The position numbers and the translations under genes are program-made. A DNA stretch of 64,000 nucleotides, from positions 1 through 64,000 of the forward strand of contig NZ_JAVBXR010000124.1 in assembly GCF_030824455.1 (NCBI RefSeq), in the 5' to 3' direction. This document shows positions 1 through 64,000 of the stretch, in pieces. The notes below the pieces were generated by a model that made no database searches, was not told the origin of the DNA, and was given only the letters and a program-made list of their open reading frames with translations. Numbering within the stretch: position 1 is the stretch's first letter; each line of letters starts with the position of its first letter. This DNA is from Desulfobulbus sp. (lineage in GTDB: Bacteria > Desulfobacterota > Desulfobulbia > Desulfobulbales > Desulfobulbaceae).

Positions 1-7
1 GATTAAG

Positions 8-553
8 ATGAAAAAGCAACAAATTGTATATTTTTTCATGGGCATATATATTGTTATATTAATAATTGCAATGTTTTTCAGCAATTTTATCCCTGGTAAC
101 AACAGTATAGTTTATTTATTATTAGTAAACATTTCGTTATCAGCTACAATTATATTGTATTCAGAAAAAAGAAGTGATAAGCGTAATTTAGAAATGCTAA
201 TTATAAGACACCCCTGGGCTGAATGTAGTACTTTAAGGCGCGTCTTTTTATTTTTCGCATCTATGTTCATGCTCTACTATCCTGTATATTTTGGTATACC
301 ATGGGTTTACAATACAGTTTTTGGAAAAAATGGGTATGTTTTTGCGATAGTCACAGGGTGGAAAGGAGCTGGGGCTAGGACTTGTGCTCAACCACTGATA
401 AATAATATAAGTACATTTCATTATGCCCCTCACGCATTATGTGTTAACGAAAACGAAAAGGGAAATTTTAAAATAGGAACCAAAATTAAATTGGTTGGAA
501 AAATATCAAAAGTCGGAGTGAATGTATTTAATATTGAAAGACAATTACCCTAA
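8..553 (+). CDS. hypothetical AT-rich membrane protein
   Basis: I do not recognise a family. The 181-residue product has two hydrophobic stretches near the N-terminus (about residues 8-28 and 34-52), a charged loop, and a third around residues 78-105, so an inner-membrane protein is likely. The C-terminal 60 residues are polar and end in a beta-like stretch. Base composition is far more AT-rich than the rest of the window, which suggests recent acquisition. Its stop codon lies inside the left arm of an attC-like inverted repeat, as expected for the gene of an integron cassette. The window begins only 7 bases upstream of the ATG, so ribosome binding site and promoter cannot be judged. Confidence 0.55.
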   Translation: MKKQQIVYFFMGIYIVILIIAMFFSNFIPGNNSIVYLLLVNISLSATIILYSEKRSDKRNLEMLIIRHPWAECSTLRRVFLFFASMFMLYYPVYFGIPWVYNTVFGKNGYVFAIVTGWKGAGARTCAQPLINNISTFHYAPHALCVNENEKGNFKIGTKIKLVGKISKVGVNVFNIERQLP

Positions 554-638
554 CCAGCCGATGAACCAGACCTGCGGAAGCACGCGTTCATTTCGTGGCT
601 AGTTCCGTTGCCGCAGGCTGGTTAGCTCCACGTTGGGC
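550..638 (+). other. attC-like recombination site (candidate)
   Basis: A 10-bp perfect inverted repeat (CTAACCAGCC at 550-559, GGCTGGTTAG at 616-625) encloses further pairing (TGCGG 573-577 with CCGCA 611-615, and AGCACG 579-584 with CGTGGCT 594-600). The right side continues as CTCCAC then GTTGGGC (632-638), which fits the integron core-site consensus GTTRRRY. A long imperfect hairpin between two same-strand orphan genes, starting at the stop codon of one and ending about 20 bp before the start of the next, is the layout of a gene cassette. The left core site is a poor match to RYYYAAC, so this is a candidate only; no integrase gene is in view. Confidence 0.5.
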
Positions 639-660
639 ATCAATCCAGTGAGGCACTGGC

Positions 661-1383
661 ATGTCAATTTTTGATCAAGAACCAGAAGACTGGAATGAAT
701 TTCAAAACTTGGTTGCTCAACTATTCGTGGAAATCGATTGTGAAGTTAAAGTCGAGGAGCGAATCAAACTGGTGCGGGGCGAGAAAGAGATTGACGTCTG
801 GGTACGCGACCCACACACTACACCACCATCCATATATCTCTGCGAGTGTAAACATTGGAACAAACCAATCCCCCAAGAGGTTATTCATTCCTTTAGAACT
901 GTGCTCTCCGATTATGGAGCCCATCGCGGATTCCTAATTTCAAGGGTCGGCTTTCAAGCAGGTGCTAAAGAGGCGATAAAAAATACCAATCTGGATCTAG
1001 TAACATTCACCGAGTTACAGTCGATTTTCTTTCCACGTTGGCGGGTTGCCATGGGTAAACGTTTCATGCCATATGCAGATCGCCTCTTCCCGTACTGGGA
1101 CTATCCCGGAAAACGTCCAAAAATCGAGTGGAATAAGCAGCATGTAGAACGACAAAACTTACTCTATAAAGCTTACTATCCGCTTGTACACCTTGGGCCG
1201 TCATTTGAAAACGAAGGCTCAGTATGGGAATTGCCAATGACACTTCCGGCCTTGGACCTTAATGGTTTGAGAAGCGGAAATGTTATTTTGTGTACCTATC
1301 GACAAGTGTACGACTTCATAGATAATAATAAAGACATCGCCCTGAAACACTTTCAAGTTTTATTCGGGGAAATAGAAGCTTAA
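661..1383 (+). CDS. Mrr-type restriction endonuclease-like protein
   Basis: The N-terminal half has the PD-(D/E)XK nuclease pattern of the Mrr catalytic family: Asp45 in the EIDVW strand, then the strand YLCECKHW with Glu62 and Lys64, followed by a helix and a GFLIS strand. Such proteins act as type IV (modification-dependent) endonucleases or as nuclease effectors in defence modules. Residues 130-240 (starting near FFPRWR) are not assigned and could be target recognition. The gene stands alone, with an attC-like site just upstream. At its 3' end GCTTAAC (1378-1384) fits the left core-site pattern RYYYAAC, but no matching right half follows. Nuclease fold likely; specificity unknown. Confidence 0.7.
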   Translation: MSIFDQEPEDWNEFQNLVAQLFVEIDCEVKVEERIKLVRGEKEIDVWVRDPHTTPPSIYLCECKHWNKPIPQEVIHSFRTVLSDYGAHRGFLISRVGFQAGAKEAIKNTNLDLVTFTELQSIFFPRWRVAMGKRFMPYADRLFPYWDYPGKRPKIEWNKQHVERQNLLYKAYYPLVHLGPSFENEGSVWELPMTLPALDLNGLRSGNVILCTYRQVYDFIDNNKDIALKHFQVLFGEIEA

Positions 1384-1519
1384 CCCAAGCGTCATTATGG
1401 CAATTAATCTTAGAAAATTCAGGGACAGTATGTCGAACTTCCAATGGATACAACAACATCAATGATACACACGCCATCTCCGGAACGTCGCCCCATCTTC
1501 TGACCTACCCCGCGGGGGA

Positions 1520-1684
1520 GTGAGGCTTGCCTTTCACTGGAAGTGCGTTATCGCCCCGCAGACCATCATCGATTACATCGTGGCTCATGAATTCTGCCAT
1601 TTTCACCAAGCCGACCACACCGACGCTTTCTGGAATGAGGTCGACAAGGTGTTGCCGGGCTTCTGGGAGCGGAAGGCTGCGTAA
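1520..1684 (+). pseudogene. C-terminal remnant of a YgjP-type (DUF45, M48-like) metallopeptidase
   Basis: This 54-codon frame has no Met start. It encodes LAFHWK, then a region with the zinc motif HEFCH, then HTDAFWNEVDKVLPGFWER and a stop. This matches the C-terminal end of the YgjP/DUF45 hydrolase family (typical pattern: LxFNWR, VVxHELxH, HSxxFW), whose members are about 230 residues, so roughly three quarters of the gene are missing. The frame stays open upstream to about 1493 but loses similarity. From general knowledge, this family often neighbours type I restriction hsdR genes, so the fragment fits a degraded defence locus. Bases 1384-1519 contain nothing else I can assign. Confidence 0.65.
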
Positions 1685-1846
1685 GGATGGGGCGGGGTTG
1701 GATGTGTGAGGTGACTTATTGGAAGTATGTTGACAGGCCATAGCTATCGATTACCATCACACCCAACCGTTGCTCCAGCACGATTCAAAATTCAAGATCT
1801 GACCCTGGCAACCGCTCACTTTAGCTCGCTCCATGCAAGAAAGGTT

Positions 1847-2737
1847 ATGAAATCAAAATCAAAAGAGTTGCAGAAGAAAATATCCGCCAAGAGAGCTTCC
1901 CTTGCACATGTGCTTAAAACAAATGTGAAAATCAAAGCAACTCTCAAGAAAGCCGCCAGTGAGCTCACCTTGGTAAATGAAGTTCTCAGTCAAGAAAAAG
2001 TCCCTCTTCAGGTTATGAAACAGGCCCTCAATCAGAATGAAGGTGTTGAACAGAAGGTTGAGCAGGCCGCAGACGATTTGAAGTTGGTCAACGTCAAACT
2101 CGCCAAAGAAATCACCGAGCGGATAGCCCTCGAATCCGAACTCGCCGATACAAAGACCGACTTGGCCGAAGTGCGCGACGATTTGTTAAAATCCCAGGTG
2201 AAAGAGGAAGAAGCGCAACAAATTGCGCTTCAGGACGCACTCACTGGCCTTCCGAACCGCGTGTCGTTTGAACAGGGGCTAAACCATGGATTGATCCAGG
2301 CAAAACGGCACGGCTGGGGACTCGCCGTCCTCTTTATTGATATCGATAAATTCAAGAGTATTAACGACTCTTATGGCCATGATCTGGGGGACAAAGTGCT
2401 GTTGATGGTGGCAAATCGTTTACAGTCTTCTGTACGCGATGAAGACATGGTCAGTCGCTGGGGTGGCGACGAGTTTGTGTGCCTGTTGTTGGAAGTCAAG
2501 CAAGAAGCCGACGTGACTAGCCTTGCAGAGAAGATGACCAATCGGATTGCTGAAGCCTGCGAGTTTAATGGGACTGTACTTTCTATAAAAGCCAGTATCG
2601 GCATTGCCATATATCCTGCAGATGGAGAAACTGCTGACGTTCTTTTCAAAAATGCCGATACTGCAATGTATAAAGCCAAGGGAACAGAGACTCGAGTTGT
2701 GCTGTTCCGAGATTCTGGCGAGCGAGAAGCAGACTAA
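1847..2737 (+). CDS. diguanylate cyclase with N-terminal coiled coil
   Basis: Predicted to make cyclic di-GMP from two GTP. The C-terminal GGDEF domain (about residues 125-290) has the intact active-site motif GGDEF at 206-210. An RxxD inhibitory site (RDED, 197-200) sits exactly five residues before it, so product feedback is expected. Residues 1-110 are rich in Lys/Glu/Leu heptads and should form a coiled coil, probably for dimerisation. No transmembrane or sensory domain is visible. I chose the ATG at 1847 because AAGAAAGG lies just upstream; the frame is open back to an ATG at 1727, but that extension looks non-coding. It sits at the edge of the accessory strip, convergent with the next gene. 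Confidence 0.85.
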   Translation: MKSKSKELQKKISAKRASLAHVLKTNVKIKATLKKAASELTLVNEVLSQEKVPLQVMKQALNQNEGVEQKVEQAADDLKLVNVKLAKEITERIALESELADTKTDLAEVRDDLLKSQVKEEEAQQIALQDALTGLPNRVSFEQGLNHGLIQAKRHGWGLAVLFIDIDKFKSINDSYGHDLGDKVLLMVANRLQSSVRDEDMVSRWGGDEFVCLLLEVKQEADVTSLAEKMTNRIAEACEFNGTVLSIKASIGIAIYPADGETADVLFKNADTAMYKAKGTETRVVLFRDSGEREAD

Positions 2738-2890
2738 CAAAGCACGCACTGGATAGGTGAAGGCGGCTAGAGGTTTATGTTGCTAGCCTTCAACTTAGTC
2801 AATCGAAAAGTCAGGATCTCCCCTGTAATTTTTGACGTCAGCAACCTGTTTCTTCTTTTTGGGCCCGATTGGCCTTGTGTTTCTGGCCTT

Positions 2891-3820
2891 CTAGTGTTCG
2901 TGGCGGACAAAGGCGATTAGCCCAAAGATGGTGACGGCGACGCCGACCAGGGCGACTGGTCCCGGCAGGGCGGCGTGCAGGAAGACAATCTCGCCGGCCA
3001 GGGCAAACAGCACCTCGCTCGACTGGGTGGCGTCGACTGCCGCCAGTTTGCTGGCGTTGTCGGCATGGTTGCGGGCATGGAGAAACAAGGTGGTGGCGAT
3101 CACCCCGGAGGAAACGGCCACCAGGGCCGCAGTCGCCAGTTGGCCGCCGGAGGGCAATCCCGGCCTGACGCAGGGATAGAGCAGCAGCCAAAAGGGCAGG
3201 CTGCCGATGGAGAGGAGCAGCACCTTGGTGAAACTGTTGGCCAGCAGATCGCCGTCAATCTGCGGCAAACCGCGCCTGCCGCGCTGCGCCTCCCACACCA
3301 ACTGGTTGCCCAAGGGATAGCAAAAGGCGGCAACCAGCACCGGTAGCGCGCCCAGCAGCAAAGGCCGCAGATCAGCGGCGTCGACGTTGCTGAGATTGAC
3401 CAGCGCCACCCCGACCAGCACCACCAGGGCATACAACCAGATTCGCCGGGCAAAGCGGCCGCCGAAGCCCATCAGCACCACCAGGGTCGCAATGATGGTC
3501 AGTTGCCAGGTGGTGGCCACCACCCAGCCCGGGGCAAAGTCGGCGGCAAAGCAGATCAGCGCATAAAAGCAGCCAAAGCCGATAGAGCCGCTGATCGTCC
3601 AGAACAGCCAGTGGCGAACCAATTCGCCCATTACCCGGCCCAGATAGACCGGCCCCTTGAATAGCGCCAGCCCGACGCCAAGCAGCAGCGCCATGTACAG
3701 ATAGCGCAACGAAGCCGACCAGTACCAGTGGCCGCCGTCCAGGCTCATGGCCCGGTTGAGGACAAAGGTGGCGCTGAAAAAAAGCCCGGCGGCAAGGCCG
3801 GCAAGCATCAGGCGGATCAT
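2891..3820 (-). CDS. multidrug-resistance efflux-type transporter (DMT/EamA-like)
   Basis: A 309-residue integral membrane protein with about ten hydrophobic segments spread evenly along its length, and the two-fold repeat layout of drug/metabolite transporters. It resembles the EmrE-like multidrug efflux family (about 300 residues): an N-terminal segment with AGLFFSATFVLNRAM, a central PLGNQLVWE segment, and a C-terminal half with ATQSSEVLFALAGE. It would export a small molecule from the cytoplasm; the substrate cannot be inferred. The start ATG at 3820 opens directly into the first membrane helix. Convergent with the cyclase gene and possibly co-transcribed with the gene at 3872-4468, 51 bp upstream of its start. 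Confidence 0.7.
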   Translation of the reverse strand: MIRLMLAGLAAGLFFSATFVLNRAMSLDGGHWYWSASLRYLYMALLLGVGLALFKGPVYLGRVMGELVRHWLFWTISGSIGFGCFYALICFAADFAPGWVVATTWQLTIIATLVVLMGFGGRFARRIWLYALVVLVGVALVNLSNVDAADLRPLLLGALPVLVAAFCYPLGNQLVWEAQRGRRGLPQIDGDLLANSFTKVLLLSIGSLPFWLLLYPCVRPGLPSGGQLATAALVAVSSGVIATTLFLHARNHADNASKLAAVDATQSSEVLFALAGEIVFLHAALPGPVALVGVAVTIFGLIAFVRHEH

Positions 3821-3871
3821 GGGCAGGCAAACGCCCCCAGCAACCTGTCCTGTTTTCCCCCTTGGTCTTCG

Positions 3872-4468
3872 TTATTTTTTCTCATCTTCGAGATCCTGGA
3901 AATTCTGGCGCAAGGCTTTGAGCCGCTGTTGGTAGTCTTTGCAATCGCCGTATTCCAAAAATTTATGATAGCGACTGTGCATGGCGGCAACCTTCCTGGC
4001 GTGCTTGATCGGGCACCAATACTGCTCCGTTCTGGCGGCTATTTCCTGCACATAGGCAATCAGCCCGTTGAAGTAGCCGCAATAGACACAGTTAATCTTT
4101 TCGATGGTGTTTAAGTAGCTCAAATTGTGGCGATCTATAACAATGTACTCGCTGCGCTTCACTTGGGGGATTTTATACACTTTGAAACAAATCCATTGAT
4201 AGACCGAGGCGGTCGCGTCAAGAAAAAAGGCCGGAACGATGCACGCCCAAATAAACGGAACAGTGAGGATGTTCAACAAAGAGGCGTTCAATACATACGG
4301 CGCGACCCGAACCATAAATTTTTGTTGATACTTTCGCGCCTCTTCTTCAAAAAATATTTTCTTCCCTTTGATTTTGTAAAAAAACTCCGCTTCTTTTTTC
4401 TGTATTTCCGCCCGAAGCTCAGCTTCGAGCCGCTTTATTTCTTTGATCAGCTCCTCTATCCTATCCAT
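3872..4468 (-). CDS. conserved hypothetical membrane-associated protein with Cys pairs
   Basis: 198 residues: a charged coiled-coil start (about 1-50), one or two hydrophobic segments (about 58-95), then a soluble C-terminal domain. The C-terminal part holds CVYCGYFNG and, about 20 residues later, EQYWCPIKHARK, a Cys/His set that could bind a metal. I recognise this C-terminal pattern as conserved in proteobacterial proteins of unknown function but cannot name a family. The start ATG at 4468 has GGAG eight bases upstream. It precedes the efflux transporter gene on the same strand, which may mean shared transcription. Confidence 0.6.
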   Translation of the reverse strand: MDRIEELIKEIKRLEAELRAEIQKKEAEFFYKIKGKKIFFEEEARKYQQKFMVRVAPYVLNASLLNILTVPFIWACIVPAFFLDATASVYQWICFKVYKIPQVKRSEYIVIDRHNLSYLNTIEKINCVYCGYFNGLIAYVQEIAARTEQYWCPIKHARKVAAMHSRYHKFLEYGDCKDYQQRLKALRQNFQDLEDEKK

Positions 4469-4597
4469 GCGACGTCGCTCCTTGTTGAATGCCTGCAGAG
4501 AACGGCATTCAATGAAATGTGATTGGTTAAGTCGATATCGCAGAATCTCCCCTGAAATAACTCCTCGAGCGTGAAAAATTATCCAACTGCCTGGACG

Positions 4598-5029
4598 CTA
4601 TGGGGCAACAACGCCGTAAATGATGCGGCTGACCAACCCCTCTTGATCAAAAACGTATAAGATGCCGTTGCCTTGATCAAAAAGCGCGCCCCCCGTATCA
4701 TTCACATTCAGCTTTTCCTTAACGTCGCTGTATTTTGAGCCGACGCGGAACCCGTTGACGTCTTTAACCGATTGATCGTAAATGAAAATATGCTCAATCT
4801 TTCCAGTTTTTTTAGGAAAATTGATACTGCCAAATCGGTATTTGTAGATTGTCTGATCCCCGTCAATAATTCTGGAAACCGGCTTGCCCAGGATCCGCGA
4901 CGTGTCGTCCAGGGTCGAGATGCCCGGGGTCACCCCTTTGAATGAAACCTTGTTGGCGGCAAAAGACGCCGGACTGCAGCAGGCCCAACAGAGGAAAACC
5001 AAAGCCAAGGCGAGGATTGATCGTGTCAT
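4598..5029 (-). CDS. secreted hypothetical protein, possibly BamE-like fold
   Basis: 143 residues beginning with a clear Sec signal peptide (hydrophobic core about 4-20, cleavage likely after SFAA near residue 25). The mature part has the pattern VTPGISTLDDTSRILGKP followed by several short beta-strand-like segments and a second GSKYSDVKEKL motif. A turn-helix opening of this kind recalls SmpA/BamE-like outer-membrane or periplasmic domains, but the resemblance is weak and I do not assign a function. The ATG at 5029 was chosen over an upstream in-frame start because of the strong GGAG site five bases ahead and the signal peptide. Likely periplasmic. Confidence 0.6.
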   Translation of the reverse strand: MTRSILALALVFLCWACCSPASFAANKVSFKGVTPGISTLDDTSRILGKPVSRIIDGDQTIYKYRFGSINFPKKTGKIEHIFIYDQSVKDVNGFRVGSKYSDVKEKLNVNDTGGALFDQGNGILYVFDQEGLVSRIIYGVVAP

Positions 5030-5312
5030 GCGTCTCCTTTTTGCAAGGATGCGCGCTCGCCAGAGAGCAACGCAACCTGATGTTATTATTGCCAGGGAGT
5101 TTCCAGCCGATTTGATTTGCCGTCCATCCCGCGCCGCTGCCAACAACTCTTCGACGTGGCCCTGCTCTGCCCACGCCCGCCAGGAACTCCGGCGTGCTCT
5201 CAAATGACCGGGCAGTCCGAATGCGCTCCATTCTCGAGCCCGCCGACGGTGAAACAACCGGCCGGCCGAGGGCCCCTAGGTGAAAGAAGGCGGCGATTCC
5301 CAGTCCGGCTTA
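5030..5312. other. intergenic region with no recognised gene
   Basis: Between a minus-strand secreted-protein gene and the yefM promoter. Short frames here look compositional. On the minus strand the frame of the secreted protein stays open to 5257, but that extension is Arg/Ala-rich and lies ahead of a good ribosome site and signal peptide, so I read it as non-coding. I see no tRNA, hairpin terminator or riboswitch. Confidence 0.5.
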
Positions 5313-5356
5313 TTGACTTGTCGAGCCCCTTGCCCTATTGTACATTGAATCGTACA
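5313..5356 (+). promoter_or_regulatory. yefM-yoeB promoter with YefM-type operator
   Basis: TTGACT (5313-5318) and TATTGT (5336-5341) are separated by 17 bp, a good sigma-70 arrangement. Two operator half-elements, TGTACA at 5339-5344 and CGTACA at 5351-5356, are spaced exactly 12 bp apart and the first overlaps the -10 element. The E. coli yefM-yoeB operator is known to use TGTACA cores with 12-bp centre-to-centre spacing, so repression by YefM/YefM-YoeB is a direct expectation. Confidence 0.75.
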
Positions 5357-5376
5357 TATCGACCCGGAGGAAGATC

Positions 5377-5628
5377 ATGAATACCATCACATACAGCTCA
5401 GCCCGGAGCAATCTCGCGCAGACAATGGAAAAAGTTTGCGACGATCACGCCCCGGTTATCATCACCCGAAAAGCGGCCAGACCCGTCGTCATGATGTCTC
5501 TTGACGACTATGAAGCCCTCGAAGAGACCGCCTACCTTCTGCGAAGCCCTAAAAATGCTCGCCGACTGCTTGAATCAATCATCCAACTTGAAGCGGGCAA
5601 AGGAACCGAGAGGGAGCTGGCGGAGTGA
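5377..5628 (+). CDS. yefM: antitoxin, Phd/YefM family
   Basis: 83-residue antitoxin that binds and neutralises the YoeB ribosome-dependent mRNA interferase and represses its own operon. The sequence follows the family closely: MNTITYSSARSNLAQTMEKV at the start, then PVIITRKAARPVVMMSLDDYEALEET for the DNA-binding dimer domain. The C-terminal residues 55-83 carry the acidic, flexible toxin-binding tail. The ATG at 5377 follows GGAGGAAG and fits the family start; the frame extends upstream only through the operator. The stop codon overlaps the GTG start of the toxin gene, so the two are translationally coupled. Confidence 0.93.
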   Translation: MNTITYSSARSNLAQTMEKVCDDHAPVIITRKAARPVVMMSLDDYEALEETAYLLRSPKNARRLLESIIQLEAGKGTERELAE

Positions 5629-5879
5629 AGCTCGTCTTTTCAGAACACGCCTGGGACGACTATTTGTACTGGCAAAACGCCGATAAAAAAATTGTAAAAC
5701 GGATCAACACCCTCATCCGTGAGATTGAACGGACGCCTTACCAGGGCCTAGGCAAACCCGAACCTCTCAAGCATAGCCTCTCCGGATATTGGTCGCGCAG
5801 AATCACCGACGAGCATCGCCTTGTCTACAAGGTCGAAAATGATGCTGTTTTCATCGCTCAACTTCGATATCATTACTGA
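5625..5879 (+). CDS. yoeB: toxin YoeB, ribosome-dependent mRNA interferase
   Basis: 84 residues, the normal length of YoeB, which cleaves mRNA in the ribosomal A site. Family hallmarks are present: FSEHAWDDYLYWQ near the N-terminus, KIVKRINTLIREI, GKPEPLKHSLSGYWSRRI with the basic core, DEHRLVYKV, and the C-terminal RYHY ending that carries the catalytic His/Tyr in YoeB (Glu46, Arg65, His83 and Tyr84 in E. coli). All these residues appear to be kept, so the toxin should be active. Translation starts at GTG 5625, which overlaps the antitoxin stop by four bases. Confidence 0.93.
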   Translation: MKLVFSEHAWDDYLYWQNADKKIVKRINTLIREIERTPYQGLGKPEPLKHSLSGYWSRRITDEHRLVYKVENDAVFIAQLRYHY

Positions 5880-5976
5880 CATTTCCCTGCACCTGGCTCC
5901 TGCCGCGACCTGATCGTCGCCGGCCAGCGGCGCCTTTGCCTCGACCAGTTGATTCGTCCTGCACACGGAAAACCCG

Positions 5977-6573
5977 CTACCCTTGCCGACCGTTGTAGAC
6001 AATGGGGTTGGCGGCCGCGAAAACGCGGAAATCGGCCAGGGCCTCCTCGCGCATCATCCCCTCGATCAGCTCGATGCCGCGCCTGGCCAACTCCACCCTC
6101 CACTCGCCGGGCATGGGCCCCTCGTCAAATCCGGTAATCGCCTCCATGGCCGGATCGGCGCCGGCGATCACCAGTGAGCGAATGCCGGACCAGAGCACGG
6201 CGCCAAAACACATGGCGCAGGGGCTCCAGTTGACCACCAGTTGATGCGCGGGCAGACCGGGACCGCCCAGATCGTAGACGCCCAACCGTTGCTGGGCCAG
6301 CGACAGCGCCATGACTTCGGCATGGGCCGAGGAGCAGTTGAGCGGCACAACCCGATTGACGCCAATCACGACCAACCGCCCGGAATCGCGTTCAAAAACC
6401 CCGGCGGCAAAGGGTCCGCCGGTTTGACGCTCGGTGTTGAGGCGGGCAAAGCGCAGCACCGCCGCCATCCTGTCTTCCAGTTGCGGCAGGCATTCGGGCA
6501 ACCGGTGCAATTCGGCCGGGGCCCAGTCCGGCAGGTCGAGGACGAAACGGGCAGGCAGAGCGGTGTTGTCCAT
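5977..6573 (-). CDS. nucleoside/base deaminase, CMP-deaminase fold
   Basis: A zinc-dependent hydrolytic deaminase of the cytidine deaminase-like superfamily. The zinc and proton-shuttle residues are visible: His84 and Glu86 in SSAHAEVMAL, and Cys119 and Cys122 in WSPCAMCFGAVLW. The PCxxC motif is the guanine-deaminase/tRNA-adenosine-deaminase subtype, and the spacing and C-terminal FxxANP segment resemble guanine-deaminase-like members. At 198 residues it is longer than TadA (about 160), owing to extra N-terminal residues 1-35. The substrate is not settled by sequence; a free purine or nucleoside is most likely. No pathway partner lies nearby. Confidence 0.8.
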   Translation of the reverse strand: MDNTALPARFVLDLPDWAPAELHRLPECLPQLEDRMAAVLRFARLNTERQTGGPFAAGVFERDSGRLVVIGVNRVVPLNCSSAHAEVMALSLAQQRLGVYDLGGPGLPAHQLVVNWSPCAMCFGAVLWSGIRSLVIAGADPAMEAITGFDEGPMPGEWRVELARRGIELIEGMMREEALADFRVFAAANPIVYNGRQG

Positions 6574-6603
6574 GGCGTTGACTCAGGGTAGAGTGGTCGG
6601 GGG

Positions 6604-6960
6604 TCAGGCCCCCATGATCTTGCCGCGAAAGAGAAAAAAGACGGCGCCTAGCAGGCAGAGCCCGGCCCAGAGATAGTCCAGGGTCAGCTTTTCCTTGAGA
6701 TAGAACACCGAAAAGGGCACGAAAATCGACAGGGTGATCACCTCCTGCAAAAGCTTCAGCTGCCCCACGGACATGACGTGGTGGCCGATGCGGTTAGCCG
6801 GCGCCTGCAGCAGGTATTCGAACAGGGCAATGCCCCAGCTGACCAGGGCGGCGATGATCCAGGGCTTGTGCGCCAGGTTTTTGAGATGCCCATACCAGGC
6901 AAAGGTCATAAAGACGTTGCTGCAGCAGAGCAGGCCAATGGTCAGGATGTAGCGATTCAT
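6604..6960 (-). CDS. DMT family inner-membrane protein (DUF486)
   Basis: 118 residues with four hydrophobic helices, the size and layout of the DUF486 group of small drug/metabolite-superfamily proteins. Typical features are the opening MNRYILTIGLLCCSNVFMT, AWYGHLK, the ALFEYLLQAPANRIGH motif after helix two, and FSVFYLKEKLTLDYLWAG before the last helix. Function is unknown for the family; a homodimeric transporter is a guess. The ATG at 6960 was chosen because the family starts here; the open frame continues upstream to 7536 but that part overlaps a gene on the other strand. Confidence 0.8.
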   Translation of the reverse strand: MNRYILTIGLLCCSNVFMTFAWYGHLKNLAHKPWIIAALVSWGIALFEYLLQAPANRIGHHVMSVGQLKLLQEVITLSIFVPFSVFYLKEKLTLDYLWAGLCLLGAVFFLFRGKIMGA

Positions 6961-7155
6961 GATGTTCTCCGCCCGGAGGCGTTCGTGGCAATGAGGCTGG
7001 CTCGAATAGACGGCGCGGCGGCAGGCGGATCGTTCAAGAACCTTTGCTTTCGGCGCGAACCGGTATATTAGCAACAGCCCTGCCGATTTCCAAGGAGGAA
7101 GTCGGCGGCGCAGCCCAAGAGACGGCAAAAGAAAACAGAGACGGGAAAATTCGTT

Positions 7156-7845
7156 ATGCTGGGAACCATCGCCAACGCCCTGGCCATCATTGTCGGCGGC
7201 CTGATTGGCCTGTTGTTTGGCAAGGGCATTGCCAAAAAATACAAGCAAACCATCCTCCAGGGGGTGGCGCTGTCGGTGATCCTCATCGGCTGGAAAAGCG
7301 CCCTGGCCGCAGATCAGCTGCTGATTGTGATCGTCTCCATGGTGGTGGGCGCGACCATCGGCGAAGGACTGAACATCGAGGGCAGGCTGGAGAAGCTGGG
7401 CCAGTGGCTGGAAGCGCGGGTTTCCGCCGGCCCCGGCTCCAGTCTGGCACGGGGTTTTGTCACCGCCAGCCTGGTGTTCTGTGTCGGTTCCATGGCCATT
7501 GTCGGTTCGCTGGAAAGCGGCCTGACCGGCAATCACCAGACCCTGTTTGCCAAATCGATTCTTGACGGGGTGATCTCGATTGTCTTTGCCTCGACCCTGG
7601 GCGCGGGCGTCCTGTTCTCAAGCGCAGCGGTTTTTCTCTACCAGGGGCTGATCACCCTGGCGGCCGTTTTCCTCAAACCCTTGCTCGCCGCCGCAACGGT
7701 TGCCCAGATGACCGCGGTCGGCGGCCTGCTGATCGTCGCCATTGGCCTCAACATGCTGGGCATGGTCAAAATCCGGGTGGGCAATCTGTTGCCGGCCATC
7801 TTCCTGCCGCTGGTCTATCATCTCCTTCGCCTCCTGCTGCCCTGA
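7156..7845 (+). CDS. DUF554 family integral membrane protein
   Basis: 229 residues with about seven hydrophobic segments. It matches the DUF554 (YdfK-like) family by its start MLGTIANALAIIVGGLIGLLFGKGI, the GEGLNIEGRLEKLGQWLE loop and the C-terminal VGGLLIVAIGLNMLG...IRVGNLLPAIFLPLVYH segment. The family is thought to be a transporter or channel of unknown substrate. There is no strong ribosome site ahead of the ATG, but the family begins exactly here. It is followed by a separate promoter for the large gene downstream. Confidence 0.8.
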   Translation: MLGTIANALAIIVGGLIGLLFGKGIAKKYKQTILQGVALSVILIGWKSALAADQLLIVIVSMVVGATIGEGLNIEGRLEKLGQWLEARVSAGPGSSLARGFVTASLVFCVGSMAIVGSLESGLTGNHQTLFAKSILDGVISIVFASTLGAGVLFSSAAVFLYQGLITLAAVFLKPLLAAATVAQMTAVGGLLIVAIGLNMLGMVKIRVGNLLPAIFLPLVYHLLRLLLP

Positions 7846-7882
7846 TCTCAAGGCCCCACTGCCGCGCCGCGCAAAACTCCTG

Positions 7883-7911
7883 CTGACTTTCCGGGACAAC
7901 GCATTTACAAT
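7883..7911 (+). promoter_or_regulatory. candidate promoter of the dikinase-like gene
   Basis: CTGACT (7883-7888) and TACAAT (7906-7911) are 17 bp apart and lie about 48 bp before the start of the large gene. The -10 element matches TATAAT at five of six positions and the -35 element matches TTGACA at four of six. Inference from consensus only. Confidence 0.45.
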
Positions 7912-7958
7912 AGAAATGTTGCGGTCTTATTTTATCCTCTCCACCTGCGAGGTTGCCC

Positions 7959-10900
7959 ATGTCCGTTGAGCCCTGCCCGTTGCCCCTTGCCTCCGACGCC
8001 CTCAAGGCCAATCTGCGGGAAACCGCCGCCCCTGTGGTGATCAGCCCGCGCTACGCCCTATTGCGCGAGGTGGTCTGTCGGTTCCAGGGCATCCTGGGCA
8101 AACTGGACGCCCTGCTTTATGAAATCAGCCATCCCTACCATAATTGGAAGTTGATCATCCCGGAATTGCGGGCCTTTGCCCTGAAAAACCTCAATCACTA
8201 CCGCGACCACGAGCAGGGGCCCGAGGCCTTTGCCCTGTTCACCGGCATTTTTTTCGACGCCCTCAAGGATTCGAGCCGCAACGACCAGTTGCTCCAGCGC
8301 ATTCTGGAAGGCATGCTCGCCTATGCCGACAAGCTGATCCTCTCCCTGGACGGCGCCGCGCTCTTTCGTTTTGAGCAGGTCTTTGCCGATTTTTTCACCC
8401 GCCTGCGCGAACTCGACAAAACCGAACCGCTGGTGATGCTGTCCATGGTCCAGGGCCATCATCCGGTGCGCAAGATGGCGCAGAAGGTGATCGCCCTGCG
8501 CCAGCAGCAGCCTGAGCAGCCCTTTGACCTGCGGGCGCTGGCCCAGTTGATGCGCACCATTTTGCTCCGCAATTACGAATACTGGCTGAGCGAGGAAGAT
8601 CCCCTGCCCTGGTTTGAGGCGCAGTGCGGCGACTACTGCCGGCAATGGCACGGCCAGGACCTGCTGCTGGCCATCTCGCACCAGCGCATCCGCGAATGCC
8701 TGCAGATTCTCGAAGGGGTGGACTTTACCGCCGATCACCAGGCCGGCCTGGAGCTGATCCTCACCCTGCCCAGCCACATGGACATTGTCCGCCTGTACAA
8801 AGAGATCCCGGCCAAGATGGTGGCGTTGGAACCGACAGACGAGACCTCGGCCCATTTCGTTGAAAACCGCAAGCTGCTCTTCCTCTTCCGGATCATGGAC
8901 ACCAAGGGCCTCTCCCTGATCCACGAAGAAACCCTGCGCGAGATCAACCGCAGCCTGGTGCAGCTGATTCGCAAGCAGAGCTTCGAGGAGATCGAGCAGT
9001 TTTTCGTCACCACCTTCCACCTGCTCAAGGCCAATGTCCGCCGCTACCCGCACACCTCGCTGCAGTGCATCCAGGTAATTGGCAACGAGGTGTTCAAGCG
9101 CGGCAACTCCCGTCTGGTCGAAGCCTTTCTCTGGGAGGCGGTGCGGTTCGGCTTCCAGTATGCGGGGGTGCGCGGCGTCGACGAGGACTGGCAGCCCATT
9201 GCCAACCCAGCCCATCTGACCAACATCCGCATCTGGCTCAATCTGATCGAGCAGGAGCCCAAATGGTGCTCCACCCTGTTCTCGGCCCTGATCATCAACC
9301 TGCGCCTCTCGGGCACCTGCGTCCGCGACACCGACCTGTTCCAGCGCGACGTCACCGAGCTGCTCAACCACCCCATCGGCCCGATCTACAACCTGGCCAA
9401 GCAGTTCACCAAGCTGATGCCGGTCTTTTTCAACGAAATCGGGGCCGAAGGCGAGCTGCGCGACGTGTCCACCGAACTCGACGAGATCCACAAGCGCAAG
9501 GACATCCTGATCCACTTCCTGCGCAAACAGGCCCATGTGGAATCGAGCAACCTGATCGTCGGCTTCATCGAGGCCATTTTCACCTTCTGGATCACCCTGG
9601 ACCGCAATTATCTGCGCGAATACCTGCCCGACGAGGTGCTGCATCAGCTGCAGACCGAGGGCGCCTATGTCGACGACCAGCACCAGCTGGCGCTGCGGAT
9701 CAAAAAGGAGCTGCGCTTCACCCGCATGGCCCAGATTCTGGCCTGGCCCGACGACGAGCGCCAGCAATTTCTTGACCGCCAACAGGACCTCTCCGAGGTC
9801 GAAAGGCGGCGCTTTGCCCTGCTGGTGCGGATGTACAAGCTGCTCCATCTCAAATACAACCTCAGCCTGCCCGAGATCCAGAGCCAGCTGCACCACGCGG
9901 TCAACGCCGGCTTTCCCGAGCTGACCCATCTCCTCGACGTGCTGGAGGCCAACGACCCGATCCACTGCCTGGACGCCCTGCTGGACGAACTCGAACACCT
10001 GCAGGAGGTGATTCTCAGCGCCGAGAAGTTCGAGCCCAAAGAGGAGATCTACTACAAGCGGCACATCGCAGTCGACATCCCCTCGGTTTACGGCCGCTAC
10101 AGCGAGCGCAAGTTCGACGCCCTCGGCCTCACCTTCCGCCTGGAAAGCCTGGCCAACGTCTACCTAGAGCGGTTGTTCGCCACGGTCAACCTCAGCTTCA
10201 TCACCCAGGCAACCTTTATCCGCATCCTCAAATGTCTGCGGCTTTTCACCCGCGCCCTGCAGATCGACGGCATCTCCAGCCGCCGCCTCGACACCTACAT
10301 CAGCCTGCTGGCCACCTCCATCGGCATTCGGCGCTTTTCCTACACCCAGCACCTCGACATCATGCGGGGCCTTTCCGAGGGGGTCAAGGACATCATCTAC
10401 GCCTACTACACCAATGTCCACCAGAACAACCTGTCGATCATCGTGCCCCAGATCGGCCAGGACAACCTCCTGCTCAAGTACCACAGTTCCTGGGACGAGA
10501 AAAACATGCCCGAGACCGTGCTCAAGCTCTCGGAGATGTTCTTCCGCGACCTGATTTCCACCACCTTCGGGTTGCAGCACCTGGACAACTTCATCGGCAA
10601 GGTCATCGGCACCCTGGAGGCGCAGAAGGACATCCTGGATGAAAAAACCCTGGACCTGCTGATGACCTACAACCCGGAAAAGGCGATCAGCAGCCTGCAC
10701 GCGGAAAACCTGCGCACCCACAACCTGATTCACCTCGGCAACAAGGGCTTCAACCTGGTGGTGCTGAACCGCGACAAGATGCCGGTGCCGCCGGCCTTTA
10801 TCATCACCACCGAGGTCTTCCGCTGCTACCGGGCGATCCGCAAATTTGAGCGAGCCCGCGACGAATACATGCGGCGGGTGCGGGCGGCGGTCACGGCCAT

Positions 10901-12218
10901 CGAACAGCTGACCGGGCTGATCTTCGGTTCGCCGGAACGGCCGCTGCTCCTGTCGGTGCGTTCCGGGGCCGCCATCTCCATGCCGGGAATCATGTCCACC
11001 ATCCACAACGTGGGCGCCAACGAGGAGATGGTCGAGGAGTACGTGGCCATCCATCCGGACGCCAAATATTTTGCCTGGGACAACTTCCGCCGCTTTCTCC
11101 AGTCCTGGGGCATGGCCAACGGCATGGAGCGCGAGGATTTCCAGGAGCTGATGAACACCCACAAGCGGCAGCACAAGGTCCACTACAAACGCGATTTTTC
11201 GCCGGAGCAGATGCGGCAGCTGGCGCTCAACTACCAGCGCGCCCTGCGCGGACGCGGCTTCGGCATGCCCGAGGACCCTTGGCTGCAGCTGATCGGCGCG
11301 GTGGACATGGTGTTTGACAGCTGGCATACGCCCAAGGCCGAGGAATACCGCCACCTGATGGGCGTTTCCGACGACTGGGGCACGGCGGTTATCGTCCAGA
11401 CCATGGTCTTTGGCAACCTCGGCGTTCAGGCCGGCAGCGGGGTGCTGTTCACCGCCCATCCCTACCGCAAGGTGCGGCGGGTGGCCCTGTGGGGCGATTA
11501 CGCCATTGGCGATCAAGGCGAGGATATTGTTTCCGGCCTGGTCACCAGCCACCCGATCTCAGTGGAGCAGGCGGAAATCGACGGCCGCGACGAAAACAAG
11601 AGCCTGGAGCGGCAATTTCCCAAAGTCTACCAGCGATTGCTCGGCATCAGCCGTGAACTGGTCTACGACAAGGAATGGAACCCGCAGGAGATCGAATTCA
11701 CCTTCGAAGGCCCGGAACCGGAGCAGTTGTACCTGCTGCAGACCCGCGACATGATCACCATCAAGAAAAAGGAGCATCTCAACGTCTTTGTCGATTCCGA
11801 TCTGGCCCACAAGGCGATCCTGGCCAAGGGCATCGGCGTTTCCGGTTCGGCGATGTCGGGCAAGGCGGTGTTCAACGAGGACAACATCAGCCGGTTGCGG
11901 ATGGAGGAACCCGGCACGCCGCTGATCCTCATCCGCCGCGACACCGTGCCCGAGGACATCCGCGAGATTTCCCTCGCCGACGGCCTGGTGACCTCGCGCG
12001 GCGGCCAGACCTCGCACGCCTCGGTGGTGGCCACCCGCCTGGAAAAAACCTGCGTGGTCGGCTGCCGCGACATGCAGGTGTTTGAAACCGACGAATACGC
12101 CGAAATAAACGGCGCCCGCATCGCCTTTGGCGCCCCGATCTCCATCGACGGCCGCCACGGCCTACTCATCGAGGGCAACTACCCCCTGCGCGAAGAGGTG
12201 CATATTCTGCCGCTGTGA
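7959..12218 (+). CDS. PPDK-like dikinase: ATP-binding plus phosphohistidine domains behind a large unknown N-terminal region
   Basis: 1,419 residues. The C-terminal third is homologous to pyruvate phosphate dikinase/PEP synthase. The ATP-binding domain runs from LGNKGFNLVVLNR (about 925) through LLSVRSGAAISMPGIMSTIHNVG (about 995-1020) and LGVQAGSGVLFTAHP (about 1155). The swivelling phosphohistidine domain has TSRGGQTSHASVVA with the likely phosphoacceptor His near 1353. The protein ends soon after this domain, so the C-terminal TIM barrel that binds PEP/pyruvate in PPDK is missing. Residues 1-900 are mostly helical by composition and not recognised. The enzyme probably transfers a phosphate from ATP through the His to a substrate other than pyruvate. 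The ATG at 7959 was preferred over TTG at 7953. No partner gene is evident. Confidence 0.8.
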   Translation: MSVEPCPLPLASDALKANLRETAAPVVISPRYALLREVVCRFQGILGKLDALLYEISHPYHNWKLIIPELRAFALKNLNHYRDHEQGPEAFALFTGIFFDALKDSSRNDQLLQRILEGMLAYADKLILSLDGAALFRFEQVFADFFTRLRELDKTEPLVMLSMVQGHHPVRKMAQKVIALRQQQPEQPFDLRALAQLMRTILLRNYEYWLSEEDPLPWFEAQCGDYCRQWHGQDLLLAISHQRIRECLQILEGVDFTADHQAGLELILTLPSHMDIVRLYKEIPAKMVALEPTDETSAHFVENRKLLFLFRIMDTKGLSLIHEETLREINRSLVQLIRKQSFEEIEQFFVTTFHLLKANVRRYPHTSLQCIQVIGNEVFKRGNSRLVEAFLWEAVRFGFQYAGVRGVDEDWQPIANPAHLTNIRIWLNLIEQEPKWCSTLFSALIINLRLSGTCVRDTDLFQRDVTELLNHPIGPIYNLAKQFTKLMPVFFNEIGAEGELRDVSTELDEIHKRKDILIHFLRKQAHVESSNLIVGFIEAIFTFWITLDRNYLREYLPDEVLHQLQTEGAYVDDQHQLALRIKKELRFTRMAQILAWPDDERQQFLDRQQDLSEVERRRFALLVRMYKLLHLKYNLSLPEIQSQLHHAVNAGFPELTHLLDVLEANDPIHCLDALLDELEHLQEVILSAEKFEPKEEIYYKRHIAVDIPSVYGRYSERKFDALGLTFRLESLANVYLERLFATVNLSFITQATFIRILKCLRLFTRALQIDGISSRRLDTYISLLATSIGIRRFSYTQHLDIMRGLSEGVKDIIYAYYTNVHQNNLSIIVPQIGQDNLLLKYHSSWDEKNMPETVLKLSEMFFRDLISTTFGLQHLDNFIGKVIGTLEAQKDILDEKTLDLLMTYNPEKAISSLHAENLRTHNLIHLGNKGFNLVVLNRDKMPVPPAFIITTEVFRCYRAIRKFERARDEYMRRVRAAVTAIEQLTGLIFGSPERPLLLSVRSGAAISMPGIMSTIHNVGANEEMVEEYVAIHPDAKYFAWDNFRRFLQSWGMANGMEREDFQELMNTHKRQHKVHYKRDFSPEQMRQLALNYQRALRGRGFGMPEDPWLQLIGAVDMVFDSWHTPKAEEYRHLMGVSDDWGTAVIVQTMVFGNLGVQAGSGVLFTAHPYRKVRRVALWGDYAIGDQGEDIVSGLVTSHPISVEQAEIDGRDENKSLERQFPKVYQRLLGISRELVYDKEWNPQEIEFTFEGPEPEQLYLLQTRDMITIKKKEHLNVFVDSDLAHKAILAKGIGVSGSAMSGKAVFNEDNISRLRMEEPGTPLILIRRDTVPEDIREISLADGLVTSRGGQTSHASVVATRLEKTCVVGCRDMQVFETDEYAEINGARIAFGAPISIDGRHGLLIEGNYPLREEVHILPL

Positions 12219-12367
12219 GGCGGGGGGCTTCCTGGGGAGCCCTGCTTTCTCCTTGCCGCGCCTCGCCCGGCATCTGCACAAAATTTTCTTTGCACTATGT
12301 TTTTTTTGTGCTAAGGATTCCTTGTACAGGATTCACTGTGCATAACCGCCGGGAGGAGGAACAACAG

Positions 12368-13621
12368 ATGGGGCAGAACACCAAAATGAACAACATTGCC
12401 GGGCCGCCGGTTGAAGGCGACGACTTTTTTGGGCGTGAGCAAGCGGTTTCCGCCTTGCGCGATCTGCTTGAGCATCACGACGTCCTGTTGCTTGGTCCGC
12501 GACGAATCGGCAAGACCTCCGCCGCCCGCAGGATTCTGGCCGGGATTCGCACTGAAGGGTGGCGAGCGATTGAAGTCAACGTGGCGGCCTGCAAGGACGA
12601 ACGCGGCCTGATCGACAAACTGCGCACCGCCCTGGTGGCCGAGTTGACGCCGGTTGCCGGCAAGGTTGGCGCAGTGGTCGACAAGGCCCGCGCGGCGATA
12701 GGGTTGACCGCAATCGAGTCAGTCACATACAGTGCCGGGGAAACAGGAACAGTCGAGGTAACGCTGCGCGACGGCAGCGAAGGAGATTGGACTAGGGCGA
12801 CCGGCGACGTGGCCGGCCTCATCGGCCAAAGCCAAACCCCGCTTCTGATCTACATGGATGAACTGCCCATCCTGTTGTTCAACATCATCACAACAGACCC
12901 GCACAACGGGGTGCAGCGGGTGCGCCGCTTCCTCGACTGGTTCCGCAACGACCTGCGCAATCTTCCCGGCGGCGGCAAGGCCCGCTGGCTGATCACCGGC
13001 TCGGTGGGCCTGGACACCTTGGTGCAACAGCACGGGATGGCCGACGCCGTCAACAGCCTCAAACACCAGACCTTGGAACCCTTCACTGCCCCTGAGGCCG
13101 TCGCCCTACTCAACAAATTAGCAGCCAGCTATGCGGTTTCATTGACCGAGGAGGAATCGCAGGCAATCGTTGCCGCCCTTCGCTGGCCCCAGCCCTATTA
13201 CCTGCAGCTTTTTTTCAACGAATTGCGCGCCATGACGCAAGGGCCGTCCGCCAGCCGCCTAGGCGAGCACATCGAACAGGTCCTGGAGCAGATGATCACC
13301 TCCAGCGCCGACAACGATTTCCACCATTGGGAAGAACGCCTGACCATCCAGCTCTGCCCCGCCGACGCCCAGCACGCCCTGGCCCTGCTGGGCCGCACCG
13401 CCCACGACCCCCAAGGCGTTCGGGTCGAAACCCTGCTGGCCGAACAGCACGAACGCTTGCCCCATGCCGACGCCGACGAGGCCCGGCGCACCTTTATCCG
13501 CCTGCGCGACGTGTTGATCCGCGACGCCTACTGGTTGGCGGACGAAAGTTCGGGCGTCAAACGCTACCGCTTCCGCCTTGAGCCCCTGCGCCGCTGGTGG
13601 GCACGGAGGAACACCCTATGA
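12368..13621 (+). CDS. P-loop ATPase, archaeal-type/STAND-like, first of a pair
   Basis: 417 residues. It opens almost at once with the ATPase core: FFGREQAVSALRDLL, then the Walker A motif GPRRIGKT (43-50) and Walker B LLIYMDE near residue 160. A sensor strand WLITGSVGLD and a helical lid follow, then a C-terminal winged-helix-like part ending RYRFRLEPLRRWWARR, which is typical of the archaeal ATPase (PF01637-like) branch of STAND NTPases. No effector domain precedes the NTPase. The ATG at 12368 follows GGGAGGAGGA. Its TGA overlaps the ATG of the next gene, which encodes a second ATPase, so the two should be made together. The role is unknown; signalling or defence is plausible. Confidence 0.75.
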   Translation: MGQNTKMNNIAGPPVEGDDFFGREQAVSALRDLLEHHDVLLLGPRRIGKTSAARRILAGIRTEGWRAIEVNVAACKDERGLIDKLRTALVAELTPVAGKVGAVVDKARAAIGLTAIESVTYSAGETGTVEVTLRDGSEGDWTRATGDVAGLIGQSQTPLLIYMDELPILLFNIITTDPHNGVQRVRRFLDWFRNDLRNLPGGGKARWLITGSVGLDTLVQQHGMADAVNSLKHQTLEPFTAPEAVALLNKLAASYAVSLTEEESQAIVAALRWPQPYYLQLFFNELRAMTQGPSASRLGEHIEQVLEQMITSSADNDFHHWEERLTIQLCPADAQHALALLGRTAHDPQGVRVETLLAEQHERLPHADADEARRTFIRLRDVLIRDAYWLADESSGVKRYRFRLEPLRRWWARRNTL

Positions 13622-16600
13622 GCGGCGGCGTTCCCATGCACCACTACAACCCGGACTGGCTCAACGACGACGATCTGGCGGCTAATTTTGTGGCCCGCCA
13701 GGAGGAATTCACCTTTCTGCGCAACGAATTGGCGCGCACCCCCCGTCAGGGTGGGGCCCAACACTACCTGCTGGTGGGCGTGCGCGGGGCCGGCAAGACC
13801 ACCCTGCTCAAGCGTTTGGCCGTGGCCATCCGCCGCGACAACGATCTCAACGACCATCTGGTCGCCCTTTCCTTTCCGGAAGAGTTGTACCAAGTGAAAC
13901 ATCTGGCCGATTTCTGGTGGGCCGCTTGCGAGGCCTTGGCCGACGAACTTGACCGCGACGACCAGACCGCTGCGGCCGACCAACTGCTGGCCGCCGTTGA
14001 CCAAGCCAAAGGGCAGGCCGCCTCCGACGACGCTTTGGCCGACGACGGCTTGCGTCTGCTGCTGGAAACCTGCGCCGGGTTGGAACGGCGGCCGGTGTTG
14101 CTGGTGGACAATCTGGATCTGGTCTTCCAGCGCATCGAAAAAACCGGGCGCAAGTTGAAAAACCCCCATGCCCCGGCCTACTGGAGCTTTCGCGAGGCCT
14201 TGTCCACCGCTGTTTCACCGGTGGTTATCGGCGGGTCGGTGCGTCTGTCGGAACCCTTCACCGATTACGACAAAGCCTTTTACGATTTTTTCATTCCCAA
14301 ACGGTTGGGCAAACTCCCCCTGAACGAGGTGCGCCGGGTGCTGGAACGGTTGGCCGAGGTCCGAGACCTGCCCGAAATCAGGGAGCGGTTGCAGACCCGT
14401 CCCGGCCGCCTTGAGGCCCTGCACGAACTGACCGGGGGCAATCCCCGCGCCCTGGGGCTGATCTTCGAGTTGCTGCGCCAGGGGCCCAACAGCCGTGCCG
14501 TCGAGGATTTCGAGCGATTGATGGACAGCGCCACCCCCTATTACAAGGCCCGCTTCGAGGATCTGTCCGACCAGGCCCAGGTGGTGATGCACGCCCTGGC
14601 CGTCCGGCGGCCCGGCGACGGCCAGAGCCTGCGTTTCGGCCACACCGCCGCCGAGATCGGCAGCCACGCCCGCCTGCCCACCAACACCGTCTCCGCCCAA
14701 CTGGATATTCTGGCGCGCGAAGGGCTGGTGGAAAAAAACGCGGCCCACGGCCGCACCCAATACCGCATTGCCGAACAACTGTTCCGCCTCTGGCTGCAGA
14801 TGCGCGGCAACCGCCGCCTTCGCCAGAACGTCATCGGCCTCACCGAATTTCTCGAAGCCCTGTTCGAGCCCGAAGAACTCAGGCGCGGCCTGTACGAGGA
14901 CACCAGCGCCGGCAAGCTGGCCCAAGCACGACTTGCCTTTGCCGCCGCCGACGTGCGCTGTCTGGCGCCGTTCCGCTCCGGCCTGCTCGCCCATGGCGCG
15001 GATGCGGCCCTGCGGCACACGCAAGACCTGGGCGAACCCATCGAGCCTTACCTGAGCCCAAGCGAGCTGCCGGAGGATCTGGCCACCCTGGTGCGACTCC
15101 GCGAACAGTTGCGCCTAGGCAAGGTTGGCTTGAAGCCTGAAGAGCAGGACGGTCTGCTCGGGTCAACCGTTTTGAGCCCGGAGCAGAAAGAACGCGGCGT
15201 CACGGCGCTGTGCTCTCCAAAAACGGCGCTGGAGGAAGCTGGCCGCCTGCAGGCCAGACTTGAGCAGGAACGCGGCAATCTCATCCGCTGGGGCTTGCGC
15301 CCGGAGGATGTGGCGCTGTTGTGGCGCAAACGGGCTATGGGGCTATTGCCCCTGCCCGACCTGAAACCCCAGGATGCGGAGTCCGCCTGCCTGAACGAAC
15401 AGGATGCATCGGCCTGCCGGGCCATGATCTGGCGGTTGCTTGGCGCACTGGACCTGGTCCGCTTCACCAATGACGAGCAGGCGCGGGAATGGCTCAACTG
15501 GGGCTTGCAGCAGGCAGAGGATGCCAGCGCTGCGGAATGGGCCAAAGTGGCCGGCGCCATGCGGCGATCCCATTGCTTTGAACCCGCCCGACAGGTCTTG
15601 GATCAAGCGGTGCAGCGCGGTACGGCGTCACGGGTTTGGTACGAACGCGGAGTATTGTTGGATGACATGCAGGGTGATCCTCATGAAGCTGAAGCCGCTT
15701 ATCGCAAGGCTATTGAGCTTGACCCGACCGACGCCTTGCCTTGGATTAGTCTAGGCATCCTGCTGGCAGACAAACTCAACCGACACGACGAGGCAGAAGC
15801 AGCATACCACAAGGCCATTGAACTTGGCCCTGTCCATGCATTGCCATGGTTCGCGCTGGGAAACCTGCTGGACTACAAACTCGACCGGATTAACGAGGCA
15901 GAGGCCGCATACCGTAGGGCTATTGAAATTGACCCCGCCTTTGCCTTGCCGTGGTTCGCGCTGGGCTTCCTACTGGACAACAAACTCAACCGGATTGACG
16001 AAGCAGAGGCTGCATACCGCAAAGCTATCGAACTTGATCCAACCGATGCCTTGCCGTGGTGTGCCCTGGGAGACCTGTTAGACGAAAAGCTCAACCGCTA
16101 TGATGAAGCAGAGGCTGCATACCGCAAGGCTATCGAACTTGACCCTGCCTACATCTTACCGTGGTTAAATCTGGGCCTCCTGCTAACAGCTCAATTCGAC
16201 CGGCCCAAGGAGGCAGAGGCTGCATACCGCAAAGCCATCGAGCTCGACCCAGACGATGCCAGACCGTGGAACAACTTGGGCAACCTGCTGGCCGACAAAG
16301 GCAATCTCACCGAAGCCGTAGCCGCCTTTGCCCGAGGCGCTGCATTGGAATCGGACAGGCATCCGTATTGGCGGAGTCGGTACACCGAGGTGCAGGCCCG
16401 GCTTGCTTCGACGGCAGCGCAACAGGCCCTGGCAACCGGGAACGCTGGCGCCTTGGCCGAAGCCTTGGCCCACCTTGCAACCCAGGCGGTCGACCTGGCC
16501 GCCGCCCTGGTCAGCCCAGTCTTTATCGAGGAATTCCTTGCCCCCTCGCTGAAGGACGCTCATCAAGCGGAAACCCTCCTGGCCGCGCTGCGGGCCGCAG

Positions 16601-16749
16601 GGTACGACCGCCATGGACGCCCTTTGCTCTTGGCTTACGAGGCGGCGCTGCGCAATAGCCCCGACATGCTGACCGAGCTTGAACCCGAGGTGCAGGTCGC
16701 CAGCCAGCGGCTCTACGACCGGCTCACCGGCGCCAGGGCTCCGATCTAA
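13618..16749 (+). CDS. STAND-like ATPase with C-terminal TPR array, second of a pair
   Basis: 1,043 residues. An N-terminal P-loop NTPase has Walker A GVRGAGKT (54-61) and Walker B RPVLLVDNLD (about 160), and a sensor-like VVIGGSVRLS. A winged-helix region follows (about 330-400: TNTVSAQLDILAREGLVEK, then YRIAEQLFRLWLQ), then a helical linker. At about 670-913 there are seven TPR-like units, six of them in exact 35-residue register, with motif PWxxLGxLLxxKLxRxxEAEAAYRKAIELDP split over the unit. A helical C-terminal 130 residues close the protein. In STAND proteins such arrays act as sensors that trigger NTPase assembly. The gene overlaps its partner by four bases (ATGA). No nuclease, protease or other effector domain was seen. 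Confidence 0.78.
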   Translation: MSGGVPMHHYNPDWLNDDDLAANFVARQEEFTFLRNELARTPRQGGAQHYLLVGVRGAGKTTLLKRLAVAIRRDNDLNDHLVALSFPEELYQVKHLADFWWAACEALADELDRDDQTAAADQLLAAVDQAKGQAASDDALADDGLRLLLETCAGLERRPVLLVDNLDLVFQRIEKTGRKLKNPHAPAYWSFREALSTAVSPVVIGGSVRLSEPFTDYDKAFYDFFIPKRLGKLPLNEVRRVLERLAEVRDLPEIRERLQTRPGRLEALHELTGGNPRALGLIFELLRQGPNSRAVEDFERLMDSATPYYKARFEDLSDQAQVVMHALAVRRPGDGQSLRFGHTAAEIGSHARLPTNTVSAQLDILAREGLVEKNAAHGRTQYRIAEQLFRLWLQMRGNRRLRQNVIGLTEFLEALFEPEELRRGLYEDTSAGKLAQARLAFAAADVRCLAPFRSGLLAHGADAALRHTQDLGEPIEPYLSPSELPEDLATLVRLREQLRLGKVGLKPEEQDGLLGSTVLSPEQKERGVTALCSPKTALEEAGRLQARLEQERGNLIRWGLRPEDVALLWRKRAMGLLPLPDLKPQDAESACLNEQDASACRAMIWRLLGALDLVRFTNDEQAREWLNWGLQQAEDASAAEWAKVAGAMRRSHCFEPARQVLDQAVQRGTASRVWYERGVLLDDMQGDPHEAEAAYRKAIELDPTDALPWISLGILLADKLNRHDEAEAAYHKAIELGPVHALPWFALGNLLDYKLDRINEAEAAYRRAIEIDPAFALPWFALGFLLDNKLNRIDEAEAAYRKAIELDPTDALPWCALGDLLDEKLNRYDEAEAAYRKAIELDPAYILPWLNLGLLLTAQFDRPKEAEAAYRKAIELDPDDARPWNNLGNLLADKGNLTEAVAAFARGAALESDRHPYWRSRYTEVQARLASTAAQQALATGNAGALAEALAHLATQAVDLAAALVSPVFIEEFLAPSLKDAHQAETLLAALRAAGYDRHGRPLLLAYEAALRNSPDMLTELEPEVQVASQRLYDRLTGARAPI
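15727..16356 (+). repeat. six in-frame 105-bp tandem repeats (TPR units)
   Basis: The period is exactly 35 codons: units begin at 15727, 15832, 15937, 16042, 16147 and 16252. The most conserved stretch encodes EAEAAYRKAIELDP and is nearly identical at DNA level between adjacent units. This suggests recent duplication or gene conversion and a capacity to gain or lose units. A seventh, less regular unit lies just upstream. Confidence 0.9.
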
Positions 16750-16948
16750 CCATTGGACCGAGCGCCTGGAGTGGCGAGTGCGCGGCCGCCAGCCGGCCCA
16801 CAATCATTTCCCCCTTCTGTCGACGCTGCCATATTCTGTCTTTATGAACAGCGACAGGCGATATATAGTTTTGCCTCAACCACTCTCTCCGACGCGCGCA
16901 TCCTCGGAAGCGCCAGCGTTGGGTTCCTCTCCGTCCTGGTCGTCCGTC

Positions 16949-19912
16949 ATGAACAGCAGCTACCCCGCTCCCGGCTCCATCCATCCACCCGTCTTTTGTT
17001 TCACTGTCGGCGATATGAGCTGCGAACACTGCCAGGCCATGGTCGAGGCCGCGGCCATGGAGACGCCCGGAGTCTGCGAGGCGCGGGTGGATCTGGCGGC
17101 CGGGACCCTGACGGTCAGCGGCGGCGATCCCCAGGCCGTGATTCAGGCGGTGGTTGAGGCCGGCTATCCGGCTGAACTGCGCGAGACCGCCGCAGCCTGC
17201 GCATTGCCGACCGGCACGGCACCGGAAGTTGCGGCTACGGTTGCTGCCGCAAAACCGAATGATAAACCCGCAGCTGACCGCTATCTACTGCGGGTGGCGG
17301 ACATGCACTGCGCAAGTTGCGTTGGCCGGGTCGAGCAGGCCATCCTTGCCGCGCCCGGGGTGCGCGAGGCGGCAGTCAATCTGGTGGAGCAGACGGCCAG
17401 TGTGGTGGGCGGCGACCCGGCGCAAGTGGTTGCGGCTATTGTCCAGGCCGGTTACGGGGCCGCGCTTCTGGAAAACAAGCAGGATGCCGCAGCAGACGGC
17501 TACGAGGTCGACATCCTGGGCATGCACTGCGCCAGTTGCGTGAGCCGGGTGGAGGCGGCCATCCTCGCCGTGCCCGGGGTCACGGGGGCGGCGGTCAATC
17601 TGATCGAAAAAAAGGCCCAGGTGCAGGGCGGCGATCCGGCGCAGGTAGTGCAGGCGATCCTCGCCCAGGGTTATGGGGCGGCGCTGCGGCAGCGCCCCGC
17701 CAGCGACGCGTTTTTCATCCTCCTGCAGCCCCAACCGCAAAACGACGATCTGGAGCAGATCCGCCAGATCCTCCAGGCCCAGGACGCGGCCACCAACATC
17801 GTAATCGAAGACGGTCGGGTGCGCGTTGTCACTGCCCAGCATCCGGCCGACGTCCTCCTGCGGCTCTCGGACATTGGCTATCAGGCGACGCTGGAGGAAT
17901 CCTTCGCCGATCCCGGCCTCCAACAGGCAATGGAGACCCGCCTGGAAATCCGGCGTTCCTGGCGGCGGGCGATTCTGGCGGGCCTGGTCGGTTTCGGCCT
18001 CATGGCCGGGCACATGTCGGGATTTTTCCCGCATCTCCACAACGGCCAGGCGTTCTGGGCCGGCGCGGCCCTGCTCTGTCTGTTCACCATGATTTACAGC
18101 GGCGGCAATTACTTTGTCGGCGCCTGGAAGCAGGCGCGGCACGGCGCGGCCAACATGGACACCCTGGTGGCGCTGGGGACCGGCGCGGCCTGGCTGTCTT
18201 CGGTCCTGGTTATTGCCGATCCGAACTTCATCCCCGGCGCGGCCAACCACCTCTATCTCGACGCCTCGGTGATGATCCTGGCCTTTCTCCAACTGGGCCA
18301 CGCCCTGGAAACCAGGGCCAAGCGGACCACCAGCGAGGCCGTCGGCGCCCTGGTCGGCCTGCGCGCCCGCACCGCCTGGGTGATTCGCGCCAGCGGTCAG
18401 GTGGAGGTTCCGGTTTCGCTGCTGCGCATCGGCGACCGGGTGCGGGTCAAACCCGGCGAGAAGGTGCCGATTGACGGCGAGATCGTCGAAGGGCGGACCA
18501 CCCTTGACGAATCCATGCTCACCGGCGAGCCGCTGGCAGTGGCCCGCGCGGTCGGCGATCCGGTCACTGGCGGCACAATGAACCGCTCCGGGGTGTTTGT
18601 GCTGAAAGTCAGCCGGTTGGGCGACGACACCACCCTGGCCCGGATCATCCGCATGGTCAAAACAGCGCAGATGAGCAAACCGCCCATCGGCCGGCTGGTC
18701 GACCGCATTGCCGGCGTGTTTGTGCCGGTGGTCATCTGCATAAGCGTTGCGACGTTCCTCACCTGGCTGGGATTTGCCTCGGAACTGCCCCTGGCGCACG
18801 GACTGACCGCCGCCATCGCGGTGCTGGTGATTGCCTGCCCCTGCGCCCTGGGGCTGGCGACGCCGATTGCGATCATGGTGGGAACTAGCCGGGCCGCCGA
18901 GTGCAATGTCCTGATCCGCAACAGTGACGCCCTGCAGACCGCCTCCAGTTTGACCCATGTGGTGGTCGACAAAACCGGCACCCTCACCGAAGGACACCCG
19001 GCGGTGACCGCCATTTTCCCGACTGAAGGCGTAAAGGCTGCCGAGGTGTTGCACTGGGCGGCCAGCCTGGAAAGCGGCTCCGAACATCCCCTGGCCGAGG
19101 CGGTGCTGACGGCCCAGCTGGAGCGCGGCGAGCCCCTGTTGCCCCTGGAAAATTTCGTCGCCGTTCCCGGTCGGGGCGTGCAGGCGGAGCATGCGGGGGT
19201 GCGCTTTCTTTTGGGCAACCACCATTTTCTGGCCGAGCATAGCGTTGCGCTGCCCGCCGATCTGCAGGCAGAGGCGCAGCGCCAGGCGGCGCAGGGCGGC
19301 ACTCCGGTCTGGCTGGCCAGAGATGGAAAGGCGCAGGGGGCGTTGATCCTCAAAGACCCGTTGCGGCCGGATTCGGCGGCGGCGGTTGCCGCGCTGCAGC
19401 AACAAGGTATTCGCGTGGTGATGTGCAGCGGCGACAACCGGGCCACCGCCGAGGCTGTGGCCCGCGAGGTGGGCGTCAGCGAGGTGCACAGCGAGATTCT
19501 GCCCGAGCAGAAACTGCAGGTGATTCAAGCCCTGCAGCAGCAGGGGTTCAAGGTCGGCATGGTCGGCGACGGGGTCAACGACGCCCCGGCCCTGGCTCAG
19601 GCCGACACCGGCTTTGCCCTGGGCGGCGGCTCCGACGTGGCCATCGAAAACGCCGACATCACCCTCACCGGCGACTCGCTCCTGCTGGTGGCCACCGCCA
19701 TTGGCGTTTCCACCGCCACCATCCGCAACATCAAACAGAACCTGTTCGGGGCCTTTATCTACAACATCATCGGCATTCCCCTGGCCGCCGGCCTGTTCTA
19801 TCCGCTCACCGGCTGGCAATTGGAGCCGATGTTTGCCAGCGCCGCCATGGCCCTTTCTTCGGTGACCGTGGTCACCAACGCCAACCGGCTCCGTTTTTTC
19901 CGGCCCCGATAA
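16949..19912 (+). CDS. copA: copper-translocating P-type ATPase
   Basis: 987 residues, P1B-type ATPase that pumps Cu(I) out of the cytoplasm. Three N-terminal heavy-metal-associated domains carry CxxC motifs (MSCEHC, MHCASC, MHCASC) at about residues 24, 117 and 194. A fourth domain-like segment (about 250-310) has the fold pattern but no CxxC. The membrane core has the CPC copper site in VIACPCALGLATP, the actuator motif LTGEP, the phosphorylation motif DKTGTLTEG, the SEHPLAEA motif and GDGVNDAPALAQAD. The start at 16949 is uncertain: no clear ribosome site, and an in-frame ATG exists at 16844. Bases 16750-16948 hold nothing I can assign. Confidence 0.93.
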   Translation: MNSSYPAPGSIHPPVFCFTVGDMSCEHCQAMVEAAAMETPGVCEARVDLAAGTLTVSGGDPQAVIQAVVEAGYPAELRETAAACALPTGTAPEVAATVAAAKPNDKPAADRYLLRVADMHCASCVGRVEQAILAAPGVREAAVNLVEQTASVVGGDPAQVVAAIVQAGYGAALLENKQDAAADGYEVDILGMHCASCVSRVEAAILAVPGVTGAAVNLIEKKAQVQGGDPAQVVQAILAQGYGAALRQRPASDAFFILLQPQPQNDDLEQIRQILQAQDAATNIVIEDGRVRVVTAQHPADVLLRLSDIGYQATLEESFADPGLQQAMETRLEIRRSWRRAILAGLVGFGLMAGHMSGFFPHLHNGQAFWAGAALLCLFTMIYSGGNYFVGAWKQARHGAANMDTLVALGTGAAWLSSVLVIADPNFIPGAANHLYLDASVMILAFLQLGHALETRAKRTTSEAVGALVGLRARTAWVIRASGQVEVPVSLLRIGDRVRVKPGEKVPIDGEIVEGRTTLDESMLTGEPLAVARAVGDPVTGGTMNRSGVFVLKVSRLGDDTTLARIIRMVKTAQMSKPPIGRLVDRIAGVFVPVVICISVATFLTWLGFASELPLAHGLTAAIAVLVIACPCALGLATPIAIMVGTSRAAECNVLIRNSDALQTASSLTHVVVDKTGTLTEGHPAVTAIFPTEGVKAAEVLHWAASLESGSEHPLAEAVLTAQLERGEPLLPLENFVAVPGRGVQAEHAGVRFLLGNHHFLAEHSVALPADLQAEAQRQAAQGGTPVWLARDGKAQGALILKDPLRPDSAAAVAALQQQGIRVVMCSGDNRATAEAVAREVGVSEVHSEILPEQKLQVIQALQQQGFKVGMVGDGVNDAPALAQADTGFALGGGSDVAIENADITLTGDSLLLVATAIGVSTATIRNIKQNLFGAFIYNIIGIPLAAGLFYPLTGWQLEPMFASAAMALSSVTVVTNANRLRFFRPR

Positions 19913-19931
19913 CGGGAGCTTGCCGTGCCGA

Positions 19932-21662
19932 TTATTTGAAGATCGAATCCAGCCCCATGGCCCGTTTGCGGGCAAACTTGGGAATCAGGCGGGGGTGAGA
20001 GGAACGCAGCAGACGGTAGGTGAGGGCCAGCAGATGCAGAGTCAGCAGGTGATCGATCAGCCGGTAGCCGCGCTGGCGACGGAGGAAGAGCGCCAACAGC
20101 CAGCCCAGATAACGCCGGCGGAGACGGAAGGGGCGAAAACTGAGTTTGATTTTGTAACGGGGGCGGCTTCCCGACGGATACTGCAGTTTGTACTCTTTTT
20201 TTGCTTGCTTGAGCCGCTGGCGCAGCTCCTCCGAGAAAGGCAGGAGCGAGTATTCCCGGGCCAGGGCCAGAATGGCGAAGGTGTCGCGCATGTAGTCAAG
20301 ATCGGCAACCGGCATCGACGCCTGCTGCGCCAGGTCGCGCATCTGCTCGATCATGTCCAGGGCCGCGCGTCCCTGCCGGAGGCACTCGTCTGGATCGCGC
20401 ACGAAATAGCGCATGATCTTGCGCATCGAGTGGTTGATGAAGATGGAGTCCCAATACACCGCAAGCAGAGGCGGGATGCGCACCCGGCGAAAAAACAGGG
20501 TTTGCCGCGCATATTCAGGAACATAGAGCAGATCCTTGACCACCGTTTCGGAGTGTTGCAGCAGGCGCCACAGGGATTCGGGCTCGGCGACGCCCTCGAT
20601 CCGACAATAGCGGCACACCGCCTCGTGGGCCGTGCAGCCGTGGCGAAAGATGTGGAGGGCGACAAAGGCGTTGATTTCGTTCCAAACGGCGTCGGTGTCG
20701 AGATAGGTCAGACGGCGGAACGGCGCCCAGCCACCGGTCTGACACCAGACCGAAACGCCCAGCATATTGTCCGCCTGGCGTAGCTGCCGGGCATAGTCCT
20801 CATAGTCGGCGCCAATGAAAGCGGGATATTCGCCGCAGCCCTCATACTCGCGCCGGGCCTGAAGTTCGACGATTCTCTGAATCTTCTGGGCCTTGGCCGC
20901 GAAAAACTGCGGATTGAGCGGCAGGTGGCGGAAAAAATCCGATTCGCCGTGTTTCATCGACAACACAAAGGCCGGGCTGTCAATGCGATCAAGGATGCGT
21001 TCCAGGGTGTCGCGCCGCCAGATGCAATCCCCCACCGGGTAAGCGCCGACGGTCCAGGTGCGCAGGATCAGCCGCCGGCCGCATCGCTCGAACACCGGCA
21101 ACAGTCCGTGCAACAGATGGTTGAGCTGCTCCGGGGTGCGGATGCACAACTCGCTGCGGAACAGGTCTTTGACGTCCCGGCCGTCGCTCTCGCCAATGCG
21201 GATGATCACCCCGCTGATCTCGGGGAAATCGTTCAGCAGGCCCGCAAGCAGCTCGCAGAGAAACCGGTTGATTGCTCCCTGGTCATTGCCGATCCGCGCC
21301 TTCAAGGCCGGGGTGAACGAGAGCACGTCCATGGTCAGGTAAATGGCCAGCCCCTCGTCGGCGACAATCCGAAACAGGCGGCGGAATTCCTCGCGGAAGA
21401 TGCGGATATGCGCCCGAATCTCGGGTTCGTACCAGGGATGGTCGGCCAGATGGGTCACATCGTCCAGGGTCGCGGCATTGTAGCCAACCGCGCGCGCCTT
21501 GGCGGCAAAGACGCGCAGGTCCCGGCCAATCTGGTCAAACTGGTCGCGCCGCGCCTCCTCTGCAAGGTTGAGACGGGCAAAGGGAATCTTCGACCAGTTG
21601 ATCCTGCGGTTGGGCGCCGCGCGAAAAAACGGGCCGATGGCGTCGATAAGAAAGAGTTCCAT
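19932..21662 (-). CDS. hypothetical protein, possible TIM-barrel glycoside-hydrolase-like
   Basis: 576 residues, unrecognised as a named family. The N-terminal 330 residues alternate strand-like and helix-like segments, such as GLAIYLTMDVLSF, ISGVIIRIGE, RRLILRTWTVGAYP, PAFVLSMKHGESDF and EYPAFIGADYEDY. This is a TIM-barrel rhythm, and the GEYPAF and acidic strand ends recall GH67-like glycosidases. The C-terminal 200 residues are helical and very basic at the end (PFRLRRRYLGWLLALFLRRQRGYR), so membrane or polyanion association is possible. The ATG at 21662 fits the first conserved-looking segment (MELFLIDAIGPFF) better than the upstream Met. It is convergent with copA with only 19 bp between stops. 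Catalytic function is inferred weakly. Confidence 0.5.
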   Translation of the reverse strand: MELFLIDAIGPFFRAAPNRRINWSKIPFARLNLAEEARRDQFDQIGRDLRVFAAKARAVGYNAATLDDVTHLADHPWYEPEIRAHIRIFREEFRRLFRIVADEGLAIYLTMDVLSFTPALKARIGNDQGAINRFLCELLAGLLNDFPEISGVIIRIGESDGRDVKDLFRSELCIRTPEQLNHLLHGLLPVFERCGRRLILRTWTVGAYPVGDCIWRRDTLERILDRIDSPAFVLSMKHGESDFFRHLPLNPQFFAAKAQKIQRIVELQARREYEGCGEYPAFIGADYEDYARQLRQADNMLGVSVWCQTGGWAPFRRLTYLDTDAVWNEINAFVALHIFRHGCTAHEAVCRYCRIEGVAEPESLWRLLQHSETVVKDLLYVPEYARQTLFFRRVRIPPLLAVYWDSIFINHSMRKIMRYFVRDPDECLRQGRAALDMIEQMRDLAQQASMPVADLDYMRDTFAILALAREYSLLPFSEELRQRLKQAKKEYKLQYPSGSRPRYKIKLSFRPFRLRRRYLGWLLALFLRRQRGYRLIDHLLTLHLLALTYRLLRSSHPRLIPKFARKRAMGLDSIFK

Positions 21663-21840
21663 GGGGGAGTCCGAGAGGATTGCAAAATAACGCAGCTGAG
21701 GCGACGGCAACATATCATGCCTTGGCCTACGTGATAAAAATTCTCAACTGCATCTAGTTTTCACTTGCAGGGCACCGTCACTCGAGGTAAGTGGTGCCCT
21801 TCGCACGGTACTTTTTCCGACGATACGTTTCAATTACAAG

Positions 21841-22707
21841 ATGAGCGCCAACGCCATGGACAACCTTTTTGCCCGCATTACCTACATTTTCGATCCCCTC
21901 CAAACCTTTTACGAACACGAACGGCTCTATCGCAAGTTTTCGATTGCCCTGGTTTTTCTTTTTCTGTGCAACCTAGTGATCATCGAGCTCAACCGGCGCG
22001 GGCTTTTGCCCGGCGGCCTAGCCGCGCTGACGCCCAAGAACCATTTCTTCGCCGTCCACGCCGCCTTCACCGTCATTCTGGTGCTTGAGGTTATCAGCCT
22101 GATCTTTGTCCTGCCCTGCTCCTTTTCCCGCTCGCTGGGCAAGCAGTTCGAAATCCTTTCCCTGATCCTGATCCGTAACGCCTTCAAGGAGTTGTCCTAT
22201 TTTTCCGAGCCGCTTGGTTACGAGGGCAACGAAGAAAAGATCATGCACATCCTGGCTACAGGCTTCGGGGCGTTGCTGATCTTCACCCTGCTGGGGGTGT
22301 ATTACAAGATCCAGAAACGGAACGAGGAAGACCGCCAGCACATGGATTTATATGGATTTGTCGCTTCGAAAAAAGCGATCTCGCTGTTGCTGCTGATCTC
22401 GTTTTGCTGCATGGGCGCCTATTCCATCTACCAGAGCCTGAGCGGCATCGAGCACGCGGACTTCCTCCACGGCTTCTACACCCAACTGATCCTCACCGAT
22501 ATTCTCATCGTCCTGGTGTCGCAGTGTTTCCACCCTTCGGCGAAGATGATCTTCCGCAACTCGGGCTACGCCCTCTCCACCCTGATGATCCGGCTCGCTC
22601 TGGTGGCCCCGGTGTACTACAATGTGCTTTTAGGCAGCGCGGCCATGGTGTTCGCCATCCTGCTGACCCTGGTCAGCCAGCATCTTTTTCTGCAGAAACA
22701 ACGGTAA
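21841..22707 (+). CDS. integral membrane protein of unknown function
   Basis: 288 residues with about seven hydrophobic segments (near 33-50, 68-95, 138-160, 178-200, 210-230, 243-260 and 265-283). A cytoplasmic linker, KIQKRNEEDRQHMDLYGFVASKK, lies between two halves. I do not recognise the family; the arrangement of two membrane bundles around a charged linker is seen in several uncharacterised proteobacterial proteins. It is divergent from the TIM-barrel-like gene and convergent with the phosphatase-family gene, with 26 bp to that gene's stop. Confidence 0.6.
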   Translation: MSANAMDNLFARITYIFDPLQTFYEHERLYRKFSIALVFLFLCNLVIIELNRRGLLPGGLAALTPKNHFFAVHAAFTVILVLEVISLIFVLPCSFSRSLGKQFEILSLILIRNAFKELSYFSEPLGYEGNEEKIMHILATGFGALLIFTLLGVYYKIQKRNEEDRQHMDLYGFVASKKAISLLLLISFCCMGAYSIYQSLSGIEHADFLHGFYTQLILTDILIVLVSQCFHPSAKMIFRNSGYALSTLMIRLALVAPVYYNVLLGSAAMVFAILLTLVSQHLFLQKQR

Positions 22708-22733
22708 GCCGTCGGCACAGGCGCCGCTGGCGA

Positions 22734-23465
22734 TCAGAAGGAAAAATCGCAGACCAGCGGGGCGTGATCGGAGAAGGTGACGTCGGGGATGTGGAAATGG
22801 GTGACCTTGAGTTCCGGGCTGTGGAGGATGAAATCCAACTCCCGTTTCGGGGCCCGGCTGGGGTGAGAGGGTTTTTTCTCGGGGTTGGCGCTGACCAGAC
22901 CGGTGGCGCCGAGAAACAGTTCGAGTTCGCGCATCCCCCAGAGGACGTTGAAATCTCCGGCCAGAATCATCGGCCGGTCCACTTGGCGAATGAGGCGATA
23001 CAGCCGTTCCAGCTGATACTGCCGGTTGCGGTAGGTCAAGGAGAGATGGACTAAAAACACGGTGAGCCGCTCGGTGCAGACCTGGATCACCAGCCGCTTG
23101 ACGCCCTCGTCGAAATAGTGAAAACGATGGCTGATGATCGGCTCGCGGGTGAGCACGGCGTTGCCCTGGGTTTTGAGCAGAGGCAGACGCTTAACCATCG
23201 ACCCGCAGCCGTACTTGGTCTCAATCACATGGTAATACCCCAACTGGTCGGCGATCATCTCCGCCTGACACAGTTGGTCGGTGCGAAACGAACCGCCGTC
23301 AACCTCGACCAGACCCATCACGTCGGGTTGCACCGAACGGATGAACTCGAGAATTTTATCGAAATTGTCGTGGGAGCGGCGGAGATAGCCGGCGTACGGG
23401 AAGGGAAAATGAAACCGGCCGCCGTTGCCGGCGGCGTAGCGAATATTGTAGAGTAAAAACCGCAA
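22734..23465 (-). CDS. endonuclease/exonuclease/phosphatase family protein
   Basis: 243 residues of the DNase I-like metal-dependent phosphoesterase superfamily. Diagnostic parts are LLYNIRY at the start, DVMGLVEVDGG with the metal-binding Glu, VFLVHLSL, MILAGDFNVLW (catalytic Asp/Asn) and the terminal SDHAPLVCDF (catalytic Asp/His). Substrates in this group range from DNA to inositol phosphates and sphingomyelin, so none is assigned. I place the start at TTG 23465, because GGAGG stands seven bases ahead and the protein opens directly into the first conserved strand. An upstream ATG at 23510 would overlap pcnB by 29 bp. Likely co-transcribed with pcnB. Confidence 0.8.
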   Translation of the reverse strand: MRFLLYNIRYAAGNGGRFHFPFPYAGYLRRSHDNFDKILEFIRSVQPDVMGLVEVDGGSFRTDQLCQAEMIADQLGYYHVIETKYGCGSMVKRLPLLKTQGNAVLTREPIISHRFHYFDEGVKRLVIQVCTERLTVFLVHLSLTYRNRQYQLERLYRLIRQVDRPMILAGDFNVLWGMRELELFLGATGLVSANPEKKPSHPSRAPKRELDFILHSPELKVTHFHIPDVTFSDHAPLVCDFSF

Positions 23466-23481
23466 CCGTCTGCCTCCGGGG

Positions 23482-24984
23482 CTACTTGCGCGGCCGCCGA
23501 AGAAGGCCAAACACCCCGTGCTGATCGCTGCTGAACGCTGGATTCACCCCTCCGCGCCCCCTGGGCTTGGATTCGCCGCCGAGTTCCGGGCGTTCTGGTC
23601 GTTCAATTCGCTCCGGGCGCTCAATTCGCTGCGGCCGTTCAAGCCGCTCACCCCGCTCCGGAACCGGAGCCAGGGCCGCTTCTTCCCCAGCCGCAGCCGG
23701 CGGTTGTTCAACCACAAACCGTTCCGGCTGCACCGCCGCGATGCCCTGGGACTCTAGGTAGATGTCGAAAAATCGAGAACAATCCCGGTAGTAGCTCTTT
23801 TTCTTCAACCACTTCGGATCGCCGCCACCCTGGGCACGGGCGTGGTGGAAGGTCGAGAGATTGATCAAGAGGGTGGTCATGAATTCCTTGGCCATGCGCT
23901 GGACGTTGAAGGGTTCCCCGAAGTGGTGGTCAACGTCGTCCCTGATGGTGCGCGACAACTGATGAAAGCCCTCGCCGCGAACATTGGTTTCAGGCAAATG
24001 AAACCGCCGGCAGGCCCACGGCAGCAGGAGCGTGGCCAGGAGCAGGTAGTCCGGCACCTTCACCGGCTCGTCCCCGTTGCTCCGGGCGTGGAGACGGTCC
24101 AGAATGGCGAAGATGTTCAGCAACTCCTTGCGCACCACCTCCCCTTCGGCGCCCTGCATGCATTCATCGTACAAGGGAAACAGGGCCGGCCACAGGGTCG
24201 AGTTCATGCAGAGTTCCGCCCAGGCCCGACTCGCGCCGGACTGCAGATCCTTCAACACCTCGTCGCGAATCCGCGAAGGCGGGCACAGATGCAGTTTCTC
24301 CCGATGCCGCTGCAGGGCGGCGAAGGTCTCCGCCTCAATGGCAAAGCCGGTGCGGGCCGCATGCCGCACCACTCGCATCATCCGCACCGGATCCCTGGTG
24401 AATCGACGATCCGGGTCGCCGACCATGCGGATGATCCGCCGGTCAAGATCCTCAACCCCGTTGATGTAATCGATGATGGTGTGCTGCTCGATCTCGTAAA
24501 AGAGGGCGTTGATCGTCAAATCACGGCGGAACGCGTCCTCTTCCAGGGTGCCGAAGGTGTTGTTCGACGCCAGGATCTGCTCGTTGCCGTCAATGTCAAA
24601 CTCGCTGCTTGAACGCAGGGTCGAGACCTCAACGATCTTGTCGCCGCGAAAAAAGACCTGGACCAGACGGAACCTCCGCCCGATGGTCCGGCTGTTGCGG
24701 AACAATTGCCGCAACTGGCCGGGACGGGCGTCGGTGGAGATGTCAAAATCCTTGGGCGTGCGGCCGAGATAGAGATCGCGCACCCCGCCCCCGACCAGAT
24801 AGCCCTTAAAGCCGGCGTCGCGCAGGCGATACAGCACCTTCAGAGCCTCCCGGTCGAGCATGTGTTCGCGGATGGGGTGCTCCGACTCGGGGATCACCCT
24901 GACCGCAACCGCCGTTTCCTCTCCCGAATCCGGGGTGTGCGTTTGCTGGTCAACCGTCATAAGGGCGTGCCGCACAGGCGTCAA
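23482..24984 (-). CDS. pcnB: poly(A) polymerase I / tRNA nucleotidyltransferase family
   Basis: About 500 residues. Adds poly(A) tails to RNA 3' ends, which in bacteria marks RNA for decay. The nucleotidyltransferase core has GYLVGGGVRDLYLGRTPKDFDI (about 61-82) with the Gly-rich loop and the metal-binding Asp pair. It continues with RRFRLVQVFF, RDLTINALFY and the RNA-binding RFTRDPVRMMRVVRHAARTGF. The C-terminus is an Arg/Pro/Glu-rich tail with an imperfect RPERIE repeat, a typical unstructured basic RNA-binding end for PcnB. The start is TTG 24984 or ATG 24960; neither has a well-placed ribosome site. CCA-adding enzyme is the alternative, but length and tail favour PcnB. Confidence 0.88.
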   Translation of the reverse strand: MTPVRHALMTVDQQTHTPDSGEETAVAVRVIPESEHPIREHMLDREALKVLYRLRDAGFKGYLVGGGVRDLYLGRTPKDFDISTDARPGQLRQLFRNSRTIGRRFRLVQVFFRGDKIVEVSTLRSSSEFDIDGNEQILASNNTFGTLEEDAFRRDLTINALFYEIEQHTIIDYINGVEDLDRRIIRMVGDPDRRFTRDPVRMMRVVRHAARTGFAIEAETFAALQRHREKLHLCPPSRIRDEVLKDLQSGASRAWAELCMNSTLWPALFPLYDECMQGAEGEVVRKELLNIFAILDRLHARSNGDEPVKVPDYLLLATLLLPWACRRFHLPETNVRGEGFHQLSRTIRDDVDHHFGEPFNVQRMAKEFMTTLLINLSTFHHARAQGGGDPKWLKKKSYYRDCSRFFDIYLESQGIAAVQPERFVVEQPPAAAGEEAALAPVPERGERLERPQRIERPERIERPERPELGGESKPRGRGGVNPAFSSDQHGVFGLLRRPRK

Positions 24985-25015
24985 AACTGATCATAAAAAC
25001 CCTCCCTCTTGCCAA

Positions 25016-25993
25016 TCAATACTGCACAGCCTTTTCTTTGTAGACCGATTCCGCCGCCTTGACAAAGCGGTCGAAGATTTCTTGCACCGACAGAATTTCG
25101 TTCATTTTAAAGGTGTTGGCCCCGGAAAAGACCAAACCGTTTTCCACATCGCCTGTCAGGGCGGCGGTGAGCCGATCACTGATGCAGTATTTGTAGCTGC
25201 ATTTCTTGAGACACTTGAAACGGCACTTGTCGGCGGAGATGTCGTCGCCGTTGAGCATTTTTTCGACAAAAGGCGTCTTCACCGCCCGACCCGGCAGCCC
25301 CACCGGCGAGGAAACCAGGACAATGTCCTCCTCCTTGGCGTCGAGGTAGGCCTGCTTGAAATTCTCCGAGACGGAACACTCTTTGCTCAACACAAAGCGG
25401 GAGGCGATCTGCACGCCGTCCGCGCCGTACTTGTCCATCATCTCGGCCATTTCAAAGCCGTTGGTAATGCCGCCGGCGGCAATCAAGGGAATTTTCGACA
25501 CCACCTTGCGGATGGTGGGGAAGAGTTCGCGCAACGGGGTTTCAGTGCCCAGATGACCGCCAGCCTCAGTGGCTTCGACAATCACAGCGGAGGCGCCGAG
25601 TTTTTCAGCCAGCTTGGCCAGACCCGGCGAAGACACGATTGACACGATCGGCACATTAAATTTGGAACCGATCTTAAAAATATCGCGAGAGAACCCAGCG
25701 CCGGTGATGATCATGTCGGCCCCGGCCTCGATCGAACCCATCACCAGCTCGTAAAAATCCTTCATCGCATACATGATGTTGACGGCAATCACGCCCTTGG
25801 TGGCGTTCTTGGCCTTGCGAATGTCCTCCTGCAACTCGGGCACCGGAATCCCGGAGCCGCCGATGGTGCCGATGCCGCCGCATTCCGCCACAGGAATGGC
25901 CAAGGCGGAGGTTGACACGCGGATGGACATGCCGCCCTGGATAATGGGGATTTTCGCAATAAATGAGCCTATTTTTAATTCTGGCAGTTTCAT
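25016..25993 (-). CDS. NAD(P)H-dependent flavin oxidoreductase, nitronate-monooxygenase/FabK-like
   Basis: 325 residues, FMN-binding TIM barrel. Matches the 2-nitropropane dioxygenase/FabK family: PIIQGGMSIRVS at the N-terminus, VNIMYAM, EATEAGGHLG with the catalytic-type His147, IPLIAAGGITNG and GADGVQIASRF for phosphate binding. It carries a cysteine cluster, Cys257, Cys261, Cys265 and Cys270, in a C-terminal insertion that could bind a metal or an iron-sulphur centre. In anaerobes, members act as nitronate monooxygenases or enoyl-ACP reductases (FabK), and sequence alone does not decide. No fatty-acid genes adjoin. Divergent from hisS. Confidence 0.75.
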   Translation of the reverse strand: MKLPELKIGSFIAKIPIIQGGMSIRVSTSALAIPVAECGGIGTIGGSGIPVPELQEDIRKAKNATKGVIAVNIMYAMKDFYELVMGSIEAGADMIITGAGFSRDIFKIGSKFNVPIVSIVSSPGLAKLAEKLGASAVIVEATEAGGHLGTETPLRELFPTIRKVVSKIPLIAAGGITNGFEMAEMMDKYGADGVQIASRFVLSKECSVSENFKQAYLDAKEEDIVLVSSPVGLPGRAVKTPFVEKMLNGDDISADKCRFKCLKKCSYKYCISDRLTAALTGDVENGLVFSGANTFKMNEILSVQEIFDRFVKAAESVYKEKAVQY

Positions 25994-26295
25994 TCACACC
26001 TCGTGATCGGTTTTGCTTGAGATAAATTGTATAAAAAAAGACCCCTCTCGGTCCTGAAAACGCCTACGGCGGAGCACGAAAGAATGCCGAGATCGCTTCC
26101 GTTTGTCAAGCCCGGCAGTCCGCCTGAGACCGGGGATCGCGACAAAAAAAGGAGTCATGTCGCATTCTACCATAATGCAGCCACATCGGCTTGACTTTTC
26201 ACCCGTTTTACGAGTACATTTCTTGTTTTTTATCATCGTTGACGGCGACGCCGGCAGGCATCCGGCGCAGCCAACGATCCACACTGGAGTTTTCA
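25994..26295. other. divergent intergenic region between flavin oxidoreductase and hisS
   Basis: Contains a candidate hisS promoter (26191-26220) and the ribosome site GGAG (26286-26289). The remainder has short frames on both strands that look non-coding. There is no T-box-like or other leader structure that I can identify. Confidence 0.5.
26191..26220 (+). promoter_or_regulatory. candidate hisS promoter
   Basis: TTGACT (26191-26196) and TACATT (26215-26220) with an 18-bp spacer, ending 75 bp before the TTG start of hisS. Consensus-based inference only. Confidence 0.4.
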
Positions 26296-27570
26296 TTGAA
26301 GATTCAAGCTATTAACGGCTTTAAAGACATCCTCCCGGACACTGCGGTCCGCTGGCGGCACATAGAGCAACGGGCGCGCGATATTTTCGAACGTTTCGGC
26401 ATGCGCGAGATCCGCCTGCCGATCATGGAAAAGACCGAACTTTTTGTTCGCTCCATCGGCGAAGCCACCGACGTGGTGGAAAAAGAGATGTACACCTTTG
26501 TCGACAAGGGACAGACCATGCGGCCGGAGGCCACCGCCTCGATTATGCGGGCCTTTATCGAACACGGCCTGCATGTGCAGCAACCGGTCCAGCGGCTCTA
26601 CACCATTGGCCCCATGTTCCGCCACGAACGGCCGCAAAAGGGCCGTCTGCGCCAGTTTCATCAGCTGGACGCCGAGATCATCGGCGCAGTCGAGGCGCGC
26701 GTCGACGCGGAACTGATCGCCATGGGCCAGATGCTGCTCGACGAACTCGGCCTTGCGGTCAGCCTGGAGATCAATTCGCTCGGCTGCCCGGTGTGCCGTC
26801 CGCCTTTCAAGGCAGGACTGGTCGCCTTTCTCGAACAGCGTCACGAAGGCTTGTGTGAGGACTGCAAGCGCCGCACCCACACCAACCCCCTGCGGGTGCT
26901 TGACTGCAAAAAACCGACCTGTCGGGCGCTGGTGGAAAACGCACCTTCCCTGCTCGACGCCCTCTGCCCCGACTGCAACCGCCACTTCCGCGAGGTCCAG
27001 GAGGCGCTGCAATCGCTTGACATCGCCTTTAAAATCAATCCGTTCATGGTACGCGGCCTTGATTACTACACCCGCACCACCTTTGAGTTCCTCACCTCCG
27101 ATCTGGGGGCGCAGGCGGCGGTAGGCGCGGGCGGGCGCTACGACGGCCTGATCGAACAGCTCGGCGGCCCAGCCCTGTCCGGAATTGGCTTTGCCATGGG
27201 CCTAGAACGGATTGCCCTGTTGATGGAGCAGCAAAGCGACAAGCCGCAGCCCGGCGATTCAATGGACATTTTTCTGGCCGCGCTCGGCGACAAAACGCTT
27301 GCGCCCTGCGGCCAGCTGGCCCATCTGCTGCGCAAACAGGGACTCAGGGCGGCGATTGACTACAGCGGTCGGGGCCTGAAGGCGCAGCTCAAGCAGGCGG
27401 GGCGGGTCAACGCCCGCTTCACCCTGATAGTCGGCGACGACGAGTGGGACCGGCAGCAAGGCATCCTCAGAAACATGGCCACCCAGGAACAGCAGCCCTT
27501 TGACCTCGGCGGCACGCCCGAGCAACAGAGCCTGCGCCTGCTCGGGCTGGTGCAGCCGACAACCAACTGA
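26296..27570 (+). CDS. hisS: histidine--tRNA ligase
   Basis: 424 residues, class II aminoacyl-tRNA synthetase that charges tRNA-His. Motif 1 is near residues 35-60, and motif 2 is MFRHERPQKGRLRQFHQ with the ATP-binding Arg. The histidine-specific motif RGLDYYTRTTFEF is present, and motif 3 is in GIGFAMGLERI. A C-terminal anticodon-binding domain runs from about residue 330. The insertion domain is cysteine-rich (CPVC, CEDC, CPDC), which may bind zinc. I place the start at TTG 26296, preceded by GGAG; the upstream open frame is not family-like. aspS follows 77 bp downstream, so the two synthetases may share a transcript. Confidence 0.95.
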   Translation: MKIQAINGFKDILPDTAVRWRHIEQRARDIFERFGMREIRLPIMEKTELFVRSIGEATDVVEKEMYTFVDKGQTMRPEATASIMRAFIEHGLHVQQPVQRLYTIGPMFRHERPQKGRLRQFHQLDAEIIGAVEARVDAELIAMGQMLLDELGLAVSLEINSLGCPVCRPPFKAGLVAFLEQRHEGLCEDCKRRTHTNPLRVLDCKKPTCRALVENAPSLLDALCPDCNRHFREVQEALQSLDIAFKINPFMVRGLDYYTRTTFEFLTSDLGAQAAVGAGGRYDGLIEQLGGPALSGIGFAMGLERIALLMEQQSDKPQPGDSMDIFLAALGDKTLAPCGQLAHLLRKQGLRAAIDYSGRGLKAQLKQAGRVNARFTLIVGDDEWDRQQGILRNMATQEQQPFDLGGTPEQQSLRLLGLVQPTTN

Positions 27571-27647
27571 CCACGCGCCCGGCCTCTTTTCCGCCGCATT
27601 TTCCGGATTCGCCTGCGGGCGGGTCCGCTCATTTTTGGAGAACAGTT

Positions 27648-29435
<1,788 letters not shown>

Positions 29436-29455
29436 CCGCCCGCTCCACAAAAAAC

Positions 29456-29492
29456 GCCGGAATCGACTCAGTTCGATTCCGGCTTTTTTTTT
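29456..29492 (+). terminator. Rho-independent terminator after aspS
   Basis: Inverted repeat GCCGGAATCGA and TCGATTCCGGC with a short loop (29456-29483), followed by nine T. Placed 20 bp after the aspS stop. Confidence 0.9.
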
Positions 29493-29559
29493 CACGACAA
29501 TCCCTGCGCAGCCAGTCGGCGGCGCTGCCCGCCCGTCGCTCCCGTCCTGTTCGTGCTGA

Positions 29560-30297
29560 TCAGCCCTGTTCCCGCCAACTTCCCTCAAGCAACAGCTCAT
29601 GCGGCCGAAAGGCGTTCTTGTAGCTCATGCCGGCATGCCCGTCGATCCAGTAGCCGAGATAGAGGAGATCGATCTGGCGGGTGAGGCAGATGTGGTTGAG
29701 GGTGAGGATGTTCAAGGTGCCCGGGCTGCGCCAGCCCTGTTCCGGATCAAAGAAAAAATAAACCGCGTTCAACCAGTTGGGCGCGCCGTCGACCACCGCC
29801 ACCCCGAGCAACTGCTCGCCCACCCGATAGCGGATCTCAAAACAGCGACTGATGCTGGTGATGAAAAACCCGGAATAATAGCTTTCCGCGTCGCTGCGCC
29901 CCTCGGGAAAACGGGTGGAGAGAAAGCGCTGCAACAAGGCCAGATTCTCCCGGGACATGGTCAGGGGCGCGATCTCCACCGCCACGTCCTGGTTCTTTTG
30001 CCACACCCGCCGCTGATTGCGGTTGGGCCGAAAGCGCTCCGGCCGCAGTCGGATCGGCACGCACAGGCTGCACCCTGGACAGCGCATGTTGTACATGCAG
30101 TTGCCGTTGCGCCGATACCCGGCGGCGAGAAATTCGCCCATGGTCACGTCGCTCATCCGCCCCAGCGCCGCCTGGTGGTACACGGCCGTGGTCGATATTC
30201 CATAAGGACACTCGGCGGCGGCGTTGACAAAAAACCGCTCCAATTCCTCGGCAAGGCCGGGCGGCAGCACGCCGCGAGCGGCCTCTTTCTCGATCAT
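29560..30297 (-). CDS. bpt: aminoacyl-tRNA--protein transferase (Ate1/Bpt family)
   Basis: 245 residues. Transfers an amino acid (Leu for characterised bacterial Bpt; Arg for eukaryotic Ate1) from tRNA to proteins with N-terminal Asp or Glu, feeding the N-degron pathway. Family marks: ECPYGISTTAVYHQ near the N-terminus, then GNCMYNMRCPGCSLCVPIRL with the conserved Cys cluster. It continues with YSGFFITSI, YFFFDPEQGWRSPGTLNIL and LYLGYWIDGHAGMSYKNAFRPHELL. The ATG at 30297 has GGGAGG ahead; longer frames would run into gdhA. It is the last gene of the mqnB-mqnD-mobA-gdhA-bpt run, 16 bp after the gdhA stop. Confidence 0.9.
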   Translation of the reverse strand: MIEKEAARGVLPPGLAEELERFFVNAAAECPYGISTTAVYHQAALGRMSDVTMGEFLAAGYRRNGNCMYNMRCPGCSLCVPIRLRPERFRPNRNQRRVWQKNQDVAVEIAPLTMSRENLALLQRFLSTRFPEGRSDAESYYSGFFITSISRCFEIRYRVGEQLLGVAVVDGAPNWLNAVYFFFDPEQGWRSPGTLNILTLNHICLTRQIDLLYLGYWIDGHAGMSYKNAFRPHELLLEGSWREQG

Positions 30298-30313
30298 TGC
30301 GCGCCTCCCACGG

Positions 30314-31663
30314 CTACACCAACCCCTGATCGAGCACGGCGCTGGCCACCTTGACAAATCCGGCGATGTTCGCCCCGGCGAGGTAATCACCCTCCTGACC
30401 ATAGGCAGCGGCGGCGTCCAGGCAGGTGTGATGGATGCCGTGAATAATAGCGCGCAGGCGGGCGTCCACCTCGTCGCGCGACCAGCTGAGCCGCATCGAA
30501 TCCTGGGCCATCTCCAACCCGGAAACCGCCACGCCGCCGGCATTGGCGGCCTTGGCCGGACCGAACAGGACGTTGTTGCCGCGAAAAACTGCAATGGCTT
30601 CGGGTGTCGAGGGCATATTGGCGCCCTCACAGATCAGCCGCACTCCGCCGTCGACCAGATGCTGGGCGTCGAGGCCGTTGATTTCGTTATGCGTGGCGCC
30701 CGGCAGGGCGCAATCCGCCGAATGCCGCCACAGCGGGTTCGAGTCGCTGGCCGGATCAACCGGAACATACACGGCGTCGGGAAAATATTGGCAGTATTCC
30801 TGGAGACGACCGCGACGGATATTTTTGATCGCCTTGACGCAGTCCAGCTTGGCCGCGTCAATGCCGGCCTCGTCGTACACATAGCCACAGGAATCGGACA
30901 TGGTCAGGGCCTTGCCGCCCATCTGGAGAATCTTCTCCACCGTGAACTGGGCGACGTTGCCCGATCCTGAAACCAAACAGCGTTTGCCTGCCAGGGTTTC
31001 ACCCCGGGTGGCCAGCATTTCGGCGGCAAAGTAGACCACGCCGTAGCCGGTGGCCTCGGGCCGAATCAGGCTGCCGCCCCAGGCCAACCCCTTGCCGGTG
31101 AGCGCCCCGGTGAATTTGTTCCGCAGTTTTTTATACATCCCAAACAGATAGCCGATCTCGCGCGCGCCCACGCCGACGTCGCCGGCCGGCACGTCGGTGT
31201 CCTCGCCGATATGGCGGAACAGCTCGGCCATGAAGGCCTGACAGAACCGCATGACCTCGGCGTCGGAACGACCCCTGGGGTCAAAATCCGCGCCGCCCTT
31301 GCCGCCGCCCAGGGGCAGGGTGGTCAGGCTGTTTTTGAACACCTGTTCAAAGGCAAGGAATTTGATAATCGAGAGATTGACGGTGGAATGAAAGCGCAGG
31401 CCGCCCTTGTAGGGGCCAATGGCGGAACTCATCTCCACCCGATAGCCGCGATTGACGTGGACCGCACCCTGGTCGTCCATCCAGGGAACGCGAAACAGGA
31501 TCATTCGCTCCGGCTCGACCAACCGCTCGAGCAGCGCCTGCCGGCGGTATTCCGGACGACGTTCCAGCACCGGCGCGAGGGTGGCGAGGAATTCGCCGAC
31601 CGCCTGATGAAATTCGCGCTGCTCGGGGTCGCGCTGGACAACGGTTGCCAGAATCTGCTCCAT
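30314..31663 (-). CDS. gdhA: NADP-type glutamate dehydrogenase
   Basis: 449 residues, the normal length of the hexameric bacterial enzyme that interconverts 2-oxoglutarate plus ammonia and glutamate. Visible motifs are RVEMSSAIGPYKGGLRFHSTVN, LPLGGGKGGADFDP with the catalytic Lys, PAGDVGVGAREIGYLFG, and the nucleotide-binding GSGNVAQF. The C-terminal half ends with ADCALPGATHNEI and GANMPSTPEA. It resembles E. coli-type GdhA, which usually uses NADPH for assimilation. It lies 16 bp after mobA and 16 bp before bpt, so it is probably co-transcribed with menaquinone and molybdenum-cofactor genes, an unusual grouping. Confidence 0.95.
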   Translation of the reverse strand: MEQILATVVQRDPEQREFHQAVGEFLATLAPVLERRPEYRRQALLERLVEPERMILFRVPWMDDQGAVHVNRGYRVEMSSAIGPYKGGLRFHSTVNLSIIKFLAFEQVFKNSLTTLPLGGGKGGADFDPRGRSDAEVMRFCQAFMAELFRHIGEDTDVPAGDVGVGAREIGYLFGMYKKLRNKFTGALTGKGLAWGGSLIRPEATGYGVVYFAAEMLATRGETLAGKRCLVSGSGNVAQFTVEKILQMGGKALTMSDSCGYVYDEAGIDAAKLDCVKAIKNIRRGRLQEYCQYFPDAVYVPVDPASDSNPLWRHSADCALPGATHNEINGLDAQHLVDGGVRLICEGANMPSTPEAIAVFRGNNVLFGPAKAANAGGVAVSGLEMAQDSMRLSWSRDEVDARLRAIIHGIHHTCLDAAAAYGQEGDYLAGANIAGFVKVASAVLDQGLV

Positions 31664-31679
31664 GCCGCTCCTTGTGCCC

Positions 31680-32297
31680 TTATCCTTCGATTGGATTGCC
31701 CGAGGTCGCGGGCGCGTCGGCCAGATCCTCGGGGGTATTGACGTTGCGCCACGAAGACTGCAGATGCTGAGGCGGCCGCGGCGTCCACACCCCGCCCGCC
31801 GCCTGCAACCGGCTCATCCGCCGATGCCCGCCGGCGGCCAACTCTTCCAGCAACCGCCGACAGGACTGATCGTAGTAGGCCAGCAAGGGCTCGATCCGGC
31901 CGTCGCCCGCCAGTTCCGGCATAATCGCCGCCACCCCGGGCCGCCTGCAATCCAGCAGCCATTGCAGGGCCTCTTCCTCCATATCCGGCAGATCGCAGGC
32001 CGCCACCAGCCAGGAAACCTGGGGGTAGGCGCGGAAGGCGGCAAGAATGCCGGCAAGCGGGCCGGCAAGCTCCGGCGCGTCGTCCACCCGCAGCGCCTGG
32101 GCAAGTGATGCGGGCAGGTCTCCGGCGCCGGCGATCACCACCTGTTCGACCTTGCGCCCCAGGATGGTTGCGGTCCGTTCAATCCAGGTCTGGCCATCCT
32201 GTTGGAGCAGATGTTTGGGCGCGCCCATGCGGCGACTCCGGCCGCCAATCAGCACGCAGCCCCACACCGAAACTTCCTCCGGGCGTCCCAACCTCAT
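31680..32297 (-). CDS. mobA: molybdenum cofactor guanylyltransferase
   Basis: 205 residues. Attaches GMP to molybdopterin to form the bis-MGD cofactor of DMSO-reductase-family enzymes such as formate dehydrogenases. The N-terminal nucleotide-binding signature GCVLIGGRSRRMGAPKHLL is diagnostic. Also seen are APELAGPLAGIL, WLVAACDLPDM with the metal-binding Asp, and the C-terminal WRNVNTPEDL. The ATG at 32297 overlaps the mqnD stop codon by four bases (ATGA), showing translational coupling. A MoaE-like gene elsewhere in the window (57332-57694) also bears on this cofactor. Confidence 0.9.
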   Translation of the reverse strand: MRLGRPEEVSVWGCVLIGGRSRRMGAPKHLLQQDGQTWIERTATILGRKVEQVVIAGAGDLPASLAQALRVDDAPELAGPLAGILAAFRAYPQVSWLVAACDLPDMEEEALQWLLDCRRPGVAAIMPELAGDGRIEPLLAYYDQSCRRLLEELAAGGHRRMSRLQAAGGVWTPRPPQHLQSSWRNVNTPEDLADAPATSGNPIEG

Positions 32298-33127
32298 ATC
32301 GGGTCCGGGATCCTGGGAAAAAGCCCGGCCTCCGCACCGCGCCGCAGCAACTCGCGCACCGCATGCAGCCCTTCTTCGCCCAGATCCCTGGAGTAATGGT
32401 TCACATACAACCCAATGTGGCTGTTGATCACCTCCGGCTCCATCTCCTGGGCATGCTCCCGGATATAACTCCAGCCCTCGGCCGGATGGGCGTCGGCCCA
32501 GCGGATGCTGGCCGCAATGGCCGCCTCGATTGCAGCACGCAGGGGCTCCGACAGGGTTTTGCGGGCGGCGATGCAGCCCAGCGGAATCGGCAGGCCGGTG
32601 GTTTGCTCCCACCACAGCCCCAGATCCTGGACGCACTCCAACCCCAACTGTTGATAGGTAAACCTACTTTCGTGGATGATCACGCCGGCGTCGACCTCGC
32701 CGCTGGCAATCGCCGCCATGATCCGGTCAAAGCGCAGCACCGTCAGGTTGGCGCAGGCCGGCTGGTAGAGCCGCAGCAGCAAGGCCGCCGTGGTGTAGGC
32801 GCCGGGCACGGCAATCCGCCAATCAGCCATGTCAACCGGTTTGTCGCCGGAACCGGTGATCAGCAAGGGACCGCAGCCCCGGCCCAGGGCGGCGCCGGCG
32901 CGGAGCAGGGCGTACCGGTCCAGCACATGCCCCAGGGCGTGGAAGGAGAGCTTGGTCACGTCCAACCGCCCCTGCAGCGCCCAGTCGTTGAGAGTTTCCA
33001 CATCCTCGAGCAACGGCGCGGAAAAACGCGCCCCGGCCATCGGCGTCCGGCCGTGGGCCAGACCGTTGAAGATGTAGGTGTCGTTGGGACAGGGGGAATA
33101 TCCGAGGGAGAGCACGATATCAGCCAT
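32294..33127 (-). CDS. mqnD: 1,4-dihydroxy-6-naphthoate synthase
   Basis: 277 residues. Converts cyclic de-hypoxanthine futalosine to 1,4-dihydroxy-6-naphthoate in the futalosine route to menaquinone. The two-lobed periplasmic-binding-protein-like fold is recognisable, with the family signature LGYSPCPNDTYIFNGL at the start, LLEDVETLNDWAL, VTKLSFHALG, and the central VDAGVIIHESRFTYQQLGL. The last segment, INSHIGLYVNHYSRDLGEEG, is also typical. Start and stop overlap the neighbours (8 bp with mqnB, 4 bp with mobA). Confidence 0.93.
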   Translation of the reverse strand: MADIVLSLGYSPCPNDTYIFNGLAHGRTPMAGARFSAPLLEDVETLNDWALQGRLDVTKLSFHALGHVLDRYALLRAGAALGRGCGPLLITGSGDKPVDMADWRIAVPGAYTTAALLLRLYQPACANLTVLRFDRIMAAIASGEVDAGVIIHESRFTYQQLGLECVQDLGLWWEQTTGLPIPLGCIAARKTLSEPLRAAIEAAIAASIRWADAHPAEGWSYIREHAQEMEPEVINSHIGLYVNHYSRDLGEEGLHAVRELLRRGAEAGLFPRIPDPI

Positions 33128-33779
33128 GCGACAATCCTTTGACCACAGCGGCCGCGACCTCGCCGCACCGAGCGCAGGCTTCGCGCAATCGCCAGCTGTG
33201 CAGATTGCGGTCTTCGACCAGGTTGGAGATGCACCGCAGTTCGAGCAGCGGCAGGGCAAACTGTTGACAGACCCGGGCGGCGGCGGCGCCCTCCATGTTT
33301 TCGCAAAGAGCCCGGTGGGTTTGCGCCAAGAGCGCGCCCCGCCGGCGGGAGCCGCTGACGCAGCTGACGGTGACAAACGGGCCGCAGTGAAAGGGAACGG
33401 AGCTGCTGGTCAACACCGCCGCCGCCCTGGCCAGCAGGTTGCGGTCCAGCTCAAAGGCGTCGACAATTTCAAGCGAAGCGCCCCGCAGCAGCTCGATCTC
33501 TTCCCCATGGCAGACGCCCAGATCGCCAAGGATCTCGCGTTCCGCCAGGCACAGGTCAAGCAGATCGGCGCCGCCGTTTTCCCGACAATAAGCGCCCGCG
33601 ACCCCGAAATTAACCACGCCTTGAACGCGCACGGCTGATAGAGCCACAAACGCAGTCAAGCGCACCGCCGCCTCGACCGGCCCGACGCCGGTGATCAGCG
33701 AGAGGAAGGGAACCTCCGGCGGACACGCGCGGAGAAAGGCGTCCATCTCAAAAGCGGTTGCAGCAGCGACGAGGAACAT
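33120..33779 (-). CDS. mqnB: futalosine hydrolase
   Basis: 219 residues, nucleoside phosphorylase-like fold. Removes hypoxanthine from futalosine in menaquinone synthesis. Supporting segments are LVAAATAFEMDAFL, the Gly-rich LITGVGPVEAAVRL, VVNFGVAGAY, and the purine-binding ENMEGAAAARVCQQFALPLLELRCISN with the catalytic-type Glu and the following strand. It is the first gene of the mqnB-mqnD-mobA-gdhA-bpt run and its stop overlaps mqnD by 8 bp. The mqnA and mqnC steps of the pathway are not in this window. Confidence 0.92.
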   Translation of the reverse strand: MFLVAAATAFEMDAFLRACPPEVPFLSLITGVGPVEAAVRLTAFVALSAVRVQGVVNFGVAGAYCRENGGADLLDLCLAEREILGDLGVCHGEEIELLRGASLEIVDAFELDRNLLARAAAVLTSSSVPFHCGPFVTVSCVSGSRRRGALLAQTHRALCENMEGAAAARVCQQFALPLLELRCISNLVEDRNLHSWRLREACARCGEVAAAVVKGLSHG

Positions 33780-33894
33780 GGGGCGTTGAGTGACCTATCC
33801 TGTGGAGAGCGCATGACGCGGACGGCGATTGCAACGGCGCACGGTTGAACCGGGAGTGTCAATCATGCCATGCTTTCTTGCGACGCGGGGTGAA

Positions 33895-33922
33895 TTGACC
33901 AAGACTTTTCCGGCAATGTAAA
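33895..33922 (+). promoter_or_regulatory. weak candidate promoter of queA
   Basis: TTGACC (33895-33900) and TGTAAA (33917-33922) with a 16-bp spacer, about 60 bp before the queA ATG. The -10 element is only a four-of-six match. Confidence 0.33.
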
Positions 33923-33981
33923 GTAGGTTGTCGAGCTTTGCAAGAAAATCACCCCTTGTTTATTGCCCTGTTTTATTTCCC

Positions 33982-35088
33982 ATGATTGACTTTCATCACC
34001 GGTTGGCGGCCTATGATTACGACCTGCCGCCGGACCGCATAGCCCAGTTCCCGGCGCCCGAACGCGACGCCTCCCGCCTGTTGGTGCTTGACTCCAATGC
34101 TCCGGATCTTGCCCACCGCCGGTTTGCCGATATCCTCGACTACCTCAGGCCCTCGGACCTGCTGGTCGTCAACACCACCCGCGTTTTTCCGGCCCGCCTG
34201 CTGGGCGCCAAACAGACCGGCGGCAAAGCGGAACTGTTTCTGCTCAATTTTCCCCAGCCCACAGCCGCCATGCTCGACCCTTCCGTCCCCTGGCGGGAGG
34301 CAACGGCGACGGCGCTGATCAAGAGTTCCAAACGCCCCAAAATTGGCAGCCTGCTGCTGTTTGGCGCGCAACTTCGAGCCCGGGTTGACGCGCTGGCCGC
34401 TGACGGCAAGGCCGAGGTGACCCTTCAGTACAAACCGGACGGCGAGCAGTCGCTGGAGGCGCTGCTCGAGGCGCACGGCCGGATGCCGCTGCCGCCCTAC
34501 ATCAGCCGGCCGGACGGCAACTCCGGCGAAGATCTGCACCGCTACCAGACCCGTTATGCCCGCCAAACCGGATCGGTGGCCGCCCCCACCGCCGGCCTGC
34601 ACTTCAGCGACGCGCTGCTGGCGGAGATCCGGGCCAAGGGCGTGGACATCGCCAGCGTCGTGCTGCACGTCGGCTACGGCACCTTTGCGCCGGTTCGGGC
34701 TGAAGACATCCGCGACCACCGCATCCATCGGGAGCAGGTGGAAGTCTCAAAGGAAACCGCGGAAAAAATCAATCAAACCAAAGCAGCCGGCGGCAGGATC
34801 TGGGCCGTGGGCACCACCACGGCGCGCACCCTGGAATTTGCCGTCGACGAGCAGGGCCGCGTGCAACCGGGAAGCGGGGACTGCGACCTGTTCATCTACC
34901 CCGGCTTTCAATTTCGGGTGATCGACAATCTGATCACCAACTTTCATCTGCCCAAATCTTCGTTGCTCTTTCTGGTGTCCGCCCTTGCCGGCAGGGAGCG
35001 AATTCTCGACGCCTACCAGGAAGCGATCAACGCCTCCTACCGCTTCTTTTCCTATGGCGACGCCATGGCCATCATCACCAAGCGGTGA
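33982..35088 (+). CDS. queA: S-adenosylmethionine:tRNA ribosyltransferase-isomerase
   Basis: 368 residues. Transfers and isomerises the ribosyl group of SAM onto preQ1-modified tRNA to form epoxyqueuosine. Family signatures: YDYDLPPDRIAQFPAPERDASRLLVL at the N-terminus, LLVVNTTRVFPARLLG, MPLPPYI, RYQTRYA and SVAAPTAGLHF. The C-terminal half has LHVGYGTFAPVR, HREQVEVS, and DNLITNFHLPKSSLLFLVSAL. The ATG at 33982 begins at the family start; the 18 upstream in-frame codons have no family support. Confidence 0.95.
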   Translation: MIDFHHRLAAYDYDLPPDRIAQFPAPERDASRLLVLDSNAPDLAHRRFADILDYLRPSDLLVVNTTRVFPARLLGAKQTGGKAELFLLNFPQPTAAMLDPSVPWREATATALIKSSKRPKIGSLLLFGAQLRARVDALAADGKAEVTLQYKPDGEQSLEALLEAHGRMPLPPYISRPDGNSGEDLHRYQTRYARQTGSVAAPTAGLHFSDALLAEIRAKGVDIASVVLHVGYGTFAPVRAEDIRDHRIHREQVEVSKETAEKINQTKAAGGRIWAVGTTTARTLEFAVDEQGRVQPGSGDCDLFIYPGFQFRVIDNLITNFHLPKSSLLFLVSALAGRERILDAYQEAINASYRFFSYGDAMAIITKR

Positions 35089-35128
35089 TCCCGCGCCAAA
35101 ATCAACAAGCCCGCACTTCGGAGCCTCG

Positions 35129-35159
35129 AAAATAAAAAACCCGGCACAGGGCCGGGTTT
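35129..35159 (-). terminator. terminator between queA and the FmdB-type gene
   Basis: Perfect 9-bp stem AAACCCGGC/GCCGGGTTT (35137-35159) with a five-base loop. On the minus strand it is followed by a T-rich run (complement of 35129-35139), so it mainly ends the minus-strand zinc-ribbon transcript; on the plus strand only three T follow. Confidence 0.75.
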
Positions 35160-35181
35160 GCACGCGCCAAGGAGCAAGCGA

Positions 35182-35466
35182 TCAGGTGGCGGCCGGACAA
35201 TTGCAGCAACCGCCGCCGCTCGGGCAAGAGGCCCCGCCGCTGTCCGCGCTGGCCGTTCCGCTCCCCGCGGCGGTCTTGCCGCTGGCGCATCCGCTGTATC
35301 CGTCGTTGTACCAGCCGCCGCCCTTGAGCTGAAAGGAACTCATGGAAATCAGCTTGCGCACCTCGCCGCCGCACCCAGGGCAGACCGAGAGGGGCGCATC
35401 GGCGATACGCTGTTGAACTTCAAAGACTTTTTTGCATCCACTGCATTCATACTCATACACAGGCAT
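35182..35466 (-). CDS. FmdB-family zinc ribbon protein
   Basis: 94 residues. The N-terminal 40 residues are the FmdB/CxxC_CxxC regulatory zinc ribbon: MPVYEYECSGCKKVFEV and CPGCGGEVRKLIS, with two CxxC pairs. This is followed by SSFQLKGGGWYNDGY, also usual for the family. The last 35 residues are Gly/Ser/Ala-rich with four more Cys (SCPSGGGCCNC), an extension of unknown purpose. Members are named after a putative regulator of formamidase genes, but the function is not established. Confidence 0.85.
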   Translation of the reverse strand: MPVYEYECSGCKKVFEVQQRIADAPLSVCPGCGGEVRKLISMSSFQLKGGGWYNDGYSGCASGKTAAGSGTASADSGGASCPSGGGCCNCPAAT

Positions 35467-35828
35467 GGCGCCACCTCACAACTCTCTATATTAAGGTTAA
35501 GACGAGACCGAAACTTCAAACAGGGCAAAGATAATGTTTCCCGCCCCCCCTGTCAACTCCCCATCAGAAATAATCCCTCTTCTCGCCGGCCTTACAGGAT
35601 CACCATTCATCATCTTGGTTTCTCAATAAAAACCGCTTACAACCGGCATTCTTCAATCATGCGCCCCTGATCGATCAACAAGGACCGCGCCGAACCTGCT
35701 TGTAGATCCATTATTCCCACTGCATCTTAACAAAACAATTGCGTTGACGCCCTCCATGCTCTATCATTACGCTTATCGCAACCAGAAGCGACCTGTACTC
35801 ATCCAAACTTAATACGCAGGAGAAACCA
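35467..35828. other. divergent intergenic region between the zinc-ribbon gene and mucR
   Basis: AT-richer than the flanks. Contains a candidate mucR promoter (35739-35767). Short frames here have no protein character. I see no terminator or structured RNA in the first 250 bp. Confidence 0.5.
35739..35767 (+). promoter_or_regulatory. candidate mucR promoter
   Basis: TTGCGT (35739-35744) and TATCAT (35762-35767) with a 17-bp spacer, 61 bp before the mucR ATG. The -10 element matches at five of six positions; the -35 element is weak. Confidence 0.4.
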
Positions 35829-36272
35829 ATGAGTAAATCTCTCGTTGAAATGACCGCCGAGATCATCCAGTCCCAAATCAGCAGCAAGCAGATGTCCACT
35901 GAAGAAATAAAGGCGGCTCTTAACGATACATTTCAAACCCTTAAAACACTTCAGGACTCCGAGGCCGTTGGCGTTGAAGCCGAACCGGAGGAGACCAATC
36001 CTGTTATAGATCCCAAAAAATCAATTCAAAAGAACAAAATCATCTGTTTGGAATGTGGGCAGGAGTTCAAGATGCTCTCCCCCAAACATCTCAAATCGCA
36101 CAACCTCAACTCCAAGGAATACCGAAAAAAACATGGTTTTTCCGCTCGGCAGCCGCTCTGCGCCAAAGCGCTGTCTGAAAAACGTTCGCAATCGGGCAAA
36201 GAGCGAGGTTTGCCGGACAATCTGCGCAAAGCAATAGAGATGCGGACCAAGGACGTCAACAAAAAGAAATAA
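35829..36272 (+). CDS. MucR/Ros-family zinc-finger transcriptional regulator
   Basis: 147 residues. The C-terminal half is the Ros/MucR zinc-finger domain: IICLECGQEFKMLSPKHLKSHNLNSKEYRKKHGF, with Cys2-His2 ligands, followed by LPLCAKALSEKRS-type basic residues (here QPLCAKALSEKRSQ). The N-terminal half has the MTAEIIQSQISSKQMSTEEI oligomerisation motif. In alphaproteobacteria MucR proteins are H-NS-like silencers and global regulators. Members are common in Desulfobacterota, where roles are unknown. The gene stands alone and is followed by a 19-bp perfect hairpin. Confidence 0.88.
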   Translation: MSKSLVEMTAEIIQSQISSKQMSTEEIKAALNDTFQTLKTLQDSEAVGVEAEPEETNPVIDPKKSIQKNKIICLECGQEFKMLSPKHLKSHNLNSKEYRKKHGFSARQPLCAKALSEKRSQSGKERGLPDNLRKAIEMRTKDVNKKK

Positions 36273-36300
36273 CGTCGCGCTCTTCGTTTTTTGTTCCATG

Positions 36301-36342
36301 GCCAAGGGCAGCGGCAATCTCCGGATTGCCGCTGCCCTTGGC
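36301..36342 (+). repeat. perfect 19-bp inverted repeat with 4-bp loop
   Basis: The left arm begins GCCAAGGGCAGCGGC, the loop is TCCG and the right arm is the exact complement, giving a 42-base hairpin 28 bp after mucR. No T-run follows on either strand, so it is not a canonical Rho-independent terminator. It may still end transcription, protect the mucR mRNA 3' end, or be a mobile palindromic repeat. Confidence 0.85.
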
Positions 36343-36488
36343 GCTCACTTGAACAACGCTCGGGCGGCATGCGCTTACCACCGGTCGCCTCCGCGCCAGG
36401 GACGCCGTTTCTCCGCAGCACCGACAGCAGGCTCCACGCTTGCGCGCCTTGATCCCGTTCTTCACCATCAACCGACAAACAACTCACG

Positions 36489-37277
36489 ATGATCGGCATC
36501 TTTGATTCCGGCGTCGGCGGCATGACCGTCGCCCGCGCCATTGAACAACTCTGCCCAGGCTTTCCCCTGGTCTACCTCGGCGATCTGGCCCGAACGCCTT
36601 ACGGCTCCAAAAGCCCGGCCATGATTACCGAGTACTCGCACCGCAACACCGACTTCCTGCTTCGACAGGGAGCCAAACTGATTGTTATCGCCTGCAATTC
36701 GGCGGCAAGCGCGGCCTCGGTGTTTTTGCGCAACCACTACAGCCAGGCCATCGTCGATGTTATTTTCCCCGCAGTCGCTAAGGCGGCAAGCGTCAGCGCA
36801 ACCGGACGAATCGGCGTCATCGGCACCCGCGCCACCATCAACTCAGGCCTCTATGAGCAGCGCCTCCAGGACGCCCGCCCTGGCTGCAAGGTCTACAGTC
36901 AGGCCTGCCCCCTGCTGGTGCCGCTGGTTGAAGAAGGCTGGCTGGAACAACGTGAAACCAAAATGATCGTCAAACGCTATCTGCGCCCTTTGCGCGACAA
37001 GCAGATCGACACCCTCATTTTGGGCTGCACCCACTACCCGCTGCTGAAGAAAACCATTGGACCGCGCATTGGCCGCAAGGTGCAGATCATCGACTCGTCG
37101 GTTGAAGTGGCCCTGCACCTCAAAACCATGCTCGACAACGACGCGCGCCTCCGCAGCGAGCTCTATGCGCCGGGCGAGCCCAGTCGTTTTTTTGTCTCCG
37201 ACATTCCCTCCCCGGTGCATGCCTTGGCCGAAAATATCTTTGGCAGAACCGTCCTTTTGGAGAAAACTGATGTCTAG
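36489..37277 (+). CDS. murI: glutamate racemase
   Basis: 262 residues. Makes D-glutamate for peptidoglycan. The catalytic pair is present: Cys69 in IVIACNSAAS and the second Cys (about 182) in LILGCTHYPLL, together with the N-terminal IGIFDSGVGGMTV carrying the catalytic Asp/Ser and DLARTPYGSKS. Length is normal. The stop overlaps the start of the LolA-like gene by eight bases, so the two are coupled. Confidence 0.95.
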   Translation: MIGIFDSGVGGMTVARAIEQLCPGFPLVYLGDLARTPYGSKSPAMITEYSHRNTDFLLRQGAKLIVIACNSAASAASVFLRNHYSQAIVDVIFPAVAKAASVSATGRIGVIGTRATINSGLYEQRLQDARPGCKVYSQACPLLVPLVEEGWLEQRETKMIVKRYLRPLRDKQIDTLILGCTHYPLLKKTIGPRIGRKVQIIDSSVEVALHLKTMLDNDARLRSELYAPGEPSRFFVSDIPSPVHALAENIFGRTVLLEKTDV

Positions 37278-37983
37278 CGCCTTCCGCCTCCTTGCCGCCC
37301 TGATCCTGCTGCTCGCACCCGCTTCCGGCCACGCCGCCGCTCCAGAACCAAGCGCCTCCGGTCCGGCGGCGACGGTGACCCAGGTACAGCAAAAATACCA
37401 ACAGTTGCGCAGCCTTGAATTTGATTTTTCCCAGGCGACCCAGACCGGCGGCCGAACCAAACTGGGCGGCGGCAACGCCATTTTTTACCGCCCTGTCGCG
37501 ACGGGGTCAAAAGGGTCAGGGGTGATGCGCTGGAACTATAGCGAGCCGACCGTGCAAACCATCATCAACGACGGCAAGGAGGTGTCCATCTACACCCCCC
37601 AGGACAAACAATTGATCGTCTCGCCGGTGCAGGACGTGGAGTCCGACATCACCTATGCCCTCTTCACCGGAACCAGAAGCCTGCTTGACGAGTTTACGGC
37701 GTCAGAGGCGGATCCGCTGTTTCTGCTCAACGAACCTCCGGCAGGATATAACGCGGTGCTGCTCACGCCGCGCCAACCCCATCCCCAGGTCAAACGGGTT
37801 CAGCTCTGGCTGGGGCAGGACCGCACCCTGCACCGTTTGTTGATGGAAGACCACTTCGGGGCGCTGACCGAACTTACCTTCACCAGGATGCAATTCAACG
37901 CCTTGCGGGCCGGCGACGCCCAGAAGACCCAATCTCTGCTGCGACTTGACCTCGCGCCTGGAACCGAAACCATCCGTCAATAA
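37270..37983 (+). CDS. lolA: LolA-like outer-membrane lipoprotein carrier protein
   Basis: 237 residues with a signal peptide (cleavage likely after GHAA near residue 23). The mature protein is the LolA/LolB beta-half-barrel type: VTQVQQKYQQLRSLEFDFSQATQTGG, GVMRWNYSEPTVQTIINDGKEVSIYTPQDKQLIV, and a C-terminal strand FGALTELTFTRMQFN. LolA ferries lipoproteins across the periplasm to the outer membrane. Pal, a likely client, is encoded elsewhere in the window. The ATG at 37270 lies inside murI and gives a clean signal peptide. A specialised LolA paralogue is the alternative. Confidence 0.82.
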   Translation: MSSAFRLLAALILLLAPASGHAAAPEPSASGPAATVTQVQQKYQQLRSLEFDFSQATQTGGRTKLGGGNAIFYRPVATGSKGSGVMRWNYSEPTVQTIINDGKEVSIYTPQDKQLIVSPVQDVESDITYALFTGTRSLLDEFTASEADPLFLLNEPPAGYNAVLLTPRQPHPQVKRVQLWLGQDRTLHRLLMEDHFGALTELTFTRMQFNALRAGDAQKTQSLLRLDLAPGTETIRQ

Positions 37984-38147
37984 ACGCCATTCCCGGCTGG
38001 GCGCGCCTCCGGCGCCCTTGGAAAAGGGATTGCCGCAAACCGGCAACCGGGGTAAAGAAGAGCAGGTCAGACCGAGGGCCTGTTGCGCCGCCACGCCTGC
38101 GGCCTCAGACAAAGGCAACCACTCCAGCCAACGTTTCCGCAATACCC

Positions 38148-38663
38148 ATGCGCATCGCCGTTTTATCTGATAGTCACGACCACATCCCCAACCTGCGTCG
38201 CGCCGTCATTCGGGCCAACCAGGAAAGGGCCGACCTGCTGATTCACTGCGGCGACCTGATCTCCCCTTTCATGCTGCCCTATCTGCACGCCTTTAACGGG
38301 CCGGTGCATCTCATTTACGGCAACAACGCCGGAGATCAGCATCTTATAGCCGCACGATGCGGCACAACCTTCGACAACCTCCTGCACCATGGCTGCCATG
38401 GAACGGTGAGCGTCGATTCCTGCCGCATCGCCTTTGTTCATTACCCGGAGTTGGCGCGGGAGCTGGCGCTTTCCGGCAATTACGCGCTGGTCTGTTGCGG
38501 CCATGACCACATCTACCATGTTGAGCGTCTGGGAAAATGCCTGCTGCTCAACCCCGGCGACCTTCTCGGCAAGGACGTCGCGCCCGCTTTTGCCCTACTT
38601 GACCTTGAAGCCGGCCTTGTCCGGCGCCTGGAAGTGGGGGCCAAATTGTTGTTAGACGATTGA
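38148..38663 (+). CDS. YfcE-type metallophosphoesterase
   Basis: 171 residues, calcineurin-like phosphoesterase of the YfcE/MJ0936 group. The di-metal ligands are visible in order: Asp8 and His10 in LSDSHDH, Asp in IHCGD, Asn in IYGNNAGD, His in FVHYP, and the terminal GHDHIYH. These enzymes hydrolyse phosphodiesters in vitro; physiological substrates are mostly unknown. It stands alone between lolA and the S1-domain gene; bases 37984-38147 hold nothing recognisable. Confidence 0.88.
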   Translation: MRIAVLSDSHDHIPNLRRAVIRANQERADLLIHCGDLISPFMLPYLHAFNGPVHLIYGNNAGDQHLIAARCGTTFDNLLHHGCHGTVSVDSCRIAFVHYPELARELALSGNYALVCCGHDHIYHVERLGKCLLLNPGDLLGKDVAPAFALLDLEAGLVRRLEVGAKLLLDD

Positions 38664-38748
38664 TCGATCCACACGGATGCGATTGCAGCGCCGGCAAAGA
38701 AAACACTCGGTTTTCGCCGGTTAATTCTTACCGAAACAGTAGAGAATC

Positions 38749-39912
38749 ATGAGTGACGAAACCTTTGCAGAGCTTTTCCAGGCCAAAACCGTAGCCCGCA
38801 AAACCCTTCAACCGGGCAACCGGGTGGAAGCCACCGTCGTGGGCGTCAGCGGCGAGAACATTTTTCTTGATGTCGGCGGCAAGAGCGAGGGCATTGTCAA
38901 CGCCTCGGAACTGCGCAACGAATCCGGCGAGTTGACCGTTGCCGTCGGCGATTGCGTCAAGGTGTTCTTTCAGGCGGCGCGCGGCGGCGAGATGGTGTTC
39001 ACCACCCGGCTCGGCTCGGGACAGACCAGTTCCCGCGAACTGGAGGAGGCCTTTCAGGCCGGGATTCCAGTTGAGGGCAAAGTCACGGCTGAGGTCAAGG
39101 GCGGATTTTCCGTCACCGTCGCCGGACAGCGCGGTTTTTGCCCCTATTCGCAGATGGACCTGCGCAAGGTGGAAAACGCCGACGACTACATCGACAAAAC
39201 CTTTGCCTTTAAAATCATCGAATTCGGCAGCCAAGGCAAAAACATCATCCTTTCGGCGCGGGCCATCCAGGAAGAACAACGACTGCAGGAGCGCGAGGAC
39301 TTGAAGGCCCGTCTCACCGAGGGCATGCAGGTCAGCGGCGTGGTCACCTCCCTGCGTGATTTTGGCGCCTTTGTCGACATCGGCGGCGTCGACGGACTCA
39401 TCCCCATTTCGGAACTGGCCTGGGGCCAAACCGACAAGGTGGAAGACGTCCTCAGTCGCGGTCAGCAGGTGGAGGTGATCATCAAACGGTTGGATTGGGA
39501 CCGGGACCGAATTTCGCTCAGCCTGCGGGAAACCACGGAAAACCCCTGGGACAAAGTGCAGACCGCCTACCCAGTGGGCTCAGTGCATCAGGGCACGGTG
39601 TCGCGGCTGGCCGATTTTGGGGCTTTTGTCACCCTGGAGCCGGGCATAGACGGTCTGCTCCACATCTCCAAGCTGGGCGCCGGCCGCCGGATCCATCACC
39701 CCCGCGAGGTATTGGAGGCTGGCCAGGAATTGACCATAAAAATCGAATCCATCGACGCCGCGCAAAAACGCATCGCCCTGGCGCCGGAGGATTACGTCGC
39801 CAAGGAGCAATCGGATCGGGAACCGTACACGCCGCCGCCGGTGAGCAAGGAATCCTCATCCATGGGCACGTTCGGGGATTTGTTGAAATCGCAGATAAAG
39901 AAAAAGCGGTAA
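38749..39912 (+). CDS. S1 RNA-binding domain protein (four S1 repeats)
   Basis: 387 residues with four S1 OB-folds at about 22-88, 103-170, 190-260 and 275-345. The third and fourth repeats carry the strongest signatures: VVTSLRDFGAFVDIGGVDGLIPISEL and VSRLADFGAFVTLEPGIDGLLHISKL. It resembles a short ribosomal-protein-S1-like protein (RpsA has six domains), without the ribosome-binding first two repeats being obvious. Likely binds single-stranded RNA and affects translation or decay; its exact role is unknown. The C-terminus is acidic then basic. Convergent with rlmB. Confidence 0.85.
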   Translation: MSDETFAELFQAKTVARKTLQPGNRVEATVVGVSGENIFLDVGGKSEGIVNASELRNESGELTVAVGDCVKVFFQAARGGEMVFTTRLGSGQTSSRELEEAFQAGIPVEGKVTAEVKGGFSVTVAGQRGFCPYSQMDLRKVENADDYIDKTFAFKIIEFGSQGKNIILSARAIQEEQRLQEREDLKARLTEGMQVSGVVTSLRDFGAFVDIGGVDGLIPISELAWGQTDKVEDVLSRGQQVEVIIKRLDWDRDRISLSLRETTENPWDKVQTAYPVGSVHQGTVSRLADFGAFVTLEPGIDGLLHISKLGAGRRIHHPREVLEAGQELTIKIESIDAAQKRIALAPEDYVAKEQSDREPYTPPPVSKESSSMGTFGDLLKSQIKKKR

Positions 39913-39976
39913 AACAGGTGTTGGTCAGGGCGGCGCAGGCCGCCTTGACCAACCAGGGAAGCAAGACGCGCCGGGA

Positions 39977-40783
39977 TCAGATGGATCGTCGGGCGATTTC
40001 AAACATGACGACGGCGGCGGCCACCGAGGCGTTGAGCGAGTTGAACGAACCCTGCATCGGGATGGTGACCAGCACGTCGCACTGCTTGCGCACCAGCGGC
40101 CGGATGCCCTTGCCTTCGCTGCCGATCACCAGACAAATTGGCCCGGAAAAATCGGTGCTGTAAATCGTGGCCGCGTCAGCCTCGGCCACCGCCCCAAAAA
40201 TCCAGAATCCTCGTTCCTTTAAGGTGTTGAGCGTGTCAGTCAGGTTCACCACCTGACACAGTTGCAGATGGGCCACTGCGCCGGCCGAGGTGCGGGCCAC
40301 GGTGCCGGTGACCGGCACGCTGCGGTCTTTGGTCATGATCACCCGGGAAAAGCCGGCAGCTAGCGCGGAACGAAGAATCGAACCCAGATTGCGCGGATCC
40401 TGAATGGAATCCAACGCCAGGATTCGCGGCGCTTTGGTTGACTCGTCCGCCGCAACGCCGTCCAGGAGGAGATCCAGGGGAAGCAGTCGGGCTTCCGAGT
40501 GCCGCGCCACCACGCCCTGATGCCGACAATGCCGGGGTACGCGCATCCGGGCGGCGTCAACGAACCGTACCGGAATGGCACGCTCCTTGCCCAGATCGAT
40601 TATCTGTTGCAGTCGCGGCCCCCCTTTGCCCTGCTGGATAAAAATTTCGCTGATGCCGCCGCCGGCATCCTGCTGCAAGGCTTCCCATACCGCATTGATG
40701 CCCCAAAGCAGGTCGTCGGATGGCTCATCTTCCGCCGCGAAGGTCGTTTTGTGTGCCGGCTCCGCTCCTTTCTTCCTTTCCAT
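39977..40783 (-). CDS. rlmB: 23S rRNA (guanosine-2'-O-)-methyltransferase RlmB-like (SpoU)
   Basis: 268 residues. SPOUT-fold RNA 2'-O-ribose methyltransferase. An N-terminal substrate-binding domain (WGINAVWEALQ to HQGVVA) is followed by the knotted catalytic domain, with LALDSIQDPRNLGSILRSA (motif 1), CLVIGSEGKGIRPLV (motif 2) and IPMQGSFNSLNASVAAAVVMFE (motif 3). RlmB modifies G2251 of 23S rRNA. Its first codon shares one base with the gmk stop (TGATG). Last gene of the yicC-remA-gmk-rlmB run. Confidence 0.92.
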   Translation of the reverse strand: MERKKGAEPAHKTTFAAEDEPSDDLLWGINAVWEALQQDAGGGISEIFIQQGKGGPRLQQIIDLGKERAIPVRFVDAARMRVPRHCRHQGVVARHSEARLLPLDLLLDGVAADESTKAPRILALDSIQDPRNLGSILRSALAAGFSRVIMTKDRSVPVTGTVARTSAGAVAHLQLCQVVNLTDTLNTLKERGFWIFGAVAEADAATIYSTDFSGPICLVIGSEGKGIRPLVRKQCDVLVTIPMQGSFNSLNASVAAAVVMFEIARRSI

Positions 40784-41391
40784 CAGACGCCCCAGTGCAT
40801 GGGTTGACCGTTGACAGTGCGCCGCCGGCGACTGCGTTCGGCAATAATGATGCTGCGCAGACTTTCCACGGCCTCGTCCAACTGGTCGTTAACAATCAGA
40901 TAGTCATAGGCGCCGGCGCTGGCCAGTTCTTTGCGGGCGTTGTTGAGCCGCTTGGCAATAGTCGCCTCGTCCTCTGTTCCCCGACCGCGCAACCGCTGTT
41001 CCAACACCGGCAAGGAGGGCGGCGCGATAAAGACAGTCACCGGAGTGCTCCGTTGGCGGACCTGGGCCGCGCCCTGCACATCAATGTCGAGCAGCACGTC
41101 GCAACCGGCCTGCAGGCGCGCTTCCACCTCCGCCAGGCTGGTGCCGTACAGATTGCCGTGCACCTCCGCCCATTCGAGAAAGCCGGTAGGCTGTTGGTCG
41201 CGGATGGCGCGAAAAGCCGTCTGGTCGGCAAAATGGTAGTGGACGCCGTCGGCTTCGCCGGACCGAGGCGCTCGGGTGGTGTGCGAGACGGAAAAGACGA
41301 GGTTCGGCAGATCCGCCATCACCCGTTGGACAATGGTGGTCTTGCCGCACCCTGAGGGCGCGGACAGAACGAGCAGCATGCCGTTATGCAT
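40783..41391 (-). CDS. gmk: guanylate kinase
   Basis: 202 residues. Phosphorylates GMP to GDP. P-loop LSAPSGCGKTTI at the N-terminus, the GMP-binding VSHTTRAPRSGEADGVHYHF and FLEWAEVHGNLYGTS, and DIDVQGAAQVR are all as in the family. The ATG at 41391 follows GGAGGAAGG and overlaps the end of remA by eight bases. The order yicC-remA-gmk is widely conserved in bacteria, which supports all three calls. Confidence 0.95.
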   Translation of the reverse strand: MHNGMLLVLSAPSGCGKTTIVQRVMADLPNLVFSVSHTTRAPRSGEADGVHYHFADQTAFRAIRDQQPTGFLEWAEVHGNLYGTSLAEVEARLQAGCDVLLDIDVQGAAQVRQRSTPVTVFIAPPSLPVLEQRLRGRGTEDEATIAKRLNNARKELASAGAYDYLIVNDQLDEAVESLRSIIIAERSRRRRTVNGQPMHWGV

Positions 41392-41689
41392 CGCCTTCCT
41401 CCGGTTTGCTTTTTGCGAGCAGGTGGGTGGGATTTTTCTGATCCTGATCCAAGGCCAGCAAGCGCTGGCTGATGGTTTCAGGCTGCACCGAAGAAAGCAC
41501 CAAATGGCCGGAATCAAGCAGAATGATTGCCCGCGTGCGCCGGCCTTCGGTGACGTCGATCAGTTTCTTTTCCAACCGGGCGTCGTCCTTTAATTTGCGA
41601 ATCGGCGAGGAGCCCGGATTGACCACGGCCAGAATCCGCTGAGCCTTCACCGCGTTGCCAAATCCGACGTTGACTAACCTGCTGTCCAT
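41384..41689 (-). CDS. remA: RemA-like protein (DUF370)
   Basis: 101 residues. Belongs to the DUF370/RemA family by RLVNVGFGNAVKAQRILAVVNPGSSPIRKL and GRRTRAIILLDSGHLVLSS. In Bacillus RemA is a DNA-binding activator of matrix genes; in Gram-negative anaerobes the role is unknown, but the gene often sits between yicC and gmk as here. The ATG at 41689 is the family start. The C-terminus overlaps gmk. Confidence 0.88.
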   Translation of the reverse strand: MDSRLVNVGFGNAVKAQRILAVVNPGSSPIRKLKDDARLEKKLIDVTEGRRTRAIILLDSGHLVLSSVQPETISQRLLALDQDQKNPTHLLAKSKPEEGDA

Positions 41690-41753
41690 AGGTGTGAGCT
41701 GCCTGGGGTAGAAGAGGAAAAAGGGGGATGAAAAGATTAATCGACGGGATGCG

Positions 41754-42635
41754 CTATTCGATGTTCTGCACCTGTTCGCGCAATTTTTCGATTTCATTTT
41801 TCATCTCGACGCCCAAGTGCGCGATGCCGGCATTGGATATTTTCGAAGAGAGCGTGTTGACCTCCCGCAGAAATTCCTGCAGCAGGAAATCGAGCCGACG
41901 CCCGACCGGTTCGTCGCTGGCCAGAAAGGAACGGAACTGGCCCATGTGGCTACCGAGCCGCGTGATTTCCTCGGTCACGTCGCTTTTGTCGGCCATAATC
42001 GCGGTCTCTTGCGCCAAACGGATGGGATCAAGATCAAGCCCTTCCAACAATTTGCCCACCCTGAGCCTGAGATCCGCCTGCCGCTGCTGTTGCAGCTCGG
42101 GAATGCGCGCTTCTATCCGGCCAACAATCGCTTCAAATTTCGCCAGTCTGCCGAGGAGATCCTGCTGCAACGCGTGCCCCTCTTTCTCCCGCATGACGTC
42201 GCAGTCCTTCAGGGCGGCGTCCAAGGCGCCAGCGATCAATTGCCATTCGGCGTCCACGTCCGGACGTTGCTCCTCAAGGCTGACAACGTCGCGGAGGGTC
42301 AACATGTCTTTTAAGGTGACTTCGGCATCGAGTTCAAAGTCGGCGATCAACTGCCGCAAGCATCGATGGTACTGACGGGCGACGCTCTCGTTGACCACCA
42401 GTTGCGGTTCGACCGTTGAAACGCCTTGCAGGCTGAACGTAATGTCGACGCGCCCACGATCAAGTGCGGCGGCGACCTTCTTTTTCACCGGTTCCTCCAG
42501 CGCCGCAAAGAGTCGGGGCAGAATCACCCGCTGATCGAGAAACCGATGGTTGACTGTCCGGACTTCGGCAACCCAGGTGCGCCCTCCGTCAGAAGCTTCG
42601 CCCCGGCCAAATCCCGTCATACTTCGTGGTCGCAT
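41754..42635 (-). CDS. yicC: YicC family endoribonuclease-like protein
   Basis: 293 residues. N-terminal signature MRPRSMTGFGRGEA and VRTVNHRFLDQRVILP, and C-terminal DUF1732-like segment KLDFLLQEFLREVNTLSSKISNAGIAHLGVEMKNEIEKLREQVQNIE, both diagnostic. In E. coli YicC is linked to RNA cleavage and small-RNA decay. First gene of the conserved yicC-remA-gmk group, 65 bp after rfaE1. Confidence 0.92.
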   Translation of the reverse strand: MRPRSMTGFGRGEASDGGRTWVAEVRTVNHRFLDQRVILPRLFAALEEPVKKKVAAALDRGRVDITFSLQGVSTVEPQLVVNESVARQYHRCLRQLIADFELDAEVTLKDMLTLRDVVSLEEQRPDVDAEWQLIAGALDAALKDCDVMREKEGHALQQDLLGRLAKFEAIVGRIEARIPELQQQRQADLRLRVGKLLEGLDLDPIRLAQETAIMADKSDVTEEITRLGSHMGQFRSFLASDEPVGRRLDFLLQEFLREVNTLSSKISNAGIAHLGVEMKNEIEKLREQVQNIE

Positions 42636-42700
42636 TCCTTATCCTTTGCTGTGAGAAACCGTGCGGGTGAAACCCGCAAGAAAAATGAACACAATCAGCG

Positions 42701-43702
42701 CTAGGCGTCGCCCTTGATGAGCGCGTCTTGCAGTTCGGCGGCAGACACGCAGGCCGTGCCGATCTTGCCGACCACTATGCCGGCGGCGTGGTTCGCAAGC
42801 ACAGCGGCCTCCCCCATCGAGCACCCGGCGGCAAGCCCCAGGGCCAAGGTGGCGGCGACGGTGTCGCCCGCGCCGGTGACGTCGTACACCTCTTTGGCCA
42901 TGGTCGGAATGGTGACCAAGTCGTCGTCGCCCTGGAGCAGGGCCATTCCGGCCTCCCCCCTGGTGATCAGCACGGCGTCGCAGCCAATGTCGTCGCGAAT
43001 CTGACGCGCCGCCGCCAGCAGGCTCCGCTGGTCGTCAATGCGCATGCCAGACATCTGCATCGCTTCATGGTGGTTGGGAGTAATAACGGTGGCCCCAACA
43101 AAACAGTGAAAATTTGAGGGCTTGGGGTCAACAATAAGCGGCAGGGGCCGCTTTTCCCGGCTGCGGACCGCATGCAGCAGTTGATGCAGCCTGATCATGA
43201 GTTGTTCGCTGACCACGCCCTTGGCGTAATCGGAAACCATCACCGCATCAAAGGTGTGAACATGGGCCTCGATATAGCACAACAAGGCGTCCAGCGAGTG
43301 CCTGGAAGGGGGGCCGGTCTGCTCCCGATCAAACCGGACGACCTGCTGTCCTTGGGCCACGACCCGGGTTTTGACGGTTGTCGGTCGCTGGCCGACGACC
43401 AGTCCTTCGGTCGACACGCCCAATTCCTCAACCAAGGAAACCGTTTTTCGCCCCATGGGGTCATTGCCGATCATGCCGCACAAGGCGCCGCCGCCGCCCA
43501 AGGTGACGATGTTTCTCAAGACGTTGGCGCTTCCGCCCAGCAGAAGGTCTTCGCGTTGCACATTGACAACCGGCACAGGGGCCTCCGGAGAAATGCGCGT
43601 GGCCGTTCCCCAGAGGAAATGATCAACGATGACGTCGCCAATAACCAAGACCCTTGCCTTGGAGAAACGCGACACGGCGTCCAGGAGCACCTGTGTGGAC
43701 AT
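42701..43702 (-). CDS. rfaE1: D-glycero-beta-D-manno-heptose-7-phosphate kinase
   Basis: 333 residues, PfkB/ribokinase fold. Phosphorylates heptose-7-phosphate at C1 for LPS inner-core heptose. The N-terminus VLVIGDVIVDHFLWGTATRISPEAPVPVV is specific for the RfaE/HldE kinase domain. The anion-hole motif DVTGAGDTVAATLALGL with the catalytic Asp is near residue 270. It lacks the C-terminal nucleotidyltransferase domain of E. coli HldE, so the adenylyltransferase (RfaE2) must be separate and is not in the window. 28 bp after ompH. Confidence 0.93.
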   Translation of the reverse strand: MSTQVLLDAVSRFSKARVLVIGDVIVDHFLWGTATRISPEAPVPVVNVQREDLLLGGSANVLRNIVTLGGGGALCGMIGNDPMGRKTVSLVEELGVSTEGLVVGQRPTTVKTRVVAQGQQVVRFDREQTGPPSRHSLDALLCYIEAHVHTFDAVMVSDYAKGVVSEQLMIRLHQLLHAVRSREKRPLPLIVDPKPSNFHCFVGATVITPNHHEAMQMSGMRIDDQRSLLAAARQIRDDIGCDAVLITRGEAGMALLQGDDDLVTIPTMAKEVYDVTGAGDTVAATLALGLAAGCSMGEAAVLANHAAGIVVGKIGTACVSAAELQDALIKGDA

Positions 43703-43730
43703 GATCGTATGATGCGATGGTTGTCGGCTT

Positions 43731-44261
43731 TTATTTCATTGCCTTGTTCAACTCAGCGACCACCTTGTCCGAAATGTCGATCGAATCAGCGGCAAAAAGC
43801 ACCACGTTGCGCGGCAACACTGCGGAATAACCGCCGTCCGTAGCAACCTTGTCAACGATTTCCTCAAGTTTCTTGAGGATCGGATTGACATGCTGCTCGC
43901 GCAGTTTTTTCAATTCTTGATTGGCGGTCTCCTGCTTCTCAGCAAGGTCACGACGTTTTTTCTGAAATTCAATAGCCTTTTCCTGTTTGACGCTGTCGCT
44001 CCAGGCCGAACCTTTTTTCTCGATTTCTTTTTGCAAGTTGACCAGCGCCGTCTCGTCATTCTTAAACGAGGCCTGGAGCGTCTTCATTTTTTGTTCAATG
44101 AGGTCTTGCGCTCTTTTACCCGCCGTGGAAGTGGAAAGAACCTGCTTCATATCAATGACGCCGATCTTGGTTTCAGCCGCCATGACCTGGCTGTTGAGGA
44201 GAAGAACCGCCGCGATCAACAGGCCGCCAATGCAACCAACTGCTTTTTTTACATTATTCAC
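43731..44261 (-). CDS. OmpH/Skp-family periplasmic chaperone
   Basis: 176 residues with a signal peptide (hydrophobic core about 8-25, cleavage after VMAA). The mature protein starts ETKIGVIDMKQVLSTS, the Skp strand. A long charged coiled coil follows (QDLIEQKMKTLQASF to LKKLREQHVNPILKKLEEIV), and it ends with a strand and helix. Skp holds unfolded outer-membrane proteins. I place the start at GTG 44261 with GGAG upstream; the longer frame upstream has no signal-peptide logic. Lies between pal and rfaE1. Confidence 0.85.
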   Translation of the reverse strand: MNNVKKAVGCIGGLLIAAVLLLNSQVMAAETKIGVIDMKQVLSTSTAGKRAQDLIEQKMKTLQASFKNDETALVNLQKEIEKKGSAWSDSVKQEKAIEFQKKRRDLAEKQETANQELKKLREQHVNPILKKLEEIVDKVATDGGYSAVLPRNVVLFAADSIDISDKVVAELNKAMK

Positions 44262-44342
44262 TGTTGTGACTCCACAAAGGTTTCCTTCGTTTTCGACATC
44301 CGTCACTCGCCCGAGTGCAAGGAAGCCGGGAAGACGAAATAC

Positions 44343-44374
44343 AAAACCGGGTAGGGCAGAGGCCCGTACCCGGT
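44343..44374 (-). terminator. probable terminator after pal
   Basis: ACCGGGTA (44346-44353) pairs with TACCCGGT (44367-44374), with GGGC/GCCC continuing inward. On the minus strand a T-rich stretch follows. Located 24 bp after the pal stop, it separates pal from ompH at least partly. Confidence 0.6.
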
Positions 44375-44397
44375 CAATAACCACTCAAAACAACATA

Positions 44398-44913
44398 TTA
44401 TTTTACAATAACGAAGTCGTCCCGCCGATTCTGTGCCCAGGAAATTTCATCGTGGCCAAACAACAGCAGTTTTTCCTCGCCAAAGCTGACGGTTGTCAAC
44501 TGATCGGCACCCACGCCAAGACGCACAAGATAGGTTTTGGCGGCCTGCGCGCGACGCTCGCCGAGCGCCAAGTTGTACTCCTGCGTTCCCCGGGGATCGC
44601 AGTTGCCTTCAATCCTGATTTTGACGTCTGAATTCTTTTTGATGAAGTCGGCATTGGTTTCTATCCGCTGCACCTGCTCGCCAGTAACACTGGAGCTGTC
44701 GAACTCAAAATATACCGGCACCATTGGCCCGGATGTCCGCCCTTCCATGATCCCGGAGTCTGCCGTCTCCAGAGATTCTGTTGATCCGGCCCCATCGGTG
44801 GAACCCGACGTCTGCGACGCGGTATCCGTTGCTTTCTTGCTGCAACCAGTCAGGCTCAAGCCAAAGACAAGCACCATTAACGTGGCCAAATACAACATTT
44901 TCTTACTGCTCAT
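44398..44913 (-). CDS. pal: peptidoglycan-associated lipoprotein Pal
   Basis: 171 residues. Lipoprotein signal peptide with lipobox LTGC (Cys24), a Ser/Thr/Gly-rich linker (about 28-62), then an OmpA-like peptidoglycan-binding domain: VPVYFEFDSSSVTGEQVQRIE, RIEGNCDPRGTQEYNLALGERRA and RRDDFVIVK. Pal anchors the outer membrane to peptidoglycan with the Tol system, whose genes are not in this window. The glucan phosphorylase gene is transcribed divergently from it. Confidence 0.93.
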   Translation of the reverse strand: MSSKKMLYLATLMVLVFGLSLTGCSKKATDTASQTSGSTDGAGSTESLETADSGIMEGRTSGPMVPVYFEFDSSSVTGEQVQRIETNADFIKKNSDVKIRIEGNCDPRGTQEYNLALGERRAQAAKTYLVRLGVGADQLTTVSFGEEKLLLFGHDEISWAQNRRDDFVIVK

Positions 44914-45106
44914 TTCTCCCTCCCATACAAGTGAAATTTAAACAAAATACACGTAGGTACAATTTACTTCACCGACTAAGAAATACAACAATATTTTTCC
45001 CGAAAAATAAAAATCCTTGCAAAAGATTAGGAGCCCTTCTAAACTCATTTCTTTCTTTACATGCCGTCGTTTTCTGCTGCCGTTACTGGGAAAAAGTATT
45101 AATTTC

Positions 45107-47302
45107 ATGAATTCTGATCACTTCGCCGCACGCACCTCGCCTGAAGCCCTTGTCTGCACCAATCTTTTTGGAACCTTTTTTGGGGTTCCACAACAGGTTT
45201 TCGATGCGGTGTGGAACCAATTGACCACTCCCGACGGCAACGCCGTTGCCTATGTTTCCATGGAAATAGGCGCGGACCCAGACGTTTTCCATCCCGTCAA
45301 AGATTTGCTTGAAGAGGGAGGAGAGCCCTCCAGCGTCAAGCCGCACCTGCAGGCGCTTCTCGCCAAATACCTCCATGGACCGCGGAAAATTCCCAACTAC
45401 AGCGGCGGTCTCGGCGTTCTGGCCGGCGACACGCTGAAAAGTTTTGCCGACCTCCATGTCCCGGCGCTGGCCGTCAGCCTGCTTTACCGTGAGGGATATT
45501 TCTCGCAGATCGTCGATTCCAAAATTGGCCAAATCGACCACGCCACTCGCTGGACGCCGGAGAGCACCCCCACCCTCTTCCAGCTCAAAGATCCTCACCA
45601 TCCGGATCGCGCCCTGACCATCGACATTCCTTTCCACAACGGGCAACACAAGCCGACGATGATCAAGGCCCACGTCTGGATGAAAATGGAAATAGCCGAC
45701 CAGCTCGACTATTTTGTGCCAGAGTTTCTCCTCGACTACAGCCTGCCCGAAGCGCCGGCCTGGGTCATGGAATCGGCGCATCAGCTGTACAACGCCAAGT
45801 CCACCATCATCAAAGCCAACCAGCGCCGCATGCTCGGCTCCGCCATTCTCCCTTTGCTGGAAACCCTTGGGCTGAACGCGGCGACGATTCACCTCAACGA
45901 ACAGCATGGGGTGACGGTGACCCTGCACCTGATCCTGCAGGAACTCCAGGACAAGTTGGGCGAAGCGTTTCCCGACGCGGTGACCGACGCCGACATTCTC
46001 GCCGCAGCCAAACAGGTTTCCCGCACGATTGTGTACACCATCCACACCCCGGTCAAAGCGGGACACGACCGTTTTTCACGCGACCTGTATTCGGGCATCA
46101 GCCATAAAGCCTTCCAGCGGATCCTCGACCTGCTCGCCCATGACGAGGAAGTCAGTCACGAGTACAACTTCACCGCCATGGCCATGCGAATCAACCGGGC
46201 CATCAACAGCGTCAGCCGCCTGCACCGCGACGTCACCAAAAAGCAGTTCCCCGCCTTTGCACACAAAATAAAGGCCATCACCAACGGCGTCCACCATCTG
46301 ACCTGGATCAGCGACAACCGCAAGGACTGTTTCAACCGGATTCCGTCTCTGTGCAACTGGCGTAACGATCCCAGTTGTTTTGCCGCCATCGCCGATCAGG
46401 ACCTGCCGCTGCTTGGCGAGCTTCTTCAGCAGGCCTGGAACCAGGACAACCGGCTGTTGATCGAGCATGTCAACGCCATGCTCAAAAATCATCGCGAACA
46501 GATGGTCGAAACCTGGATCGACCCGCCTAATCACCTCTCCAGCCTGCCGGAATCCGAATGGCTCAAGCCCGGCACGTTCACGCTTGGCTTCGCGCGCCGT
46601 TTTTCCACCTACAAGCGGGCGGATCTCATCTTTGACGACATCGGTCGCCTGGCCGACATCCTGATTGCAAACAACTGGTCGGTCAATTTTCTGTTCGCCG
46701 GCAAGGCGCACCCCGCCGACGAGCCAGGAAAATACGTCCTCAAGCTCATTCTCGACAACCAGGAAGAACTCTACACCCGGAGCAAGGGGCTCGGCAAACT
46801 GATTTTCATCCCTGGATACGACATGCGCGTCGCCAAGCTGATGGTGGCCGGCGTCCACGCTTGGCTCAACAGCCCCAAACGGCCGCTTGAGGCGAGCGGC
46901 ACCAGCGGCATGAAGGCCGCCATGAACGGCGTGCCCAACATCAGCATCATGGACGGCTGGTGGGTTGAAGGGTATCATGGGGGGCAGACCGGATGGAAAT
47001 TTGGCTTTGAAGGTCCGGTCAACGACGCCGACCTGAGCGAAGCCCCAGACGCCTTGTTGTACACCGAGGACGCCGGGGCCTTTTACGATCTCCTGCCCTC
47101 TGTTCTGGAGACGTTCTACCATCGTCCTCAGGACTTTCTTGCACGCGCATTGGCCAATCTGCACCTCAATGTCCCGATCTTCAACACCCACCGGATGGCT
47201 GCCGAATATGTTGCTCAGTACGACCTCCGGCTCACCCCGCAATTTACCGCCGACCTCGACCGATTTCGCCGGCTTTACCAAAGCGAGCAGCCCACCCTGT
47301 AA
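45107..47302 (+). CDS. glgP: alpha-glucan phosphorylase (GT35 family)
   Basis: 731 residues. Releases glucose-1-phosphate from glycogen or maltodextrin. Of the short 'alpha-glucan family phosphorylase' type: VAYVSMEIGADP, then NYSGGLGVLAGDTLKSFADLHVP, IHLNEQHGV, ITNGVHHLTWIS, LGFARRFSTYKRADLI and the pyridoxal-phosphate site GTSGMKAAMNGVPN with Lys near 603. Compared with the usual arrangement, about 35 extra residues separate the SMEI strand from the NYSGGLG loop. The ATG at 45107 was chosen over an upstream in-frame Met; upstream is AT-rich and non-coding. No other glycogen genes adjoin. Confidence 0.92.
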   Translation: MNSDHFAARTSPEALVCTNLFGTFFGVPQQVFDAVWNQLTTPDGNAVAYVSMEIGADPDVFHPVKDLLEEGGEPSSVKPHLQALLAKYLHGPRKIPNYSGGLGVLAGDTLKSFADLHVPALAVSLLYREGYFSQIVDSKIGQIDHATRWTPESTPTLFQLKDPHHPDRALTIDIPFHNGQHKPTMIKAHVWMKMEIADQLDYFVPEFLLDYSLPEAPAWVMESAHQLYNAKSTIIKANQRRMLGSAILPLLETLGLNAATIHLNEQHGVTVTLHLILQELQDKLGEAFPDAVTDADILAAAKQVSRTIVYTIHTPVKAGHDRFSRDLYSGISHKAFQRILDLLAHDEEVSHEYNFTAMAMRINRAINSVSRLHRDVTKKQFPAFAHKIKAITNGVHHLTWISDNRKDCFNRIPSLCNWRNDPSCFAAIADQDLPLLGELLQQAWNQDNRLLIEHVNAMLKNHREQMVETWIDPPNHLSSLPESEWLKPGTFTLGFARRFSTYKRADLIFDDIGRLADILIANNWSVNFLFAGKAHPADEPGKYVLKLILDNQEELYTRSKGLGKLIFIPGYDMRVAKLMVAGVHAWLNSPKRPLEASGTSGMKAAMNGVPNISIMDGWWVEGYHGGQTGWKFGFEGPVNDADLSEAPDALLYTEDAGAFYDLLPSVLETFYHRPQDFLARALANLHLNVPIFNTHRMAAEYVAQYDLRLTPQFTADLDRFRRLYQSEQPTL

Positions 47303-47683
47303 ACAAGCGTCTGCCGGAGCTGCCTACAGGACGGACGGCAGACGACGAAAGGGGCTTTTCCTGTACAAAAGCAGTGCTTATCACTGTGAGGTACAGTATA
47401 AGAACTCTCATCTTCTTGAAACTGAGTTCCCTTACGCAAAGGGAACTCTCCGGCTGGGTTGATGAGCGTTGCGGCTTTTTTCTTTTGACCCGGCTGAGCA
47501 ACGACCATGAAGACCACCGGAACGCGCGATTTTGAAACAGCTGGCTCTCGGCGAACACACTCTTGAGCGCAGATGCCGTGATTGATTCTGACACTCAATC
47601 CGGGCCACGCTAGACCGCCGCGACGCGTATCATAATATATAGACAAACGACAGATTGACCGAGACAAACGAAGGAGTACACCC
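47303..47683 (+). other. intergenic region with several hairpins, possible structured RNA or terminator
   Basis: Three paired elements: CGTCTGCCG/CGGCAGACG (47308-47316 with 47336-47344); CTGTAC/GTACAG (47361-47366 with 47391-47396) enclosing CAGTG/CACTG; and a 10-bp perfect stem GAGTTCCCTT/AAGGGAACTC (47424-47433 with 47439-47448). CTCATC (47407-47412) can pair with GATGAG (47461-47466) around the last stem, and a T-rich run (47475-47485) follows. This could be the glgP terminator, a small RNA, or a leader of the next gene. No known riboswitch consensus was matched. Confidence 0.5.
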
Positions 47684-48106
47684 ATGGCCCGCCACATCAA
47701 CCCCAGCAACTCAACCAACAAAACCATCGACGCCATTGACCGGAAAAGGGAGCGGGAACGACAATTTATGCTAAAAAAATCCCGTGAAATGGCGCCGGAG
47801 CTGGCGGTGTCGCTGGTGCAGCGCCTCCTGGATTTGCACATCATCGAGACCAATTCGGCGCACGCCATTCAAGAGGTCATGGCCAAGCAGCTGCAGCAGT
47901 TGAGCGACATGGAAGAGTTTGACATGCAGTTCAAAATCGCGCCGATCAGAAATCTGACGCCGGACCCCAACGTCATCAGTCTCTATCTCACCCAGTTTAT
48001 CATTGAAGACCTGATCAACAACTCTCACATCCAAGATGTTTTCGGCGACGATCTCGAGATCTACCGGGCGGTTGATTCCATTTTGAGCAAGATCCGGCCT
48101 CGGTAA
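47684..48106 (+). CDS. conserved small protein of unknown function
   Basis: 140 residues, soluble, not recognised as a named family. The first 35 residues are basic and polar (RHINPSNSTNKTIDAIDRKRERERQF). The rest looks helical, with MAKQLQQLSDMEEFDMQF and LYLTQFIIEDLINNSHIQDVFGDD resembling a helical bundle. GAAGGAG stands before the ATG. The radical SAM gene starts 11 bp after its stop, so the two are probably one operon and may share a pathway. Confidence 0.65.
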   Translation: MARHINPSNSTNKTIDAIDRKRERERQFMLKKSREMAPELAVSLVQRLLDLHIIETNSAHAIQEVMAKQLQQLSDMEEFDMQFKIAPIRNLTPDPNVISLYLTQFIIEDLINNSHIQDVFGDDLEIYRAVDSILSKIRPR

Positions 48107-48117
48107 AACGTCCGGCC

Positions 48118-49410
48118 ATGACGGCTTCCCACCCTTCGTCTGTTCCCTCGTTGCTTTTTGCCACAAGCACTGGAGAAATACTGGATTACGGCGGTCTGCA
48201 CATGGCCGGCAGCGCCGCCGGACGGTTTTACAAACCTCGCCTGCAGGAGCTGATCGAACTCCCCGCCGGCAGTGAATTATTCGCCCTGCCCGGACGCCTG
48301 CCGGTGGGCATCGAACCTGAAGGCGACGAGCCAGCATTGCTCGACGCTGATCCGTTTCACCCTGACCAACCCATTCAGGCGGTTGCCGCCTTCATGGCCC
48401 CAGCGCATACCGCCGTCTACACCGCCGCTTTCCAAACCGCCTCACCGGAAGCCCCTGTTCTGCCGCTGTTTGCATACACTGCAGTGGGATGGGCCGACGG
48501 AAAATTCTGGGTCGCCGGTTTTCGCAGCGATGCCGATTGTCGCCAGGACGCCAATCAATTCAATCAGCGGTTGCTGGAACAGCGCACCCGCAAACAACTT
48601 CAGCGTCTGGCCGGCAATCGCTTGGTGCAACATCTCGGCAAGTGTTGCCTGACCTACGGCTGCCCGGCAGCCCGCAACTATTTTCTCGGCCGATGGGAAG
48701 CGCCCCTGCCCTGCTCGCCGGTTTGCAATGCCGCCTGCGCAGGATGCATCTCCCTGCAGCCGTCCGGGTGCTGCCCTTCAACCCAGGATAGAATCACCTT
48801 TGTCCCCAGCGCGCAGGAGATTGCCGAGCTTGCCGTCGAGCACCTGCAGTCGGCGCCTAAGCCCATTGTCAGCTTCGGACAAGGATGCGAAGGCGAGCCG
48901 CTGTTGCAGGCGGAGGTCATGGAGCAAGGCATCCGGCTGATCCGCTCGCGCACCAACCAAGGCACGATCAATCTCAACACCAACGGCAGCTTGCCCGACG
49001 CGGTGGAACGCCTTGCCCAAGCCGGGTTGGATTCGATCCGCATTTCTCTCAACAGCGCCCAACCGGAAAAACACCGTCTGTATTACCGCCCCAAGGGATT
49101 TGGCCTTGAGGATGTCTGCCAATCGATCGCCACAATGAAGCGTTATGGCCGCCACGTCTCCCTTAACTATTTCATTCTGCCCGGCTGCACCGACGATCCC
49201 GACGAATTCAAGGCGCTCGTTGAACTGATTGACGCCTTTCGACCAGACTTCATCCAACTGCGCAACCTCAACATGGATCCCGAATACTACCTGCGGGTTA
49301 TTGAACACAAGGGGGTCGAACCGCCGCTCGGCATCACCCGCTGGCTTGCACAGCTTAAAGCCAAATTCCCGGCGCTGGGCTTTGGCTATTACAATCCGCC
49401 GCTGCACTGA
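48118..49410 (+). CDS. radical SAM protein
   Basis: 430 residues. The 4Fe-4S cluster motif CNAACAGC (CxxxCxxC: Cys203, Cys207, Cys210) follows an N-terminal 190-residue domain that is not recognised. After it comes a standard radical SAM barrel: IVSFGQGCEGEPLLQAE for the SAM-binding GGE-like element, TINLNTNGSLPDAVERLAQAGLDSIRISLNSA, and LNYFILPGCTDDPDEFKALVELI. Additional Cys before the motif (GKCCLTYGCP, CSPVC) and after it (CCPS) could bind a second cluster. The reaction is unknown. The last 56 bp overlap the convergent dus gene. Confidence 0.82.
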   Translation: MTASHPSSVPSLLFATSTGEILDYGGLHMAGSAAGRFYKPRLQELIELPAGSELFALPGRLPVGIEPEGDEPALLDADPFHPDQPIQAVAAFMAPAHTAVYTAAFQTASPEAPVLPLFAYTAVGWADGKFWVAGFRSDADCRQDANQFNQRLLEQRTRKQLQRLAGNRLVQHLGKCCLTYGCPAARNYFLGRWEAPLPCSPVCNAACAGCISLQPSGCCPSTQDRITFVPSAQEIAELAVEHLQSAPKPIVSFGQGCEGEPLLQAEVMEQGIRLIRSRTNQGTINLNTNGSLPDAVERLAQAGLDSIRISLNSAQPEKHRLYYRPKGFGLEDVCQSIATMKRYGRHVSLNYFILPGCTDDPDEFKALVELIDAFRPDFIQLRNLNMDPEYYLRVIEHKGVEPPLGITRWLAQLKAKFPALGFGYYNPPLH

Positions 49411-50407
49411 CGTCGCCAAAGGGCGAAGACAACCCCTCGGCAATCGGGTCGTTTTCGGCAAAGAATTCCAGCGCCCGCTCCCACGCCTCTTCCAAGGTCA
49501 AACTAGCCTGCACCTTGGCGGCCAGGTGATGCCCGAAAAAATAATTCTTGGCAAAATAGTGGGTGAATTCTTTCAATCGCCCCAGGCGTCGTTCCGGCAG
49601 GAAACGCTGGACCAGCGCGGTGACAAACGCCCGGTAGACCTGGGGCAGGCAAACCTCTGGCTCGGGTGTCTCCATACCGAAAATCTCACGGGCAATGGAC
49701 GCAAACAACCACGGCGTCCGCGCCGCCGCCCGCCCGATCATCAATCCGTCGGCTCCGCTTTGCTCCAGGCAGCGACGGGCGCTTGCAACCGAATCAATGC
49801 CGCCGTTTGCCACCACGGGAACATCAATCCACTCCTTCACCTTGGCGACCCAGTCCCAGTGCGGGGTCCGGGCAAACGACTCGCCCCGCAACCGAGCATG
49901 CACCGTCACCATGTCAATCCCCTCGCCAGCGAGCATCAGGCAGAAATCCCGCAACTTCTCCGCATCCAATGTTTCGCCGAGCCGGATCTTGGCGGTGAGC
50001 GGCAGGTCGGTGTTTTTTCTGGCGCTCGCGACAATGCAACGCACTCGATCCGGGGTTTCCATCAAACAGCTGCCGCCGCCCACTTTGCGAACCATAGGCG
50101 CCGGGCAACCCAAATTGAGATCAATAACGTCGGCCCCTAGCCGGTGCAGGGCGGCACAGGCATTTGCCACTGGTTTCTCGTCCGCCAGCAGCAACTGATA
50201 AGAAAGCGGCGATTCCTCTGCAGTCTTGACGAGATACGGCGAAAGTTGCGCATTCTCGGCCGGCAGACGGGTTGCCGACAGCATTTCCGTGCTTAAAAGC
50301 CCCACCCCGCCAAAACCAAGCAGCGTTGTGCGCAACGCCGAATGGGTCAAACCAGCCATGGGCGCCAGCATCAGCGGCGGCCAAATTTCCTGCCGTCCAA
50401 TCCTCAT
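49355..50407 (-). CDS. dus: tRNA-dihydrouridine synthase
   Basis: 350 residues. FMN enzyme that reduces uridine in tRNA. Family marks are MLAPMAGLTHSALR, QLLLADEKPV, IDLNLGCPAPMVRKVGGGSCLM with catalytic Cys101, LTAKIRLGE, VTVHARLRGE, VVANGGIDS and DGLMIGRAAARTPWLF. The C-terminal 70 residues form the usual helical domain, plus a short polar tail. It resembles DusB-type proteins. Its 3' end overlaps the radical SAM gene by 56 bp on the opposite strand. Confidence 0.92.
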   Translation of the reverse strand: MRIGRQEIWPPLMLAPMAGLTHSALRTTLLGFGGVGLLSTEMLSATRLPAENAQLSPYLVKTAEESPLSYQLLLADEKPVANACAALHRLGADVIDLNLGCPAPMVRKVGGGSCLMETPDRVRCIVASARKNTDLPLTAKIRLGETLDAEKLRDFCLMLAGEGIDMVTVHARLRGESFARTPHWDWVAKVKEWIDVPVVANGGIDSVASARRCLEQSGADGLMIGRAAARTPWLFASIAREIFGMETPEPEVCLPQVYRAFVTALVQRFLPERRLGRLKEFTHYFAKNYFFGHHLAAKVQASLTLEEAWERALEFFAENDPIAEGLSSPFGDVSAAADCNSQSPAPGIWL

Positions 50408-50479
50408 TGTCCTTTCCCTGCAGCGCTTCCAGGCGATTCCAGCTGTTTCTTGCTTGACAGCAAAACATCGATCATGGTA

Positions 50480-50498
50480 GTTGATGATAATTATTATT
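50480..50498 (+). promoter_or_regulatory. Fur/PerR-box-like operator
   Basis: Matches the 19-bp Fur consensus GATAATGATAATCATTATC at 15 positions and lies 36 bp before the Fur-family gene. A TTGACA (50454-50459) stands upstream and could be its -35 element. This implies autoregulation by the encoded metalloregulator, as is common for fur and perR genes. Confidence 0.7.
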
Positions 50499-50533
50499 TA
50501 ATCTTGACGTCACTTTCAATGATAGAGAACACC

Positions 50534-50941
50534 ATGAATGCTCCAGCACCCATGATCCGCCTCACCACCCAACGGCAGATTATTCTCGAAGAATTGTCCA
50601 AGGTGAAGACCCACCCCACGGCCAGCGAATTATACGATATGGTGCGCAAGCGCCTGCCGCGTATCGGACTTGGCACGGTCTACCGCAACCTGGAATTGAT
50701 GGCAGACAGCGGCGTGATCCTCAAAATCGAAGTGGGCGGCACCCAAAAGCGGTTTGACGCCACCACCGACGAACATTATCACATCCGCTGCTCGGTCTGC
50801 GGCAAGGTGGACGACATCGACGTGCCCGTGGTCAAAGAACTGGTTGCCCAGGCCGCCGAAACCACCTCCTACCTGATCATGGGCCACCACGTCGAATTCA
50901 CCGGCATCTGCAGCACCTGCCAACAGCAGCAGGCGCAGTAA
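50534..50941 (+). CDS. Fur-family metalloregulator (PerR/Fur-like)
   Basis: 135 residues. Winged-helix DNA-binding part: RLTTQRQIILEELSKVKTHPTASELYDMVRKRLPRIGLGTVYRNLELMADSGVI. Then a dimerisation and metal-binding part with DEHYHIRCSVCGKVDDID and the terminal CSTC, i.e. two CxxC pairs for structural zinc, plus His ligands in the DEHYH and MGHHVEF segments. Fur, PerR and Zur are not distinguished by inspection; length and motif spacing favour PerR or Fur. The ATG at 50534 was chosen because upstream residues are not family-like and the operator lies within that stretch. A strong terminator follows. Confidence 0.9.
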   Translation: MNAPAPMIRLTTQRQIILEELSKVKTHPTASELYDMVRKRLPRIGLGTVYRNLELMADSGVILKIEVGGTQKRFDATTDEHYHIRCSVCGKVDDIDVPVVKELVAQAAETTSYLIMGHHVEFTGICSTCQQQQAQ

Positions 50942-50976
50942 CCCCAGCCCCCGCGTTTCGAGACGCCCAAGCAGCA

Positions 50977-51013
50977 AGAGCGGCTTCCCTTTCGGGAGAG
51001 CCGCTCTTTTTTT
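50977..51013 (+). terminator. Rho-independent terminator after the Fur-family gene
   Basis: AAGAGCGGCT with TCCC on the left arm pairs with GGGA and AGCCGCTCTT on the right (loop TTTC), followed by a run of T to 51013. It ends before the convergent tyrS stop. Confidence 0.92.
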
Positions 51014-51040
51014 GCATTGCGCTCGCAGGGACGAAGAGTC

Positions 51041-52255
51041 TCAGGAAAAAATCACCCGACAGAATCTCCGTTTGCCCACCTTGAGCAGGATCGAGCCAGT
51101 GGCGGGCACAGCCGCGTTAATGTCCTCAACCTTGACGCCGTCAATGGACACGGCATGCTGCTGAATCATTCTCCGGCCGTCGGAGGTTGACTTCACCAAC
51201 CCGGCGTCCATGAGCAGTTTGGGGACCCAAATTTCAGCTTCCGTGACGGCAAGTTGAATCTCTTCGATCTCGTCAGGCATTTCATGGCGGGCGAAAACCT
51301 GCTCAAAGTTGCGCTCCGCATCCTCGGCCGCCGCCTGACTGTGGAAGCGGGCCACCATCTCTTTGGCCAACTGCACCTTGACCGCCTTGGGATGCAACTG
51401 CCCAGCGGCAACCTTTTCCTTGAGCGCGACGATTTCCGCCATGGACAGGTCGCTGAGCAACTCGTAATAGCGATACATGAGATCATCGCTGATCGACATA
51501 ATTTTGCCAAAAATGCTCTCAGGCGGCTCCGAGATGCCGATGTAGTTCCCCAACGATTTGCTCATCTTGTTAACGCCGTCCAGGCCTTCGAGCAAGGGCA
51601 TGGTCAACACCACCTGCGGCTCCTGGCCCCGGCTTCGCTGCAAATCGCGGCCCATCAGTACATTGAACAACTGATCGGTGCCGCCCAGTTCGACGTCGGC
51701 CTTCATGGCCACCGAATCGTAGCCCTGAATCAAGGGATACAAAAATTCATGGATCGAAATCGGGCGGTTGGACTCAAACCGTTTCTTGAAATCATCGCGC
51801 TCCAGCATCCGAGCCACAGTCAGCTCCGACGCCAGGCGAATCATGTCGTGCGAACTGAGTTGCCCCAGCCAGGTGGAATTGAACACCACCTTGGTCTTCT
51901 CCGGATCGAGAATTTTGAAGACCTGCTCCTTGTAGGTTTCGGCGTTGCGTTTGACGTCGTCGGGGGTCAGAGGCGGGCGGGTGTCAGACTTGCCGGTCGG
52001 ATCGCCGATCAGCCCAGTGAAGTCGCCAATCAGAAAATTGACCTCGTGGCCAAGCAGCTGGAAGTGACGCAGTTTTTGGATCAAGACGGTGTGCCCCAAA
52101 TGCAGATCAGGGGCAGTCGGGTCAAACCCGGCCTTGATGGTCAAGGGTTTGTTTGTTTCCAGGGATCTGGTCAATTTTTTCACCAAATCCTCTCTGGAAT
52201 GAAAATCAACGGCGCCCCGCTCAATCAGCGCTATTTGCTCTTCTACCGATTTCAT
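51041..52255 (-). CDS. tyrS: tyrosine--tRNA ligase
   Basis: 404 residues, class I synthetase. HIGH-type motif [13 protein letters not shown], the tyrosine pocket GFDPTAPD and [26 protein letters not shown], and the KMSKS loop [13 protein letters not shown] are present. A C-terminal S4 RNA-binding domain begins near 340. The long form of TyrS (about 400) is usual for proteobacteria of this type. Starts nine bases after the rny stop, so rny-tyrS form an operon. Confidence 0.96.
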
Positions 52256-52264
52256 CCACTCCCC

Positions 52265-53830
52265 CTACTTGGCGTATTCAACCGCTCTGGTTTCACGAAT
52301 GACCGTCACCCGGATCTGCCCCGGGTAGGTCAGTTGTTCCTCAATCGCTTTGGCGATATCGCGGCTGAGCAAGGTGGCTTCTTCGTCTTTGACCTTATGG
52401 CTGTCAACGATGATGCGCAGGTCGCGGCCGGCCTGGATGGCGTAGGATTTATCCACGCCGTTAAAGCTGTTGGCGATGTTCTCCAAATCCTCAAGGCGCT
52501 TGACGTAGCTCTGCAGCATTTCCTTGCGGGCGCCGGGCCGGGCGCCGGACAGCGCGTCCGCCGACTGCACCAACACGTCCAGCACCGACTTGGGCGGCTG
52601 ATCTTCGTGGTGGGCGCCGATGGCGTAGACGATGTCGTCGGCCTCGCCATATTTCTTCGCCAAATCACGGCCAATGACGGCATGCGAACCTTCCACCTCG
52701 TGGTCCACCGCTTTGCCGATATCGTGCAGCAATCCGGCGCGTTTGGCTTTTTTGATGTCCAACCCCAATTCCGCCGCCATCACCCCGCAAAGGAAGGCCA
52801 CCTCCAGGGAATGCTGGAGAATGTTCTGGCCGTAGCTGGTGCGATATTTGAGGCGACCGATCAAGTTAATCAGGTCAACGTGCATGCCGTGGGCGCCGAC
52901 ATCAAAGGTGGCCTGTTCGCCGGATTCACGGATACCGACTTCCAGGTCTTCAGAAACCTTTTGCACCACTTCTTCGATGCGGGCCGGATGAATCCGTCCG
53001 TCGGAGATCAACTGCTCCAACGCCAAACGAGCCACCTCGCGGCGAATCGGGTTGAAACCGGAAAGGATGACAGCCTCAGGCGTGTCGTCGATGATGATGT
53101 CAATGCCGGTTGCCGCTTCAATGGCGCGGATGTTGCGGCCTTCTCGACCGATAATCCGCCCCTTCATTTCCTCGTTGGGCAGGGGCACCATCGACACGGT
53201 TTTGTCAGCGACATAGTCGCCGGCATAGCGGGCAATGGCCAAAGCGAGAATATTCTTCCCTTTGCGGTCCGCCTCCATCTTCATCTCATTTTCAATCCGC
53301 GACAACCGCTTGGCGCAATCCATGCGCGCCTCGCTTTCAATGGATTGCATCAACTGCACCTTGGCTTCTTCGCGATCAATGCCGGCTATTTTTTCCAACT
53401 TATATCGCTGTTCGTCCACCAGGCCGTCCAACTGCTGTTGCTTGGCAACAACCTCGCCCTCGTTGATCTCAAGGCGTTCCTCCCGGTATTTCAGACTGAC
53501 CTGCTTTTCCTCCAAAATCTGGAATTCGCGTTGAATTTCATCGAATTTTCGGTTCAGGCGGCGCTGATCATCCTTGAGTTCCTGGCGACTGGCCTTGAGT
53601 TCGCGATCAGCCTCCTGCTTGATTTGAAACGCCTCTTCCTTGGCCTGGAGCAAGGCCGCTTTTTTTATCTGCTCCGCCTCAGAAATAGCATTTTCTATAA
53701 TTTGGCGGCCCTGCAGGGCAATATTCTTTTGATTCCCCTCCACCAGACGTTTTCGGAGAAGAATCCCCACAGCCAAACCGGCCACCAGATTGACCAGCGC
53801 CAAAAGCAGCGTTGTGACATTGAGTTCCAT
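52265..53830 (-). CDS. rny: ribonuclease Y
   Basis: 521 residues. Membrane-anchored endoribonuclease that initiates mRNA decay. An N-terminal transmembrane helix (about 6-26) is followed by a long coiled coil (about 30-190), a KH domain with [19 protein letters not shown], and the HD domain with [18 protein letters not shown] (metal-binding His-Asp) and [13 protein letters not shown]. The ATG at 53830 was chosen as the family start; AGGTGG lies just upstream as ribosome site. Transcribed with tyrS; a candidate 6S RNA and zapA lie upstream on the same strand. Confidence 0.95.
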
Positions 53831-54234
53831 AAAAACCACCTGCTCTATATATGTGAGAAAGCAGCCAGCCCGCCGGTCTACCGGCTAACGGCATGCGGTG
53901 TATGCAAAAGAAAGGAGGTGGATCCCGAAGGAGGGGGGTGGGGCGCACACAGTCCGCGCGCGACAGAAACGCTGCTTGCAACAGCAGCGACAGGAGACAG
54001 CCTGAACGGCAAACAGCCCGCTCAGCGCAACCCGATGGTTTTCAGCCCAAAGAAAAGCAAGAAATCTATCTGGATCAAACCGCCAATACGGCAGATATTT
54101 TTCCTGATAACAGTCTGTGAGGAGGGTTACTCGCCTATGGTAAACCTGACCGCATCAGAGTTGTCTTTCCATCACCACGCCAACAATGTCCGTGCCCACG
54201 CAACCATCCTCTTTCTGCACTGAAAATGGCCTAT
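53831..54234 (-). other. long leader region of rny
   Basis: About 400 bp without a gene. On the minus strand it holds CCACCTCCTTTC (near 53921-53910), similar to the anti-Shine-Dalgarno 3' end of 16S rRNA, which can pair with the rny ribosome site AGGTGG (53841-53836). A 7-bp hairpin, CGCTGCT/AGCAGCG, lies near 53970-53989. No open frame here looks like a gene. Confidence 0.45.
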
Positions 54235-54447
54235 AAAAAACAGCGGTCTTCCCCGCTGGATAAAAAGACCCCCGCGCCGCCGTGTCAACGAAATGATTAA
54301 ACCTAATACAACTAGGTGGGCAGTGCCCTTGCTGGCGTCTGGAATTCAATAAAGATTTCCATAATCCAGCGCTAAGGCTACCCTTATCGTGCGAGTTGGC
54401 TCAATACTCCGCTGATCACCAACAGAGCAGGGGTACATCATGCTTGT
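54235..54447 (-). ncRNA. ssrS: candidate 6S RNA (ssrS)
   Basis: A promoter-like TATAGT (minus strand, 54459-54454) with TTGGCT 16 bp upstream predicts a start near 54447. A Rho-independent terminator (CAGCGG/CCGCTG stem 54258-54241, then six T) ends it near 54235. The predicted RNA folds as a rod: CAA...AUGAU near the 5' end pairs with AUCAU...GUUG near 54289. Upper pairing GCCUU, GCG and CUGGA matches UCCAG, CGC and AAGGGC around an apical loop. A large 5' bubble (about 35 nt, with a GAGU/ACUC hairpin) sits between. Rod-with-bubble form and location after zapA are typical of 6S RNA, which binds RNA polymerase. No homology search was possible. Confidence 0.55.
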
Positions 54448-54496
54448 GCTTTCACTATACCAGACGCTTGGCGCCAGCCAAACCTCTATTTGCACA

Positions 54497-54784
54497 TCAT
54501 TTGAGGTTTACAGAAACCTTGTCGATCAGGTTGGCGACGGCCTGTTCCTGCGACTGGCGATATTCACTATATTCCCGTTCTAAATGGACATATTTTGCGG
54601 CTATCCGCAAACAGCCCAAAACCAGCATCTTGCTCGAGGGCACGGCGCTCCGGCTCATTTTTTCATTGCTTTCGAGCTCGTGACGAAGCAGGGCGATGAC
54701 TGACTCCACCTCTTCTGCGGGGGCGTCGCTGTAAAAGGCGAAATCCTGGCCGAAAAGATTGAAACGGACGAGACGATCCTGCAT
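54497..54784 (-). CDS. zapA: cell division protein ZapA
   Basis: 95 residues. Binds FtsZ and bundles its filaments. The N-terminal strand pair RLVRFNLFGQDFAFYSDAPAEEVESVIALLRHEL and the helical C-terminus MLVLGCLRIAAKYVHLEREYSEYRQ match ZapA. It follows the coiled-coil ZapB-like gene by 18 bp. The order zapB-zapA-6S RNA is a known arrangement in many proteobacteria and supports the calls here. Confidence 0.9.
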   Translation of the reverse strand: MQDRLVRFNLFGQDFAFYSDAPAEEVESVIALLRHELESNEKMSRSAVPSSKMLVLGCLRIAAKYVHLEREYSEYRQSQEQAVANLIDKVSVNLK

Positions 54785-54802
54785 CAGCGTTGATCGTTTG
54801 CC

Positions 54803-55120
54803 TTAACTATTTTGGCTTTCGGCGTCGCCAGCAAACAACGATCCCTGGGCTCCGCCGACAGTCTCGCTCTTTCCTGTTGCACTTGGGCTTTGCTCGCTCT
54901 CCCACTGCTCAATTCGATCCAGCAGGCCTGCCACCCGATTGCCGACCGCCGTCCGCTCCGTGCTCAAATTAAATATATTGTTTTTCAGTTCTGCACATTC
55001 GGCGTCACGCTGCCGCAAGGTGTCCTGCACAGCATGGTAATCCGACTTGAGTTGATTGTATTTGGTCAACAGTTTATCGACAAACTCCTCCAAGCGAACC
55101 AATTCCGCGTTATTTTCCAT
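54803..55120 (-). CDS. zapB: ZapB-like coiled-coil cell division protein
   Basis: 105 residues. Residues 5-80 form an uninterrupted heptad coiled coil: RLEEFVDKLLTKYNQLKSDYHAVQDTLRQRDAECAELKNNI, ending VGNRVAGLLDRIEQWE. The last 30 residues are polar and disordered. In E. coli ZapB is an anti-parallel coiled coil that links ZapA to the division ring; position directly before zapA supports the assignment. Sequence similarity is low, as usual for coiled coils, so the name rests on context. Confidence 0.75.
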   Translation of the reverse strand: MENNAELVRLEEFVDKLLTKYNQLKSDYHAVQDTLRQRDAECAELKNNIFNLSTERTAVGNRVAGLLDRIEQWESEQSPSATGKSETVGGAQGSLFAGDAESQNS

Positions 55121-55279
55121 GACACATCCTCTGAGTTTTAAGTTGCCGAAAAGGTTGAAAAACCATAACCTTCCGAAATTATAACAGAACTAAAGAGTGG
55201 ATAACTATACAGATCGCGCCCCTTGAACGCAAGAACTTTACATGAAGGAGCCAGAAGCAGCCTCTTTTTTCTTTGAGCG

Positions 55280-55765
55280 CTAAATTCTCTCGTATTCCCA
55301 GGCAATAGGCGATCCATTTTCATACGGCATGTAACCGTGAAACACCCGCGGGTCGCCGTCAAACACCAAGGGGAGAAAATATCGATCCCCTTCCCACATC
55401 GGCAGTTGGGCAAGACTCGCCACAGGATGCCAGCCCAACTCGCCCTCTTCGTTCCTTGTTTTGGGCGTGCCGGCAAAGGCGGTGATCAGAAAAACAAATC
55501 CCAGCCAGTTCTCGCCTTCGGGGCCGAAACCTGTCCAATTGATGGTGCCGCGCAATTGCATGGCAACGCATTCCAGGTCGGACTCTTCACGGATCTCACG
55601 GCGCATGCAGGCGACGACGTCCTCGTTGGCCGCCATCTTCCCGCCCAGCCCATTGTATTTGCCGAGATGCTGATCCGATGCGCGGGCATTGCGATGCACC
55701 AGCAGAGTTTGCAAACCATCTGGAGAAACAACATAGCCCAGTGTGCCAATGATCGGCATGTACAT
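55280..55765 (-). CDS. Nudix hydrolase (MutT-like)
   Basis: 161 residues. The Nudix box is recognisable as GGKMAANEDVVACMRREIREES (about 42-63), with the REIREES catalytic Glu set. Before it, GYVVSPDGLQTLLVHR starts the fold; after it come WLGFVFLITAF, ELGWHPVASL and FLPLVFDGD. It resembles 8-oxo-dGTP diphosphatase/ADP-ribose-type Nudix proteins; the substrate is not determined. The ATG at 55765 is preferred because GAGGGAG stands seven bases ahead; an upstream ATG at 55795 lacks a site. Divergent from the transglycosylase gene. Confidence 0.85.
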   Translation of the reverse strand: MYMPIIGTLGYVVSPDGLQTLLVHRNARASDQHLGKYNGLGGKMAANEDVVACMRREIREESDLECVAMQLRGTINWTGFGPEGENWLGFVFLITAFAGTPKTRNEEGELGWHPVASLAQLPMWEGDRYFLPLVFDGDPRVFHGYMPYENGSPIAWEYERI

Positions 55766-55914
55766 ACGCCACTCCCTCAACTCACCCATAACCATCAGTT
55801 ATGACAGAACAATATTTTAAACGCAACTTTTATCGCCGGACGGCATGCAATATGATAAAATGTCGGCATGTTAACCGGCATCCATTTCTCCCTTCCAGCA
55901 GCGTCATCCATACC

Positions 55915-57285
55915 ATGATTTATCTCCGATCAGCATATAAAGCGTTGTCGGCGACCGCTTCTTTTGCCACGCTCCTCTGGACGTTTTTGCTGTTCCACGC
56001 CGCGGTTGTCCCGACCTCGGCCGCAGAAAACTTCCCGCTCTATCCGTGCATCAGGGCAAACGTCAAATTTTGGGAGGATGTGTACAGCCGCTATTCCACT
56101 CGCCAGGGCATTCTCCATGACACTGAGGACCTCAGCCGGGTGTATGCGGTCATCGACCTCGTCGACTGGGAAGCCCCTGATGCGGCACAGGTCAACAGCG
56201 AACGCGTTAAGGCCGCCAAAGAGCGCATTCACCTCATCCTCACCCAGCTCGGCTCAGGCCGTCCGGCAGTGACGACAGAAGAAAAACGGATCGCCGCGCT
56301 CTTTCCCCGACAGCGGCACACCATTTTTCACGAGGCCAGCGAGAACGTCCGCCTGCAGATCGGCCAAAAGGATCGTTTTTACGAGGGCCTGCTCCGCTCT
56401 GGAAAATACCTGGCGCAATTCCGACAGATTTTTGCTGCCCACGGATTGCCTTCAGAGCTCGTCTACCTGCCGCACGTGGAGTCGTCGTTTAACCCGAAAG
56501 CCTACAGCAAGGCCGGGGCCTCCGGCCTCTGGCAATTCACCCGCTCCACAGGCAAAGAGTACATGACCATCAACCAACTCATAGACGAGCGCGCCGACCC
56601 CTACGTGGCCACCCAAGCCGCCGCCCAGATGCTCAAGGACAACTACGCCGCGCTCCAGTCCTGGCCACTGGCCCTGACCGCCTATAATTACGGCAGGGCC
56701 GGTATGGTTCGGGCGGTCCGGGAGCATGGAAGTTATGAGAACATTTTCAACTCCTACAGCCAAGGGTATTTTAAATTCGCCTCCCGGAATTTTTATTCGG
56801 AATTTCTTGCCGCCATGCGGGTGGCGAAACGGTTGAGCGGCACGCCCAACCTGCCGCTTGAAAGGCCGGAGGCCACCACGACCTTCCGCCTCAAAGAGGA
56901 GGTGCCCTTGAGCCGACTGCTGGCCTCGTCCGGCCTCCCCAAGGCCCAATTCCTCAGCCTCAACCCGGCCCTGCTTGACCCGGTCGTTGACGGCCAACAA
57001 GCCGTACCCAAAGGATACCTGGTGCGTGTTCCAGCGACAAAGCAGTCAATCAAGACAGTCGCCGCCCAAAAGAACAAACCTCCAACCGTCGCCCCTCGCG
57101 GAGCTCGGTCGACGGCCACAACTTTCCCAGTAGCCCGCTACACCGTGAGAAGAGGAGACACGCTGGCCTCCATAGCCCGAAAATTCGAGCGTTCTCCCCA
57201 GGACATATCGGCGGCCAACCGCGGCAAACAGCTGTCGTCGGTCCAGGCGGGAGACCAGTTAACCATTCCCGGCCGCCGCCAATAA
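55915..57285 (+). CDS. membrane-bound lytic murein transglycosylase D-like protein with LysM
   Basis: 456 residues. A signal-peptide-like hydrophobic stretch (about 12-35), then a region of about 140 residues. The SLT catalytic domain is LPHVESSFNPKAYSKAGASGLWQFTRSTG, with the catalytic Glu near 189, plus the AAQMLKDNYAALQSWPLALTAYNYG segment. A Pro/Thr/Arg-rich linker leads to one C-terminal LysM (YTVRRGDTLASIARKF to DQLTIPGRR) that binds peptidoglycan. MltD of E. coli usually has two LysM. The ATG at 55915 gives the signal peptide; no strong ribosome site is seen. First gene of a co-directional run to 63972. Confidence 0.88.
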   Translation: MIYLRSAYKALSATASFATLLWTFLLFHAAVVPTSAAENFPLYPCIRANVKFWEDVYSRYSTRQGILHDTEDLSRVYAVIDLVDWEAPDAAQVNSERVKAAKERIHLILTQLGSGRPAVTTEEKRIAALFPRQRHTIFHEASENVRLQIGQKDRFYEGLLRSGKYLAQFRQIFAAHGLPSELVYLPHVESSFNPKAYSKAGASGLWQFTRSTGKEYMTINQLIDERADPYVATQAAAQMLKDNYAALQSWPLALTAYNYGRAGMVRAVREHGSYENIFNSYSQGYFKFASRNFYSEFLAAMRVAKRLSGTPNLPLERPEATTTFRLKEEVPLSRLLASSGLPKAQFLSLNPALLDPVVDGQQAVPKGYLVRVPATKQSIKTVAAQKNKPPTVAPRGARSTATTFPVARYTVRRGDTLASIARKFERSPQDISAANRGKQLSSVQAGDQLTIPGRRQ

Positions 57286-57331
57286 ATTCAACAACCCGCA
57301 ACTCCCCGTCAACATCTACAAGAAAAAAACC

Positions 57332-57694
57332 ATGGATATTTCAAAAACCATTGCAGCAATGAAACAACGGCCGGACTTCAACGACAACGTGGGGATGATC
57401 CTCATTCACAACGGCACAGTGCGCAGTTGGTCACGCCAGGATCGCCAGGAGGTCACGGCCCTGGAAACAGTGGTCGACGACCGGAAAATCGCGGCATTAC
57501 GCCAGGAATATCTGCAACGGCCCGGCATTTACGACATCGTCGTCGAGGCCCACTCCGGTCGATTTCTTCCCGGCGACGACTTGCTGTTCATCATTGTTGC
57601 CGGCGACATTCGCGAAAACATCAAACCGGTGCTCGCTGAATTGCTTGACCGCATCAAGGCCGAGGCCGTCTCCAAAAAAGAGATTGCCGCCTAA
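57332..57694 (+). CDS. MoaE-like protein (molybdopterin synthase large-subunit-like)
   Basis: 120 residues, shorter than MoaE (about 150). Core similarity to MoaE: VGMILIHNGTVRSWSRQDR, then a helix and strand, VVEAHSGRFLPGDDLLFIIVAGDIRENIKPVLAELLDRIKAEAVSKKE, where the last segment aligns with the MoaE active-site KKE. Part of the usual insertion is missing. It may be a MoaE variant used for molybdopterin synthesis or a stand-alone member with another role. No moaD is adjacent. 46 bp after the transglycosylase and 41 bp before the HDOD gene. Confidence 0.7.
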   Translation: MDISKTIAAMKQRPDFNDNVGMILIHNGTVRSWSRQDRQEVTALETVVDDRKIAALRQEYLQRPGIYDIVVEAHSGRFLPGDDLLFIIVAGDIRENIKPVLAELLDRIKAEAVSKKEIAA

Positions 57695-57735
57695 TCACTC
57701 CGTCCGCATTGCGGCAACGCCCCTAGGAGTCCCCC

Positions 57736-58581
57736 ATGCCATCCGCCAGAAAACTGCTCGATAAATTCAAAACGATCAGGACATTGCCTCACATCGTCAC
57801 CCGCCTCGTGCAATTGGTGAACGACGATGAGTCAACCCTGCAGGATTTTGAGGAGGTGATCCGGCTGGACCCGGCGCTGGTTGCGCGTCTGCTGACCTTG
57901 GTCAACAGCTCCTACTTTGGCCTGACCAGGAAGGTGGACTCCATCTCCCGGGCCGTTGCCCTGTTGGGGATGAAGAATTTGCACAATATTGCGGTCACCG
58001 ACGCCATTCAGGGAATGTTGCGCACCGATTCCAGCTCCACTGAATTTTCGCCGCAACGTTTGTGGCTCCACAGCGCCGCCTCCGGCATTTGCTGCAAAAT
58101 GATCGCCGAGCGAATTTTCACCATCAACGGCGACGACGCCTACCTCTGCGGCATCCTCCACGACATTGGCCTGATTGTCGAAATGGAGGCGGCGCGGGAG
58201 TCGTTTTTGCATTTGATCGATCAGTTGGCGCCGGGCGGACCGCCCATCATCGAACTGGAACACGAACTGCTCGCAACCGATCATTGTCAAATAGGCTACA
58301 TTCTGGCCAAGGAATGGCGCATCCCGGACGCCATTGCCGAGGCCATCCGCGATCACCACCACGACAGCGGCCAGATTACGCCCCAGTCGCCGACCGGCAT
58401 TCTCCAGATGAGCGAATACATCATCCAGCAATTGAACTTTCCGGCCATCAAAGAAGGACTGGCCAACAGTCTCGTCCCAACCCTGGCGGCGCATATTCAA
58501 AGCAATGTCGAGGAATACAAGGTGCTCGCGGAAGATCTCCCGGAAGAATTGGAGAAAACCAGAAAAATGTATGGCGGCTAA
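57736..58581 (+). CDS. HDOD domain protein
   Basis: 281 residues. A catalytically incomplete HD-domain (HDOD) signalling protein. Recognised by LPHIVTRLVQLVNDDESTLQDFEEVIRLDPALVARLLTLVNSSYFGL, VDSISRAVALLGMKNL and LCGILHDIGLIVEMEA. The HD pair persists in LHDIG, but other metal ligands are not obvious. HDOD proteins often act in chemotaxis or cyclic-di-GMP signalling alongside kinases. Immediately upstream of a hybrid histidine kinase gene with a 12-bp gap, so both are probably one signalling unit. Confidence 0.88.
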   Translation: MPSARKLLDKFKTIRTLPHIVTRLVQLVNDDESTLQDFEEVIRLDPALVARLLTLVNSSYFGLTRKVDSISRAVALLGMKNLHNIAVTDAIQGMLRTDSSSTEFSPQRLWLHSAASGICCKMIAERIFTINGDDAYLCGILHDIGLIVEMEAARESFLHLIDQLAPGGPPIIELEHELLATDHCQIGYILAKEWRIPDAIAEAIRDHHHDSGQITPQSPTGILQMSEYIIQQLNFPAIKEGLANSLVPTLAAHIQSNVEEYKVLAEDLPEELEKTRKMYGG

Positions 58582-58593
58582 GGAGACTCCCTC

Positions 58594-60747
58594 ATGGCCC
58601 AGACTTCCCTGTTTGCCGATCTGGTTGATCCGGTAGGCGAATTGACCGCGCTTCTCGCCCACCTGGAACAGGAAACCGACGATCTTCTTTTTTTCTGTCT
58701 CAACCAATCGGGCAACCACGTTGCCTCCGCACAATTTCCCTTGCCGGTCGATCAGGCCATCCGGCACATCGACGAACACGAAAAGAAATCCTCGGAACTG
58801 GCCTTTGCTGTCCAAGGGCGGCGTTATTTCCTCCTGGCGGTTCCCGATCTTCAGGGCTATATCCTGGCCACTCCCCTGGAATCGGCTCAACAGGACGCCG
58901 GTGCCTGGGCCGCCGCCGTCGTCAGTCTCGCGGTTCGACTCTTTCTCTCCCTCCGGGAAACGGTGGAAACCGTCAGCAGGCTCCGTATACAGAAGAAGCA
59001 GTTTGACCGCAAATCAGCCGTCCTGGAAAAAAAGTTCCAGGACATTATGGCGGAAAACGAACAGAATTATCTGCAAATACAGGAGCAGCAGCGCAACTAC
59101 TCCGAGACCCTGCAGGCGGAAATACGATTGCAGACGAATGAGTTGCGCACCGCCAAGAAAGCGGCGGAGGCGGCCAACATCGCCAAAAGCGAATTCCTCG
59201 CGGCCATGAGCCATGAAATCCGCACGCCTATGAACGGCATTATCGGCTTCACCGACATGCTGCTGGATACTGGGCTGGACAGCGAACAGGAGGAATTTGC
59301 CCAGACCATCAAACGCAGCGCCGACGCCCTGCTCTCGCTAATCAACGACATTCTCGATTTCTCCAAGGTTGAAGCCGGCAAACTGGACCTGGAGTGCATT
59401 AATTTTGATCCTGAAATCACCGCCCAGGACGTCTGCGACCTGGTCCGGCCCAAGGTGACGTCGCGCCCCATTGAAGTGCTCTGCCGCATTGACGACGCCC
59501 TGCCGGCAAACGTGATGGGCGATCCAGGAAGGTATCGACAGGTGCTGGTTAACCTGATGGGCAACTCGGCGAAATTCACCCGAAAAGGGGAACTGGAACT
59601 GTCCATCGCGGTTGACGGCGAAACGGACGAGACCATCACCCTGCACGCCCGCATCCGCGACACCGGCATCGGCATTCCCGACGACAAACTGGAAGCGATC
59701 TTTGAGGCCTTTCGCCAGGCCGACGGTTCCACCACCCGCGAGTACGGGGGCACCGGCCTGGGCCTTTCCATCTGCCGCAAAATCGCCGGCCTGATGCAGG
59801 GCCACGTCTGGGCGGAGAGTCAAATAGGCGTTGGCAGCGTCTTCCATTTCACCGCCACCCTGAAAAAGGCGCCGCAGCAACAGGTAAAAAGCTTTACCAA
59901 GGTCAGCCTGGGCAACAAACGGGCGCTGATCGTCGACGACAATCCCACCAACCTGAGCATCCTCAGACACATCCTCCAGGCGGCGGGATTGGAAGTCGTC
60001 GCGGTTGAGGACAGTTCTCTGGCGGAAGCGATACTGCAGCAGGCGATCAACGAGCGCCGCCTGTTTGATTTGATCATTCTGGACATTCAGATGCCGGCGC
60101 CGGACGGATACGCGCTGGCCCGACGCATTCGCCATGAATTGCCGGAAACCGGGAAAATCCCGCTTTTGGCCTACACCTCGACAACCGAGCGCAATGCCCA
60201 GCGCTGCAAGGACGCCGGCTTTGACGCCTTTCTCACCAAGCCGACGCGGCGGGAAATCCTGTTCAAGACCATCGAAAAGCTGATGGCCGCCGAGGAGCCG
60301 GAGACCGCCAGCCCGGTCAAGGAAACCTTCATTACCCAATACAGCGTCCGTGAGGAGCTCAAGCAATCGGTCCGCATCCTGCTGGCCGAAGACAACCCGG
60401 TCAACCAAAAACTGGCGGTGCTCATTCTCACCAAGGCCGGCTACAAGGTCGAGGTGGCCAACAACGGCCGCAAGGCGGTGGACGCCTTTGCCGGGCGACC
60501 GGATGATTTTGATCTGATCCTGATGGACGTCCAGATGCCGGAAATGGACGGTTTGGCCGCCACGCTGGAATTGCGGAACCGTGGATTCACCACCATTCCC
60601 ATCATTGCCATGACCGCCAACGCCATGAAAGGCGACCGGGAAATCTGCCTGGAGGCAGGGATGAACGATTACATCACCAAACCGGTCAAGCGGGAAATCA
60701 TTTTCGAGATTATTGAGAAATGGCTGCACCGTGAGCTAGGCCGATGA
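58594..60747 (+). CDS. hybrid histidine kinase with two receiver domains
   Basis: 717 residues. An N-terminal 130-residue region without recognised motif precedes a coiled coil (about 130-190). The dimerisation/phosphoacceptor domain has [11 protein letters not shown] with His207, then HATPase: [42 protein letters not shown]. Two receiver domains follow, with Asp497 in LIILDIQMP and Asp645 in [13 protein letters not shown]. No transmembrane segment is obvious, so it is probably cytoplasmic. The upstream HDOD gene may provide a partner. No cognate output regulator is next to it. The TGA overlaps the next ATG by four bases. Confidence 0.9.
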
Positions 60748-62252
60748 TCGAACCCGCCGGCGACGACCACGACGCCCATCCGAAGCCGGAAAGCGCCGCC
60801 GTTGTGCCCCTGCCCCGCCGGCGACGTCTTCGGAGCTGGGCCTTCTCGCCTACGCCGGATCCCCATGGCGCAGGCGCCCTTGCCCGCTTTTGCGTTCGCC
60901 TTCTTCTGATCATGCGGCAGGAGTTCTTTCGCACCCATCTTGCCCTGCGCGCCTCGGCGCTCACGTATTCCATTATTCTGTCCCTTGTCCCCATCCTGGC
61001 GCTCAGCACCTCCATCCTCAAGGGCCTGGGCAACGACGAGCAACTGAAAACGGCGGTCGTCAAATTCATCGACCAATGGGAACCGCCGCCGGCTGCAGTC
61101 GACCCTCCTGAAACCGCAACAAACACCGTTCTCGGGCAAGCGGATTTGCCTGTCTCGGCGACAACCCCCGTGCCAACGCCCGCGTCGCCCACAACCACCA
61201 ATCTGCATCATGCCGTTGATCTCATCTTTCAGTACGTTGATCGGACCAACTTCGCGGCCTTGGGCATCATTGGCGTCATCGGCCTGATTGGGGTCGTCTT
61301 TCTGGTGTTGTCGTCGATTGAGGAGGCGATGAACGCCATTTGGCATACGCACAAGGGGCGCTCCCTGTTCCGCAAGATCATGGATTACCTAGCATTGTTG
61401 ATATTGCTGCCGCTCTCCTTGAACGTGGCCCTGGCCGCCGAAGCCATCCTCGCCAATCAAACCATCATGCTGCGCCTGAGCATGATCCTGCCCTCTGCGT
61501 GGATGGCCGGTTTCTTCATTAAGCTCATCCCGTTTCTTTTTATTGTTCTGAGCCTGATGGTGATGTACCTCTTTTTTCCTCACTGCAAGGTAAAAACCGG
61601 GCCAGCATTGGTGGGGGCGCTTTTTGCTTCTGTTTTTTGGTTCATCTTTCAAAAGCTCTATATCACCCTGCAAGTTGGCGTGGCCAATTACAACGCGATC
61701 TACGGTTCCTTTGCCTCCATCCCGCTTTTTCTCATCTGGCTGCAGATCGGCTGGACATTCATTCTCCTGGGCGCTTCCCTTGCCTACGCGCTCCAGCATC
61801 ACCATCACTACCAATTTGGGGCCGCAACGACCTCGCCGCAAAAAAGCCTGCAACTGGCGGTTGACGTGCTACACGCAGTGTACGAAGATTTTGACGCTCG
61901 GCGCGCCACCGCGCTGTCTTCACTGGCCCAACGGCTGCCCCAGGCAGGCGATGCGGATCTCTCCGCGGTGATCGCCTTGTTGCGCAAGGGCGGCCTGCTC
62001 CGCACCCTCGACAGGCAAACGGAAGAAATGCTGATTCCAGCAACCCCGGCGGACAAATTGCTGACCCGCGAAGTCGTCCAACTGGTTCTCGGCAAGGAGG
62101 TCTTGCCCACCCTGGGAGGACGTCTGGCAACGCGAACCATCGACGCCGCAAGCAATGTTGCCAATTGGAGTTTTTCAAAAATCACTCTTATGCTCGGTGA
62201 CCATGAAACAGCCATTGCCCCAGACCATTCACAGAATACTTGGCAGCAATAA
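60744..62252 (+). CDS. YihY/BrkB-family inner-membrane protein
   Basis: 502 residues. The core (about 60-360) has six hydrophobic segments and the family signature around [76 protein letters not shown] and [21 protein letters not shown]. The first periplasmic loop has a Pro/Thr-rich insertion (about 112-152). A soluble C-terminal extension (about 365-502) looks winged-helix-like, a known feature of longer members. The family was once called tRNA-processing RNase BN in error; function remains open. It overlaps the kinase gene by 4 bp and its 3' end overlaps the next start. Confidence 0.85.
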
Positions 62253-63972
62253 CATCCTTCTCGTCGTGACCGACGGCTACAATGCGCCGGCGAATGAGCA
62301 GGAGGGCAACTTCGTAGCCAACCTGGCCCTGACGCTGGCGGCCCAACTCAACTGTTATGCAGTCGTCAACACCAAATACAAACGAGAGATCATGGATCTC
62401 TCCGACATCGTCGCCATTCAGGCCCGCCCCAAGGTGCGCGAATCTTTTCTCACGCCCATCAGGAACTTCAAGGAAGAAATCTCCAGCAACGGACTGCTTC
62501 CCCTGGTGCTCGTCCTGCAGGCAATGCCGCCCCAGCAGCGCGGCGAAGAAATGATCCTGTTCGGATACGGCCAGGGAGAACGGGCCTCGCTGGAGGCCCC
62601 GCACCGCCCCACCATCTCGCCGTCGCTCCTCTCCAGGATTCGAGTGGCCGTCGAGGATCAACATCTCAAGACGGCGGTCGCCCCGACTGATTCCCCTTAT
62701 TGCGGCAGAGATGAACGGCACATCAATCAACTGTTTCGACAGAAGCAGTGTGAGGGGTATTACGACCCGAAAGTGCGCTCCCTGCTGCTCTCGGTGCGCC
62801 ATGATTTAATCAGCCAAGAACAGACGGCGGAGTCCATCGCGTTGATGCTGGTTCCCGCTCTGGAACAATTCCGCCTGGCAATGGCCCTGGTGCGCAATAT
62901 CGACATCAACAATATTGACACAACCAGTTCCGAGGATCTGCAATACATCTTCCGCCTTCAGGGCGACACCCGGTACGCCGATTTGATGCGGGAATCCTAT
63001 ATCGACGAACTGGCAGGTTCCATTGACCGCAACGGCCTGCTGCATCCGCTGGTGTTGCTAAAGAAAAATGACGGCCGATACAAAATCCTGTGCGGTTTTC
63101 GCAGATTTCAGGCGATGAAACGGCTTGATCGGCCCTTGGTTGAAGCCAAAATCTACCAGGAGAGTGATTTCTCACCCGAGGATTTTTTCAATATTTCGCT
63201 GGCGGAAAACACCAAACGCAGGAATCTCAACCCTATTGAGATTGGAAATTTTCTTGAATCAGCCAGTTGTGCGCTGGGGTTGAACAACGCCGAACTGGCG
63301 GAACAATTTGGCGGCACGCTCGGCATCGGCAAACCTGGGCAAAGGGTTTCGCATTCCACCATCCACAAATACCGCAAGGTCAATCAAATTCGGATTCGCG
63401 GCGAATCGCCTGAAATAATTGCGGATGTAGTCAATGAAAAGCTGCAGTTCTCCGTTGCCTCCGAGATGCTGGCGCCGATTAAAAAAAGCGCAGACCGAGA
63501 CGCCCTGTATCTGCAGATTATCAAACCCTTGGCGCCAACCCGGCCGCAACTTGCCAAGTTGCTGACGCTGCTTGCGCAAAGATCGCCAGACCTGACCGAA
63601 GCGATTGCCGACAAGGGGGTGCAACAGGCCATCGCCAAGGCAACCGCCTCCCCTCAGCCTGCGGCAACCCTGCTGAGGCTGCTGTCGAAGAAAAACGACC
63701 TCCCGCCAGCGACTCGGCGATTGGGTTTTGAAAACCGGGTGGTCGCAATACGCCGCGCCTATTTTGGCGACAAGGCAACCAAACGCGATTTCAACATTGC
63801 CCCCGCCTCGCCAACCAACCACAGCGAATTCATTGTTCAATTCCGTTTTAAAAAAGAGGACGGGCAGCGCACCCTGGAACAACTGGCCAAGGCGCTTGAA
63901 CAAAACGACCTGTTTGCCGAGGCCTCGACAACACCGGAGGAGCCCCGTTCAACAACGGCTTCGGACGAGTGA
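62203..63972 (+). CDS. ParB-domain protein with N-formylglutamate-amidohydrolase-like N-terminal domain
   Basis: 589 residues. Residues 1-210 recall the N-formylglutamate amidohydrolase fold: ILLVVTDGYNAPANEQEGNFV, YAVVNTKYKREIMDLSD, FGYGQGERASLEAPH and VRSLLLSVRHDLIS. The match is by pattern only. Residues about 255-350 are a ParB N-terminal domain: ADLMRESYIDELAGSIDRNGLLHPLVLL, ILCGFRRFQAMKRL (ParB box variant of GERR) and AENTKRRNLNPIEIG. A helix-turn-helix region follows (ELAEQFGGTLGIGKPGQRVSHSTIHKYRKV), then about 150 residues of helices. The start at 62203 overlaps the upstream gene by 50 bp and is uncertain. No parA is in view. A 16-bp palindrome follows its stop. Confidence 0.75.
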   Translation: MKQPLPQTIHRILGSNNILLVVTDGYNAPANEQEGNFVANLALTLAAQLNCYAVVNTKYKREIMDLSDIVAIQARPKVRESFLTPIRNFKEEISSNGLLPLVLVLQAMPPQQRGEEMILFGYGQGERASLEAPHRPTISPSLLSRIRVAVEDQHLKTAVAPTDSPYCGRDERHINQLFRQKQCEGYYDPKVRSLLLSVRHDLISQEQTAESIALMLVPALEQFRLAMALVRNIDINNIDTTSSEDLQYIFRLQGDTRYADLMRESYIDELAGSIDRNGLLHPLVLLKKNDGRYKILCGFRRFQAMKRLDRPLVEAKIYQESDFSPEDFFNISLAENTKRRNLNPIEIGNFLESASCALGLNNAELAEQFGGTLGIGKPGQRVSHSTIHKYRKVNQIRIRGESPEIIADVVNEKLQFSVASEMLAPIKKSADRDALYLQIIKPLAPTRPQLAKLLTLLAQRSPDLTEAIADKGVQQAIAKATASPQPAATLLRLLSKKNDLPPATRRLGFENRVVAIRRAYFGDKATKRDFNIAPASPTNHSEFIVQFRFKKEDGQRTLEQLAKALEQNDLFAEASTTPEEPRSTTASDE

Positions 63973-63980
63973 AGCGTGTT

Positions 63981-63996
63981 TTTTCGCATGCGAAAA
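63981..63996 (+). repeat. perfect 16-bp palindrome TTTTCGCATGCGAAAA
   Basis: A perfect inverted repeat eight bases after the stop of the ParB-domain gene. It has the same length and symmetry as the classical parS site but a different core. It may be a binding site of the adjacent protein, part of a promoter of the next gene, or chance; the window ends four bases later. Confidence 0.55.
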
Positions 63997-64000
63997 GGTA

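Follow-up and report, generated by a model that had tools for sequence, protein, structure and literature searches.

A barrel-less PPDK-like dikinase that co-occurs with a divergent GAPDH homologue across the Desulfobacterota

The window analysed here, a whole stretch of 64,000 nucleotides from Desulfobulbus sp. (GCF_030824455.1, NZ_JAVBXR010000124.1:1-64000), contains at 7959-12218 on the plus strand one intact gene for a protein of 1419 amino acids, which has no internal stops and for which a TTG 6 bases upstream is a possible alternative start. The host genome is Desulfobulbus-like, and the named loci nearest to the gene, among the best 80 loci of the contig scan, were those of Desulfobulbus. 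The gene and its product, referred to below as the dikinase, are laid out as follows.

7959..12218, plus strand: barrel-less PPDK-like dikinase, 1419 aa, whole gene
7959..8825, plus strand: residues 1-289, helical, weakly conserved (conservation, model)
8826..9593, plus strand: residues 290-545, core with strong conservation and invariant polar residues (conservation; helical in two models)
9594..10025, plus strand: residues 546-689, variable helical linker (conservation)
10026..10688, plus strand: residues 690-910, second conserved block (conservation)
10731..11768, plus strand: residues 925-1270, PPDK-type ATP-grasp domain with K929, R1001, E1244, E1246, Q1261 and R1263 (Pfam, PDB sequence, alignment)
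11829..12128, plus strand: residues 1291-1390, swivelling phosphohistidine domain (Pfam, structure comparison)
12015..12017, plus strand: codon of the catalytic His1353, in the motif GGQTSHA (sequence, alignment)

A sequence-only reading of the window had placed PPDK-type ATP-binding and phosphohistidine domains at about residues 925-1390, with the histidine near 1353, and had the protein ending there without a PEP/pyruvate barrel. These coordinates proved right in Pfam and PDB sequence searches, Pfam matching PPDK_N at residues 975-1208 (1.9e-29) and PEP-utilizers at 1324-1389 (1.1e-16). The barrel, PEP-utilizers_C (PF02896), gave no Pfam match in the 1419 residues, and the C-terminus falls 276-348 residues short of those of PPDKs from the same phylum. 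A role in a defence system was rejected, as PADLOC returned no defence-system match for the dikinase. Downstream in the window, the dikinase is separated from a copper P-type ATPase (16679-19912) by a gene for an AAA_16 ATPase (12215-13621, plus strand) and one for an AAA_16-plus-TPR protein (13597-16749, plus strand). In the close relatives L055, L057 and L061 a gene of the copper ATPase family comes after the dikinase, a small ORF at most intervening, and the AAA_16 pair therefore looks like a lineage-specific insert.

The catalytic half closely resembles that of pyruvate, phosphate dikinase (PPDK). In a search of PDB sequences, residues 922-1412 aligned with residues 16-513 of Clostridium symbiosum PPDK (2.8e-75), and the ATP-grasp and His domains of the predicted model matched PPDK structure 1dik with a VIA Z of 35 at about 32% identity. 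The catalytic Lys22, Arg92, Arg337, Thr453 and His455 of PPDK correspond to K929, R1001, R1263, T1351 and H1353 of the dikinase; these five residues, together with E1246 and Q1261, were invariant in 21 diverse dikinases and in 12 PPDKs of the phylum, the aligned PPDK residues serving in ATP binding, phosphate binding and phosphoryl carrying. Asp321 of PPDK is replaced by Glu (E1244) in all 21 dikinases, a conservative change. As a whole, however, the dikinase lies below the curated cut-offs of the PPDK models, scoring 350.4 bits against the 843.45 of TIGR01828 and 300.6 bits against the 456 of NF004531 (PRK05878), a short model for PPDK that spans 534 positions. Moreover, in a tree of the catalytic half a long branch with an SH-aLRT of 100 parts the dikinase family from the PPDKs, and some genomes carry both proteins. 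The dikinase thus belongs to an old, separate lineage, probably an active one, and is not a truncated PPDK.

The approximately 910 residues in front of the ATP-grasp domain had been described in the sequence-only reading as being of no recognised fold, and the searches agreed with this. Residues 1 to about 910 had no Pfam match even at an E value of 10, a profile search of the N-terminal region against PDB sequences gave no match, and no homologue of the region turned up in the plasmids searched. An AlphaFold2 model of residues 5-925 was almost entirely helical, with a mean pLDDT of 77.6 and a pTM of 0.57; the core at 290-545 was helical in two models, with several invariant loops at low pLDDT. 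With the model of residues 5-925, Foldseek found nothing below 1e-3 (best E 1.4e-3, TM about 0.1), and VIA gave a best Z of 9.5 at 18.8 A together with middling scores against helical-repeat proteins, which rose to a Z of 10-11 for residues of about 290-500 of the second model. These structural matches were weak and unspecific, many of them being helical-repeat scaffolds. We therefore rejected a known fold for the region and claim no fold for it, new or old, because the scores are what helical models give by chance. The structure prediction and fold search thus recognised no known regulatory module. Rifampin phosphotransferase (RPH) was not among the fold-search matches listed for residues 5-925, and the region may still be akin to it.

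Conservation was measured as the mean frequency of the top residue over 118 diverse dikinase homologues. By this measure residues 290-545 (0.75) and 690-910 (0.71) are on a par with the ATP-grasp (0.69) and His (0.73) domains, the values for residues 1-289 and 546-689 being 0.48 and 0.54. The invariant residues include H419, R424, D457, D459, R501, D508, E509, R513, D515, H519, R522, K523, Q524, H526 and E528 in the first block and K700, R701, H702, S709, Y711, Y714, E716, K718, R727 and E729 in the second; many of the N-terminal invariants are Arg, Lys, His, Asp or Glu, and several lie in loops. In their sequence, such conserved charged blocks resemble an active or ligand site, and they lend support to the earlier suggestion that the N-terminal region may provide a new substrate site. 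For the acceptor, a small molecule has a live alternative in a target protein, since a barrel-less PPDK of mycobacteria, VadK, has been proposed to regulate neighbouring metabolic enzymes (PMC13400623). The helical-repeat-like matches of the N-terminal model would also fit a protein-binding role.

Comparison with known systems sets the dikinase apart from each of them. With PPDK (TIGR01828; PDB 1kbl, 1dik) it shares the ATP-grasp and His domains of residues 922-1412, but it lacks the PEP/pyruvate barrel, carries about 910 additional N-terminal residues and forms a separate clade. VadK (Rv1127c) autophosphorylates with ATP and Mg; its gene lies near methylcitrate-cycle genes, and the protein pulls down two enzymes of the cycle, which it has been proposed to regulate (PMC13400623). 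Like the dikinase, VadK has an ATP-grasp and a His domain, no barrel, and a gene near the metabolic enzymes on which it is supposed to act. It is, however, a protein of about 50 kDa with these two domains only, against 1419 residues with some 910 conserved ones in front, and its partners are methylcitrate-cycle enzymes, whereas that of the dikinase, in another phylum, is a GAPDH homologue described below. Barrel-less PPDKs are thus already known. The lack of the barrel and the score below the cut-off place the dikinase outside PPDK, and its size and composition set it apart from VadK. RPH (PMC4844700) and the two-component HpeHI and phenylphosphate synthase (PMC12167813) combine PPDK halves with other acceptor domains. 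They resemble the dikinase in joining an ATP-grasp and a swivelling His domain to a non-barrel substrate domain, putative in the dikinase; this domain lies between ATP-grasp and His in RPH and goes with the His domain in HpeH, whereas the additional region of the dikinase precedes the ATP-grasp domain, and neither Pfam nor structure comparison revealed a substrate domain of the RIF-binding type between its ATP-grasp and His domains.

The dikinase was present in 84 of 297 Desulfobacterota genomes, at identities down to about 39%, and matches turned up in 55 of 56 relatives, the majority over the full length and 58-89% identical. It is single copy in the genome of the window and a single-copy core gene in the Desulfobulbales. 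In one complete genome (G118:C1:682947-687069) it occurs as two open frames of 652 and 809 aa, with the break at roughly residue 570-615, either by a natural split or by a frameshift. The genome of the window also encodes two proteins of about 870 aa with a phosphohistidine domain and no PEP barrel (at G000:C66:37572-37784 and G000:C35:14934-15146).

We then compared the neighbours of 121 dikinase loci, 62 of them from Desulfobulbales. A separate PEP-barrel subunit next to the dikinase was rejected: none was encoded nearby in the 121 loci, save for a single genome in which a PEP synthase-like gene lies about 3 kb away, and in the genome of the window barrels occurred only within proteins on contigs C48, C66 and C64. 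A GAPDH-family gene, on the other hand, lay within 700 bp of the dikinase in 52 of 58 loci outside the Desulfobulbales and in 30 of the 62 within, and PGK, TPI and SecG followed downstream in 22 loci. Leaving aside Desulfobulbus and its kin, many Desulfobulbales have a GAPDH gene directly upstream, in the order AroK-AroC-GlgA-GAPDH-dikinase; elsewhere the order is, for example, HPF-RapZ-EIIA-RimI-GAPDH-dikinase-GAPDH2-PGK-TPI-SecG. In Desulfobulbus, the genus of the window, the dikinase adjoins no GAPDH gene. Upstream of the dikinase, several Desulfobulbales loci have a 279-aa gene of unassigned family that separates GlgA from GAPDH (L113:5972-6808, plus strand, for instance).

Two of these neighbours might point to other functions. 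The gene for glycogen synthase, GlgA, lies upstream in 35 of the 121 loci and within 2.5 kb in 31 of the 62 Desulfobulbales loci, as would suit a bacterial counterpart of glucan, water dikinase that phosphorylates glucan or glycogen. That enzyme has carbohydrate-binding modules, and its His domain precedes its ATP-grasp domain; in the dikinase the order is the reverse and Pfam searches found no carbohydrate-binding domain. Since GlgA proximity is, in addition, almost confined to the Desulfobulbales, whereas the pairing with GAPDH2 described below extends across the phylum, we regard a glycogen-directed role as very improbable. An ATP-driven phosphorylation of a PTS protein, with the mannose-type EIIA encoded nearby in some lineages as acceptor, draws on the presence of EIIA upstream in 17 and of RapZ in 22 of the 121 loci. 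However, HPF, RapZ and PTS genes commonly cluster on their own, and none of them was found near the dikinase in Desulfobulbales loci, so this role appears hardly probable at all.

GAPDH2, the second GAPDH-family protein of the gene order given above, is a divergent homologue of about 420 aa that shares at most 41% identity with the ordinary GAPDHs encoded in these genomes and scores below the GAPDH-I cut-off. It retains the catalytic Cys and His as well as an Arg in the R231 (phosphate-site) region, and at the position of the Asp-Leu of NAD-dependent GAPDHs it has a Gly-Arg motif, which suggests that it uses NADP(H). Among the 297 genomes, 83 had both genes, 212 had neither, one had the dikinase alone and one had GAPDH2 alone (phi 0.98), so that 83 of the 84 GAPDH2 carriers also carried the dikinase; the two discordant genomes are MAGs, 76% (G165, dikinase only) and 62% complete (G131, GAPDH2 only). 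Presence and absence of the two genes were concordant inside families f16, f24, f25, f47, f63 and f68, the incomplete MAG G165 being the one exception in f24, and shared ancestry alone is therefore insufficient to account for the pairing. AprA, a patchy gene of the phylum taken as a control, gave a phi of 0.40 with the dikinase. In Desulfobulbus the two genes co-occur although they are unlinked (contigs C121 and C127). GAPDH2 was the sole GAPDH-family protein found in G082, G118 and G274, where it therefore most likely serves the triose-phosphate step. We consider it highly probable that the dikinase is partnered with GAPDH2 at this step. The GAPDH2 partner emerged from the present analysis and was absent from the sequence-only reading; the literature searched described neither this partnership nor the order of helical region, ATP-grasp and His domain, and it held no paper that deals with the dikinase itself or with any enzyme acting as a phosphoglycerate dikinase.

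Our best explanation as a whole, to which we give a probability of about 0.42, is that the protein is a phosphohistidine dikinase of the PPDK lineage acting with GAPDH2 at the triose-phosphate step, where it would most likely supply an acyl phosphate. Because the catalytic residues are intact, we infer that the ATP-grasp domain would load a phosphoryl group from ATP onto His1353, Pi probably being the second substrate as in PPDK, and release AMP and PPi; the swivelling domain would then carry this group not to a PEP barrel but to a site within the N-terminal helices. There the carboxyl of 3-phosphoglycerate or of a close C3 acid would become an acyl phosphate, which GAPDH2 would reduce to the aldehyde, so that gluconeogenesis would gain an entry beside PGK that is driven by ATP and Pi. 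A kinase followed by an acyl-phosphate reductase is a recurring design, seen with PGK and GAPDH as well as with aspartokinase and aspartate-semialdehyde dehydrogenase, and for this reason the simplest reading is that the dikinase makes the acyl phosphate of GAPDH2, which by this analogy would most likely be made from 3-phosphoglycerate. We hold acyl-kinase chemistry to have somewhat under an even chance. The full proposal, 3-phosphoglycerate + ATP + Pi -> 1,3-bisphosphoglycerate + AMP + PPi by a dikinase that has a helical acceptor domain of a new kind and is obligately paired with GAPDH2 as its dedicated GAPDH across the Desulfobacterota, is tentative and, taken as a whole, rather unlikely.

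All 14 dikinase genomes tested had PGK, and 11 of them had PK. A replacement of PGK or pyruvate kinase was therefore rejected, as was one of phosphofructokinase, since almost every genome of the phylum has PFK and so, with few exceptions, do those with the dikinase. With PGK present no bypass of it is required, and the dikinase would provide a further, driven way in, its relation to PGK being that of PEP synthase or PPDK to pyruvate kinase. PPDK chemistry is reversible, and the same site might accordingly run in the opposite direction, converting 1,3-bisphosphoglycerate + AMP + PPi to 3PG + ATP + Pi and so salvaging the AMP and PPi of sulfate activation. AprA is indeed present in the genome of the window and in 60 of the 84 dikinase genomes; however, it is missing from 24 dikinase genomes, and 60 genomes have AprA but no dikinase. 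As the two often occur apart, there is no tight tie to sulfate reduction, and we judge this direction improbable.

A further explanation, possible but on the unlikely side, is that the dikinase is a regulator like VadK, in which autophosphorylation of His1353 would sense ATP or energy and the helical region would bind or phosphorylate GAPDH2 or GAPDH, thereby setting the flux at the triose-phosphate step. The precedent is a published one, VadK being an autophosphorylating barrel-less PPDK that is encoded near, and pulls down, methylcitrate-cycle enzymes (PMC13400623), and the all-helical N-terminal model and the strict pairing with one GAPDH isoform would agree with it. Scaffolds, however, usually show fewer than the dozens of invariant charged residues found in 290-545 and 690-910, the dikinase scores below the cut-off of the NF004531 PPDK model, and a regulator should sometimes be lost with its target kept, of which the 62%-complete MAG is the only case. 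Because of the polar N-terminal invariants, and because GAPDH2 was never clearly seen without the dikinase, we rank regulation second to phosphoryl transfer at the triose-phosphate step.

In summary, a core single-copy gene of a major group of sulfate- and sulfur-metabolising bacteria encodes a phosphohistidine engine that, by its residues, looks to be in working order, and its near-perfect pairing with GAPDH2 confines the search for the acceptor to the triose-phosphate step or the GAPDH2 protein. If the proposal is true, an acyl-phosphate-forming dikinase would be an undescribed enzyme of central carbon metabolism, acting there as PPDK does at pyruvate. Whether a new gluconeogenic reaction or a second PPDK turned regulator, either would alter the accepted picture of lower glycolysis in these bacteria.

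Follow-up and report, generated by a model that had tools for sequence, protein, structure and literature searches.

A 6S RNA gene between zapA and rny in a Desulfobulbus genome

The window analysed here, a stretch of 64,000 nucleotides (NZ_JAVBXR010000124.1, positions 1–64,000), belongs to a Desulfobulbus sp. genome of 4.03 Mb in 127 contigs, whose Rny is 92–96% identical to Desulfobulbus Rny among the best-scoring matches of a similarity search. From the list of open reading frames, the minus strand carries in order a zapB-like gene, zapA, the 6S RNA, rny and tyrS, so that the RNA shares its strand with both of its neighbours (Table 1). The gene names, that of rny as ribonuclease Y included, are presumed ones taken from the preliminary description and supported by the conserved neighbourhood; the zapB-like gene is presumed to be such from its position. 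On the plus strand, a 989-aa open frame (51254–54223) runs antisense to tyrS and rny and to part of the spacer; it probably reflects the composition of the coding sequence on the opposite strand.

Table 1. Features of the zapA–rny region, in window coordinates
Feature	Position	Strand	Basis
zapB-like coiled-coil gene (presumed)	54803..55120	-	ORF; conserved upstream neighbour
zapA, upstream neighbour	54497..54784	-	ORF; conserved neighbourhood
Predicted promoter TTGGCT-16-TATAGT, extended -10 TGGTATAGT at 54462-54454	54454..54481	-	sequence
6S RNA (ssrS), mature-like, 172 nt	54265..54436	-	RF00013 match and model R1
Presumed pRNA template GAGCCAAC, edge of the 5' central bubble	54395..54402	-	alignment with E. 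coli GAGCCGAU
Predicted release hairpin of the 3' central bubble ACCUAGUUGUAUUAGGU, competing with helix GAGCC/GGUUU	54301..54317	-	conservation and masking fold
Predicted intrinsic terminator, 6-bp stem 54258-54241, then TTTTTT	54235..54258	-	sequence
Conserved element GACAACTCTGATGCGGTCAGGTTTACCATA / GACAAYWCTGATNNNATCAGGTTTACCATA, separate from 6S	54136..54165	-	pattern searches, alignments of relatives
rny (ribonuclease Y, presumed), downstream neighbour	52265..53839	-	ORF; query of the Rny similarity search
tyrS, after rny	51041..52255	-	ORF

A 6S RNA, the small RNA with which many bacteria restrain their main RNA polymerase, had been proposed for this interval from the sequence alone, and the covariance-model search suggested at that time bears the proposal out. 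An Rfam scan of the whole window returned a minus-strand match to the 6S family RF00013 at 54436–54265 that spans model positions 1–187 of 187 and scores 52.8 bits, which exceeds the cut-off of 46.4 bits by only 6.4 bits. It is the single Rfam match above any cut-off in the window and, with E values up to 10 admitted, the sole 6S match in the genome; the refuting outcome named with the proposal, a good match elsewhere and none here, did not arise. A second covariance model, R1, was built solely from A3, a MAFFT alignment of 31 correctly stranded sequences (the window and the 30 relatives with the best 6S scores) in which E. coli was not included. R1 gives 156.5 bits on the minus strand of the window versus 24.3 bits on the plus strand. 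In an unfiltered search of the E. coli ssrS region it places its match at 384–567 (annotated gene, 384–566) with an E value of 1.7e-5. The score for the E. coli gene, 24.1 bits, does not exceed the antisense score in the window, but the minus strand of the E. coli locus yields at most 5.8 bits.

The rod-like RNA with a central bubble that had been drawn by eye is present. The minimum free energy of the minus-strand segment 54448–54232 is -86.9 kcal/mol, compared with -62.5 ± 4.6 for its shuffles (z = -5.29), none of 200 shuffles being equally stable. In A3, whose rows were retrieved with a fold-aware 6S model, so that some lean towards the fold is built in, but which was itself aligned by sequence, the consensus holds 38 pairs. 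Of the cells, 94.5% are paired as against 86.0% in shuffles, and pairing falls to 40–50% of cells when the partners are slid by 1–3 columns. Double changes were counted in 121 cells, versus 39.7 in shuffles, and 20 of the 38 pairs have changed on both sides; none of 500 shuffles matched A3 on any of five covariation measures, and a smaller alignment of 19 rows agrees. The pairing is not due to chance, and the rod around a large central bubble that is typical of 6S RNA has covariation support.

Among relatives the RNA is widespread. RF00013 matches were found in 51 of 55 related genomes, our own included (47 above the cut-off), and in 164 of 247 genomes drawn from the phylum (158 above it), the latter scan having used stricter filters, so that the 83 non-matching genomes may still carry 6S. 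One genome with no Rfam match in the filtered search (G048) has a 6S by R1 at 117.7 bits; two (G020 and G053) have neither an Rfam 6S match nor rny in the assembly, and another (G046, 97% complete) contains rny with no 6S found by R1, either adjoining it or elsewhere. As a side observation, locus L091 has a Thr_leader match at 7779–7885 on both strands that stays below the threshold (38 vs 55 bits).

The neighbourhood is stable. In 74 of 80 named loci retrieved by Rny similarity, R1 places a 6S upstream of rny and on its strand, with a spacer of 381–880 nt (median 520.5; 426 nt in the window). D. elongatus and D. rhabdoformis are among the species that have the gene. Five of the misses (L095, L121, L125, L135 and L140) are contig ends with fewer than 300 nt before the rny match; at the sixth, a genuine miss (L141, Rny only 45% identical), Rfam gave no 6S and the best unfiltered R1 score was an unconvincing 12.1 bits. 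In 72 of the 74 loci zapA is found no more than 600 nt upstream of 6S and on its strand; the remaining two are contig ends. This set overlaps A3 in genomes, and the two are therefore not independent. In the phylum, each of the 30 best-scoring loci (30 of the 164 genomes with a match) has an Rny-like frame after 6S in the same orientation, with an identity of at least 45% in 26 of those 30, by hand count. The preliminary description had placed the gene where ssrS sits in many proteobacteria, and half of that comparison stands. The zapA side is classical, as in the annotated E. coli order zapA-ssrS-fau; the rny side is instead the arrangement of the bacterium's own relatives. The E. coli gene after 6S is fau (ygfA) and not rny. 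In the literature, zapA is noted beside ssrS in beta- and gamma-proteobacteria (PMC7641849), and ygfA is said to adjoin 6S in some delta-proteobacteria (PMC9130861, citing Wehner et al. 2014 and Barrick et al. 2005). Our literature search found no described 6S–rny neighbourhood, and the distribution surveys of Wehner et al. 2014 and Barrick et al. 2005 may contain one.

Both signals that had been read around the RNA, a promoter and an intrinsic terminator, are found on the minus strand (Table 1); the promoter has an extended TG, and the terminator is a 6-bp stem followed by six T. The family model gives a mature-like RNA of about 172 nt with both signals outside it, which by sequence agrees with a free-standing gene for an RNA of the 6S length of about 170–200 nt. 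Transcription from the predicted start as far as the terminator would give an RNA of about 210 nt. The extended -10 pattern TGnTAWAnT stands within 80 nt upstream of 6S in 17 of the 36 loci from Desulfobulbaceae, where mononucleotide shuffles predict 1.0, and in 14 of the 39 from outside this family, where they predict 1.4. A strict hairpin filter, which overlooks visible stems, called terminators in 36 of 75 loci. In loci L097–L137, from several other families, a recurring stretch resembling TATATCCGG follows the T run of the 6S hairpin. It could be argued that the RNA belongs to the rny transcript, as a structured leader or a read-through segment, and is not a free small RNA, given that it precedes rny on its strand in an order that recurs across loci, and that the strict filter called terminators in only 36 of the 75. 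Such a leader is extremely improbable, however, in view of the RNA's own promoter and terminator in the window genome and of a 6S match that spans the whole RNA.

In E. coli-type 6S RNA, pRNA synthesis is described as opening the helix beside the bubble, so that a 9-bp hairpin forms in the 3' bubble and the polymerase is released (PMC8876501, citing Panchapakesan and Unrau 2012). The corresponding parts can be located in the Desulfobulbus RNA. At the presumed pRNA template, the first pattern finds AAC in 68 of 75 sequences; 6 others have AAAC, and the last, L115, reads GGCCAAC. A start opposite the C at 54395 would yield GUUGGCUCAAUACU, with the start site placed to within 1–2 nt. Alignment with E. 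coli U44 favours a start at C42, which would give a G-initial pRNA; an A-initial pRNA is also possible, since 67 of the 68 sequences counted have U after C42. Depending on the choice of first base, the pRNA would begin GUUGGCUC or AGUUGGCUC.

On the other side of the bubble, columns 144–147 and 156–161 of A3 are invariant in 31 of 31 sequences, as are the GG bases common to the helix GAGCC/GGUUU and the hairpin ACCUA...UAGGU. The competition between the two was examined by masking template bases in a folding calculation on naked RNA with no polymerase, which is a consistency check; 73 of the 75 sequences were scored. The release hairpin reached a probability of at least 0.5 in 14 of 73 sequences unmasked, in all 73 once 6, 9 or 13 bases of the template were masked, and in 8 of the 73 under a control mask over 13 bases of the 5' bubble; the values for the window are 0.03, 1.0 and 0.09, respectively. 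In silico, then, all scored sequences form the 3'-bubble hairpin once the adjacent helix opens. In the same calculation the contrast is weaker for E. coli 6S (0.94–0.98 with the template masked) because its hairpin already has a probability of 0.55 with no mask and of 0.8 under the control mask. These features also bear on whether the RNA might bind another form of RNA polymerase, as Ms1 of mycobacteria binds the core enzyme, and not the sigma-70 holoenzyme. The rod with a bubble is common to 6S and Ms1 (PMC9130861), but the family match is to RF00013 only and the RNA shares with E. coli 6S the conserved GAGCC, CCC and release hairpin, which makes such a role very unlikely.

Our results support the reading, to which we assign a probability of roughly 97%, that a Desulfobulbus-like bacterium has its single 6S RNA gene in this interval, with a promoter and terminator of the gene's own, and that polymerase hold and pRNA release proceed as in E. 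coli. Presence, strand, fold, covariation, neighbours and the helix/hairpin competition were computed directly; from these we infer transcription, polymerase binding, pRNA synthesis and release. The RNA would be transcribed from its own sigma-70-type promoter directly after zapA and end at the terminator before rny. Its long rod with an open central bubble would mimic an open promoter and occupy the housekeeping RNA polymerase holoenzyme, most likely at growth arrest. When nucleotides return, the polymerase may copy the bubble edge into a short pRNA, opening the GAGCC/GGUUU helix, and the freed GGU would close the hairpin ACCUA...UAGGU and so lead to release. As far as sequence can tell, the locus has all the defining features of a 6S RNA save for the gene downstream, rny rather than fau. 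It is an ordinary 6S gene, not novel as a system, and its only unfamiliar part is an element in the spacer before rny.

This single-copy element (54165–54136, minus strand) is an imperfect palindrome placed in a 19-bp spacer between a -35-like and a -10-like box, and its core is CTGATNNNATCAGGTTTACCATA (54158–54136). With up to 3 mismatches, the core occurs once in the genome and in 22 of 34 family genomes, in every case downstream of the 6S match and at most 350 nt from it (hand count), whereas outside the family only 3-mismatch matches were seen, in 3 of 21 genomes and on contigs other than that of 6S (hand count); a reversed-pattern control gave 2 matches in 55 genomes. A looser pattern finds the element in 35 of 75 sequences (the window and the 74 loci), L069 has a damaged form of it, and TAnnAT follows a GACA-like box by 19 bp in 27 of 36. 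Such a 19-bp spacing is a feature of MerR-type promoters. Rfam reported no family at the element (one lncRNA at E 4.2), and RNA covariation was convincing in none of three alignments, two of which gave a short CTGAT/ATCAG stem alone and one also a second short hairpin. Judged by its boxes, the element could be the rny promoter; a promoter with an operator, or an RNA hairpin, are possible forms. It may be speculated that in Desulfobulbaceae 6S and rny (RNase Y, RNA decay) form a lasting regulatory pair, in which the element switches rny with growth state, perhaps under the control of 6S or a regulator, but we consider this unlikely.

The result assigns a standard global regulator to sulphate-reducing bacteria of a group on whose 6S our literature search found little. 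The local model R1 recovers a 6S missed by the filtered Rfam search, and the stable 6S–rny neighbourhood can help in the annotation of divergent 6S genes as a landmark; apart from these two points, known biology is confirmed.

The RNA resembles E. coli ssrS (RF00013) in length, in the rod with its central bubble, in the GAGCC...GGUU helix, in the 3'-bubble hairpin and in its position after zapA. It differs from ssrS in its remote primary sequence (24.1 bits with R1), in being followed by rny where E. coli has fau, and in its template, where GAGCCAAC replaces E. coli GAGCCGAU, so that the first base of the pRNA may be G where E. coli has A. B. subtilis 6S-1 RNA is the same kind of RNA, and its pRNA is likewise described as starting opposite a C; unlike the RNA studied here, 6S-1 is reported to be released through a central-bubble collapse helix, without an extended 3' hairpin (PMC8876501). 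Actinobacterial Ms1 RNA also forms a rod with a bubble and binds RNA polymerase, but is described as binding the core enzyme and as having other neighbours (PMC9130861).
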